Shown in pieces: positions 1-35,892 of a stretch of DNA of 35,892 nucleotides; position 1 is the stretch's first letter, and each line of letters begins with the position of its first letter. The translations under genes were made by a program, and so were the position numbers. The stretch comes from an uncultured Erysipelotrichaceae bacterium. Lineage in GTDB: Bacteria; Bacillota_I; Bacilli_A; RFN20; CAG-826. The notes under the pieces are model-generated. The model was not told where the DNA came from and did not search any database. It worked only from the letters and a program-made list of their open reading frames with translations. Location of the stretch: assembly GCA_902785645.1 (NCBI GenBank), contig CACZZG010000012.1:1-35892 (forward strand), given 5' to 3'.

Positions 1-32
1 CATATTCTTACTTTTCTTACCTTTCTTACTTT

Positions 33-60
33 ATTATAAAACTAATTATATTTAAAACAA
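33..60 (-). promoter_or_regulatory. Putative sigma-A promoter reading out of the window
   Basis: On the minus strand a -35 TTGTTT (55-60) and a -10 TATAAT (33-38) are separated by 16 bases. Bases 1-3 read ATG on the same strand, preceded by purine-rich GTAAGAAA-like repeats, so a gene may start at the window edge. Nothing of its product can be seen. Confidence 0.45.
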
Positions 61-61
61 C

Positions 62-88
62 AAAAAAGCATCGAATTAAACCGATGCT
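62..88 (-). terminator. Rho-independent terminator after tRNA-fMet
   Basis: AGCATCG (82-88 on the minus strand) pairs with CGATGCT (67-73) around an 8-base loop and is followed on the minus strand by a run of T. It ends the rpsU/tRNA-fMet transcript. Confidence 0.8.
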
Positions 89-99
89 GAATTTGCACT

Positions 100-176
100 T
101 GGTTGCGGGGGAAAGATTTGAACTTTCGACCTCCGGGTTATGGGCCCGACGAGCTACCAGACTGCTCTACCCCGCG
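100..176 (-). tRNA. Initiator tRNA-fMet (CAT)
   Basis: A full cloverleaf can be drawn with anticodon CAT. The anticodon stem carries the three G-C pairs of initiator tRNAs, and the acceptor has the unpaired C1/A72 that marks a formylatable initiator. The CCA end is encoded (100-102). It lies 14 bases after the rpsU stop, with no terminator between, so both probably come from one transcript that is then processed. Confidence 0.93.
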
Positions 177-190
177 ATGTCTGTGCCTAA

Positions 191-367
191 TTATTTGCGA
201 TTTTTACGACGTGCGTTTTCGCTTTTAAGTTTTCTCTTCAAACCCTTCTTTAAGAAAGATTCTCTGCGGCGGCACTCTTGGATGGTACCAGCCTTATTGA
301 CTTGACGTTTAAATCTGCGTAATGCATCATCTAAAGTTTCGTTTTCACGAACAACTGTCTTTGGCAT
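191..367 (-). CDS. rpsU: 30S ribosomal protein S21
   Basis: The 58-residue product is the small basic S21 protein of the 30S platform, which helps mRNA engage the anti-Shine-Dalgarno region. It has the family's opening [20 protein letters not shown] and an Arg/Lys-rich C-terminus (residues 35-58). The start is the ATG at 367, because GGAGGTG lies seven bases upstream; an upstream in-frame codon would place the ribosome-binding site inside the gene. It has its own promoter and a short 5' leader with a small hairpin, and it is followed at once by the initiator tRNA. The identification is secure. Confidence 0.96.
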
Positions 368-384
368 AGTTTCACCTCCATTCA

Positions 385-435
385 TGCCTTCAAGGCACTG
401 CGTATATTATATTACTTATATAAAATAAAATGCAA
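385..435 (-). promoter_or_regulatory. rpsU promoter and leader hairpin
   Basis: The -35 TTGCAT (430-435) and -10 TATAAT (406-411) have an 18-base spacer. The -35 overlaps the base of the deoC terminator stem. The leader then carries the 13-base inverted repeat TGCCTTGAAGGCA (385-397) ahead of the ribosome-binding site. It is a possible site of autoregulation by S21, but this is inference only. Confidence 0.6.
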
Positions 436-454
436 CCACAAAAACGTGATTGCA
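422..454 (-). terminator. deoC terminator
   Basis: On the minus strand TGCAATCAC pairs with GTGGTTGCA (nine pairs, one G-U) and is followed by TTTTATTTTA. On the plus strand the wobble would be a C-A mismatch, so the hairpin is built for the minus strand. Confidence 0.8.
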
Positions 455-483
455 ATTTTTGATATTTTTAATAGATTTTATCT

Positions 484-1119
484 TTAGATAATCTTGGTTC
501 CGTTTGATGTTCCAATGCGGTTGGCGCCAGCTTCAACCATGGCCACTAAGTCTTCGTGTGTCCTCACACCACCACTAGCTTTAACGCCCATTTCTGGTCC
601 GACTGTCTTTCTCATAAGAGCAACATCGTGTGCGGTTGCACCACCTGTTGAGAAACCTGTGCTTGTTTTAACAAAATCCGCACCAGCTTGTTTGGATAAT
701 TCACAAGCTCTAACTTTTTCTTCATCAGTTAATAAGCAAGTTTCGATGATGACTTTCAAAACTCTTGATCCTGCCACTTCTTTTAATAAACGGATTTCTT
801 CTCTGACATAATCATCGTGACCGGCTTTTAACATGCCAACATTGATGACCATATCGATTTCATCAGCGCCTTCTTTAATACAGAGTTCTGCTTCTTCGAC
901 TTTGGTTTTTGTGAGATTCATTCCCAAAGGGAATCCGATGACTGTACATGCTTTTACATCACTACCTTTTAAACACTCTGCAGCAAGTGGTACGTAAGCG
1001 GGATTAACACAAACACTCATAAAATGAAATTGTTTGGCTTCTTCGCATAATTTGACGATTTGTTCTGGTTGTGCATCCTGTTTTAAAAGGGTGTGGTCAA
1101 TTAATTTATTATATTCCAT
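484..1119 (-). CDS. deoC: Deoxyribose-phosphate aldolase
   Basis: The enzyme cleaves 2-deoxyribose-5-phosphate to glyceraldehyde-3-phosphate and acetaldehyde, the last step of deoxynucleoside catabolism in the cytoplasm. The 211-residue class I aldolase shows all active-site residues: Asp89 in EIDMVINVG, Schiff-base Lys151 in FVKTSTGF, and Lys180 in [10 protein letters not shown], with the phosphate-binding GTSNG near the end. The start at 1119 follows GGGAGA by nine bases. No other deo gene is adjacent, although adenosine deaminase elsewhere in the window belongs to the same salvage network. Only 29 bases separate it from the rpmF terminator, so its promoter overlaps that hairpin or it depends on read-through. 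Confidence 0.96.
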
Positions 1120-1148
1120 AGTATTTTTCTCCCATTTCTTATTTTAAC

Positions 1149-1180
1149 AAAAAAGAAAAGGTCTATTAAAGACCCTTCTT
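1149..1180 (-). terminator. rpmF terminator
   Basis: On the minus strand GGGTCT pairs with AGACCT across a short loop, extended by weaker A-T and G-U pairs, and is followed by TTTTCTTTTTT. The hairpin starts within the rpmF stop codon. Confidence 0.75.
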
Positions 1181-1418
1181 ATTTATCAGCTTTCTTTGTG
1201 GCTTTTTTAGCAGGTGCTTTCTTTGGTTCTTCTTTGACGAGTTTGCCGTCTAAGACTTGAACTTTGCCATCATAGTAACCACATTTTGGACAAACGTGAT
1301 GGGATTTGATCATCGCACCACATTTTGGACATGTGACTAGACCGACTGCTGTTAATTTGAAATGAGTTCTTCTCATTCTTTTTCTTGTTTTACTAATTCT
1401 TCTTTGTGGGACTGCCAT
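1179..1418 (-). CDS. rpmF: 50S ribosomal protein L32
   Basis: This is the zinc-ribbon form of L32, a large-subunit protein. It opens [20 protein letters not shown], and the four zinc ligands are Cys30, Cys33, Cys43 and Cys46 in two CPKCG knuckles. The core ends near residue 60; the last 20 residues are a Lys/Ala/Pro-rich tail that makes the protein (79 residues) longer than the usual 57-60. The ATG at 1418 is chosen because GGAGG lies eight bases upstream; the in-frame TTG further up would overlap that site. Because it keeps all cysteines, this copy needs zinc. Confidence 0.95.
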
Positions 1419-1448
1419 TTTGGTTTCCTCCAATTTTCAACGTGGTTA

Positions 1449-1478
1449 ATTATATTAATTTTTCTTAAAGTAAGTCAA
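1449..1478 (-). promoter_or_regulatory. rpmF promoter
   Basis: The -35 TTGACT (1473-1478) and -10 TATAAT (1449-1454) have an 18-base spacer, about 30 bases before the rpmF start. Confidence 0.65.
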
Positions 1479-1511
1479 TATTTCTTTTGTCAAGTTCTAA
1501 AAAAATCTATT

Positions 1512-2789
1512 TTATTTCGATACAATCATATCTTTTTGTAGATTTACCACTACTTTTTGACCTGGTTTTAGACATTTATCTTTGATTTTTACATCAATAT
1601 AGTTGTTTGTGTGTCCATAAGACTCATTCAATGACTCATCATTTTTCTCAATAAGTACTTCAATATCTTGATTAATGAATTTATCAACATAGTCATTCCA
1701 AAGTTGTTTTGATAGTTCTAATAGAACCCCCACTCTTTGTTTTTTGATGCGCGGATCGATTTGATTTTTCATTAAATAAGCGCCCGTACCTTCTCTCGCG
1801 GAGAATGGGAAGACATGAAGCATGTTAAATCCACACTTTTTGATAAAATCAACAGTTTCATTGAATTCTTCTTCGCTCTCACCAGGGAATCCAACAATGA
1901 CATCTGTGGTTAAAGCGATATTTGGTAGTTTTTCACGGAGATATTGGAGTTTTTGTAAGAATTGTTCCGGTGTGTATTTACGATTCATCCTCTCTAAGAC
2001 TGTTTTTGAGCCACTCTGGAGAGGAATGTGAAGGTGCTTAGCAAGAACCGGGGAATTGATAATTAAGTCGATTAGATGGTCATCTATCTCACTTTCTTCT
2101 ATTGAAGATATTCTTAAACTACCAATATTTGGAATATGAACTAATTCGTCCACTAATTCAGAAAAAGAAGTATCTTTCAAATCTTTACCATATCCGCCGA
2201 CATGAATGCCGGTTAGAACGATTTCAGGATATCCTTGCTCGACTAAAAAAGTTGCTTCTTTAATGACGTTTTCCTTTGCCCTACTTCTCATCTTTCCACG
2301 CCTATAAGGAATTAGACAATAGGTACAGAAATTGTCGCAGCCATCTTGAATCTTCAAATAGGCTCTAACATTTTCAGAATAGGAGGTGACACCCATCTCT
2401 TCATAATCAAAAACACGAGGATTATTATCGACAAGATAGATTGGTTTATGATCTTTTAAGTATCTATCAATAAGTTCTGGTATTTCATCACGATGTGATG
2501 TACCCACAACTATTTGTGGTTTTATCTCATTTTTAATATATTCAAAATTGCCTTGGCTATAGCATCCCATAACCGCACATATAGCGTGAGGATATAGTTT
2601 CATCATCTTACGGATGTGTTGTCGACTTTTTTGATCCGCGGTCGCAGTAACCGAACATGTATTAATGACGACAATGTCGCATTCATTATCAAAAGACTCC
2701 TCATAACCTCTTTTTTTAAACAAAGAAGCTAACGCGGAGCATTCATATGAATTAACTTTGCAGCCTAAGGATATAATCTTATATTTCAT
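1512..2789 (-). CDS. mtaB: tRNA t6A37 methylthiotransferase
   Basis: MtaB is a radical-SAM enzyme that adds a methylthio group to t6A at position 37 of tRNAs reading ANN codons. The N-terminal UPF0004 domain has the cluster ligands Cys10, Cys45 and Cys76. The radical-SAM cluster is Cys151, Cys155 and Cys158 (CDNFCTYC), followed by the PYRRGKMRSR signature that separates MiaB-like enzymes from other radical-SAM proteins. A TRAM-like RNA-binding segment forms the last 60 residues. The length of 425 is normal. It is the last gene of a four-gene operon with rsmE, as in many Firmicutes, and begins one base after the preceding stop. MtaB is preferred to MiaB by context and by the short C-terminus. 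Confidence 0.93.
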   Translation of the reverse strand: MKYKIISLGCKVNSYECSALASLFKKRGYEESFDNECDIVVINTCSVTATADQKSRQHIRKMMKLYPHAICAVMGCYSQGNFEYIKNEIKPQIVVGTSHRDEIPELIDRYLKDHKPIYLVDNNPRVFDYEEMGVTSYSENVRAYLKIQDGCDNFCTYCLIPYRRGKMRSRAKENVIKEATFLVEQGYPEIVLTGIHVGGYGKDLKDTSFSELVDELVHIPNIGSLRISSIEESEIDDHLIDLIINSPVLAKHLHIPLQSGSKTVLERMNRKYTPEQFLQKLQYLREKLPNIALTTDVIVGFPGESEEEFNETVDFIKKCGFNMLHVFPFSAREGTGAYLMKNQIDPRIKKQRVGVLLELSKQLWNDYVDKFINQDIEVLIEKNDESLNESYGHTNNYIDVKIKDKCLKPGQKVVVNLQKDMIVSK

Positions 2790-2790
2790 A

Positions 2791-3543
2791 TTAAAGTTCT
2801 AATAACTTTTTGTGCATTTGTGATGATATTAAATTGTTATCTTTTAAGGCGTTGATCAAGCCTGTTCGATCGTTATTATAATAAGCATCAATAACTGGAT
2901 TTAATCTTTCTAACATATGAGTGAACTTTGGTTTTTTCATATATTTATCAAAGAGGACGATTTTCGCGTCTAATCTACCTTGGTCGTTGATGAAATATAA
3001 ACTATTTGTGTCGTAATGGAAAAAGGCGGAAACATGCTTGCTTGATGATACTTTTACTAATTTAGTAAAGAAGGAATTGAATAAGTCCGCACCATATACA
3101 TCAAATGGATCGATACAAGAGTTTTCAAATGTGTCCACTAAAGCACTATATGGAAGAGATAAAATCTTTTGTGGTTCATTTATGTAAATCTCGTTTAAAG
3201 CGCGAGAAAAGAACGGAATATAAATCTTAATATCATCAACTTCATAATATGGTTGATCAATAATCCTCTCTTTGAGAGTAATCATAAATGAAGCAGGATC
3301 TATTTCACCATGACTAGAAAGATTTAAGATTTCTTTTTCAATAAGTTCTTTATTTTCTAATCCTTGGAGTAAGATGTTTGCTCTAAAGATATCAAATTCA
3401 TTTTCTTCACTATCATATAGGTGCTCAAATCTTTTGAATTTACCTAATAAGTGACGGCGTTCAATAAAATACAAAAACTCTTCGCCACTGGAGAATGGAC
3501 GACGATATTTTTGTTTGGATTCTAATAGTTCATAAATTGTCAT
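2791..3543 (-). CDS. Uncharacterised protein in the rsmE-mtaB operon
   Basis: I do not recognise this 250-residue protein. It is soluble by inspection: no signal peptide, no membrane segment and no cysteine cluster (its only cysteine is in the centre). It is rich in aromatic and acidic residues, with predicted mixed alpha/beta segments and a helical C-terminal 60 residues (DAYYNNDRTGLINALKDNN). It begins one base after rsmE and stops one base before mtaB, so it is translated in step with two RNA-modifying enzymes. A role tied to RNA or ribosome modification is possible from context alone. The codon use looks like that of its neighbours. Confidence 0.85.
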   Translation of the reverse strand: MTIYELLESKQKYRRPFSSGEEFLYFIERRHLLGKFKRFEHLYDSEENEFDIFRANILLQGLENKELIEKEILNLSSHGEIDPASFMITLKERIIDQPYYEVDDIKIYIPFFSRALNEIYINEPQKILSLPYSALVDTFENSCIDPFDVYGADLFNSFFTKLVKVSSSKHVSAFFHYDTNSLYFINDQGRLDAKIVLFDKYMKKPKFTHMLERLNPVIDAYYNNDRTGLINALKDNNLISSQMHKKLLEL

Positions 3544-3544
3544 A

Positions 3545-4258
3545 TTATTTCTCCATTAACGAACTCAATACGCTTAATGCGTATACCGCTGCAGTTTCCG
3601 TTCTTAAGATTCTCTTTCCTAATGACACTAATTGGAAATTGTATTTACTAATTAACAAGTTAACTTCGCTTTCTGAGAAGCCACCTTCTGGTCCAATCAT
3701 CACTGAGATGTTTTGATTATTTTTGAATGATTCAAATAATGATTTTGTGGATCCAGCTTCTTTTTCATATGTTAATAAGTTAATGTCTTCTAACAAACTT
3801 GAAGGGATGTTTTTAATATCGATGACCCCCGCTATTTCTGGAATCATTAAGCGATGCGATTGTTCACTGGCTTCTTTTGCAATTTTATTGAAACGTTCTA
3901 ATTTGTTTTTGAATGACTGTTCATCAAATTTAACAACGCATCTTTCAGTTTTGATTAAGACGATTTTCTTCGCACCAATTTCTGTAGCTTTTTGAATGAC
4001 GAATTCAATCTTATCGCCTTTTGCTAAAGCAAAGAATAAAGTGAGATTGTTTTTTAGTTCCACATCTTGAGGAATTTCATAATTCACATTAATGGTTAAT
4101 GGATTCAAAGACTCAATAATGCAGTCGTATAATCTATCGCCCGCAACCACTTCTATTTCATCACCCTTTTTACATCTCATGACGTGTAAAAGATGATGGA
4201 TATCAGATTCATCAAGAACAACTTGATTATTCTTTAATTTTGCAAAATATCTTTGCAT
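3545..4258 (-). CDS. rsmE: 16S rRNA (uracil-1498-N3)-methyltransferase
   Basis: RsmE methylates U1498 in helix 44 of 16S rRNA with S-adenosylmethionine. The 237-residue protein has the N-terminal PUA-like domain (opening MQRYFAK; residues 1-70) and a C-terminal SPOUT knot with the SAM-binding signatures MIGPEGGFSESEV (188-199) and SLGKRILRTETAA (212-224). Its ATG shares one base with the stop of the upstream zinc-ribbon gene (TAATG), and a GGAG lies upstream inside that gene. It heads the RNA-modification part of the operon. Confidence 0.95.
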   Translation of the reverse strand: MQRYFAKLKNNQVVLDESDIHHLLHVMRCKKGDEIEVVAGDRLYDCIIESLNPLTINVNYEIPQDVELKNNLTLFFALAKGDKIEFVIQKATEIGAKKIVLIKTERCVVKFDEQSFKNKLERFNKIAKEASEQSHRLMIPEIAGVIDIKNIPSSLLEDINLLTYEKEAGSTKSLFESFKNNQNISVMIGPEGGFSESEVNLLISKYNFQLVSLGKRILRTETAAVYALSVLSSLMEK

Positions 4259-4701
4259 TAATGAATGAATTCTCCATTTCCATCTTTGATGTCGCTTTTA
4301 CAGAGATAATAAATGCCAACACCAATATTGACTAAATACGCTACTGCAAATGGAGCGACATAACTAATCCAAGAAGTTGGACTAAGTAAAGCGATGAATA
4401 AGCCAATTAATCCACCGATAACGGCGAGATTACAAAGTAGCCAAATCAGGCCTCTTTTTTTGAAATTTAAATAGAAAAAGCCAGCACCGGTAAAACCGAT
4501 GAAAAGGAATAGTAAAAATGTATCGAAACGGAAATGAGCTTTATATTGCTCTTTTCTGTCTTTGTCATGAATTTTTAATTCAGTGGTTATTTCCACTGTG
4601 TCACTTGTGGCACCTTCAAGAGGCTTTTTCTGACCACAAATAGGACAAATGTCTTTTTCAAATTTCGTTATTCTTGCGCCGCAATTCTTACAATATGGCA
4701 T
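4258..4701 (-). CDS. Zinc-ribbon membrane protein of unknown function
   Basis: The 147-residue protein opens with a small zinc ribbon (Cys4, Cys7, Cys19, Cys22), followed by a polar linker to about residue 55. Three hydrophobic segments then follow, at about 58-77, 83-106 and 113-134, and a short acidic tail. This plan, a cytoplasmic zinc knuckle plus a small membrane bundle, occurs in many uncharacterised Firmicutes proteins. The ATG at 4701 is used because AGGTGA sits just upstream; an in-frame GTG three codons earlier lies within that site. It is the first gene of the rsmE-mtaB operon and overlaps rsmE by one base. The function is unknown. Confidence 0.85.
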   Translation of the reverse strand: MPYCKNCGARITKFEKDICPICGQKKPLEGATSDTVEITTELKIHDKDRKEQYKAHFRFDTFLLFLFIGFTGAGFFYLNFKKRGLIWLLCNLAVIGGLIGLFIALLSPTSWISYVAPFAVAYLVNIGVGIYYLCKSDIKDGNGEFIH

Positions 4702-4757
4702 ATTTATCACCTGTTTTTTATATTAACACATAACGTGTTTTTATTTTAGTTAAATAT

Positions 4758-4788
4758 ATAAAAACGATTGTCAATTAATGACAACCGT
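4758..4788 (-). terminator. hypA operon terminator
   Basis: On the minus strand ACGGTTGTCA pairs with TGACAATCGT (ten pairs, one G-U) and is followed by TTTTTATA. It separates hypA from the zinc-ribbon gene. Confidence 0.85.
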
Positions 4789-4803
4789 CTCTACTTATTT
4801 GTT

Positions 4804-5148
4804 TTAGATAACCTTGACATCTCTTATTGCAACATCTCGACCAGTAATGAGGTAAGTGTTTTCCTTGCCACACTTTGGACAAGCTTTACCATAAGTTGTG
4901 GTTTTAAATGTTTCTTTACAGTCTTCACAATAAGATATGCCTTCAATCGTAATGTAATTTAATTTACATTCCTTCATGTATTCGGTTCTTTTTTTCGCCC
5001 AATCAAAGGCATCCACAAAGTATTCTTTGACTACTCCAGAAACCTCACCGACTTCTAGAGTTAATTCCACGACTTTATTGACGTTCTTTTCTTTGGCGAG
5101 TTGTTCAATTTGTTTAATGACGTGAACAACTATTCCTAACTCATGCAT
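4804..5148 (-). CDS. hypA: Nickel metallochaperone HypA
   Basis: HypA delivers nickel together with HypB, classically to [NiFe]-hydrogenase and in some bacteria to urease. The 114-residue protein starts MHE, and His2 with the N-terminal amine forms the nickel site. It has a zinc site of Cys74/Cys77 and Cys90/Cys93 (CEDC and CPKC). It overlaps the oxidoreductase gene by eight bases, so the two are translationally coupled, and it is the last gene of the hypB-oxidoreductase-hypA operon. No hydrogenase, hypCDEF or urease gene is in the window, so the client enzyme is not known from here. Confidence 0.92.
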   Translation of the reverse strand: MHELGIVVHVIKQIEQLAKEKNVNKVVELTLEVGEVSGVVKEYFVDAFDWAKKRTEYMKECKLNYITIEGISYCEDCKETFKTTTYGKACPKCGKENTYLITGRDVAIRDVKVI

Positions 5149-8038
5149 TTATGGAGTTTCCTGTATTTGGATGAGTCTTTCTGAATTCTTTGTTGTTCTT
5201 CTTCCACTCTCTGCGTTTCTTAGCCATCATACGAGCTTCTTTAGAACCAGAATTGAAGAGAATCTTCACAGCACGTTTTAAGGCATAGCCTGCTAAACCG
5301 CCGACTTTCTTTTCTGCAACTCTCATGTTGCTCATTTCTGGGTGATCTCTCACTAAGTGGATAGCGTCGAACTTACATTTTGTGGTACAAATACCACAAC
5401 CGATACATTTATTTGGATCGACATAAGCAGCACCACAAGATAAACAACGACCAGTTTCAATTCTGACTTGTTCTTCAGTTAAGGTCTTGTGTGCATCTTG
5501 GAAGGAGTTCTTGTAATCGATGGATGAATCCATACCTTCTTCTTGTCTACCGGCTTCATCATAACCAGGAAGAGTAATGTCTTCTTTATTTAATGGTGTG
5601 AAGCCACGATGGTTAAAGGCAATTGTTGGGTGAGCTTGTGGTCTGACATGTCTTGCTAATGCATCAGCAACGGCGTGGCCAGCAGCAATCGCATCAATAA
5701 CGAATTTTGGACCAGTGAAGACGTCACCACCAACGAAGATGTCATCATCTGCGGTTTGGAATGTTAATTTATCCGCTAACGGATAATTGCCATGCCAGAA
5801 TGTAACTTTTGTACCTTCAAGTAATTTGCCCCATTCAATGGCTTGACCGATAGCAAAGATGATTTTGTCAGCTTTGACTTCGACGACTTGACTTTCATCA
5901 TATTCTGGTGAGAATTTGCCAGTTTCTGGGTCGATTGTTCTGGTACATTTCTTAAAGACGATACCAGTAACTTCGCCTTTATCATTAACTTTGACTTCTT
6001 TTGGACCCCAAGAATTATCAATCACGATATCTTCTTCTAAGGTTTCTTTAATTTCTTCTAAAGAAGCAGGCATATGTTCTCTATCTTCTAAGCAGAACAT
6101 GGAGACTTTACTAGCGCCTAATCTATGTGCGGTTCTAGCACAGTCAACAGCGACGTTACCACCACCAACGACGATAACTTCACCTTTAAATGGAGTTCTA
6201 TCTTCTTGAGCTTTTCTCAAGTAATCGACAGCGATTTCTGTTCCTTTAGCAGTATCGTTTTCAACGCCAGGTCTTCTACCACCTTGGCAGCCGATAGCGA
6301 TATAGAAGGCTTTGTAGCCTTGTTTCTTTAATTCTTCAATTGTGATATCTTTACCGACTTCACAATTTGTTTTGATTTCAACACCTAAATCTTTAATGAC
6401 TTGGATTTCAGCATCGATAACATCTTTTTCTAATTTGTATTGTGGAATGCCATACATTAACATACCACCAGCTTTTTTGTTCTTTTCAAAGACAGTTGGT
6501 CTAAAGCCCATAACTGCTAAATAGTAAGCAGCGGTTAAACCAGCAGGACCACCACCGATAATAGCGATCTTTTCTTCAAATTCACCATGGGTATTTGGAA
6601 TAATCTTTTCTGGTGTATATCTTGTTTCTGATTTTAAATCAAAATCAGCGACAAATTTCTTAACGGCGTCAATGCTCACAGCGCGGTCAACATTACCACG
6701 TGTACATGCATCTTCACAACGTTTATTACAAACACGACCACAAACCGCTGGGAATGGGTTTTGCGTTTTAATTAAAGCTAAAGCTTCTTGATATTTTCCT
6801 TCATGAGCTTTCTTTAAATAACCTTGCACTGGGACGTGAGCAGGACATGCAGCTTTACATGGAGCGGTACCGGATTCATAGGTATCACTTCTTCTCATGG
6901 TGTCACGGTAATTTTCATCCCAAGCATATTTACCCCATTTGATCTTATCTGGTAATGGTTGATGTGGGTATTTAACTTCTTTACCTTTGGAGTCACATAA
7001 TTTTTGACCTAATTTAACGGCGCCAGCAGGACAGTTTTCAACACATTGGCCACAGGCCACACAGTCCATCTTTGTGACTCTAGCGGTATAACTACTACGT
7101 GATAAGTTTGGTGTCTTAAATAACATGGATGTTCTTAAGGCATTACAAATCTTCACGTCACAGTTACAAATATCAAAGATTTTGTTTTCACCATCAATAT
7201 TGGTGATTTGATGGACGAAACCATTCTTTTCGGATAATTCTAAGATTTCTAAAGCTCTTTCTTTGGTGATGTAATGCGCACGACCGGTTTCGACGGTATA
7301 GTCCGCCATATCGCCTAATTGGATACACCAATCATCGACATCATCAATACAGCCATCGCCTAAGACTGCTCTAGAAGCACGACAGCTACAAATACCAGCA
7401 GAGATATGACCATCATATTTCTTTAACCAGTGGGAAATCTTTTCTACATCAATCGCTTCATTTGTGGAAGCAATTGCTTTTTCAACAGGAATGACGTGCA
7501 TACCAACACCATCGCCTCCTGGAGGAATCATTTCGGTAATACCAGCGAGTGGAATGAATGTCATTCTTTCAAAAAAAGAAGCAACTGCTGGATTTTTCGC
7601 GATACGATCGACAGAGGAGTTCATTAATTCCGCTGAACCTGGAACGAAGAAACAAATACGATAACGTTTGATTTTTGGTGCATCTTTGATTGGTTCTTCC
7701 CAAGCATAGTTATCACCATAGTCGTATTCAACGATACCGATGACTGACATTTCATCTAATAATTGTTGTAATCTCGCTGGTTCGAGTTCGCGATTCATCT
7801 TCATTAGTTCTTCGAATGAATAGAATTTACGAAGTTTCATCTTATTGGCGATTCTGACCATATCAATAGTCAAGACTTCTCTTAATCCCCAATATTCTGG
7901 ATCGGTAGTCTTAATACCGGTGAGTTTGTGTACAACTACGTCAGTGATCTTTTTGGCGAGTTTTTTGTACTCTTTCTCGTATTCAAAGCCTTGTTCGCCT
8001 TGATACTTAGAAATGATTTTGGTGTTTTGTTCAGACAT
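5141..8038 (-). CDS. Multi-cluster Fe-S/FAD oxidoreductase, GltD-like
   Basis: The 965-residue protein has four parts. Residues 1-320 are an N-terminal region with a helical start and cysteine motifs GICSCR (216-220), Cys230/Cys238 and CNCD (291-294). A ferredoxin-type cluster lies at Cys326, 329, 332 and 336. Residues 390-880 form the GltD/dihydropyrimidine-dehydrogenase-like module: its own Cys-rich helical domain (394-445), the FAD fingerprint GGGPAG (495-500) and an NADPH fingerprint GGGNVA further on. A C-terminal ferredoxin (CIGCGICTTKC) ends it. It should pass electrons between NAD(P)H and a partner. True glutamate synthase needs a large GltB subunit, which is absent, so glutamate synthesis is unlikely. 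It sits between hypB and hypA, two bases after hypB. Confidence 0.9.
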   Translation of the reverse strand: MSEQNTKIISKYQGEQGFEYEKEYKKLAKKITDVVVHKLTGIKTTDPEYWGLREVLTIDMVRIANKMKLRKFYSFEELMKMNRELEPARLQQLLDEMSVIGIVEYDYGDNYAWEEPIKDAPKIKRYRICFFVPGSAELMNSSVDRIAKNPAVASFFERMTFIPLAGITEMIPPGGDGVGMHVIPVEKAIASTNEAIDVEKISHWLKKYDGHISAGICSCRASRAVLGDGCIDDVDDWCIQLGDMADYTVETGRAHYITKERALEILELSEKNGFVHQITNIDGENKIFDICNCDVKICNALRTSMLFKTPNLSRSSYTARVTKMDCVACGQCVENCPAGAVKLGQKLCDSKGKEVKYPHQPLPDKIKWGKYAWDENYRDTMRRSDTYESGTAPCKAACPAHVPVQGYLKKAHEGKYQEALALIKTQNPFPAVCGRVCNKRCEDACTRGNVDRAVSIDAVKKFVADFDLKSETRYTPEKIIPNTHGEFEEKIAIIGGGPAGLTAAYYLAVMGFRPTVFEKNKKAGGMLMYGIPQYKLEKDVIDAEIQVIKDLGVEIKTNCEVGKDITIEELKKQGYKAFYIAIGCQGGRRPGVENDTAKGTEIAVDYLRKAQEDRTPFKGEVIVVGGGNVAVDCARTAHRLGASKVSMFCLEDREHMPASLEEIKETLEEDIVIDNSWGPKEVKVNDKGEVTGIVFKKCTRTIDPETGKFSPEYDESQVVEVKADKIIFAIGQAIEWGKLLEGTKVTFWHGNYPLADKLTFQTADDDIFVGGDVFTGPKFVIDAIAAGHAVADALARHVRPQAHPTIAFNHRGFTPLNKEDITLPGYDEAGRQEEGMDSSIDYKNSFQDAHKTLTEEQVRIETGRCLSCGAAYVDPNKCIGCGICTTKCKFDAIHLVRDHPEMSNMRVAEKKVGGLAGYALKRAVKILFNSGSKEARMMAKKRREWKKNNKEFRKTHPNTGNSINA

Positions 8039-8040
8039 AA

Positions 8041-8715
8041 TTAATTCTCCTTAAACAATCTGAGCTTATTTATAAAATAATCCGCAACCAAATCAACACC
8101 TTCACCCGTTTTAGCGCTGATTGGTATAATGGTTGCATTTTTATTTCTCATTTTAATTGATTGCATGCACTTTTCTAAATTAAAGTCAAAATATGGTAAT
8201 GCATCAATTTTATTGATGATGACTAAGTCTGATTTCTCAAAAACTAATGGGTATTTGAGAGGTTTATCATCACCTTCGGGAATGGATAATATCATCACAT
8301 CAAGTGAAGCCCCAGTATCGAATTCCGCAGGACAAACAAGATTGCCGACGTTTTCGAGGAAGATTAAATCTAAATCAGACATATCAATTCCATCTAATCC
8401 GGTTTTGGTCATTCCAGCATCGAGATGACACATTCCATTAGTATGTAATTGAATAGATTTAACACCGGTTTTCTCAGCGATTTTAATAGCATCGACATCA
8501 GAGTCAATGTCCGCTTCCATCACTCCCACTCTAACCTTATCTTTTATCTTATTAATTAAAGCAGTAAGGGTTGTGGTTTTACCGGCTCCCGGGGAAGACA
8601 TTAAATTCACCACGAACACACCTTTGTTCTTAAGATATGCTCTAAGTTGATCCGCTTCATAATCGTTATCAGCATATACTGAGCGATGTAGAAGAATAGT
8701 CTTAACGTTTTCCAT
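8041..8715 (-). CDS. hypB: HypB-type GTPase, copy 1
   Basis: HypB is a SIMIBI GTPase that uses GTP to load nickel into enzyme precursors with HypA. This 224-residue copy has the P-loop SPGAGKTT (41-48), the metal-site MCHLDA (Cys96, His97), the switch-II ENVGNLVCP (Cys128) and the guanine-specificity NKID (168-171). It lacks the His-rich N-terminal nickel store of some HypBs. It heads the operon with the oxidoreductase and hypA. The start at 8715 has only a weak AAAAGA upstream; a TATAAT at 8724-8729 would give an almost leaderless message. Confidence 0.93.
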   Translation of the reverse strand: MENVKTILLHRSVYADNDYEADQLRAYLKNKGVFVVNLMSSPGAGKTTTLTALINKIKDKVRVGVMEADIDSDVDAIKIAEKTGVKSIQLHTNGMCHLDAGMTKTGLDGIDMSDLDLIFLENVGNLVCPAEFDTGASLDVMILSIPEGDDKPLKYPLVFEKSDLVIINKIDALPYFDFNLEKCMQSIKMRNKNATIIPISAKTGEGVDLVADYFINKLRLFKEN

Positions 8716-8723
8716 TCTTTTAA

Positions 8724-8785
8724 ATTATAAAGTAGATAACTACTTTTTTCATCTTATTTTTTTATGGTAATATAATTAAGGTGAT
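8724..8785. promoter_or_regulatory. Divergent hypB/hypB control region with palindrome
   Basis: The 73 bases between the two hypB genes hold a perfect 7-bp inverted repeat, AAAGTAG-ATAA-CTACTTT (8729-8746), directly beside a minus-strand TATAAT (8724-8729). A plus-strand TATAAT (8771-8776) and AAGGTGA ribosome-binding site (8779-8785) serve the second gene. The palindrome is well placed to be an operator; its regulator is unknown. Confidence 0.5.
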
Positions 8786-8788
8786 TTT

Positions 8789-9445
8789 ATGGAAATACAA
8801 ATTGTCAAAGTTAAAGAAGATATTTTGCAAGAAAACAACTTGAGAGCAAATAAATTGCGTGATGAACTCAAGCAAAAAGGTATTTTCTTTATAAATGTCA
8901 TGGCCTCTCCTGGAAGTGGAAAGACAACATTATTAATAAAATTGATTAAAGAATTAGAAAAAGATTTTCACATTGGCGTTATGGAAGCGGATATTGATGG
9001 AGATGTTGATGCTTATCGTATCAGTGAAGCCACTACCGCTAAAACAATCCAAATTCATACATCAGGTGCTTGTCATTTAACCGCTCAAATGGTTTCTGAC
9101 GCTATTGATTCATTCAATGTTGAAGGATTAAATCTCTTATTTTTAGAAAATGTCGGAAATTTAGTATGCCCTGCTGAATTTGATACCGGAAGCAATATCA
9201 ACATGATGTTACTCTCTGTTCCTGAGGGTGATGATAAACCATTAAAATATCCTTTGATGTTCCAAGTCAGTCAAATTGCTATTATCACAAAAACCGATAC
9301 ATGTGAGATATTTGACTTCGATATCGATAGATGCAAAAAGAATATTCTTAATAGGAATAAGGATATAAAAATTTTCGAGACCTGTTCTTTAAAAAACGAA
9401 GGAATTAAACCTTTAGCGGATTATATAAGAAGTCTAATTAAATAA
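8789..9445 (+). CDS. HypB-type GTPase, copy 2
   Basis: This 218-residue paralogue is very similar to the divergent copy, keeping the P-loop SPGSGKTT (40-47), metal-site ACHLTA (Cys95, His96) and ENVGNLVCP (Cys127). It differs in the G4 motif, TKTD (167-170) in place of NKID, a form also used by other SIMIBI GTPases such as FtsY. It has a good AAGGTGA ribosome-binding site and is monocistronic, closed by its own terminator. The conserved Cys-His pair suggests it still binds metal. It may serve a second client or a second metal; either is inference. Confidence 0.9.
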   Translation: MEIQIVKVKEDILQENNLRANKLRDELKQKGIFFINVMASPGSGKTTLLIKLIKELEKDFHIGVMEADIDGDVDAYRISEATTAKTIQIHTSGACHLTAQMVSDAIDSFNVEGLNLLFLENVGNLVCPAEFDTGSNINMMLLSVPEGDDKPLKYPLMFQVSQIAIITKTDTCEIFDFDIDRCKKNILNRNKDIKIFETCSLKNEGIKPLADYIRSLIK

Positions 9446-9447
9446 AT

Positions 9448-9470
9448 GGAGCTTTGCTCCTTTTATTTTT
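9448..9470 (+). terminator. Terminator of second hypB
   Basis: GGAGC-TTT-GCTCC is followed by TTTTATTTTT, directly after the stop codon. Confidence 0.85.
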
Positions 9471-9477
9471 ATATCTA

Positions 9478-9507
9478 TTTAACAAGTTAAAAGTTTAGTG
9501 TTAGAAT
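9478..9507 (+). promoter_or_regulatory. Promoter and palindrome of the fatty-acid-isomerase-like gene
   Basis: The -35 TTAACA (9479-9484) and -10 TAGAAT (9502-9507) have a 17-base spacer. The -35 lies inside the palindrome TTTAACAAGTTAAA (9478-9491), a plausible operator for a MarR- or TetR-like repressor. No such regulator is in the window. Confidence 0.5.
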
Positions 9508-9532
9508 TAAATTACATAAGGAAGGTTTTTAT

Positions 9533-10993
9533 ATGGCAAAAACTGATGAAAGAATTTGCATTATCGGCGGAGGTCCAGCTGGTCTTTCTGCTGCAATGTA
9601 TTTGGAGAAAAAAGGCTACACAAACTATGTTATTTACGAAAAATTAAACAAAGTTGGTGGCAAATGTTGGTCTCCAAAAATTAAAGTAAAACACAACGGA
9701 AAAGAAGAAGAAAGAAGCTTCGAAACTGGTGCGATTATGGGTGCAATTACCTATCACGCAGTCAGCGAAATGGAAGAATTCGGTGGTTACTATCATAAGG
9801 GTCCAGACTTCAAAGAAGGCGAACCAAACATGAGAAGAGAATTCAGAAAGACCACTGGTGAAGTTGATCATCCATTTGAACCAAAAGTGAATTTCTCATT
9901 CAAAAAATTGTCTGGCTTACTTAAGTTAAAGAAACAAATGAAAAAACTTAATAAGTTAATGCAGACAAAGTATGTCGGCTACGACTGCTATGGACACTTA
10001 GGTGTTGCTAAAGGTGAATACTATGGTATCTCCAAGGGTGTTGATGGCTATTGTGGCGCAACAAAAGAAAACTCATTCCCAAATTATATTAAGGGTACAA
10101 ACCCAAATCTTAAAGATTTGGCATTACCATTTGCTGAATTCTGTAGAATCAATGGTGTCGAAGAAGTTCAAAGAATTTGGATCGCTCCATTCACATCATT
10201 CGGTTATGGATTCTTCGATGAAATTCCAGCAGCGTTAGTCATGAAATACTTAGACGTCACTACCGCACTTGAATTCGTCAACATGAAATTATGGACATGG
10301 CAAGATGGCACACAACAAATCTATGTTCACGTTAATGAAAAACTTCAACATCCAGCAGTTTTAGAAACTGAAGTTGTTAAAGTTGAACGTCCAGAAGGTA
10401 AAGTCTTAGTCACAATCAAAGGCAAAGACGGAAAAGAAAAAGTTGAACAATTCGATAAATTAATCGTCACCACACCATTAGACTATTTCGCAAAATATGC
10501 TGATGCTAGTGAAGAAGAAAAAGAATTATTCTCCAAGATCATCCACGAAAGATATTGCGATTATATAGCAACATTCGAAGAAGGCAAGAGTCCAAACATC
10601 TCTGGTTACCTCGTGGAAAACATGGTTCCAGAAAGACTTGGCCACGCCATGGTCTATTACAACAGATGGCAATGTCTTGATAGAGACTGCCCAGCTACAG
10701 TTTATGCTTTAGCAAATCATACTGGTACACCTGATGTCGACTTCGATGTCGTCATGAAGACAATGGATGAAGATATGCAAAAAGTCGGATTCCCAATTAA
10801 GGAAAAGATGTACGCACAAGAAGTTTATTACTGCCCACACGTCTCCGCAAAAGATTACGCTGATGGTTGGTATGATAAGCTCGAAGCCTTACAAGGTAAG
10901 AACAACACCTACTTCGCCGGCGAAATTATTAGCTTTGGTGATATGGAAGATACATGTGCTGCCAGTAAGGACATCATTGGTAGATTCTTCTAA
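9533..10993 (+). CDS. FAD-dependent polyunsaturated fatty acid isomerase-like protein
   Basis: This 486-residue flavoprotein resembles the Cutibacterium acnes polyunsaturated fatty acid isomerase (PAI), which converts linoleate to the trans-10,cis-12 conjugated form. Matching stretches, from memory of that protein, include CIIGGGPAGLSAAMYLE (FAD site, 9-25), VGGKCWSP, FETGAIMG, IAPFTSFGYGFFDEIPAA, LWTWQDGTQ, ISGYLVENMVPERLGH and the C-terminal NTYFAGEIISFGDMED, which closes the FAD site. It is about 60 residues longer than PAI; much of the excess is an insertion between the YVGYDCYGH motif and LALPFAEF. It has its own promoter, an AAGGAAGG ribosome-binding site and a terminator. A different unsaturated lipid substrate, or another amine-oxidase-fold activity, remains possible. 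Confidence 0.82.
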   Translation: MAKTDERICIIGGGPAGLSAAMYLEKKGYTNYVIYEKLNKVGGKCWSPKIKVKHNGKEEERSFETGAIMGAITYHAVSEMEEFGGYYHKGPDFKEGEPNMRREFRKTTGEVDHPFEPKVNFSFKKLSGLLKLKKQMKKLNKLMQTKYVGYDCYGHLGVAKGEYYGISKGVDGYCGATKENSFPNYIKGTNPNLKDLALPFAEFCRINGVEEVQRIWIAPFTSFGYGFFDEIPAALVMKYLDVTTALEFVNMKLWTWQDGTQQIYVHVNEKLQHPAVLETEVVKVERPEGKVLVTIKGKDGKEKVEQFDKLIVTTPLDYFAKYADASEEEKELFSKIIHERYCDYIATFEEGKSPNISGYLVENMVPERLGHAMVYYNRWQCLDRDCPATVYALANHTGTPDVDFDVVMKTMDEDMQKVGFPIKEKMYAQEVYYCPHVSAKDYADGWYDKLEALQGKNNTYFAGEIISFGDMEDTCAASKDIIGRFF

Positions 10994-11002
10994 TCGACAA
11001 AA

Positions 11003-11040
11003 CAAAAAAAGAACCACTTCTTTGAAGTGGTTTTTCTTTA
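11003..11040. terminator. Bidirectional terminator
   Basis: AACCACTTC-TTT-GAAGTGGTT (11012-11032) has an A-run on its left and a T-run on its right, so it serves both convergent genes. Confidence 0.9.
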
Positions 11041-11048
11041 TGTCTTTA

Positions 11049-12662
11049 TTATAATAATTTGAATTCTAGGTAAGCAGGATCGTGATCACTGAAGGCAAAT
11101 CCATCATAGCCTTTATCACCATTTTTTGTTTGCACGTTTTTGTGATTCACTACTTCAACGTTATCCGAGACGATAAAACCATCAATACAGCATGTGAATG
11201 TTTTTCCAGGTTCCCACTCAATATCGTTGTTACGGCATGTTGGTGTATTATCACTTGCCACGACATTATAGCCTTCTGTTAAAGGTGTTTTTCCTTCCTT
11301 ATCAAAGAAGTATGCGACCCAATCTGGAGTCTTGGTTTTTTGGGCAAATGGACGATTTTCAACATCGTAACTAAAGTCAGGATTATAGGTTAATAAATCA
11401 TGATTCCAGTCACCACCAATAACGACATAGTCGCCATTTTCTTTTCTTTCCTTAAGGAAAAGATTCAATTCTTCAACTTGTTTATTTCTAATTAAACCAC
11501 CTTCATCATAGGCGGACATGTGAGAATTAACTGCATATAATTTCTTTCCATTATCGACGTTGATAATGCTATAAGAGAAACATCTATCTAAATCTATATA
11601 TTTAGAAAATCCATTATCGACAGTATATTGTTTTCTTTCAGCATATTGCATTTTGTATCTACTTAGAGTCGTTAAACCAGCATTAACATAGCCGTGCATA
11701 TCATAAAGTGGATATGGAAGGAATGCAGTATGGAAATTGACTGCATGTGTATGATCAAATTCTTTAAATGATTCAACGATTCTTTTATCTTGATTAACGT
11801 GATAACTTCTTGTGGAATCTGTATCAACTTCTTGGAACATCACAAAGTCAGGATTTTCGTTTAAAACTGCAGAAATTGCACCATTCGTGTTGAAATTGAC
11901 GTGATTTTTGCTTTTTGCGGTGCTGTAATGACCACATGTTGCTTTTCCGTTTTCATCATAACCAGTATCGAGGAAGAAGGTGTAATCTTGAGAATAAGCA
12001 CCAAAGCCGATGTTGTATGTCATGGCCTTATAAGTCTCACCAACTTTAACAGTTTCTAATGTGGATTTATGATCAATTTGAAGTTCCTTATCGCCAATAC
12101 GATTATAGGATAAAAGAACATAACCAACATAACCGCCTGCAGCAAGAACTAAAGTGCCGACAACCATAAGGGAAATAACCACTACTCTTTTAACGATTTT
12201 CTTCGCGGCATTTTTCTTCGCTCTATTCTTTAAAGCGACGTCGAGTTTTTCACAAAGCAATTGATATCTAGCGAATTTTTCTTCGCTTTTAAAATGTTCT
12301 TCTCTTTTTTGTGGATTCTCTAATTTGTACTCGAGTTCTTTATCACCGAATTGTTCGCTTGTTAAATCAAAGACGACATCGCCAATGCGGTTATAACAAT
12401 GGAATCCACCATCTTCAAGTGGTACACCATATACCTCACCACCAAAAATGTCTTGAACAAGGAATGATGTAATAGAGCATTGACCTAACGTCTTATTATT
12501 TATAGACCATTCTGGGCGCATTCTTGGCGCGCAGGTATCAGAGGACCAAATCTTATCTAATAAGTCATATAAGTCACGTTGATTCTTAATTTGTTGATAT
12601 TTCTTATCAATAGGCAAAACATCTTGGGATTGCCAGCCAAAAAATTTATATTTAGTTTTCAT
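11049..12662 (-). CDS. YunG-like domain fused to membrane-anchored EEP phosphatase/nuclease
   Basis: The 537-residue protein has two domains around one membrane helix. Residues 30-110 resemble the small Bacillus YunG family: GQCSITSFLVQDIFGG (Cys62), GGFHCYN (His88) and VFDLT (Asp99), which together look like a cysteine-peptidase-like triad. Residues about 160-186 are a transmembrane helix preceded by a Lys/Arg-rich stretch, so the first domain should be cytoplasmic and the rest outside. Residues 213-537 form an endonuclease/exonuclease/phosphatase domain with a full set of motifs: MTYNIGFG, MFQEVD, VNSHMSAY, GGDWNHD and FSDHDPAYLEF. The substrate could be a phospholipid, nucleic acid or sugar phosphate. 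The EEP part is firm and the YunG assignment is from motif pattern. Confidence 0.8.
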   Translation of the reverse strand: MKTKYKFFGWQSQDVLPIDKKYQQIKNQRDLYDLLDKIWSSDTCAPRMRPEWSINNKTLGQCSITSFLVQDIFGGEVYGVPLEDGGFHCYNRIGDVVFDLTSEQFGDKELEYKLENPQKREEHFKSEEKFARYQLLCEKLDVALKNRAKKNAAKKIVKRVVVISLMVVGTLVLAAGGYVGYVLLSYNRIGDKELQIDHKSTLETVKVGETYKAMTYNIGFGAYSQDYTFFLDTGYDENGKATCGHYSTAKSKNHVNFNTNGAISAVLNENPDFVMFQEVDTDSTRSYHVNQDKRIVESFKEFDHTHAVNFHTAFLPYPLYDMHGYVNAGLTTLSRYKMQYAERKQYTVDNGFSKYIDLDRCFSYSIINVDNGKKLYAVNSHMSAYDEGGLIRNKQVEELNLFLKERKENGDYVVIGGDWNHDLLTYNPDFSYDVENRPFAQKTKTPDWVAYFFDKEGKTPLTEGYNVVASDNTPTCRNNDIEWEPGKTFTCCIDGFIVSDNVEVVNHKNVQTKNGDKGYDGFAFSDHDPAYLEFKLL

Positions 12663-12708
12663 ATATTTAATTTTACCTTATTAAACATTTATTTAATATA
12701 AAAAGAAA

Positions 12709-13155
12709 TTAAAACAAAGATGATAAATAATTGCTGATTTTTTCTAATAGTTCTTTTTCTTCTTGATGAAACCTATCAAAGATAGGAGCATCAACATCAA
12801 TTACAGCCACTACTTTTCCTTCTTTAATAACAGGGGTAACTATCTCGCTTTTTGATTTACTAGAACAGGCAATATGACCAGAAAACTTATTAACATCTCC
12901 GACAATAATGGTTTTCTTTTCTTTAAAAGATGTTCCGCATACTCCTTTTCCATAAGGAATTATTGTGCAAGCAGGTTCACCCTGGAATGGGCCTAAAACT
13001 AAATGATCATCTTCCACAAGATAAAAACCACACCAATTAATATCTTCCAATTGATTTAATATAGATGAAACATTAGATAGATTTGAAATCAAAGGTAAAC
13101 CTTTATCACAAAGTGATAATATTTGTTGATAAATTGTATCTAGTTTGTTTTCCAT
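12709..13155 (-). CDS. msrC: Free methionine-(R)-sulfoxide reductase
   Basis: This 148-residue single GAF domain reduces free Met-R-sulfoxide with thioredoxin, protecting the amino-acid pool from oxidation. The three redox cysteines of the family are present: Cys63 (EPAC), Cys73 (GVCGTS) and Cys97 (HIACSS), as is the closing IDVDAPIFDRF. GAF domains that only sense ligands lack this cysteine set, so the enzyme call is firm. It stands alone between the EEP gene and the tRNA cluster. The ribosome-binding site is a weak AAGG close to the ATG. Confidence 0.93.
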   Translation of the reverse strand: MENKLDTIYQQILSLCDKGLPLISNLSNVSSILNQLEDINWCGFYLVEDDHLVLGPFQGEPACTIIPYGKGVCGTSFKEKKTIIVGDVNKFSGHIACSSKSKSEIVTPVIKEGKVVAVIDVDAPIFDRFHQEEKELLEKISNYLSSLF

Positions 13156-13165
13156 GCCTTAAGTA

Positions 13166-13194
13166 TAAAAAAGAGATTGAATTCAATCAATCTC
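13166..13194 (-). terminator. tRNA-cluster terminator
   Basis: On the minus strand GAGATTGA pairs with TCAATCTC around six bases and is followed by TTTTTTATAC, after tRNA-Ser. Confidence 0.88.
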
Positions 13195-13206
13195 ATGTTT
13201 TCATTT

Positions 13207-13297
13207 TGGCGGAGAATTAGAGATTCGAACTCTAGCGGGACTTGCATCCCCTATCGGTTTTCAAGACCGACCCCTTCAACCACTTGGGTAATTCTCC
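13207..13297 (-). tRNA. tRNA-Ser (TGA)
   Basis: The 91-base gene has acceptor GGAGAAT/ATTCTCC, discriminator G73, encoded CCA, anticodon TGA and the long variable arm typical of serine tRNAs. It is the last gene of the cluster. Confidence 0.95.
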
Positions 13298-13300
13298 ATT

Positions 13301-13375
13301 TGGTGGACCAGGAGGATCACGATACCCCAACCATTCGGTTATGGGCCGAAGGCTCTTCCTTTGAGCTACTGGTCC
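13301..13375 (-). tRNA. tRNA with CAT anticodon, probably Ile2 (lysidine type)
   Basis: The 75-base gene has acceptor GGACCAG/CTGGTCC, anticodon loop CCCATAA and encoded CCA. Three CAT tRNAs lie in the window; the initiator and an elongator Met are clear, so this one is most likely the Ile2 species whose C34 is converted to lysidine by TilS. The GGACC acceptor fits Ile2. Its T arm is odd: the loop reads ATCGTGA rather than TTCGANN, and the closing pair 53-61 is T-T. Confidence 0.75.
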
Positions 13376-13383
13376 GTCTTTTT

Positions 13384-13409
13384 AAATAAAGGGGTTGTTT
13401 TCCAACCCC
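13384..13409 (-). terminator. Hairpin between tRNA-Met and tRNA-Ile2
   Basis: GGGGTTG pairs with CAACCCC around a 5-base loop and is followed on the minus strand by TTTATTTAAA. The T-run is weak, so it may be a leaky terminator or a processing hairpin within the tRNA transcript. Confidence 0.5.
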
Positions 13410-13422
13410 GTTATTAACTGAT

Positions 13423-13499
13423 TGGTAGCTGAGGACGGATTTGAACCGCCGACCTTAGAGGTATGAACTCTCTGCTCTAGCCAACTGAGCTACTCAGCC
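13423..13499 (-). tRNA. Elongator tRNA-Met (CAT)
   Basis: The 77-base cloverleaf has anticodon loop TTCATAC, acceptor GGCTGAG/CTCAGCT with a G1-T72 wobble as in Bacillus elongator tRNA-Met, and encoded CCA. Confidence 0.93.
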
Positions 13500-13504
13500 A
13501 AATT

Positions 13505-13580
13505 TGGTGGATCTAAAGAGACTCGAACTCTCGACCCCCTGAATGCAAATCAGGTGCTCTCCCAACTGAGCTATAGACCC
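13505..13580 (-). tRNA. tRNA-Ala (TGC)
   Basis: The 76-base gene has anticodon loop TTTGCAT, acceptor GGGTCTA/TAGATCC, A73 and encoded CCA. The alanine identity G-T wobble is at the third acceptor pair. Confidence 0.95.
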
Positions 13581-13619
13581 AAATTGCACCTTCTTTCGAA
13601 GATGCAAGAATAATCAATC

Positions 13620-13696
13620 TGGTCGGGACGACAGGATTTGAACCTGCGACCTTCAGTTCCCAAAACTGACGCGATACCAAGCTACGCTACGTCCCG
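13620..13696 (-). tRNA. tRNA-Pro (TGG)
   Basis: The 77-base gene has anticodon loop TTTGGGA, acceptor CGGGACG/CGTCCCG, discriminator A73 and encoded CCA. Confidence 0.95.
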
Positions 13697-13700
13697 ATTA

Positions 13701-13777
13701 TGGCGCGCCTCACAAGAATCGAACTCGTAACCTCCAGATTCGTAGTCTGACACTCTATCCAGTTGAGCTAGAGGCGC
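13701..13777 (-). tRNA. tRNA-Arg (ACG)
   Basis: The 77-base gene has anticodon loop CTACGAA, so position 34 is A, to be deaminated to inosine by TadA. The acceptor is GCGCCTC/GAGGCGC with G73 and encoded CCA. Confidence 0.95.
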
Positions 13778-13779
13778 TG

Positions 13780-13854
13780 TGGAGGTTCCTACCGGATTTG
13801 AACCAGTGATCATTGAGTTGCAGTCAATTGCCTTACCAGCTTGGCTAAGGAACC
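13780..13854 (-). tRNA. tRNA-Cys (GCA)
   Basis: The 75-base gene has anticodon loop CTGCAAC, discriminator T73 (a cysteine identity element) and encoded CCA. It is the first gene of the cluster, about ten bases after the expected transcript start. Confidence 0.95.
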
Positions 13855-13871
13855 ATCATGCAGCGGTATGA

Positions 13872-13901
13872 ATTATACCACCGCATTATTATTTGTATCA
13901 A
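13872..13901 (-). promoter_or_regulatory. Promoter of the seven-tRNA operon
   Basis: The -35 TTGATA (13896-13901) and -10 TATAAT (13872-13877) have an 18-base spacer. The -10 lies inside an imperfect 27-base palindrome (13859-13885) that runs from the spacer to the likely transcript start. Confidence 0.75.
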
Positions 13902-13925
13902 GAATTAAATTAATTATTAATTTTA

Positions 13926-15263
13926 TTAAGCGTTGACTCTAATCCACATAGCTTCAACTTTTTCAGTTTGTGAACCAAAATCTTTCATAACGCAGCATCT
14001 ATTTAACATCTCTTCTGTTGGATATTGAGCGTCAAATTGACGGCCTTTTTCGCTTGTTGGGATTTTAATTTCCGCTTTGCCATCGATAGAATCACCGAAA
14101 TAGAATGATAAATCAACTGTGTATGTTTCTTCTTCATCTTTGTCTGCAGCATACCATTCATTGACTAAATCCCACATAGCATCACCAACGATTGGGGAAG
14201 TATAACCGACAGCATCCATGCAATTAGCGGCGACTTCTGGCATACAAATGTAGTTAACGAATTCTTCTGCTAATTCTTTGTTGGCGCCTTTTGGCATACA
14301 CCAACCGTCAAACCAAACATTGCTACCTTCGGTAGGAAGTGAGTAATTTAAGATTTTTTCAGAGCCTTCTTCAGCACTATCCATAGAATAAACAGAGTCG
14401 CCAGACCAGGCTAAGTTAGCATGGTAGACACCTCTAACAATGTCATCTTTTCCTTCATCAACTTCTAAGCCGTAAACAGTAGAACCCATGGCCTCTTTCA
14501 ATGCTTTTTCAACTTTTTCAATTGTTGCATCATCGCATCTATTAAAAATTTTGCTTAATTCAGAATTGTAATTCGCAGCAGTTGGATCTAAAGCGGCAAT
14601 GTCATCATTAAAGACATGGAAAATCGCTGCAACATATGTGTCACGATATGAATCTTTTAAAGAGAATTGTTGTTTGAATTTGTCGCCTGTGTTCCATAAG
14701 CATTCCCAAGAATTGACATCTGCTTCATCAAAATATTCAGGATCGTATGTGAAACCCATTGTGCCCCAGAAATAAGGAACAGCATATGTTAAGAATGAAC
14801 TTCCATCATTTAAGGTTTCATTTTCAAATCTTCCTTTAATATATGGGGAACCATATTTATCCCAGTTTTCTAATGACTCACCATATTTTTTGGTTTTGGC
14901 ATCATAAGAGAATGGTTCAAGCATTCCATCATTGGCCATTTTTTGAATCATATAATCGGATGGACAAATGAGGTCTGGAGATATTGAACCCAAAGAAAGT
15001 TCGGTGTACATTTCTTCGTTTGTGGAGAAGCATTCATAACCTACACGAATTGCTTTACCAGTTTTTTCTTTATAATATTTTTCAAATGCTTTGACTGTTC
15101 CATCATCGACGATTTTTCCGGTTTCGTCTGTGCCTTCATAAATGTAGTCTTCCCAGTTATAAATAACGAGGTCATACTTTTTGGAACAACCAGTGAGAGA
15201 TGCTAATGTACCTAACGCTAATAATGGAGCGGTAAGTAATAAAGCGTGTTTTGACTTAATCAT
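13926..15263 (-). CDS. potD: Spermidine/putrescine-binding lipoprotein
   Basis: This 445-residue protein is the extracytoplasmic binding subunit of the PotABCD polyamine importer. It has a lipoprotein signal with lipobox LTGC (Cys26), so it is anchored to the membrane as expected in a Gram-positive cell. The mature part begins YDLVIYNWEDYI, the typical PotD opening, followed by the GYECFSTNEEMY and CPSDYMIQKM segments of the ligand cleft. It is longer than E. coli PotD (348), mainly by inserted loops. It is the last gene of potABCD, overlaps potC by eight bases and has an AAGGAG ribosome-binding site. The exact polyamine cannot be read from the sequence. Confidence 0.94.
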   Translation of the reverse strand: MIKSKHALLLTAPLLALGTLASLTGCSKKYDLVIYNWEDYIYEGTDETGKIVDDGTVKAFEKYYKEKTGKAIRVGYECFSTNEEMYTELSLGSISPDLICPSDYMIQKMANDGMLEPFSYDAKTKKYGESLENWDKYGSPYIKGRFENETLNDGSSFLTYAVPYFWGTMGFTYDPEYFDEADVNSWECLWNTGDKFKQQFSLKDSYRDTYVAAIFHVFNDDIAALDPTAANYNSELSKIFNRCDDATIEKVEKALKEAMGSTVYGLEVDEGKDDIVRGVYHANLAWSGDSVYSMDSAEEGSEKILNYSLPTEGSNVWFDGWCMPKGANKELAEEFVNYICMPEVAANCMDAVGYTSPIVGDAMWDLVNEWYAADKDEEETYTVDLSFYFGDSIDGKAEIKIPTSEKGRQFDAQYPTEEMLNRCCVMKDFGSQTEKVEAMWIRVNA

Positions 15264-16164
15264 TTTTGTTTTTCTCCTTTTTGACTAATTTTTTAGCATT
15301 TATATTACTTCTAACATTCATGACAATCATGACTATTAAGATGACAGCAAATAAAATTGCTGTAAATGCACGTAATTGTGTTGGTAAACCAGCCTTTTTA
15401 GTGACAGCGTCAACATATGTAGAAATAGTATTAAATCCACCAACGGTTGGTTTAGTAAATGCAGTGATGACATAGTCATCAAGCGATAATGTAATTGATA
15501 ATAAGAAACCTGATAAGATGCCAGGAACGATATCTGGAATAATAACTTTCCATAAAGCTTGTGTTTGTGTGGCGCCTAAATCCATTGCGGCTTCATATAA
15601 AGCAGGATCCATTTGCTCAAGTTTTGGTTTCACAGACATAACGACATATGGAATTGATAAAACAATGTGACCAATAACTAACGTTCCAAAGTTGCGTTCA
15701 ATCTTAAATACTGAAGCCAAAATAACAAATAGCACACACAAAGAAACAGCAGTCACGATTTCTGCGTTAACCACAGGGATTTGTGTGACGAAATCCATGG
15801 TATTTTTCATCCATTTTTTACGTAAGTAATAAATACCAATAGCGCCTAATGTACCTAGCACAGTAGAAAGTGTTGCAGAAACAATAGCCACTAAAGCGGT
15901 ATTGCCAGCAGCACTCCAAATGTTGATAGCGATTTGATTACCTGAATCGAATAATGTTGTGTAGTTTTGGAAACTAAATCCACTCCATTCACCAGCGGTT
16001 TTGTGTGTGGTGAAAGAGAATACGGTGATATAGATTAATGGAGCATACATTAATAAAAGCACGAAATAAATAAAGACATTAGCTAATATCTTTTGGGCTT
16101 TGCCCCAGGCTCTTTTTCTTGAAAGGGCGGCATTGACTTGTTCAGCGGTCATATTTTGCTTCAT
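15256..16164 (-). CDS. potC: Spermidine/putrescine ABC transporter permease
   Basis: The 302-residue inner-membrane permease has about six transmembrane segments. The first is at residues 27-52, and the EAA loop that touches the ATPase reads EAAMDLGATQTQALWKVIIP. The C-terminus is Lys/Arg-rich and cytoplasmic. The ATG at 16164 is chosen: it overlaps the potB stop as TAATG and lies nine bases after GGTAGG, whereas the in-frame TTG upstream would leave no spacing. It pairs with PotB to form the channel. Confidence 0.94.
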   Translation of the reverse strand: MKQNMTAEQVNAALSRKRAWGKAQKILANVFIYFVLLLMYAPLIYITVFSFTTHKTAGEWSGFSFQNYTTLFDSGNQIAINIWSAAGNTALVAIVSATLSTVLGTLGAIGIYYLRKKWMKNTMDFVTQIPVVNAEIVTAVSLCVLFVILASVFKIERNFGTLVIGHIVLSIPYVVMSVKPKLEQMDPALYEAAMDLGATQTQALWKVIIPDIVPGILSGFLLSITLSLDDYVITAFTKPTVGGFNTISTYVDAVTKKAGLPTQLRAFTAILFAVILIVMIVMNVRSNINAKKLVKKEKNKND

Positions 16165-17015
16165 TACCAAATACCTACCTTTCTACTATCATCTTTAGAA
16201 GAGATAGATTTTTCAATTAAAATTGAGATACCAATGATCATCAACATGACCAAAGATAATACGGAACCGACGTTGTACTTGTTTGGACTGGATGATGAAC
16301 CAAACCAGAATTCGATAATATTACCGATAATCTTTGTGGTATTTTCTGACATCTTATTAGCAATAACATATGATGACATGGTTGGCATGAATGTCATTGT
16401 GCAAGCAGAAACAATACCAGGAATGGTCATTGGAATAATTGTTCTTGTAAAAACTTGGAATGGATTAGCACCTAAATCTGCAGCGGCTTCAATTTGGTTC
16501 TTATCCATTTTTAACATTTGGTTATATAAAGGCAAAATGGCGAATGGCAAGTAGTCATAAACCATGCCGATAACGATAGCCACGTATGGATAAGTCGCGG
16601 TCAAATCAAAACCGAACATCCACTTAGTCAAACCATTAATCAAAGCCTTTAAACCAATGGTACGAATAACGAAGTTGATCCACATCGGAAGTAGGAAAAT
16701 ATACACTAAAACCTTATTGGAATTGTATTTTTTGTTAGAAAGTAAGTAAGCGATTGGATAAGCGATTAAAACGCATAAAACTGTGGTTATTGCAGCGATA
16801 ATGAAGGTCACGCCGATAACTTTCCAGTTTGTTACATCAGTAAAAATTGTACCCCAGTTATTAAATGTGAATTTACCTTTTGCGTCAGTAAATGCATAGT
16901 AGAAAATCAAAACAAGAGGAAAGACCACAAAAAGGGCCATGAACACCGCATAGGGCATGCATAAGCTTCCTCTAAAGTTAAATCTTCTACGTTGTTTAAT
17001 AACTGCTTCTGACAT
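16164..17015 (-). CDS. potB: Spermidine/putrescine ABC transporter permease
   Basis: The 283-residue permease partner of PotC has about six membrane helices, the first at residues 18-42, and the ATPase-contact loop EAAADLGANPFQVFTRTIIP. It follows potA by two bases and shares one base with potC. The start has a GGGAG upstream within the end of potA. Confidence 0.94.
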   Translation of the reverse strand: MSEAVIKQRRRFNFRGSLCMPYAVFMALFVVFPLVLIFYYAFTDAKGKFTFNNWGTIFTDVTNWKVIGVTFIIAAITTVLCVLIAYPIAYLLSNKKYNSNKVLVYIFLLPMWINFVIRTIGLKALINGLTKWMFGFDLTATYPYVAIVIGMVYDYLPFAILPLYNQMLKMDKNQIEAAADLGANPFQVFTRTIIPMTIPGIVSACTMTFMPTMSSYVIANKMSENTTKIIGNIIEFWFGSSSSPNKYNVGSVLSLVMLMIIGISILIEKSISSKDDSRKVGIW

Positions 17016-17017
17016 CG

Positions 17018-18682
17018 TTATTTTTTCGCTCCCTTACGAGATAGATGAATCTTAGAAGTATCAATGAGAACAGATACTCTATCATTTTCATTCCATAAAT
17101 CTGGAGTGGACAAGACAAAGTCTTCTTCATCATCGGTTCTGACAATAATTTCATAGTGATCGCCAATGTAAATCAAAGAGATGATGTTGCCATGAATATC
17201 GCTTGCTTCAAGATCGTCACTAATTGTGATGGCTTCAAATGGAACTTCAACATTGATTTCCATATTGTTAACAGCAATTTCTTGCTTGTTTTCATCGATT
17301 AAAGTGCCTTCTTCATCATAAGAAGCACCTGGGAATAATGGTAAAATATCAAGTTTAAATTCGCTTCCAGCGAAGTCAACTTTATAATCTTTTGTAATAT
17401 AGCCATCATAGAAGTTGCTAACGAATGGCTTTTTCATAATTTGAATATTGATTGGGTCAACAGTTAAGCCAATGGTAATGCCTTCATCTAGTTCAGCGGT
17501 TGATTGCACGACAACTTCCGCTTTTCCAACATTGATGATGTATTCATAATGCATACCTTTGAAGATTTTTGAGGATACAACACCATCAACAATGCCTTTT
17601 CCGGCTTTAACAATATTAAAGTCTTCTGGCCTAACGACTACGTCGACCTTTTCATTGACTGGGAATTTGCCGAAGTCCACCGGATCGGCATCCCAATATT
17701 TATTTAAGAATCTAACTTTGTTATCTTTCGCCATGGTACCGGTATAAATATTGGATTCACCGATAAAGTCAGCGACAAAAGCATTGTTAGGTTCATCATA
17801 GATTTCTTTTGGTTTACCAACTTGTTGAATTTCACCATCGTTCATAACCACGATTGTATCTGACATAGTTAAAGCTTCTTCTTGGTCATGAGTAACATAG
17901 ATGAAAGTAATGCCAATTTTCTTGTGCATTTCTTTAAGTTCAAGCTGCATCTCTTTTCTCATCTTTAAGTCAAGAGCGCCTAAAGGTTCATCAAGCAAAA
18001 GAATCTCTGGTTCATTAACGATAGCACGTGCAATCGCAATCCTTTGTTGTTGTCCACCACTTAGTGTGGAAATATCTCTTTTTTCAAATCCTTCAAGGTC
18101 AACAACCTTCAAAGCATTTTTAACCTTCTCTTGAATTTCTTTTTTGGTGTAATGACGGAACTTAACAATTTCTAAACTTGGATTGGCTTTAAGCTTAGCA
18201 ATCTCTTCTTGTCTCTTGTGAATCTTCTCATCGAGTTCACTTCTTTGATCAGAACATGCAGTATTTGCAAGCTCTTCTTTATCAAGTTTGTTATCTAATT
18301 CAAGTTGAGCAATTCTATCTTTATCAACAACTTTTACTGTATATGGAATCTTTTTAAGCTTTAAACCAAAAGCAATATTATTGAAGATATTTAAATGAGC
18401 AAACAAGGCGTATCTTTGGAAAACGGTATTAATTGGTCTTTTATATGGAGGAAGTAAGGAAATGTCTTGACCATTCAATAAAATAGTTCCACTTGTTGGA
18501 AGTTCAAAACCAGCAATCATTCTTAATGTTGTGGTTTTACCACAACCAGAAGGACCTAAGAAGGTCACGAATTCGCCTTTCTTGATCTTTAAATTGAAAT
18601 TTTCGACAGCGTAGACATCGCTATCGGGGAATTTCTTACAGACATTATTTAGTTCAATAATGTATTGTTCATTATTTTCCAT
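17018..18682 (-). CDS. potA: Spermidine/putrescine ABC transporter ATPase, enlarged
   Basis: PotA hydrolyses ATP to drive polyamine import. Walker A is GPSGCGKTT (43-51), the Q-loop Gln89, the signature LSGGQQQ (207-213) and Walker B/D-loop LLLDEPLGALD (228-238), followed by the H-loop THDQEE. The 554 residues exceed the usual 350-380. A charged, coiled-coil-like insert lies at about 112-180, between Q-loop and signature, and the C-terminal regulatory domain (TOBE-like) has a further 50-60 residue insert near 420-480. Mycoplasma PotA proteins carry a similar insertion, so this is likely a lineage trait. It has an AAGGAGG ribosome-binding site (18690-18696) directly after the leader terminator. 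Confidence 0.93.
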   Translation of the reverse strand: MENNEQYIIELNNVCKKFPDSDVYAVENFNLKIKKGEFVTFLGPSGCGKTTTLRMIAGFELPTSGTILLNGQDISLLPPYKRPINTVFQRYALFAHLNIFNNIAFGLKLKKIPYTVKVVDKDRIAQLELDNKLDKEELANTACSDQRSELDEKIHKRQEEIAKLKANPSLEIVKFRHYTKKEIQEKVKNALKVVDLEGFEKRDISTLSGGQQQRIAIARAIVNEPEILLLDEPLGALDLKMRKEMQLELKEMHKKIGITFIYVTHDQEEALTMSDTIVVMNDGEIQQVGKPKEIYDEPNNAFVADFIGESNIYTGTMAKDNKVRFLNKYWDADPVDFGKFPVNEKVDVVVRPEDFNIVKAGKGIVDGVVSSKIFKGMHYEYIINVGKAEVVVQSTAELDEGITIGLTVDPINIQIMKKPFVSNFYDGYITKDYKVDFAGSEFKLDILPLFPGASYDEEGTLIDENKQEIAVNNMEINVEVPFEAITISDDLEASDIHGNIISLIYIGDHYEIIVRTDDEEDFVLSTPDLWNENDRVSVLIDTSKIHLSRKGAKK

Positions 18683-18696
18683 GTCCCATCCTCCTT

Positions 18697-18729
18697 AAAA
18701 AATAAAAAGATACAAACCTAATTTGTACC
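18697..18729 (-). terminator. Terminator hairpin in front of potA
   Basis: On the minus strand GGTACAAA pairs with TTTGTATC (eight pairs, one wobble) around five bases and is followed by TTTTTATTTTTT. The T-run abuts the potA ribosome-binding site, the layout of an attenuator. Confidence 0.88.
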
Positions 18730-19026
18730 TCGCGTATATAGTATAGTCTTCTAGTATAGAAGAAATTCTAGCGTTTTTGGGAGTCTATATAGTAAATACT
18801 TACTTTTACTACTCTTATTATACATTCACAAGGTACGACGGAGACTTTCACTCCAAGCATAAGCTTATAAATTAATAACAAGATATCACTATCTCTAATC
18901 CGGCAATTTGACCAAGCTGTCCGACGCTTTTTTCCTTCTAAATAGATTGGGTCAAGTTTCAATGCATCTCACATTGATAGAATTAGGCGTGACGTAGTCC
19001 CAATAAAACGACTACAATTTTCACGC
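18697..19026 (-). ncRNA. Structured RNA or riboswitch-like leader of potABCD
   Basis: The 545 bases between potA and the divergent lipoprotein gene hold no credible gene but a well-delimited RNA of about 330 nt on the minus strand. It begins with hairpin GCGTGA/TCACGC enclosing GTAGTC/GACTAC (18987-19026). A junction closed by CTAAT/ATTAG (18982-18986 with 18895-18899) then holds hairpin TCAATG/CATTGA (18959-18977) and helix TTGACC/GGTCAA (18950-18955 with 18908-18913). Next come AGATA-GTGA-TATCT with a GNRA loop (18881-18894), GGAG/CTCC (18840-18854), and TAGTAAA/TTTACTA inside GAGT/ACTC (18781-18814). Two mutually exclusive hairpins (18748-18762 and 18757-18770) precede the terminator. I see no T-box, RNase P, tmRNA, SRP or common riboswitch signature. 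Either a leader that switches potABCD or a discrete ncRNA. Confidence 0.6.
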
Positions 19027-19030
19027 AAAA

Positions 19031-19059
19031 ATAATATATGTATAATCTTCAAAAAACAA
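19031..19059 (-). promoter_or_regulatory. Promoter of the potA leader RNA
   Basis: The -35 TTGTTT (19054-19059) and -10 TATTAT (19031-19036) have a 17-base spacer, and the first hairpin of the RNA starts about five bases after the -10. Confidence 0.6.
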
Positions 19060-19175
19060 TCACTTTTTTTTCGAGTGTTTTTTCAATTGGTTTTTTGTGG
19101 AGGCCTAAAAACAGATTTTATTCGGTTGCATCAACATTTTTATATATTTCAAATTGGCAAAATTTTTTATTCTTT

Positions 19176-19204
19176 TTGCATAAAAAAATCATTCGGTTTA
19201 TATT
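19176..19204 (+). promoter_or_regulatory. Promoter of the thioredoxin-fold lipoprotein gene
   Basis: The -35 TTGCAT (19176-19181) and -10 TATATT (19199-19204) have a 17-base spacer. AAGGA lies before the ATG at 19228. Confidence 0.6.
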
Positions 19205-19227
19205 ATTAAATATATTAAGGAAAAGAA

Positions 19228-20310
19228 ATGAAAAAACTATTGTTCTTATTACCATTATTAGCGCTCTCTTCACTAGGCATCTCTGGATGTAAAAGTGATA
19301 GAAAAGCACGTATAACTTATGGAACACTTGTTGATAAAGGTGTGACAGAACTTTTATATAGTGCTTTAAAGAATAAAGTTGCTAATAACGAAAATATGTT
19401 AGTCGCTGTTTGGCAAGACTCCGGTTTGCCGTGTGGATGTTGGACAACTTTCAAATCCGTTTTGGAAGAATATGTTAAAACATATAAGACCAAAATTTAC
19501 ACAATCGCAAGATCTCAATTTTCTGATGGAGATGACACATTTGGACTAACAATCCTTAATGACACAACCGCGCCAACATTTGCCTTAATTAAAAATGGTA
19601 AAAAGACAAACGAATTTATCTATAGTAATGACAACAAACCAATGTTCACAAAACTTGATAGTTTAAGAACGGCAATCACAAAAATTGCTCGTGATCCTCA
19701 ATATATGCTTGTTGATCAAACTTATTTAGATAATGCCTTATTTACCGAAAAGAAAGATAAAGTCATTATTCATTATATTTGGAGCTTCTGCCCAGATTGT
19801 TTATATTGTTTCCCAAATGTCATGGTTCCATATTCCGAAAACAATCAATTTGACACAAAAGTGTGGATTATTGATTTAGGCGTTAAGGGAATCTTATTGG
19901 ATGAAAATAATAATTTCATTGGAACAGGCATTGAAACATATGTTAGCTTTTTAAAAGAACACAAGATGTCAGCGGCTGGTGATGAAAGATTTGGATATGA
20001 CCGCGGATTTGTTCCTACCACTCAAATATGGGAAAAAGGTAGGTTAGTAGATGCCACGACATTCTTCAATGACACAATTGAATTGAAAGACGACAAATAC
20101 ATCGTTACAAAATCCTTCTATAGCGAAGAAAGAATTAAAAACATAAATTATGTTGCATATTCGTTAGAAGGCAAAGAGATTCCTGAAGCAGATGTTGTTA
20201 AAACATTAAACAAAAACACTGGTGATTATGATTATTCTTGGGATCAAGATAAAGCTGCTGTCTACCACAAACCATTCTTGGAATCATTCTTAGAAAAATA
20301 CGCAAAATAA
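19228..20310 (+). CDS. Lipoprotein with two thioredoxin-like domains
   Basis: The 360-residue protein has a lipoprotein signal with lipobox ISGC (Cys21). Two thioredoxin-like units follow. The first (about 30-155) has VWQDSGLPCGCW with Cys69/Cys71 and a cis-Pro element TAPTFALIKNG. The second (about 160-345) has HYIWSFCPDCLYC with Cys188, Cys191 and Cys194 and the matching VPTTQIWEKG. A surface thiol-disulfide exchange or copper/heme-related role is possible, but no partner gene identifies it. The first motif, CGC, is unusual for an oxidoreductase; the second, CPDC, is a standard CXXC. It has its own promoter and terminator and is transcribed away from the pot operon. Confidence 0.78.
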   Translation: MKKLLFLLPLLALSSLGISGCKSDRKARITYGTLVDKGVTELLYSALKNKVANNENMLVAVWQDSGLPCGCWTTFKSVLEEYVKTYKTKIYTIARSQFSDGDDTFGLTILNDTTAPTFALIKNGKKTNEFIYSNDNKPMFTKLDSLRTAITKIARDPQYMLVDQTYLDNALFTEKKDKVIIHYIWSFCPDCLYCFPNVMVPYSENNQFDTKVWIIDLGVKGILLDENNNFIGTGIETYVSFLKEHKMSAAGDERFGYDRGFVPTTQIWEKGRLVDATTFFNDTIELKDDKYIVTKSFYSEERIKNINYVAYSLEGKEIPEADVVKTLNKNTGDYDYSWDQDKAAVYHKPFLESFLEKYAK

Positions 20311-20332
20311 AAAGACCTTAAGGTCTTTTTTT
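20309..20332. terminator. Bidirectional terminator
   Basis: The perfect palindrome AAAAGACCTT/AAGGTCTTTT has A- and T-runs on its two sides and lies between convergent genes, overlapping the stop of the deaminase gene. Confidence 0.85.
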
Positions 20333-21329
20333 AAATCGAAATTTGTTGACAGAACTTATCTATTCTTTTATTTAATTCGATCAACAACTTTTGCTTAACA
20401 TCATCTGAAGTAAAAGCATATTTAATCGAATTCATCAATAATTCATAAACATTTTCTTTTGATAATTTGAATGTTTGATATAAGTGAGAAAACTCTTGAT
20501 ATACATCGGTATTACTCACAGTCATGTTATCTGAATTAACTGTTACTGGTATCCCTTGTTTAACAAAACCTAATAAAGGTACATCTTCATACGACTTTAA
20601 TGATTTTGTTTGTAGGTTGCTCGTTGGACAAAACTCAAAACAAATATTCTCTTGCTTTGCGCGTTTTCCATCTTCTCCTTGATAATCTAGATGCACACCG
20701 TGGCCAATACGTTTTGCGCCATTATCCAACGCCATCATGACTTCATCACTTCCTGTAGCTTCCCCGCCATGGATTGTGATATTTAAATTATATTTCTTGG
20801 CAAGATCAAAAACGTTTTTGTAATAAGAACATGGGTGCAACGCTTCTGCGCCTGCTAAATCAACGGCAACAACTCTTGTTCCTTTGAGTTTATTGGCAAC
20901 TTCAATAGTTTCAATATTTGTCGCTTCGTCTGCGTGCCTCATACAACACAATATAAGGTTAGCTTCAAAACCTTTACATTCTTCTAAAGCCTTATTCAAA
21001 CCATCTAATGCAGCTTTTGCGGCATCCATTTGACTAAGACCTTTTTGTGCATGAAGCTGAGGTGCGAATCTGATTTCGGCATATATATAGCCCATTTTAA
21101 ATAATCTTCTTACTAATGAATTTGTGACATGGGCAATATTTTCATAACTTTGAAGTAATAATCCAGGTAGAGCAAATCTTTCTAAATATACTTCTAGAGA
21201 AGGACAATCCATGGGAACATAGATGTTGTTTGGAAAATCTTTTCCTAAATCAACACCATCTTTCTTAGCAAGATAAATAAAGTCTTGTTCACTTAAAGAA
21301 CCATCTAAATGCAAATGTAAATCAATCAT
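20331..21329 (-). CDS. add: Adenosine deaminase
   Basis: The enzyme deaminates adenosine and deoxyadenosine to inosine forms in purine salvage. The 332-residue protein shows the zinc and catalytic motifs in order: HLHLDGS (His5, His7), TIHGGEA (zinc His and the Glu of the proton shuttle), IGHGVHLD and VNSDN with the zinc Asp. The last motif reads SDN where mammalian enzymes read DD, a variation common in bacterial forms. It lies three bases after the metallo-hydrolase gene in one operon. Adenine deaminase is a possible alternative within the same superfamily. Confidence 0.9.
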   Translation of the reverse strand: MIDLHLHLDGSLSEQDFIYLAKKDGVDLGKDFPNNIYVPMDCPSLEVYLERFALPGLLLQSYENIAHVTNSLVRRLFKMGYIYAEIRFAPQLHAQKGLSQMDAAKAALDGLNKALEECKGFEANLILCCMRHADEATNIETIEVANKLKGTRVVAVDLAGAEALHPCSYYKNVFDLAKKYNLNITIHGGEATGSDEVMMALDNGAKRIGHGVHLDYQGEDGKRAKQENICFEFCPTSNLQTKSLKSYEDVPLLGFVKQGIPVTVNSDNMTVSNTDVYQEFSHLYQTFKLSKENVYELLMNSIKYAFTSDDVKQKLLIELNKRIDKFCQQISI

Positions 21330-21332
21330 AAT

Positions 21333-21965
21333 TTATTTCTCCTGAAGTGCCTGAGCAAAAATAAGGGCTTTGAAATCAAATAGTTTTTCATCGATTTCAA
21401 TAGAATAATCATTAACCTCTAAATAATCATGAATCATGTCTTTAAAAATATCAATTTGATTACCATCAGGATAACCACTATTATTCGCTTCGTTATAATA
21501 ATGAATTGGGACTATTAATCGATGTCTTATAATTTCACAAATTTTCAGCAATTCTTGTGCAGAAATTGTATAAAATCCATTAATTGGAGCAAAAATGATA
21601 TCAACACCACTAATCTCTTTTAGGATATTTTCGTTAGGAATGCAACCCAAATCTCCGGTGTGTAAAATACGTAAACCGCCAATATTAAATAGATACATAT
21701 TGTTTAACCCACGCTTTTGCCCATTGTGGTGATCATGTGGTACAGTAATTGTTTTATAGCTAAACGTATAATCGGTAGGAATGATATTGACTAATTCTTT
21801 AGCGTTATGATCATGATGATCGTGCGTGCAAAACACATAATTAGCACTGACACGCGGAAGCTTTAAACCTGGTACAGAATCATCTTGATATGGATCAATT
21901 ACAAAAGAATGATTATTGTGTTGAATTAACAAACAAGCATGACCTAAATAAGTAATTTTAACCAT
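21333..21965 (-). CDS. Metal-dependent hydrolase, UPF0173/YtkL-like beta-lactamase fold
   Basis: The 210-residue protein has the metallo-beta-lactamase fold: opening VKITYLGHACLLI, a metal site HDHHDH in strand 3, HTGDLG, and APINGFYT followed by a late HYYNE. This is the plan of the UPF0173 family, whose substrates are mostly unknown. The ATG at 21965 matches the family N-terminus; the longer frame starts at a TTG and adds 13 unconserved residues. It is co-transcribed with add. Confidence 0.85.
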   Translation of the reverse strand: MVKITYLGHACLLIQHNNHSFVIDPYQDDSVPGLKLPRVSANYVFCTHDHHDHNAKELVNIIPTDYTFSYKTITVPHDHHNGQKRGLNNMYLFNIGGLRILHTGDLGCIPNENILKEISGVDIIFAPINGFYTISAQELLKICEIIRHRLIVPIHYYNEANNSGYPDGNQIDIFKDMIHDYLEVNDYSIEIDEKLFDFKALIFAQALQEK

Positions 21966-22071
21966 ATCAATCACAGAAAATATTTTACTACATATTAGTT
22001 TCAAGAAAAATAAAGTCTTTTATTTTTACTAAGCATTAATTATTATTATTTCTAGAAAGGAGTAATTCACT

Positions 22072-22749
22072 ATGGCAAAGAAAGCAAGAAAAGGCAAAGG
22101 TTTATGGAAGGAATTCAAAGAATTCATTAATAAAGGTAATGCCTTTATGTTAGCTGTTGGTGTTGTTATTGGTGGTGCTTTCGGTGCTATCGTTACAGCC
22201 TTCGTTAACATTTTAATGAGTTTGGCTACATGGCCAATTCCTGGAGGACTAGCTGGTTTAGTTTCCAATTTACCAGCTGTTACAGATGCTCAAAAAGGTT
22301 TGGGTGCTGGTGCTAATTTAGATATCGGCTTAGGCCAAAAATTCGCTGTTGGTGATTTAGCTGTTAAAGCAAAAGCATTAGCTGAAAAGCTTTATGGTGC
22401 ATCTTACACTGATGTTCAATATGTCGATGCTAAAAACACAATTACTAGCAATTACACATTATACGGAAAAGATTATTATTATAACCAAACAGCCTTGATT
22501 AACTGGGGCGCCCTAATTAATGCAGTAATCAGTTTCCTTATCATTGCATTAGTTTTATTCATTATTGTCAAAGTTATCTCTGCGGCCGCCGCAAAGAAAG
22601 CTGCTTTAGAAGCGAAAGCTAAAGAAGAATACTACAAGAAACATCCTGAAGAAAGACCAGTTCCAGTTGAACCAGGTACACCAGAACCAACAGAAGTTGA
22701 ACTTCTCAAGGAAATTCGTGATGCTTTGGTAAAGAAGGAAGCAAAATAG
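22072..22749 (+). CDS. mscL: Large-conductance mechanosensitive channel, long-loop form
   Basis: MscL is a pentameric membrane pore that opens under tension to release osmolytes. The N-terminal [26 protein letters not shown] pattern (helix S1 and TM1, about 12-45), TM2 at about 145-168, and the conserved C-terminal bundle [15 protein letters not shown] are all present. The external loop (about 52-142) is close to twice the usual size and includes a Tyr/Asn-rich stretch, so the whole protein has 225 residues instead of about 130-150. It has an AAAGGAG ribosome-binding site and is monocistronic. Confidence 0.92.
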
Positions 22750-22770
22750 GAATTACAATTATTTAGATTA

Positions 22771-22800
22771 GGCCATAGCAATATGGTCTTTTCTTTTTAT
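22771..22800 (+). terminator. mscL terminator
   Basis: GGCCATA-GCAA-TATGGTC is followed by TTTTCTTTTT. Confidence 0.88.
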
Positions 22801-22829
22801 ATATAAAAAGAGTGGATTGCTCCACTCTT
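22801..22829 (-). terminator. fba terminator
   Basis: On the minus strand AAGAGTGGA-GCAA-TCCACTCTT is followed by TTTATATAT. It sits back to back with the mscL terminator. Confidence 0.88.
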
Positions 22830-22844
22830 ATATTTTGTTTTCGA

Positions 22845-23825
22845 TTATAGTTTATCGTTACTACCGAGAACGTCTGTGATTTTATGTTTAACTAATTGTT
22901 TAACATATTCACGTGCTGGTTTTAAGTATTCTCTTGGGTCAAACTTTTCAGGATGTTGATGCATGAATTCTCTAATACCAGCGGTTAAGGCTAAACGTAA
23001 ATCGGAGTCGATATTAATCTTACAAACAGCTAATTTTGCAGCTTGTCTTAATTGTTCTTCTGGGACACCAACTGCATCAACTAATTTACCACCATTTTCG
23101 TTAATAATCTTAACGAATTCTTGGTTAACGGATGAAGAACCGTGTAAGACAATTGGGAATCCTGGTAATCTCTTACTGACTTCTTCTAAGATATCAAATC
23201 TTAATGGAGGAGGTAATAAGACACCTGTTTTTGGATCACGTGTGCATTGTTCTGGTTTGAACTTATAAGCACCATGGCTTGTTCCAATAGCGATAGCTAA
23301 GCTATCACAACCAGTTCTACGAACGAATTCTTCGACGTCTTCAGGTCTGGTATAGGATTCTGCACCATGTTCAACTTTAACGTCATCTTCGATACCTGCT
23401 AATGTACCTAATTCAGCTTCAACTGTAACGTATGGGTGTTTGCTTGTGTCGTGAGCATATTCAACGACTTTTCTTGTAATAGCAATGTTTTCTTCGAATG
23501 GTTTGCTTGAGCAGTCAATCATGACTGAGGTGAAACCACCATCGATACATTCTTTACAGATTTCGAAGTCTGCGCCGTGGTCTAAGTGTAAGACGATTGG
23601 TAAACCAGTATCTTCGACTGCAGCTTCAACGAGGTGTTTTAAATAACCTTGTTTCGCATATTTTCTAGCACCAGCACTAACTTGGAGAATAACAGGGGAG
23701 TTACATTCCTTTGCAGCTTCGGTAATCGCTTGAACGATTTCCATGTTGTTGCAGTTAAAAGCGCCGATGGCATATCCGCCCTTATAGGCTTTTTCAAACA
23801 TTTCTTTTGAATTAACTAATGGCAT
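22845..23825 (-). CDS. fba: Class II fructose-bisphosphate aldolase
   Basis: This zinc-dependent glycolytic aldolase splits fructose-1,6-bisphosphate into two triose phosphates. The 326-residue protein has the catalytic Asp82 and zinc His83 in VLHLDHG, the Glu in VEAELGTL, the zinc and substrate loops AIAIGTSHGAYKF and VLHGSSS, and the phosphate-binding KINIDSDLR. The close spacing in HLDHGAD and the overall length suit the class IIB group; a tagatose-bisphosphate aldolase is less likely. A TATAAT lies at 23850-23855 upstream. It is monocistronic, as expected for a strongly expressed gene. Confidence 0.95.
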   Translation of the reverse strand: MPLVNSKEMFEKAYKGGYAIGAFNCNNMEIVQAITEAAKECNSPVILQVSAGARKYAKQGYLKHLVEAAVEDTGLPIVLHLDHGADFEICKECIDGGFTSVMIDCSSKPFEENIAITRKVVEYAHDTSKHPYVTVEAELGTLAGIEDDVKVEHGAESYTRPEDVEEFVRRTGCDSLAIAIGTSHGAYKFKPEQCTRDPKTGVLLPPPLRFDILEEVSKRLPGFPIVLHGSSSVNQEFVKIINENGGKLVDAVGVPEEQLRQAAKLAVCKINIDSDLRLALTAGIREFMHQHPEKFDPREYLKPAREYVKQLVKHKITDVLGSNDKL

Positions 23826-23887
23826 ATTTTTTTCTTCCTTTTCGTTAGTATTATATACTATTTTCTAAAATGTAATTAGATATTTAG

Positions 23888-23918
23888 TAAAAAAGAAGAG
23901 GAATTTACACTCCTCTTC
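23888..23918 (-). terminator. feo operon terminator
   Basis: On the minus strand GAAGAGGA pairs with TCCTCTTC around eight bases and is followed by TTTTTTAC. Confidence 0.85.
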
Positions 23919-23926
23919 CTTTTTGG

Positions 23927-24118
23927 TTATTTATTTGAATAGATTTTATGGTATTCTTTGAGCATTTTTTCTTTGCTTTTGTGGCAACATGCACAATCAC
24001 CAGTAGGCATATGATGAACCTTTTTATAGATGTGCACGCCTATAATGGCCGCAAAGAAACCAACTATCAATACGATAACTAGTATCTCTAACCAAATCCA
24101 TTCCGGTGATTGAAACAT
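23927..24118 (-). CDS. FeoB-associated Cys-rich membrane protein
   Basis: This 63-residue protein has one N-terminal transmembrane helix (about 8-31) and a cytoplasmic Cys/His cluster (HH at 35-36 and CACCH at 43-47). It matches the plan of the FeoB-associated family (Pfam FeoB_associated). It follows feoB by two bases, the usual place. It is thought to assist ferrous iron transfer at FeoB, much as FeoC does elsewhere, but the mechanism is not established. Confidence 0.9.
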   Translation of the reverse strand: MFQSPEWIWLEILVIVLIVGFFAAIIGVHIYKKVHHMPTGDCACCHKSKEKMLKEYHKIYSNK

Positions 24119-24120
24119 AA

Positions 24121-26430
24121 TTATGCTCCTTGTTTTTTACTTGATCTCTTATTCCAAAGTCTAATACCAAAGACAGTTAATACTGCGATAACAACGATAG
24201 CAATTACAACTGGAATAGCCCAGGCTAATTGACCGTTTTTATAAGCTTGTCCACCAATATTAGATGGGAATAAGTTGAGGACTGAATAAATAATTGCGGT
24301 GCCGATATATGAAGCGGCTAACCAGAATAAGATAGTCCATTTAAATTGACCTTTTGGAAGTTCTGCTCTAGCAGTAGCGCATGCTGCAAAGCAAGGAATG
24401 GTCAACATATTGAAGGCGATAAAGGCAATACAACCTTGCCATGTAATACCGGTGTTTTGAATCATAATCATCGCTTCTTCAACACCTTCTTCTGTGCCTT
24501 CAAAGCCAGAAACGATAACTGCTGCTAATACGGAGAATGTTGCAATAACGTTTTCTTTAGCAATTAAACCAGTAATTGCCGCAACAGCGAACACCCAACC
24601 AAAGGCACTGAGTTGAGCACCAAAGCCCAAAGGAGTAAATAATGGTTGAATTAATTGACCTAAGGATTGAAGGATCGAACCATCCATTTCACCCAAATAT
24701 TTCCAGTTCCAAGCAAAGCTTGATAAGAACCAAATAACAATTGTGGAAGCTAAGATGATTGTGAAAGCCTTCTTGACAAAGTGTTTGGCTTTGTCCCAAA
24801 GGTGAATCATTAAGGCTTTGAATTGTGGCCAGTGATATTCTGGCAACTCCATGATAAATGGAGCAGCATCACCTTTTAATGTGGTATTTCTCATTATTAA
24901 TACGCACACAATCGCAGCAACAGCACCAACAACATACATACTGTATGTAATGACATCAACATATTGGAAATTGAATGCCATCGCAATACCGCCAGCAATC
25001 GCGGTTAATATTGGTAATTTTGCACCACAGCTGAAGAATGGAATAACACGAATTGTTGCGGTTCTTTCTTTATCATCTGCTAAAGTACGCGTATTAATCA
25101 TCGCAGGAACGGAACAACCAAATCCCATGATCATTGGAATGAAAGCACGTCCAGATAAACCAAATTTACGGAAAATTCTATCTAGAATAAAGGCAACACG
25201 AGCCATATATCCTGTATCTTCCATAATGGCGAAGAATAAGAATAGGACAAGTATTTGTGGTAAGAATCCTAAAATAGCAAATAAGCCAGATAAGACACCA
25301 TCACACACAAATCCAGTTAACCACTCTGGTGCACCGGACATCCATCCTCCCACTAAATCAATAATCGCGGAGAATGACATATCGAAGAAATTAAACAAAA
25401 TAACACCAGGAGAATTAATTCCTCCATCGGTCCAGAATAATCCTTCATATAATGTTCCTTCAAATGAAGGTTTGACATCTTTGAATAATCCACCCAAGAA
25501 GAATAAGTTTTCAGAGAATGTTAAGTGGAATACAAAGAATAAGATGACAGCGAAGATTAATAGACCAAACACTCTATGAGTGAGGACTTTATCAATCTTA
25601 TCGGAACGAGACATTTTAACAGTCTTATTGCCTTCAACGACTTCTTCTTTTTCTTTTACAAGAATAACATCATGGAAATTATCGGCGATGTAATGATATC
25701 TATCATCAGCGATAATGGCTTCGAAGTCATCTCCGAATGTATCATCGTTAAATGTCTTTTTGAAATCATCCACCATTGGAACCAAGTCCTTGTGGCTATT
25801 GACTTCAAGTTCATCATTTTCCACTAATTTAATCGCGTGGAATAATGGGTTTTCAACATTCTTACCCTTAAAAGCGATTGTGACATCACCAATGAGATGT
25901 AAGATGTCTTTGTTTCTAATAATTGTTCTGCCTTCGCGCTGTTTTTGACAAGCATCATAGGCTCTTTTCATCAAATCGTCTAAGTTGTCTTCTTTTAATG
26001 CGGAAACAGCAACAACCGGAACACCTAATTTTTCTTCAATAGTTTTAACATCAACTTCGTCACCTTTTTTGGTTAAGATGTCCATCATATTTAAGGCGAC
26101 AATCACAGGGACATCGATTTCCAATAATTGTGTTGTTAAATATAAGTTTCTTTCTAAGTTTGTGGCATCGACGATGTTAATAACAGCATCAGGATGTTCA
26201 TCTAAGATGTAATTTCTAGAAATTACTTCTTCATTTGTGTACGGTGATAAAGAATAAATACCAGGTAAGTCAATAATAGAAATTGGTTCTGGTAATTTCT
26301 TATAAACACCATCTTTTTTCTCAACTGTAACACCTGGCCAGTTGCCAACGTGTGCGGTTGAACCTGTTAAGGAGTTAAATAATGTGGTTTTACCACAGTT
26401 AGGGTTACCTGCTAAAGCAAATCGTTTCAT
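24121..26430 (-). CDS. feoB: Ferrous iron transporter FeoB
   Basis: FeoB is the GTP-dependent Fe(II) importer of the cytoplasmic membrane. The N-terminal G domain has GNPNCGKTT (8-16), switch I HVGNWPGVTVEKKDG, DLPG (54-57) and NMMD. A helical GDI domain follows to about residue 270. The rest is a polytopic membrane domain with two Gate-type regions, including GFGCSVPA and a conserved FFSCGAKLP motif. The length of 769 residues is normal. It overlaps feoA by one base (TAATG) and is followed by the FeoB-associated gene. A long open frame on the opposite strand inside it is a shadow. Confidence 0.96.
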   Translation of the reverse strand: MKRFALAGNPNCGKTTLFNSLTGSTAHVGNWPGVTVEKKDGVYKKLPEPISIIDLPGIYSLSPYTNEEVISRNYILDEHPDAVINIVDATNLERNLYLTTQLLEIDVPVIVALNMMDILTKKGDEVDVKTIEEKLGVPVVAVSALKEDNLDDLMKRAYDACQKQREGRTIIRNKDILHLIGDVTIAFKGKNVENPLFHAIKLVENDELEVNSHKDLVPMVDDFKKTFNDDTFGDDFEAIIADDRYHYIADNFHDVILVKEKEEVVEGNKTVKMSRSDKIDKVLTHRVFGLLIFAVILFFVFHLTFSENLFFLGGLFKDVKPSFEGTLYEGLFWTDGGINSPGVILFNFFDMSFSAIIDLVGGWMSGAPEWLTGFVCDGVLSGLFAILGFLPQILVLFLFFAIMEDTGYMARVAFILDRIFRKFGLSGRAFIPMIMGFGCSVPAMINTRTLADDKERTATIRVIPFFSCGAKLPILTAIAGGIAMAFNFQYVDVITYSMYVVGAVAAIVCVLIMRNTTLKGDAAPFIMELPEYHWPQFKALMIHLWDKAKHFVKKAFTIILASTIVIWFLSSFAWNWKYLGEMDGSILQSLGQLIQPLFTPLGFGAQLSAFGWVFAVAAITGLIAKENVIATFSVLAAVIVSGFEGTEEGVEEAMIMIQNTGITWQGCIAFIAFNMLTIPCFAACATARAELPKGQFKWTILFWLAASYIGTAIIYSVLNLFPSNIGGQAYKNGQLAWAIPVVIAIVVIAVLTVFGIRLWNKRSSKKQGA

Positions 26431-26669
26431 TATTTAGCGTCCTCCACTTCGAGTATCACGAGTTCTGCTTCGCTTTTACGAAGAGTTAATTCGTATCCTC
26501 TGATCGTGATTTCAAGAGGATCTCCAAGCGGGGCTTTCTTACGAAGATAGACGGTTGCACCAGGTGTAACACCCATATCGAACAATCTTCTACGAAGACG
26601 TCCTTCACCTTCTACCTTTTTGATAAGGCCAGTCTCGCCTATCGAAAATTCAACTAGTTTTTTAAGCAT
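26430..26669 (-). CDS. feoA: FeoA, second copy in operon
   Basis: The 79-residue SH3-like cytoplasmic protein supports FeoB. It has the typical RRRLFDMGVTPGATVYLRKK turn and ends ELTLRKSEAELVILEV, both diagnostic of FeoA. The ATG at 26669 follows AGGTAGGA closely and matches the family start; the longer frame begins at an alternative codon. It is fused in translation to feoB by a one-base overlap. Confidence 0.93.
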   Translation of the reverse strand: MLKKLVEFSIGETGLIKKVEGEGRLRRRLFDMGVTPGATVYLRKKAPLGDPLEITIRGYELTLRKSEAELVILEVEDAK

Positions 26670-26682
26670 AATTCCTACCTTT

Positions 26683-26895
26683 CTACGCAACTAGTATCTT
26701 GCTTGCCACTTCATGGTCTAAAGCAAGACGTCCGTTTTTAATAACAACGACAACACCGCCATTAACGGATGAAATAACGGTAAGTTTGGAGTTCACTAAA
26801 ATACCAAGACTCTCTAAATGTTTTTTGATTTTTTCATTAGCAAGAATCTTTACCACTTTAACTTCTTCATTTAAGGGTGCGAGCATAATTGGCAT
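26683..26895 (-). CDS. feoA: FeoA, first copy in operon
   Basis: This 70-residue FeoA-like domain opens MPIMLAPLNEEVKVVKI and keeps the pattern of the family (HLESLGI, then LALDHEVASKILV). It diverges strongly from the downstream copy. The ATG at 26895 is chosen because GGAGG is placed just before it; an in-frame ATG five codons upstream overlaps that site. Paired FeoA genes before FeoB are common in Firmicutes. It begins the feo operon behind two operator-like palindromes. Confidence 0.9.
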   Translation of the reverse strand: MPIMLAPLNEEVKVVKILANEKIKKHLESLGILVNSKLTVISSVNGGVVVVIKNGRLALDHEVASKILVA

Positions 26896-26910
26896 ATTAA
26901 TATCCTCCAT

Positions 26911-26953
26911 GGTTAGTCTTAGCTAACCGTATTATATGTTAGTCTTTACTAAC
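26911..26953 (-). promoter_or_regulatory. feo promoter with two palindromic operators
   Basis: Two copies of GTTAG-N6-CTAAC (26912-26927 within a GGTTAG/CTAACC repeat, and 26938-26953) lie 26 bases apart and flank a minus-strand TATAAT (26931-26936). The near-identical spacer TCTTAG/TCTTTA supports a shared protein site. The TTAG/CTAA core recalls DtxR/IdeR boxes. Binding at either copy would block the -10 region or the start site. Confidence 0.7.
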
Positions 26954-26979
26954 TCATCAGTCAATAAATATTTATAAAA

Positions 26980-27003
26980 TAAAAGAAAAGATGGCGAACC
27001 ATC
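26980..27003 (-). terminator. surE terminator
   Basis: On the minus strand GATGG-TTCG-CCATC, with a UUCG loop, is followed by TTTTCTTTTATTTT. It overlaps the surE stop. Confidence 0.75.
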
Positions 27004-27715
27004 ATTTCATTTTTCTTTCTAATTCTTCTTTTAATTTAGGATTGAAAAGGTGTTTATTTAGAGGAACAATCGAAACAATTCCGTGTTCAACTTGATAACA
27101 ATCACTATTTTTATCTTCATCAAAATTTTCTTGCATATATCGATAGGCATATAGACCGTCTTCTTCTTTTACAAAGTAATTTTGATCTTTTCGATAATAT
27201 AAGTTGCCTAATGAAATGCCTTTCACTTCATCTTTTGGCATATTGATATTTAACAAGTACTCACTACTTAATAAATCGTTCTTCTTAATGAATTCCATAA
27301 TTTCATCAAAGTGTTTTTCTAGTAAGGATAAGTCATCACCATGATGCGCGGAAAAAGCAATCGCTGGTTTTCTGAAAATAAGGGCTTCTAAGCACGCTCC
27401 GATTGTGCCACTGTACATTGTGTCATAAGAAATATTTAAACCGTTGTTACAGCCCGAAATGACCAAATCAAAATCAATATTAAGACAGCAAAGACCCATC
27501 GATACGCAATCAACTGGTGTGCCATTAGAAACATAGACATCTTTTTCAATTTCTTCTAACTGTAATGGTTCTCCCAAAGTTAAAGAAACCGATTTGCCAC
27601 TTCTTGGTCCATTAGGAGCAACAATTACCACGTGACCATATTTAGATAATAGTTTTTGAAGTAGTCTAATGCCTTTTGAATCATAACCATCATCATTAGT
27701 TAATAATATGTTCAT
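27002..27715 (-). CDS. surE: 5'/3'-nucleotidase SurE
   Basis: SurE dephosphorylates nucleoside monophosphates and is often linked to stationary-phase survival. The 237-residue protein has metal ligands Asp8 and Asp9 (TNDDG), Ser39 in PRSGKS and Asn90/91 in ISGCNNG, followed by YSGTIGACLEA, all family hallmarks. It overlaps the NUDIX gene by four bases (ATGA) and has a good AAAGGAGG ribosome-binding site inside that gene. Confidence 0.93.
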   Translation of the reverse strand: MNILLTNDDGYDSKGIRLLQKLLSKYGHVVIVAPNGPRSGKSVSLTLGEPLQLEEIEKDVYVSNGTPVDCVSMGLCCLNIDFDLVISGCNNGLNISYDTMYSGTIGACLEALIFRKPAIAFSAHHGDDLSLLEKHFDEIMEFIKKNDLLSSEYLLNINMPKDEVKGISLGNLYYRKDQNYFVKEEDGLYAYRYMQENFDEDKNSDCYQVEHGIVSIVPLNKHLFNPKLKEELERKMK

Positions 27716-28221
27716 AGTAGTTCCTCCTTTGCGAGTTTTAATATTGGTAATTCTCTCTGTTTGACTAGATGCCCCACACCATCATCATTGATACTTTCCA
27801 CCAATGAAATAGCGTCATCAATATTTATCCAAATTCTTTCTTTAATGATCTTCTTTTCGTATTCTTCTAAATCTAATCCGACATAGTTTCCGGCTTTCAC
27901 TAAATAATAATAATTATGGTTATTTCGATGAATTAAATTGTAAAAATCCTCAACTTTTGCAAGAAATTTAACGATTTTTCCCGCAAAACCTGTCTCTTCT
28001 TGGATTTCTCTTAAAACCCCTTGATGGAAGGTTTCATTCTTCTTTTTCCCACCACCAGGAAGCTCATAACAGTCACGATGACCAAACTTATCATCACGAA
28101 CAACATGCAACAATAAGACTTCATTCTTGTCGTTAAACAAGACGGCACGAACAACAATTCGTTTATGGTCGATATAAGTCTTTGGATAATAATTATCTTC
28201 GAAGTGATAGACATGTTTCAT
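27712..28221 (-). CDS. NUDIX hydrolase
   Basis: The 169-residue protein has a full Nudix box at about 54-76 (GGGKKKNE, then REIQEETGF), so it cleaves nucleoside diphosphates linked to some group. The N-terminal strand and long C-terminal part do not resemble MutT closely, and the substrate is unknown. The ATG at 28221 is preferred to an in-frame TTG two codons upstream; no clear ribosome-binding site is seen. Coupling to SurE suggests nucleotide clean-up in two steps: pyrophosphate hydrolysis and then dephosphorylation. Confidence 0.88.
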   Translation of the reverse strand: MKHVYHFEDNYYPKTYIDHKRIVVRAVLFNDKNEVLLLHVVRDDKFGHRDCYELPGGGKKKNETFHQGVLREIQEETGFAGKIVKFLAKVEDFYNLIHRNNHNYYYLVKAGNYVGLDLEEYEKKIIKERIWINIDDAISLVESINDDGVGHLVKQRELPILKLAKEELL

Positions 28222-28250
28222 AAACAAAAATATATCACATCATCAAGCAT

Positions 28251-28280
28251 CAAAAAAGCACCATCCCGAAGGATGATGCT
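28251..28280 (-). terminator. Terminator of the EF-G-like gene
   Basis: On the minus strand AGCATCATCC-TTCG-GGATGGTGCT, with a UUCG loop, is followed by TTTTTTG. Confidence 0.9.
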
Positions 28281-28288
28281 CTTTATGA

Positions 28289-30340
28289 TTAGTTCATCTT
28301 ATTTTCTTTGATGACTTTTTCTTTTAAGTATTCAGGAACTTCTTCGTAATCAACAAATTCTCTGTTGAAGAAACCACTAGCTTGAGTAATGGATTTAAGT
28401 TGTGTCGCATAGTCAATAATTTCGGCTTCTGGAATGAGGGCTTCAATTTCTTGATTACCATGATCTTTTTCTTCAATGTTTTGAATTCTTGCACGTCTTG
28501 TATTCAAGTCGGATAAGACGTCACCAGTGAATCTAGATTCAATGTGGACTCTAATTCTCATGATTGGTTCAAGAATAATTGGAGAACATTTTGGATATGC
28601 ATCTTTAAAGGCTAAGATACCTGCCATTTTGAAGGCTTGTTCGTTACTGTCGACTGGGTGATATTTACCATCAACTAAGACACCTTTAACACCGATAACT
28701 GGGAATCCTGCTAATGGGCCAGCAGTTAAAGCTTCAAAGAAACCTTTTTCAACAGCTGGGAAGTAGTTCTTTGGAACAGCACCACCGAAGACTTCTTCAG
28801 CGAAGACACTTTCTTCAGCTGGTTCAAATCTCATCTTAACAACACCGTAGAAACCACTACCACCGGATTGTTTGACGTATCTTCCGTCACCTTCAGCGGT
28901 TTTCTTAATGGATTCACGATAGACAACTTTCATCGGTTCGGTTGTGACATCAATCTTATATGTACCTTTGAGTTTTTCGATAACATAGTCGATATGAGAT
29001 GAAGAAACACCACCTAATAATAATTGTTTGGTTTCATTGTTTCTTCTAACTTCGATACATGGATCTTCGAGTTGCATCTTCGCTAATGCTGGACCAATCT
29101 TGGATTCATCATTCTTATTGGCTAAGATAATAGCCTTGAAGATAACTGCGGTTGGGTATTTAACTGGTTTATAAATTGTAATAGCTTTTGGATTAGATAA
29201 TGTATCACCAGAAGCAACTTTTTCTAAACGTGTCACTGCACCGATATCACCAGCACCTAATTCGGTAATGGAATCGAGTTTTTTGCCGGTCATTGTGTAT
29301 AACATGGAAACTCTTTGTGTGGAGCCATTGACGTAAACATCATCACCAACATGTAAGACACCAGAACAGACTTTAATAATATTAATTGTGCCTGAATATG
29401 GGTCGACAACTGTCTTAAAGACATAAGCGGAGAATGGTTCACTATCGTCAGTTTTTCTTTCCACTGGGTTACCATTTTCATCTTTAGCTTCCATGGCTTT
29501 TAAATCACTTGGATTTGGTAAGTAATCAATGAACATTTGTAATAATGTATCAATACCAATGTTCTTTGTGGCACTACCGACTAAAACCGGGACTAATTCA
29601 CCATTTAAGACACCGACTCTTAAGGAATCATGAATTTCTTTTTCGGTAAATGATTCACCATTGAAGAATTTTTCTAATAAAGCATCGTCAGTTTTTGCGA
29701 CTTCTTCAGCAATTGTGTTGTGAAGTTCAAAGATCTTAGCTTTCTTATCTTCATAGATTTCTTCTTCAACACATTCTTTGCCATTATATTTATAAGCTTT
29801 TAAATCGACGACATTAGCGAATCCATCAAATCCTGATTCATGACCAAGTGGCCAGCAGAATGGGATGGCGTTTTTGCCTAATTTTTCTCTAATTTCTTCT
29901 AAGACTTCTTCAAAGTTAACTTGTTCTTTATCCATCTTGTTAACAAAGATAAAGGTCGGGATATTCTTTCTTCTTAATTGATTCCAGTGTTTAACTGTAC
30001 CAACTTGAACACCAACAGAAGCATCGATAACTAAGACGGCACCTTTAACAACACCGGCAATACCGATAACTTCGGAAATGAAGTCATCATTACCAGGAAT
30101 ATCAATGATATTCATCTTGTAATCTTTATAATATGTTGGAATAACTGCGGCTTGAATAGAAGCACCACGTTTTTGTTCTTCAGGTGTGTAGTCACTTAAA
30201 GTGTTCTTTCTTTCAACTTCACCTTTTTGACTAATAAGGCCGCTTTTGAAAGCTAAGGATTCCACTAATGTGGTTTTACCAGAACTTTGGTGACCTAAGA
30301 TAACAACATTACGAATGTGTTTTGCATCATATTTTCCCAT
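28289..30340 (-). CDS. EF-G-like translational GTPase (EF-G paralogue)
   Basis: The 683-residue protein has the five-domain layout of EF-G: G domain to about 275, domain II, then III-V with the RGASIQAA switch-I motif and a family C-terminus. It is not the housekeeping EF-G by its motifs. The P-loop is GHQSSGKTT instead of AHIDAGKTT, and the switch-II motif is DIPGNDDF (80-87) instead of DTPGHVDF, so the catalytic His is Asn84. NKMD (134-137) is intact. Such EF-G-like (EF-G2 type) proteins bind ribosomes but often have altered GTP hydrolysis or translocation activity. It lies 17 bases after the fic gene in one operon. Confidence 0.85.
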   Translation of the reverse strand: MGKYDAKHIRNVVILGHQSSGKTTLVESLAFKSGLISQKGEVERKNTLSDYTPEEQKRGASIQAAVIPTYYKDYKMNIIDIPGNDDFISEVIGIAGVVKGAVLVIDASVGVQVGTVKHWNQLRRKNIPTFIFVNKMDKEQVNFEEVLEEIREKLGKNAIPFCWPLGHESGFDGFANVVDLKAYKYNGKECVEEEIYEDKKAKIFELHNTIAEEVAKTDDALLEKFFNGESFTEKEIHDSLRVGVLNGELVPVLVGSATKNIGIDTLLQMFIDYLPNPSDLKAMEAKDENGNPVERKTDDSEPFSAYVFKTVVDPYSGTINIIKVCSGVLHVGDDVYVNGSTQRVSMLYTMTGKKLDSITELGAGDIGAVTRLEKVASGDTLSNPKAITIYKPVKYPTAVIFKAIILANKNDESKIGPALAKMQLEDPCIEVRRNNETKQLLLGGVSSSHIDYVIEKLKGTYKIDVTTEPMKVVYRESIKKTAEGDGRYVKQSGGSGFYGVVKMRFEPAEESVFAEEVFGGAVPKNYFPAVEKGFFEALTAGPLAGFPVIGVKGVLVDGKYHPVDSNEQAFKMAGILAFKDAYPKCSPIILEPIMRIRVHIESRFTGDVLSDLNTRRARIQNIEEKDHGNQEIEALIPEAEIIDYATQLKSITQASGFFNREFVDYEEVPEYLKEKVIKENKMN

Positions 30341-30357
30341 AAATATTTATATTCTCC

Positions 30358-31395
30358 TTACACTCTAAAATATTTGGAATAACGGCCTTTTGTGATTAAT
30401 TGAATACGGCCTTCTTTTAACAATTTAGCTAAAGCCTTTTCAATTGTGGCTTGGCTTGTGGCGTATAAAACGTTAACGACGACAGTCTTACTGACTGGTG
30501 TAGCACTATCACAGACAACTTTAAGAACCTTTTCTTCACTTGTAGTTTCTAAAGCATTGACTTCCATGATGTAGTCGAGTTTACGATAAGCTTCTAAAAT
30601 TCTCTTTAAAATGAAGACGACAAAGGCTTCATAATCATTTGCGTTATCATGCCAGTTTTGACAAGATGCTTCAAATGCATCGATGTATTCGCCTAAGTGT
30701 TGTCTCATTAAATATGGAATGGCGAAATAGTCATCAACATCATAACCATATTTCTTTAATAAGAAATCAAGGATCAATCTGGAGACACGGCCGTTACCAT
30801 GGTTATATGGATGAATACACATATAGTCAAGCATGAAGCAGGCGATTAAAACTAGTTTATTGCACTCTTCATCAGCGGCACATAAATTGAATTGATAAAT
30901 TAGGTTTTCTAATAAAGGTAAAACTTCCTCTGGTGCGGAAGAGACAAAGATTGTTCTAAATGAACCATCGCTCATCGCTTCTTGGATGTAGTTTTGACTA
31001 TCTTTGAAACGACCACCAAAGTCTGGATTATAATCCTTATAAATATAATAATGTAATGTCGAGATAAAACTACGATCAAATGGTTGATATTTATAGACTT
31101 CATTGATTAAATCAATGGCGTTGCTATAACCCATAATCATATGTTCTTGGAGTGATTGGGGTTGGCTTCCTTTCACAAAAAGAGCTCTTTCGCGTTCTTC
31201 GGTAATATAAACACTACCGATAGCGTTACTAGCCATAACGCCACTGCGACGAGCAATTAATCTTAAAGCATCGACCTTTTTAATCTTAGAGACAGGTAAG
31301 GTCTTACCCTTGTAAAGCTCAATCGAATTGAGCAAAGAAACAATACTGGGCTTATTCAAGCTCAAAACTGCTCCTTTCAAGTCGAACATTTTCAT
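30358..31395 (-). CDS. Fic-family protein with C-terminal winged-helix domain
   Basis: Fic enzymes transfer AMP, or other phosphate-containing groups, to protein hydroxyls. The 345-residue protein has the intact active motif HPYNHGNGR (195-203), preceded by an FGGRFKDSQNYI flap region. A winged-helix-like domain occupies the last 60 residues. The usual N-terminal inhibitory motif (S/T)xxxE(G/N) is degenerate: at residues 56-61 the sequence is SNAIGS, with no Glu. The ATG at 31395 follows GAGGT; a TTG start eight codons upstream has no such site. It has its own promoter and is followed by the EF-G-like gene. Confidence 0.9.
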   Translation of the reverse strand: MKMFDLKGAVLSLNKPSIVSLLNSIELYKGKTLPVSKIKKVDALRLIARRSGVMASNAIGSVYITEERERALFVKGSQPQSLQEHMIMGYSNAIDLINEVYKYQPFDRSFISTLHYYIYKDYNPDFGGRFKDSQNYIQEAMSDGSFRTIFVSSAPEEVLPLLENLIYQFNLCAADEECNKLVLIACFMLDYMCIHPYNHGNGRVSRLILDFLLKKYGYDVDDYFAIPYLMRQHLGEYIDAFEASCQNWHDNANDYEAFVVFILKRILEAYRKLDYIMEVNALETTSEEKVLKVVCDSATPVSKTVVVNVLYATSQATIEKALAKLLKEGRIQLITKGRYSKYFRV

Positions 31396-31418
31396 ATATA
31401 AAATAACCTCGCGATTCA

Positions 31419-31447
31419 ATTATCTAATAAATAAAAATCTTTTTCAA
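31419..31447 (-). promoter_or_regulatory. Promoter of the fic operon
   Basis: The -35 TTGAAA (31442-31447) and -10 GATAAT (31419-31424) have a 17-base spacer. Confidence 0.65.
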
Positions 31448-31467
31448 TCATTTACGTAAAAATGCAT

Positions 31468-31504
31468 AAAAAATACCGAATTAAAATTCTAATCCAATTC
31501 GGTA
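31468..31504 (-). terminator. nagB terminator
   Basis: TACCGAATT pairs with AATTCGGTA around 13 bases and is followed on the minus strand by TTTTTTATG; the other side also has a T-rich run. Confidence 0.8.
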
Positions 31505-31534
31505 CTTTTACTTTTTCTTTTTTTTAAAAAGAAA

Positions 31535-32257
31535 TTATTTGGCTAATGAATAGGCATCTTCATCCACATAGATCGTGCAATCTGGATGATCTTGAAGGAT
31601 GGAGCACGGTACTTCTTCTGTTTTTGGTCCTTTTAATAAGTTAAAAATTGCTCTAGCTTTATTCTTTCCTGTAGCAATAAGAACAATCTTTTTGGCATTC
31701 ATAATGCTTCTTAAACCCATAGTCACCGCTTTAGTTGGGACTTCGGAAATATCATTGAATAAACGGGAGTTATCGACGATTGTACTTTCAGCGAGTTCCG
31801 CGACGTGTGTTAAGGAATCAAATGGTGTTCCTGGTTCATTAAAGGCGATATGACCATCACTACCGATACCTAAGATTTGTAAATCAATGCCGCCAGCTTG
31901 TTTGATTAAATTATCATAATTATTCGCATACGCTAAATAATCGCCTACACCTAATAAAACGTGTGTGTTTTCTTTATTAATATCAATATGATTAAACAAG
32001 TTATCGTTCATAAAGTAACGGTAAGATTGATTGTGCGTTCCTTCTAAACCGATATATTCATCAAGGTTAAAGGTTTTAACATCTTTAAATGACACTCTTC
32101 CGTCCTTACATGCTTGGACCAAGTTTGCGTACACCTTTAAAGGTGATGTGCCGGTAGCTAAACCCAAAACACAATTTGGTTTTTCGTTTACTTGTTTGAT
32201 AAATTCTTCAGCGATTAACGCACTGATTTTTTCATTATTTCCAATAACGACTTTCAT
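31535..32257 (-). CDS. nagB: Glucosamine-6-phosphate deaminase
   Basis: NagB interconverts glucosamine-6-phosphate with fructose-6-phosphate and ammonia. The 240-residue protein shows LGLATGTSPLKVY (phosphate loop), FNLDEYIGL with the catalytic Asp, and GIGSDGHIAFNEPG with the ring-opening His. The short C-terminus matches the monomeric Bacillus-type enzymes, which lack the GlcNAc-6-P allosteric site. It is the last gene of the operon with the acetyltransferase and glmM. There is no nagA beside it, so a biosynthetic direction is conceivable. Confidence 0.95.
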   Translation of the reverse strand: MKVVIGNNEKISALIAEEFIKQVNEKPNCVLGLATGTSPLKVYANLVQACKDGRVSFKDVKTFNLDEYIGLEGTHNQSYRYFMNDNLFNHIDINKENTHVLLGVGDYLAYANNYDNLIKQAGGIDLQILGIGSDGHIAFNEPGTPFDSLTHVAELAESTIVDNSRLFNDISEVPTKAVTMGLRSIMNAKKIVLIATGKNKARAIFNLLKGPKTEEVPCSILQDHPDCTIYVDEDAYSLAK

Positions 32258-32267
32258 AAATAATCTC

Positions 32268-32939
32268 CTATCTTTTGTCGACTATATTGTTTTTATCTTT
32301 ATAAATTGAATTTTCTGGAACCACACCTCTAACACTGCTAAGTGGATAAACTTGAGTGTTTTTACCAATGACGGTTCCTGGATTTAAGACACTACCGCAT
32401 CCAATATCCGCTTTATCAGCGAGAATACCACCGATTTTTCTTAATCCTGTTTCGATGTCTTCATCACCATGAATGACGATATTTTTGCCATCGCTTTTGA
32501 GATTGGAACAGATTGAACCAGCACCCATATGTGCATAATTACCTAATATCGAATCCCCGACGTAGTTATAATGCGGAGCTTGGACGTGATAAAGAAGAAT
32601 ACAATTCTTAAATTCTGATGAATTGCCTAAGACACAATTATCACCAACGATGACATTACCTCTTAAATAAGCACCTGGTCTAATTTCTGTATTAGCACCG
32701 ATAATGGCTGGAGGAATAATCGTAGCAAATTCACTGATTTGGACATTTTCACCCACTAAAACACCTTCTTTTAATAAGTGATAACCATCTAATCCTTTTT
32801 CTAAAATATCTTTGATAATGCCCTTAATTTGCGGTAATAATTCCCAAGGATACTTAGCTTCTTCAAAATATTTCTTTAGATAAGGAATATCACATTCGAA
32901 TAAATCTTTAGTTAATACTTTTTTCTTATTCACAAACAT
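32268..32939 (-). CDS. Left-handed beta-helix acetyltransferase resembling the C-terminal half of GlmU
   Basis: The 223-residue protein has a helical N-terminal 60 residues and then hexapeptide repeats that build a left-handed beta-helix. EIRPGAYLRGNVIVGDNC, SSEFKNCILL and APHYNYVGDSILGNYAHMGAGSICSN correspond to the GlmU acetyltransferase half, with the central His aligning to its catalytic His. The GlmU pyrophosphorylase half is missing. It probably acetylates glucosamine-1-phosphate or a related sugar. It overlaps glmM by 14 bases and has an AGAGGA ribosome-binding site; nagB follows 10 bases later. Confidence 0.85.
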   Translation of the reverse strand: MFVNKKKVLTKDLFECDIPYLKKYFEEAKYPWELLPQIKGIIKDILEKGLDGYHLLKEGVLVGENVQISEFATIIPPAIIGANTEIRPGAYLRGNVIVGDNCVLGNSSEFKNCILLYHVQAPHYNYVGDSILGNYAHMGAGSICSNLKSDGKNIVIHGDEDIETGLRKIGGILADKADIGCGSVLNPGTVIGKNTQVYPLSSVRGVVPENSIYKDKNNIVDKR

Positions 32940-34563
32940 ATCCTCTTTTCTTAATCACTTTATAAATACGATCAATATATTCGTCACATTCTTGTAAGGT
33001 TGGACATTCAAGCATAATACGAACGACTGGCTCAGTGCCTGATTGTCTTAATAAAGCACGGCCATTATCGCCAATCTCATCGTTGACTTCTTTAAATTTG
33101 GCTTGAACTTGTTCATCAGCAACAACCGCAGCTTTGTTCGTTACACGAACATTTTTAAGTTTTTGCGGTAATAATTTGACTGGTGAAACAAGCTTTGCCA
33201 ATGATTGCTTGGTATCAAGCATTTCTTCCACAACCATAATTGCAGTTAAAACACCATCGCCTGTTGTGGCGTATTTCTTAATGATGATGTGACCGGATTG
33301 TTCGCCGCCAAGTGAATAACCATCACTTTGCATCTTTTCAAAGACGAATCTATCACCAACTTTGGTTTGAACATTATTGATTCCAATATTCTTTAAGGCT
33401 TTAGTTAAGCCAGAGTTAGACATAATCGTGGTCACTAAAGTGTTGTTATCAAGTGCGCCTTCTCTTTTGAGTTTATTGGCTAATAAATACATAATCTTAT
33501 CACCATCGACTACTTTACCGGTGTTATCGACAGCTAAACATCTATCGGCGTCACCATCAAAAGCAAAGCCAACATCTAAATTGTTTTCTTTGACATATTT
33601 ACATAAGTTTTCAATATGTGTACTACCAGCATCAACGTTGATATTTAAACCATTTGGTTGATTATTAATGATGTATGTTTGTGCGCCTAAAGCGTCAAAG
33701 ACGCTCTTAGCGATCATCCATGAAGCACCGTTCGCGGTGTCTAATCCAATCTTTAAATTCTTCATTGAATGTCTGGCTAGAGAGATCAAGTAACCAATAT
33801 ATCTATTTCTTCCGGAAGAATAATCATTGATGGTTCCGACATTTTCTCTAGAGGCAAATGGTAAATCTTTACCATCAACTTCTAATTTCTTTAAATCTCC
33901 ATCAATGTATGCCTCAGCAAGAACCGCCACTTCATCCTCTAACTTTTCGCCGTTAGAGTTAATGACTTTAATACCATTGTCATAGAATGGGTTATGACTT
34001 GCGGTAATCATCACACCACAGTCAAAACCATCTTGTCTAACGATATAGCTAACACTTGGTGTGGTTGTGACATGTAACAATTCCACGTCTGCACCAGAAG
34101 AAGCTAGTCCAGCAGCGACTGCGTATTCAAACATATAAGATGATCTTCTTGTGTCTTTACCTATGACCACTCTTGGACGGTAACCAGGTTTTTGCATTGT
34201 ATATTTAGGATTTGAATAGAACCAGCCTAAAAATCTACCGATTTTATAAGCGTGATCGCATGTCAAAACGATATTTGATTCTCCTCTAAATCCATCTGTA
34301 CCAAAATATTTGGTTTTGATGTCTTCTCCGATTGACATTTTGAGTTTCTTGCCACGATGAATAACAACTTTATCATTGATCATTTCATCGGCGCTAATCT
34401 TAAAAATTTCGCATAATTGTTTAATGTTATCGATGTTTGGCAAAGTTTCATCATTTTCCCATTTGGATAGAGATTGACGGGAAATTTCCATCATTTTTGC
34501 TAAATCATCTTGAGATAAATTATTTACAACACGTAAATGGTATATTTTTTCTCCAATAGTCAT
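32926..34563 (-). CDS. glmM: Phosphoglucosamine mutase with N-terminal HTH domain
   Basis: GlmM converts glucosamine-6-phosphate to glucosamine-1-phosphate for cell-wall precursors. Residues about 84-545 give the full enzyme: KYFGTDGFRG, the phosphoserine loop TASHNPFYDNG (187-197), metal loop FDGDADRC, GGEQSGH and the phosphate site RQSGTEPVVRI. Residues 1-60 form a XRE-type helix-turn-helix (LSQDDLAKMMEISRQSLSKWEN), which normal GlmM lacks. The internal Met76 has no ribosome-binding site, so a separate GlmM start is unlikely. The ATG at 34563 follows AAGGAA at a long distance. The fusion may let the enzyme sense sugar phosphate and control transcription, which is inference. Confidence 0.9.
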   Translation of the reverse strand: MTIGEKIYHLRVVNNLSQDDLAKMMEISRQSLSKWENDETLPNIDNIKQLCEIFKISADEMINDKVVIHRGKKLKMSIGEDIKTKYFGTDGFRGESNIVLTCDHAYKIGRFLGWFYSNPKYTMQKPGYRPRVVIGKDTRRSSYMFEYAVAAGLASSGADVELLHVTTTPSVSYIVRQDGFDCGVMITASHNPFYDNGIKVINSNGEKLEDEVAVLAEAYIDGDLKKLEVDGKDLPFASRENVGTINDYSSGRNRYIGYLISLARHSMKNLKIGLDTANGASWMIAKSVFDALGAQTYIINNQPNGLNINVDAGSTHIENLCKYVKENNLDVGFAFDGDADRCLAVDNTGKVVDGDKIMYLLANKLKREGALDNNTLVTTIMSNSGLTKALKNIGINNVQTKVGDRFVFEKMQSDGYSLGGEQSGHIIIKKYATTGDGVLTAIMVVEEMLDTKQSLAKLVSPVKLLPQKLKNVRVTNKAAVVADEQVQAKFKEVNDEIGDNGRALLRQSGTEPVVRIMLECPTLQECDEYIDRIYKVIKKRGYVCE

Positions 34564-34762
34564 AATAAATACCAATTCCTTTTCTTTCTAAATATAAAAC
34601 TCTGTAAAAATAAATACAATATGAAATGTAAACTTTACTTTACTTATACTTTTAAAATACCACTATTACGTAGTAAATGTATGTTTGGTACTTTATGACA
34701 TTTTATTTACAAGTTGCATTTTTATATTAAAATAAAATTGATTTTGATAAGATAATATTGTT

Positions 34763-35146
34763 ATGTATAACAAGAAAGAATCTGTTGAAGACTACTTAGA
34801 AAAAATTTTGATGCTCAAAGAACAGCAAGAAAATATTCGTGCGATTGATTTGGCGGCGTTTATGTCTTTTTCTAAACCCAGCATTTCTATTGCGTTAAAG
34901 AAACTTAAAAACTATGGCTATGTCACCGTGGATGAAGAAGATGGTTACATCAATCTCACCGAAGAAGGAGAGAGAATTGCTCGTTCCACTTATGAAAGAC
35001 ATAAAGTTTTATCTTCCGTTCTCATACACATTGGTGTTAGCGAAGAAACGGCGATGGAAGATGCGTGCGCCATGGAACACATTATCTCTGAAGAGACATT
35101 CGAAAAACTGAAAAAGGTATATATGAGAGATATTAAAAAAGACTGA
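34763..35146 (+). CDS. DtxR/MntR-family metal-dependent regulator
   Basis: The 127-residue protein has the N-terminal winged helix (residues 1-65) and the dimer/metal domain. Metal-site residues look like a mixture: Asp10 and Glu13 as in MntR, and Cys102, Glu105 and His106 (ACAMEHIIS) as in DtxR. His80 is kept. It lacks the C-terminal SH3 domain, as does MntR. It is transcribed divergently from glmM. The feo operators in this window are its most obvious candidate targets. Iron or manganese specificity cannot be settled here. Confidence 0.85.
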   Translation: MYNKKESVEDYLEKILMLKEQQENIRAIDLAAFMSFSKPSISIALKKLKNYGYVTVDEEDGYINLTEEGERIARSTYERHKVLSSVLIHIGVSEETAMEDACAMEHIISEETFEKLKKVYMRDIKKD

Positions 35147-35160
35147 TTATCAGTCTTTTA
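35137..35160. terminator. Bidirectional terminator
   Basis: GACTGA-TTA-TCAGTC, flanked by A- and T-runs, overlaps the regulator's stop codon and ends both convergent genes. Confidence 0.85.
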
Positions 35161-35892
35161 TTTTCTTTTTAGGAATAATTAGCAACATGCTTGTTGTTTT
35201 AATATATTCTTCAATATTGGGTTTATAACTTTTCATGTGCTTTTCTTCCATCGGGATGGAAATGAACAAGAACATCAATAGATTGATAATCGCTCCAGAC
35301 AAGAAATACCAGTAGGAAATATGTCCAATCACTAATACAAATGCCGCGCCAAACCAAATTAATATTTCGCCTAAATAGTTAGGATGTCTGGAATAATTCC
35401 ATAAACCAAAATTAATAACTTCTGATTTATCGGTTCTTATCTTAATAAATTCTTTCATTTGTAAATCAGAAATTAATTCGAGATATGTTCCTAATATAAT
35501 TACCACTGAACCAATAATATCTAATAAAGAATATGAATCAGTGGGTAACGAAGCATAGACGAATAATGGCAAAGAAGCAGAATAAACCACTAAAGTGGGA
35601 AACATGCAAATCCCAAATAAATTAACTAATTGGAATAGCTTTCCGCTTTTCTCCTTAAGCATCTTATATCTCCAGTCAACATAAGATAAATCATGGAAAC
35701 CTTTAATAAAATTAACTGTTAGTCTCACGGAATATAAAAGGATAGCGAATAAAGGAAGCAATGTATAAATGTTAAAGTGATTGAAATATATGATTGTTCC
35801 TAAATATAAGAAGAATGTCTGTAATGACCAATACGGATCATACATAGATGGGGTTTTAAATAAAACACCCATGAGCCACACAAATATAGTTG
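35150..35892 (-). CDS. DUF1295 membrane protein, 5' end outside window
   Basis: This protein belongs to the DUF1295 group, related to steroid 5-alpha-reductases and isoprenylcysteine methyltransferases. About six hydrophobic helices are visible. The family signature YSRHPNYLGEILIWFG is followed by the late MEEKHMKSY-x-EEYIKTTSMLLIIP segment, both of which bind cofactor in relatives. The frame is open to the edge at 35892 with no stop, and the visible part starts near the YDPYWSL element that normally comes after an N-terminal helix. So the true start lies outside, perhaps 20-40 residues upstream. The substrate is unknown; a lipid reductase or methyltransferase role is likely. Confidence 0.82.
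   Translation of the reverse strand, partial: TIFVWLMGVLFKTPSMYDPYWSLQTFFLYLGTIIYFNHFNIYTLLPLFAILLYSVRLTVNFIKGFHDLSYVDWRYKMLKEKSGKLFQLVNLFGICMFPTLVVYSASLPLFVYASLPTDSYSLLDIIGSVVIILGTYLELISDLQMKEFIKIRTDKSEVINFGLWNYSRHPNYLGEILIWFGAAFVLVIGHISYWYFLSGAIINLLMFLFISIPMEEKHMKSYKPNIEEYIKTTSMLLIIPKKKIKD

Follow-up and report, generated by a model that had tools for sequence, protein, structure and literature searches.

The window, the whole stretch of 35,892 nucleotides analysed here, comes from an uncultured Erysipelotrichaceae bacterium and contains on its forward strand, at positions 9533 to 10993, an uninterrupted open reading frame encoding a 486-amino acid protein, which sequence homology, fold and alignment assign to the FAD-dependent polyunsaturated fatty acid isomerase (PAI) family. 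Upstream by 87 bp on the same strand is HypB2 (8789..9445), a HypB-type GTPase. Divergently from these lie three reverse-strand genes: HypB1 (8041..8715), a second HypB-type GTPase; OxR (5141..8038), at 2 bp from HypB1, a 965-amino acid IsrA-like NAD(P)H/FAD/Fe-S oxidoreductase and candidate conjugated-diene reductase; and a HypA-type nickel metallochaperone (4804..5148), 8 bp of which overlap the end of OxR. Terminator-like hairpins, called purely by consensus scan, are located between HypB2 and PAI (9448..9460, forward strand) and 3' of PAI (11009..11035, forward strand), and a promoter scan, with 20 sites compared with 20.5 in shuffled sequences, was uninformative. Further along, the reverse strand carries a 537-amino acid protein with a YunG domain and an endonuclease/exonuclease/phosphatase domain separated by a hydrophobic stretch (11049-12662), a cluster of seven tRNA genes with a GAF-domain gene on one side and an ABC transporter set on the other (13207-13854), and a phosphoglucomutase/phosphomannomutase fused in a single open reading frame to an N-terminal helix-turn-helix domain (32926-34575). 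At the window edge is a DUF1295/steroid 5-alpha-reductase-like protein, another possible lipid reductase (35150-35881, reverse strand).

How secure is the identity of the PAI protein? In a search of PDB sequences it matches the Cutibacterium acnes PAI (2b9w) with 348.6 bits (E 4.2e-103), and the next distinct sequence, cyclopiazonate dehydrogenase, scores 31.7 bits (E 5e-7). Residues 4-156 and 194-486 of 486 align with residues 5-134 and 139-423 of 2b9w, at 45.5% identity over 415 aligned residues. Within the FAD-binding Rossmann fingerprint (residues 7-43; 9551..9661, forward strand) the GGGPAG...E36 pattern is present, as is the C-terminal motif AGEIISFGDMEDTC; a sequence-only reading of this DNA had described a match to PAI along almost the whole protein, FAD site and final motif included, and all of this is seen in the sequence. 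An AlphaFold model built from 38 relatives (pLDDT 89.5, pTM 0.89) has 2b9w as its best fold match (E 2.6e-46, TM 0.94 by target), followed by a match with E 3.4e-21. In a tree of 21 proteins the C. acnes PAI joins the window clade with support of 96/97, although this adds little beyond the scores, the only two outgroups (a PAI-like protein sharing about 30% identity with the C. acnes enzyme, and another flavoprotein) being far removed and on long branches. Pfam gives only broad flavoprotein families, 11 in number, and the MCRA domain of oleate hydratases and MCRA linoleate enzymes is absent among them; none of the NCBIfam models listed for the protein scores above its own cut-off, and family searches alone would therefore miss the PAI identity. 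Crude dN/dS values of 0.02-0.08 against three relatives, with one dS saturated and a comparison with L062 left out as out of register, indicate that the gene is under purifying selection.

The residues presumed to contact the fatty acid tell the same story. R88 of 2b9w, which we take to hold the substrate carboxylate in the C. acnes enzyme, aligns with R102 of the window protein (9836..9838), and F168 and F193, presumably packing against the acyl chain, align with F223 (10199..10201) and F248 (10274..10276), all on the forward strand. Equivalents of all three are kept in 18/18 PAI-clade rows besides C. acnes, so the channel-residue check proposed in the sequence-only reading comes out in its favour for these three positions. 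Nor does the protein sort with the amine oxidases, every one of which 2b9w far outscores. With the score gap, the fold, the tree and the three residues in agreement, the assignment as a PAI homologue stands: judged from its sequence, the protein is a true PAI-family member, and trans-10,cis-12 conjugated linoleic acid (CLA) is a plausible predicted product.

The extra segment noticed earlier near the middle of the protein is also real. It occupies residues 157-193 (10001..10111, forward strand; placed by alignment, with two short strands in the model), where the window PAI has 37 amino acids and the C. acnes PAI has 4. The 37-amino acid form is common to the near relatives, one group has 28 and L010 has 26, and the lengths are graded across relatives (37, 28, 26, 15 and 4 amino acids). 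The suggestion that the segment alters substrate or membrane contact finds no support, the insert being polar, length-graded and confidently modelled (mean pLDDT 82-92 per ten residues across residues 161-190), and there is no indication of a role at the membrane. The window PAI is an ordinary member of its family in an unusual and informative setting, and its interest comes from the cluster around it.

The conserved HypB/OxR/HypA neighbourhood, absent from the sequence-only reading, is the more informative part of the locus. Among 82 loci, HypB is found within six genes of PAI in 30, an OxR-type protein in 29 (a few of these being a 410-amino acid relative) and HypA in 21. By a stricter count, OxR is no more than 6 kb from PAI in 32/80 loci, and in 16 of the 37 loci flanked on each side by 5 kb or more. 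The commonest gene order is HypB-PAI-HypB-OxR-HypA, and several others occur, including PAI-like, HypB, OxR, HypA in G106, whose PAI-like protein is 28% identical to the window PAI. In three genomes (G027, G151 and G323) the HypB2-HypB1-OxR-HypA block and PAI are on different contigs. Chance adjacency was rejected as an explanation, since this gene set turns up repeatedly, across many loci and orders, and its members co-occur even when unlinked. The HypB proteins form two groups in a tree. The group holding HypB2 includes all 19 of the HypB proteins encoded directly upstream of PAI and 11 that are not, every one of the 11 from a PAI genome. The other group holds the OxR-adjacent HypB proteins, those of the L094 and G106 loci, and five from PAI-less genomes, where HypB was sought in 1.5 kb flanks and five proteins passed the motif filter for the tree. 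Maturation of a hydrogenase was ruled out as the role of the Hyp cluster: the NiFe large subunit (PF00374) was found in 0/22 PAI genomes and hypD in 1/22, only G106. Beside OxR in a PAI-less genome is a membrane protein (L119:398-1099, reverse strand) to which Pfam assigns DsbD_2; its H-x4-DH stretch, which we take to resemble those of nickel/cobalt transporters, would fit nickel use.

What kind of enzyme might OxR be? Its N-terminal 320 amino acids match no Pfam family, its best-scoring PDB stretches start at residue 371 or later, and its middle part has, by homology, the NfnB/GltD fold. Two CxC motifs at 217/219 and 291/293, 74 residues apart and invariant in 30 sequences, are joined by two more cysteines in a Cys6 region (C217, C219, C238, C291, C293 and C298; 7145..7390, reverse strand) that is a candidate metal or substrate site. 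Of the four 4Fe-4S motifs, the one that comes next, C326/329/332/336, has the same offset from the CxC as in IsrA. IsrA, labelled a putative isoprene reductase by its authors, shows the same 74-residue step between its CxC motifs (180/182 and 254/256), followed by a 4Fe-4S motif at 289-300, and is encoded in Acetobacterium wieringae by an isoprene-induced operon of five genes (IsrA, two HypA, HypB and a ferredoxin) in a genome described as having no NiFe hydrogenase (PMC10134865). IsrA homologues of clade 9 are reported to adjoin HypA (73%), HypB (56%), DUF5692 and TetR, in two Acetobacterium species one lies next to an oleate hydratase, and a range of conjugated hydrocarbons has been proposed as substrates of the homologues; linoleic acid goes without mention in the main text of that paper (PMC10134865). 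OxR homologues in genomes without PAI are flanked by HypA and HypB, and in several cases by DUF5692 or TetR. By the features reported for IsrA, OxR is best read as belonging to the IsrA group or closely related to it. An isoprene-reducing strain, strain Y, is reported to reduce 1,3-butadiene and isoprene, and not ethene, propene or fumarate (PMC9765523), and such selectivity for conjugated dienes is what an isomerase would have to feed.

The association of OxR with PAI extends beyond linkage. OxR was counted at E <= 1e-150 in the class and scan genomes and as full-length matches in the 58 near relatives, where four weaker matches, confined to the GltD-like part, were excluded. Among 296 class genomes, OxR is present in all 10 that have PAI and in 12 of the 286 that do not (Fisher 5e-13); collapsed to genera, the counts are 7/7 and 12/159 (8e-8). 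In the near relatives, full-length OxR occurs in 9/11 PAI genomes compared with 2/47 others, and the two PAI genomes without it, G004 and G055, are 78% and 81% complete. Of 50 PAI genomes taken by locus number from the best 80 of 538 scan matches, 47 have OxR, linked or not, and those of L033, L057 and L087 do not. The distances of the two proteins correlate less tightly. Across 15 genomes r is 0.75, falling to 0.51 once the outlier L021 is removed, and with rplB allowed for, the partial r in the remaining 14 genomes is 0.22, which means that PAI and OxR do not always move together; strict co-transfer is accordingly not claimed. In the 12 PAI-less genomes that carry it, OxR must serve other purposes.

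PAI itself is patchy and mobile. At a threshold of E <= 1e-20, and with the window genome counted each time, it is present in 11/58 near relatives, 10/296 class (Bacilli) genomes and 8/295 phylum-sample genomes; the phylum samples largely repeat the class sample, and the counts are kept apart and never summed. Scanning the species collection brought up 538 PAI relatives; the best 80 of them are titled Bacilli, Bacillales, Erysipelotrichaceae, Clostridia, Ruminococcaceae, Christensenella and others, including one Spirochaetaceae. A ruminant is named in 21 of these 80 titles, which are shortened, and another host in 0/80; the near relatives of the window genome come from cattle, goat and deer. 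Between the window genome and Clostridia-type MAGs, PAI identity is 88% and ribosomal protein L2 identity 60-62%, a comparison made without L149, from which rplB was not recovered, and without two matches lacking loci. In one of these genomes (L047) PAI, OxR and rplB are all on one contig, and in G011 (which is also L024) PAI and rplB share a contig, so for pairs of this type transfer is real and mis-binning is ruled out. Mis-binning could affect other MAGs, most of all L077, which is titled Spirochaetaceae. PAI has thus spread between Bacilli and Clostridia MAGs. Carriage by viruses was rejected, no PAI relatives having been found in viral contigs. In G001, of the same genus as the window genome (L009 and L014), the PAI copy is disrupted: its downstream match contains two stop codons, through either assembly error or gene decay.

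How might an isomerase and an IsrA-type reductase work together? The double bonds of linoleate are isolated, not conjugated. The PAI-type FAD isomerase would conjugate those of linoleate, and probably of alpha-linolenate too, and the conjugated diene so formed would most likely be trans-10,cis-12 CLA. In OxR, electrons from NAD(P)H would travel by way of FAD and successive 4Fe-4S clusters to the six-cysteine site, with maturation of the enzyme by HypB1, HypB2 and HypA predicted to involve nickel, and OxR would reduce the conjugated diene to a monoene with a single trans double bond, trans-10 18:1 if the isomerase product is trans-10,cis-12 CLA. A need of the reductase for a conjugated diene would explain why isomerisation precedes reduction. 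PAI and OxR could then be viewed as a biohydrogenation module for exogenous fatty acids, isomerisation followed by reduction. FabF was detected in only 1/12 PAI genomes, so most carriers probably import their fatty acids and would be exposed directly to linoleate from the diet. We consider it probable that PAI conjugates linoleate and that a nickel-matured, IsrA-type OxR reduces the conjugated diene. The broader proposal is that this horizontally spread gene set performs trans-10 biohydrogenation in uncultured rumen bacteria, that OxR is the CLA reductase previously missing from the pathway, and that many IsrA homologues have fatty acids as their natural substrate; this we put forward tentatively, as a possibility that goes further than we would expect to hold.

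Several observations count against such a module. OxR is not within 6 kb of PAI in 21/37 well-flanked loci, is used without PAI and shows only a weak correlation of distances with it; in the window, a terminator-like hairpin separates HypB2 from PAI; and the C. acnes PAI, a maker of trans-10,cis-12 CLA, shows no sign here of needing Hyp proteins. In G049 the PAI adjoins a different flavoprotein pair, though OxR is found elsewhere in that genome. There (L103:10072-14309), a PAI homologue of 49% identity is followed by a 524-amino acid flavoprotein (Pfam Amino_oxidase), presumably CrtI/retinol-saturase-like, and a 410-amino acid FAD/NAD/2Fe-2S reductase, possibly another set that isomerises and then reduces.

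One alternative is that PAI makes CLA by itself, like the C. acnes enzyme, with OxR, HypA and HypB an unrelated anaerobic redox module of the same gut bacteria that shares their habitat and transfer routes. It is favoured by the 12 of 296 genomes that have OxR but no PAI, by the 21 of 37 loci where the two lie apart, and by the partial correlation of 0.22. We regard this as unlikely, as OxR is present in 10/10, 9/11 and 47/50 PAI genomes, including cases where it and PAI are on separate contigs, and one of the two HypB groups goes with PAI. A PAI-family flavoenzyme with some other substrate (a terpenoid, a retinoid or another diene), whose product OxR reduces, would be compatible with an identity of 45.5% to the C. 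acnes PAI, with the 37-amino acid insert and with the varied conjugated hydrocarbons proposed for IsrA homologues (PMC10134865). It seems less likely still, given the conservation of R88, F168 and F193 in all 18 other PAI-clade rows, the ruminant-gut sources, where linoleate and linolenate are abundant, and the oleate hydratase reported beside the two Acetobacterium IsrA homologues (PMC10134865). That OxR is instead an electron donor keeping the PAI FAD reduced or active, and leaves the PAI product unreduced, as its nature as an NAD(P)H/FAD/Fe-S electron carrier by NfnB/GltD homology might suggest, is very improbable in view of the reported activity of C. acnes PAI in E. coli and Lactococcus with no known partner (PMC2885616) and of the conserved N-terminal six-cysteine site of OxR, which is like the proposed substrate site of IsrA.

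In dairy cows, trans-10,cis-12 CLA lowers milk fat, and the ruminal bacteria that form trans-10 intermediates have been called unclear (PMC7339423); before the C. acnes isolate described in 2024, no rumen strain was reported to be available (PMC11770317). A genome study of 2015 described a search for the Butyrivibrio fatty-acid oxidoreductase as impossible, the enzyme being absent from all of its databases (PMC4478896). The cluster provides candidate genes for both steps of ruminal trans-10 biohydrogenation, together with many uncultured carriers, and makes the genes of this process testable. It suggests a natural substrate for a large nickel-chaperone-linked reductase group of unknown function, and may help to explain how a fat that depresses milk fat in cows is formed and removed.

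Published work already records PAI homologues in rumen MAGs: seven such MAGs were reported to carry homologues with 40% identity or more, and one of the seven correlated with milk trans-10,cis-12 18:2 (PMC10019597). These probably belong to the same gene family as the window PAI, and the accessible text of that report describes no neighbours, reductase or horizontal transfer for them. We found no literature joining PAI with OxR, HypA or HypB in a search that left most subscription journals outside its reach. Compared with the PAI of C. acnes, which is reported to make trans-10,cis-12 CLA, the window PAI is alike in whole-length homology, fold, FAD motif, the three presumed substrate-contacting residues and the C-terminal motif, and differs in its insert at residues 157-193. 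Unlike C. acnes, the carriers of window-type PAI are small-genome gut Bacilli and Clostridia MAGs, and their genomes, often within the cluster itself, carry OxR, HypA and HypB. The isr operon of A. wieringae is similar in its oxidoreductase of about 900 amino acids using FAD and NAD(P)H, with a Cys6 site and the same Fe-S layout, in its HypA and HypB neighbours, and in the reported lack of a NiFe hydrogenase (PMC10134865). It has two HypA and one HypB, whereas the window has two HypB and one HypA, a fatty-acid isomerase and no separate ferredoxin gene that could be seen; the substrate of OxR, unlike that proposed for IsrA, would be something other than isoprene. The CLA reductase of Butyrivibrio fibrisolvens (Hughes 1982; Fukuda 2007; both via PMC4478896) would carry out, on a conjugated diene, the same second step as that proposed for the candidate reductase OxR.

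Follow-up and report, generated by a model that had tools for sequence, protein, structure and literature searches.

The RNA that precedes the potABCD operon in the window (the whole stretch of 35,892 nucleotides that was analysed) is interpreted as a candidate polyamine riboswitch, belonging to a widespread and essentially uncatalogued class of leaders, about 200-300 nt long, that would act as an OFF switch by transcription termination. A probability of about 0.7 is given to this reading, in which the leader would bind its ligand, presumably a polyamine, directly. The anatomy of the leader and of its switch is very well supported, and the RNA shows one hallmark of a riboswitch, a conserved structure of aptamer type linked to an expression platform. 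The RNA itself, its relatives, its helices, the co-variation between antiterminator and terminator and the association with polyamine genes were all established by computation. It is also rather likely that the class is a new polyamine-sensing one, unrelated to SAM-I and occurring in Bacillota and perhaps in further phyla, that it has two or more aptamer subtypes, which may differ in ligand, and that it governs import alone in apparently auxotrophic Bacilli.

Polyamines are abundant and bind RNA everywhere, and dedicated riboswitches have long been expected. The one well-supported bacterial class described so far is a rare SAM-I variant (PMC10853860). The RNA reported here is, by present count, far more common than this variant; it is highly structured and lies before both synthesis and import genes, which makes the polyamine riboswitch question directly testable. 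If the proposed reading is correct, the class would account for the setting of polyamine levels in many Gram-positive bacteria.

Organization of the potABCD leader

The leader is encoded on the minus strand, from about 19025 to 18697 (~330 nt), directly upstream of potABCD. Its flanking elements and the operon are as follows.

19031 to 19059, minus strand: promoter TTGTTT-17-TATTAT
18709 to 18731, minus strand: terminator hairpin, with GGUACAAA/UUUGUAUC at 18729-18709 and the 5' arm GAGGUAC at 18731-18725
18697 to 18708, minus strand: terminator U tract UUUUUAUUUUUU
18690 to 18696, minus strand: potA ribosome-binding site AAGGAGG
17018 to 18682, minus strand: potA, polyamine ABC transporter ATPase, the putative regulated gene (ATG at 18682; TIGR01187 above its cut-off)
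13926 to 17015, minus strand: potBCD, remainder of the operon
16164 to 17015, minus strand: potB, assigned by operon position and reading of the ORF translation
15256 to 16170, minus strand: potC, assigned in the same manner
13926 to 15263, minus strand: potD, PotD/PotF-like, with a SBP_bac_8 match

The promoter proposed in the first-pass annotation at 19031-19059 could be retained: its hexamers are present and recur with the 17-nt spacing at the matching place in 8/8 related genomes, with the consensus TTGNNN-17-TAT(T/A)(A/T)T. A generic promoter scan missed it since it scores only 8/12. The terminator that had been placed at the potA ribosome-binding site is likewise found there, the U tract ending at 18697 and the binding site starting at 18696. 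Folding of the 341-nt RNA yields an energy of -88.7 kcal/mol (z = -3.2), better than 99/100 shuffles.

The leader had been described as devoid of protein genes, and no SD-preceded ORF of at least 12 codons was detected inside it in the 8 relatives checked. Attenuation driven by a translated leader peptide, as in speFL or trp-like leaders, is scarcely credible on that account, the conservation residing in RNA helices and not in codons, although upstream ORFs are used at polyamine genes elsewhere (odc1 motif, PMC8632094).

PotA is long (554 aa), its ABC domain being split by a Lys/Glu-rich insertion (about residues 105-173) and followed by a long C-terminal extension. A divergent gene on the plus strand (19228-20310) encodes a lipoprotein that contains a CGCW stretch and may be thioredoxin-like, and a similar gene adjoins the RNA in several relatives. 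Seven tRNA genes are clustered at 13207-13854, directly downstream of potD. Contig ends fall inside the RNA in two related genomes (G001 C21/C1, G004 C58), and a second copy of the RNA was not found in the genome of the window.

Secondary structure and co-variation

The first-pass annotation had recognized a structured RNA with multiple helices and a GNRA-capped hairpin. Both descriptions hold, as every named helix pairs without mismatch in the window and the GNRA loop is carried by P3. The fold comprises a pseudoknot domain (P1, P1b and the pseudoknot itself), a 3' domain with several helices (P3, P4, P6, P9) and the terminator. The elements are given below in the 5' to 3' direction of the transcript.

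18987 to 19026, minus strand: 5' subdomain of the window's subtype, GCGUGA(19026-19021)/UCACGC(18992-18987) and GUAGUC(19015-19010)/GACUAC(18999-18994), kept in the genus and in genus g7
18777 to 19003, minus strand: long-range pairing UUGG(19003-19000)/CCAA(18780-18777), which closes the RNA in the subtype of the window and whose sequence is kept across the genus
18895 to 18986, minus strand: CUAAU(18986-18982)/AUUAG(18899-18895), closing helix of the pseudoknot domain in the subtype of the window, also seen by eye in locus L049
18959 to 18977, minus strand: hairpin UCAAUG/CAUUGA
18900 to 18955, minus strand: pseudoknot domain, the part resembling Rfam family RF02440
18955-18950/18913-18908, minus strand: P1 UUGACC/GGUCAA, in the pseudoknot domain
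18929-18926/18917-18914, minus strand: P1b AAGC/GCUU, in the pseudoknot domain
18924-18921/18903-18900, minus strand: pseudoknot UCGG/CCGG
18881 to 18894, minus strand: P3 hairpin AGAUA-GUGA-UAUCU with GNRA loop (GGCAAC/GUUGCC in most relatives)
18814 to 18882, minus strand: P4 CUUGUUAU(18882-18875)/AUAAUAAG(18821-18814), closing the 3' domain, with both-side changes in 5/7 modelled pairs
18825 to 18871, minus strand: P6 UUUAUAAG(18871-18864)/CUUGUGAA(18832-18825), with a variable insert containing GGAG/CUCC
18781 to 18814, minus strand: P9 GAGU/ACUC with inner GUAGUAAA/UUUACUAU

Co-variation across relatives had been put forward as a check of the fold, and it was found. In an alignment of 93 sequences, 98.6% of the cells are paired, a count that is favored by the fitting of this alignment to the structure of the model, and both-side changes occur at 17/29 base pairs (125 cells), a result reached by 0/500 shuffles. 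Sliding the partners by 1-3 columns lowers the pairing of the same sequences to about 40-54%. When 35 members, the window included, are aligned with MAFFT without fitting to the model, 97.4% of the cells are paired and 7 pairs are changed on both sides (0/500). In the pseudoknot domain, GC/AU variation is seen in P1b, and the CGG/CCG of the type-1 pseudoknot does not change.

Relation to known RNA families

At curated cut-offs, Rfam detects only tRNAs in the window and the leader region is without a match. At the gathering thresholds as well as at a permissive E-value, the Rfam check that had been suggested matched no housekeeping RNA, no T-box and no SAM, lysine or other known riboswitch in the region. 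The earlier statement that the RNA belongs to no known family is thus correct above the Rfam cut-off and needs a qualification below it. A 54-nt piece (18954-18900) resembles RF02440, "SpF59 sRNA (ldcC RNA)", a 54-nt Streptococcus family; ldcC belongs to the polyamine genes. This match is weak (E = 0.21 in the permissive search), and membership of the window in RF02440 is not claimed because it scores 21 bits against a gathering threshold of 37.2 bits; its nearest relatives reach 30-31 bits. The window nevertheless carries a core of the RF02440 type, UGACC..CGGACAGC..GGUCA..GCCG.

The likeness becomes stronger among relatives. RF02440 matches the window's genus with E about 6e-4 and a second genus, g7 (G136, G157), where the RNA is again located upstream of potA. 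In other Bacilli the matches are far above the cut-off, once (L048) before speD and a lysine/ornithine decarboxylase gene, and the resemblance extends there well past 54 nt (AAUAAGAGUAGUAAAAGUAA...CUAUAUAGACUC). The RF02440 cut-off is exceeded by 17/18 relatives scanned with Rfam, and no other family covers their RNA. The 54 nt of RF02440 correspond to the pseudoknot domain (UGACC..CGGACAGC..GGUCAAAUGCCG), about a fifth of the RNA. The Rfam entry, filed as an sRNA without a switch, therefore shows only a fragment and calls for correction; it misses the window and the type-2 members described below. Weak RF02440 matches at L035, L037, L039, L050 and L052-L054 resemble protein-coding sequence and were set aside.

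The spermidine riboswitch derived from SAM-I (Salvail et al. 2023) comprises 13 examples and is turned OFF by termination (PMC10853860). Its targets are similar (speD, ldcC), and its terminator/antiterminator OFF switch is like the one proposed here (PMC10853860). The window RNA differs in showing no SAM-I match over the region, at the gathering threshold or at E 5, with the reservation that divergent variants might score below the SAM-I model of Rfam. Two other candidate regulatory RNAs found at polyamine genes, the potE motif, restricted to Veillonella and weakly co-varying, and the odc1 motif, an alphaproteobacterial hairpin with an upstream ORF, are functional parallels only (PMC8632094). 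The same applies to Borrelia burgdorferi, a spermidine auxotroph in which spermidine lowers potAB and premature transcripts are observed; their early 3' ends lie within the coding region and are thought to depend on translation, and no comparable RNA was described (PMC10319736). The full RNA was not found described in the open-access literature and is therefore called a new class, an earlier account elsewhere being possible.

Distribution and subtypes

The 5'-core pattern CGGACRGCN{1,2}GGTCAAATN{0,1}GCCG was scanned over 85,000 species genomes and retrieved at least 120 loci. Among the matches listed, more than 100 bear additional parts of the RNA; the lineages include, within Bacillota, Bacillus, Paenibacillus, Ruminococcus with other Clostridia, Acetobacterium and Erysipelotrichaceae, and a few MAGs carry the label Spirochaetes or Synergistaceae. 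Pattern matches L069, L148 and L154 resemble coding DNA, and no other part of the RNA accompanies them.

A covariance model, R1, was based on 31 loci, none of them from the lineage of the window, and restricted to the 3' domain, which had not been used in selecting these loci. R1 matches the window at 18780-18897 (minus strand) with 50.2 bits (E = 6.7e-8 in 137 kb, 3.1e-7 in 630 kb) and, with E = 5.9e-7, this is the sole significant match in the genome of the window. The features that define the class accompany it: a pseudoknot domain upstream, a polyamine gene downstream and a terminator arm that can pair with the P6 3' strand. At E 0.1, R1 matches 19/279 genomes of the order, the weakest three being taken as chance; at E 0.001, it matches 8 of about 395 genomes in the class and phylum samples. 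The RNA is therefore widespread but patchy. DNA similarity alone recovers the genus only, because blastn matches further out are chance. The matches L194-L196 (E 0.03-0.08) were taken as chance and, together with L184, left out of the support.

Two subtypes were distinguished. Type 1 carries CGGACAGC. Type 2 (L179-L183, L185-L187, L198, L199) has the same 3' domain and a different pseudoknot-domain sequence without CGGACAGC; its members precede carboxynorspermidine synthase and are undetected by Rfam. By eye and in single-sequence folds, long complementary strands are found at the place of the type-2 pseudoknot, such as UGGCGA/UCGCCA (L182) and AUGACGA/UCGUCAU (L187), and this different sequence with conserved complementarity supports the pseudoknot pairing.

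Terminator and antiterminator

The proposed switch relies on two strands of the window RNA.

18830 to 18836, minus strand: antiterminator strand GUACCUU, overlapping the P6 3' strand
18725 to 18731, minus strand: terminator 5' arm GAGGUAC, partner of the antiterminator strand

Pairing of AGGTAC with GTACCT had been offered as a possible antiterminator, along with two mutually exclusive hairpins near the 3' end. Both proposals were borne out: the hairpins are conserved, and the GUACCUU/GAGGUAC duplex, kept within the genus, shows co-variation over the whole class. Positions 18830-18832 of the antiterminator strand also belong to P6, and positions 18725-18729 of its partner also belong to the terminator; the two states are therefore mutually exclusive. 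Their energies in the window are close (-41.7 for aptamer plus terminator, -38.4 for the antiterminator).

In most loci the terminator is located 30-220 nt beyond the conserved RNA, with a 5' arm complementary to the CUUG-ending strand of the P6 3' side; a simple scan detected no terminator in 21/110 members. The paired strands change together, as UCAGCUUG with CAGGCUGA in Ruminococcus, ACACUUG with CAAGUGU in L057, GUACCUU with AAGGUAC in the window's genus, and AUACCUU vs AUGCCUU with partners AGGUAU vs AGGCAA in L064/L068. For 16 sequence types, the cognate duplexes average -13.4 kcal/mol vs -9.2 +/- 0.7 (sd) kcal/mol when permuted by antiterminator type, averaged over 20 draws, and 0/2000 permutations reach the cognate value.

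As P6 and the terminator exclude the antiterminator, we infer that stabilization of the aptamer leads to termination. An abundant polyamine, most likely spermidine or else putrescine, would bind to and stabilize the fold that has the P6 3' strand ...CUUGUGAA base-paired; this would let the terminator form, and transcription would end before potA (OFF). When the polyamine is scarce, GUACCUU would pair with the terminator 5' arm and potABCD would be transcribed. A protein or tRNA cofactor may assist the RNA.

Associated genes and probable ligand

Gene families were assigned with NCBIfam and Pfam on one representative protein per gene type, using ORFs called in this analysis. Polyamine genes lie downstream in 93/96 loci having both the RNA and readable sequence, closely related species being counted at full weight. 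The first recognized gene in these 96 loci is carboxynorspermidine synthase (46), speD, encoding SAM decarboxylase (36), potA (6) or an Orn/Lys/Arg decarboxylase gene (5); speD and the latter decarboxylase occur together in 29 loci.

The first-pass annotation had left the choice between a riboswitch for the polyamine operon and a stand-alone RNA. Judged from sequence, the riboswitch appears favored by the co-variation, by an association that is almost confined to polyamine genes in many lineages, and by the conserved, mutually exclusive 3' hairpins. A small RNA ending at its own terminator, with potA nearby by accident, would fit the presence of a dedicated promoter and terminator as well as the sRNA type given to RF02440 in Rfam. 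It is very improbable, because a polyamine gene follows in nearly every readable relative; moreover, the terminator abuts the potA ribosome-binding site and its arm co-varies with an antiterminator that would be of no use to a free sRNA.

A polyamine-responsive protein or other macromolecule could also act as the sensor by binding the conserved RNA, the leader still being controlled by its terminator. The anatomy and the gene link fit this explanation equally. It is nevertheless considered unlikely, since the long invariant single-stranded stretches around the pseudoknot and the spread over differing operon types and lineages resemble aptamers, and no accompanying partner gene was noticed in an unsystematic look at the loci viewed.

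The direct sensing of a polyamine that we favor has further to be weighed against a riboswitch for a ligand other than a polyamine, such as SAM, its decarboxylated form, lysine or an intermediate of the pathway, as many members are located upstream of speD and Orn/Lys/Arg decarboxylase genes. Such a ligand is quite unlikely: the carboxynorspermidine route makes no use of decarboxylated SAM, and the window's genus keeps the RNA on an importer. AdoMet decarboxylase, carboxynorspermidine synthase and Orn/Lys/Arg decarboxylase, the three families searched for, were not found in 6 draft genomes of this genus (3/6 at least 90% complete), and the positive controls worked. An imported polyamine is therefore the likely ligand. 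If the genus is auxotrophic, a polyamine would be the only signal common to the importer and biosynthetic operons, which argues against SAM, decarboxylated SAM and lysine.

In the remaining 3/96 loci, the first gene encodes an M28 peptidase (2) or a C39-like lipoprotein (1). M28 peptidases were seen downstream at L047, L074 and L087, and C39-like lipoproteins at L049, L056, L161, L169, L202 and L204. These minority genes encode secreted M28 or C39-like peptidase lipoproteins without a known polyamine role, and such neighbors may be a sign of unrecognized polyamine-related functions.
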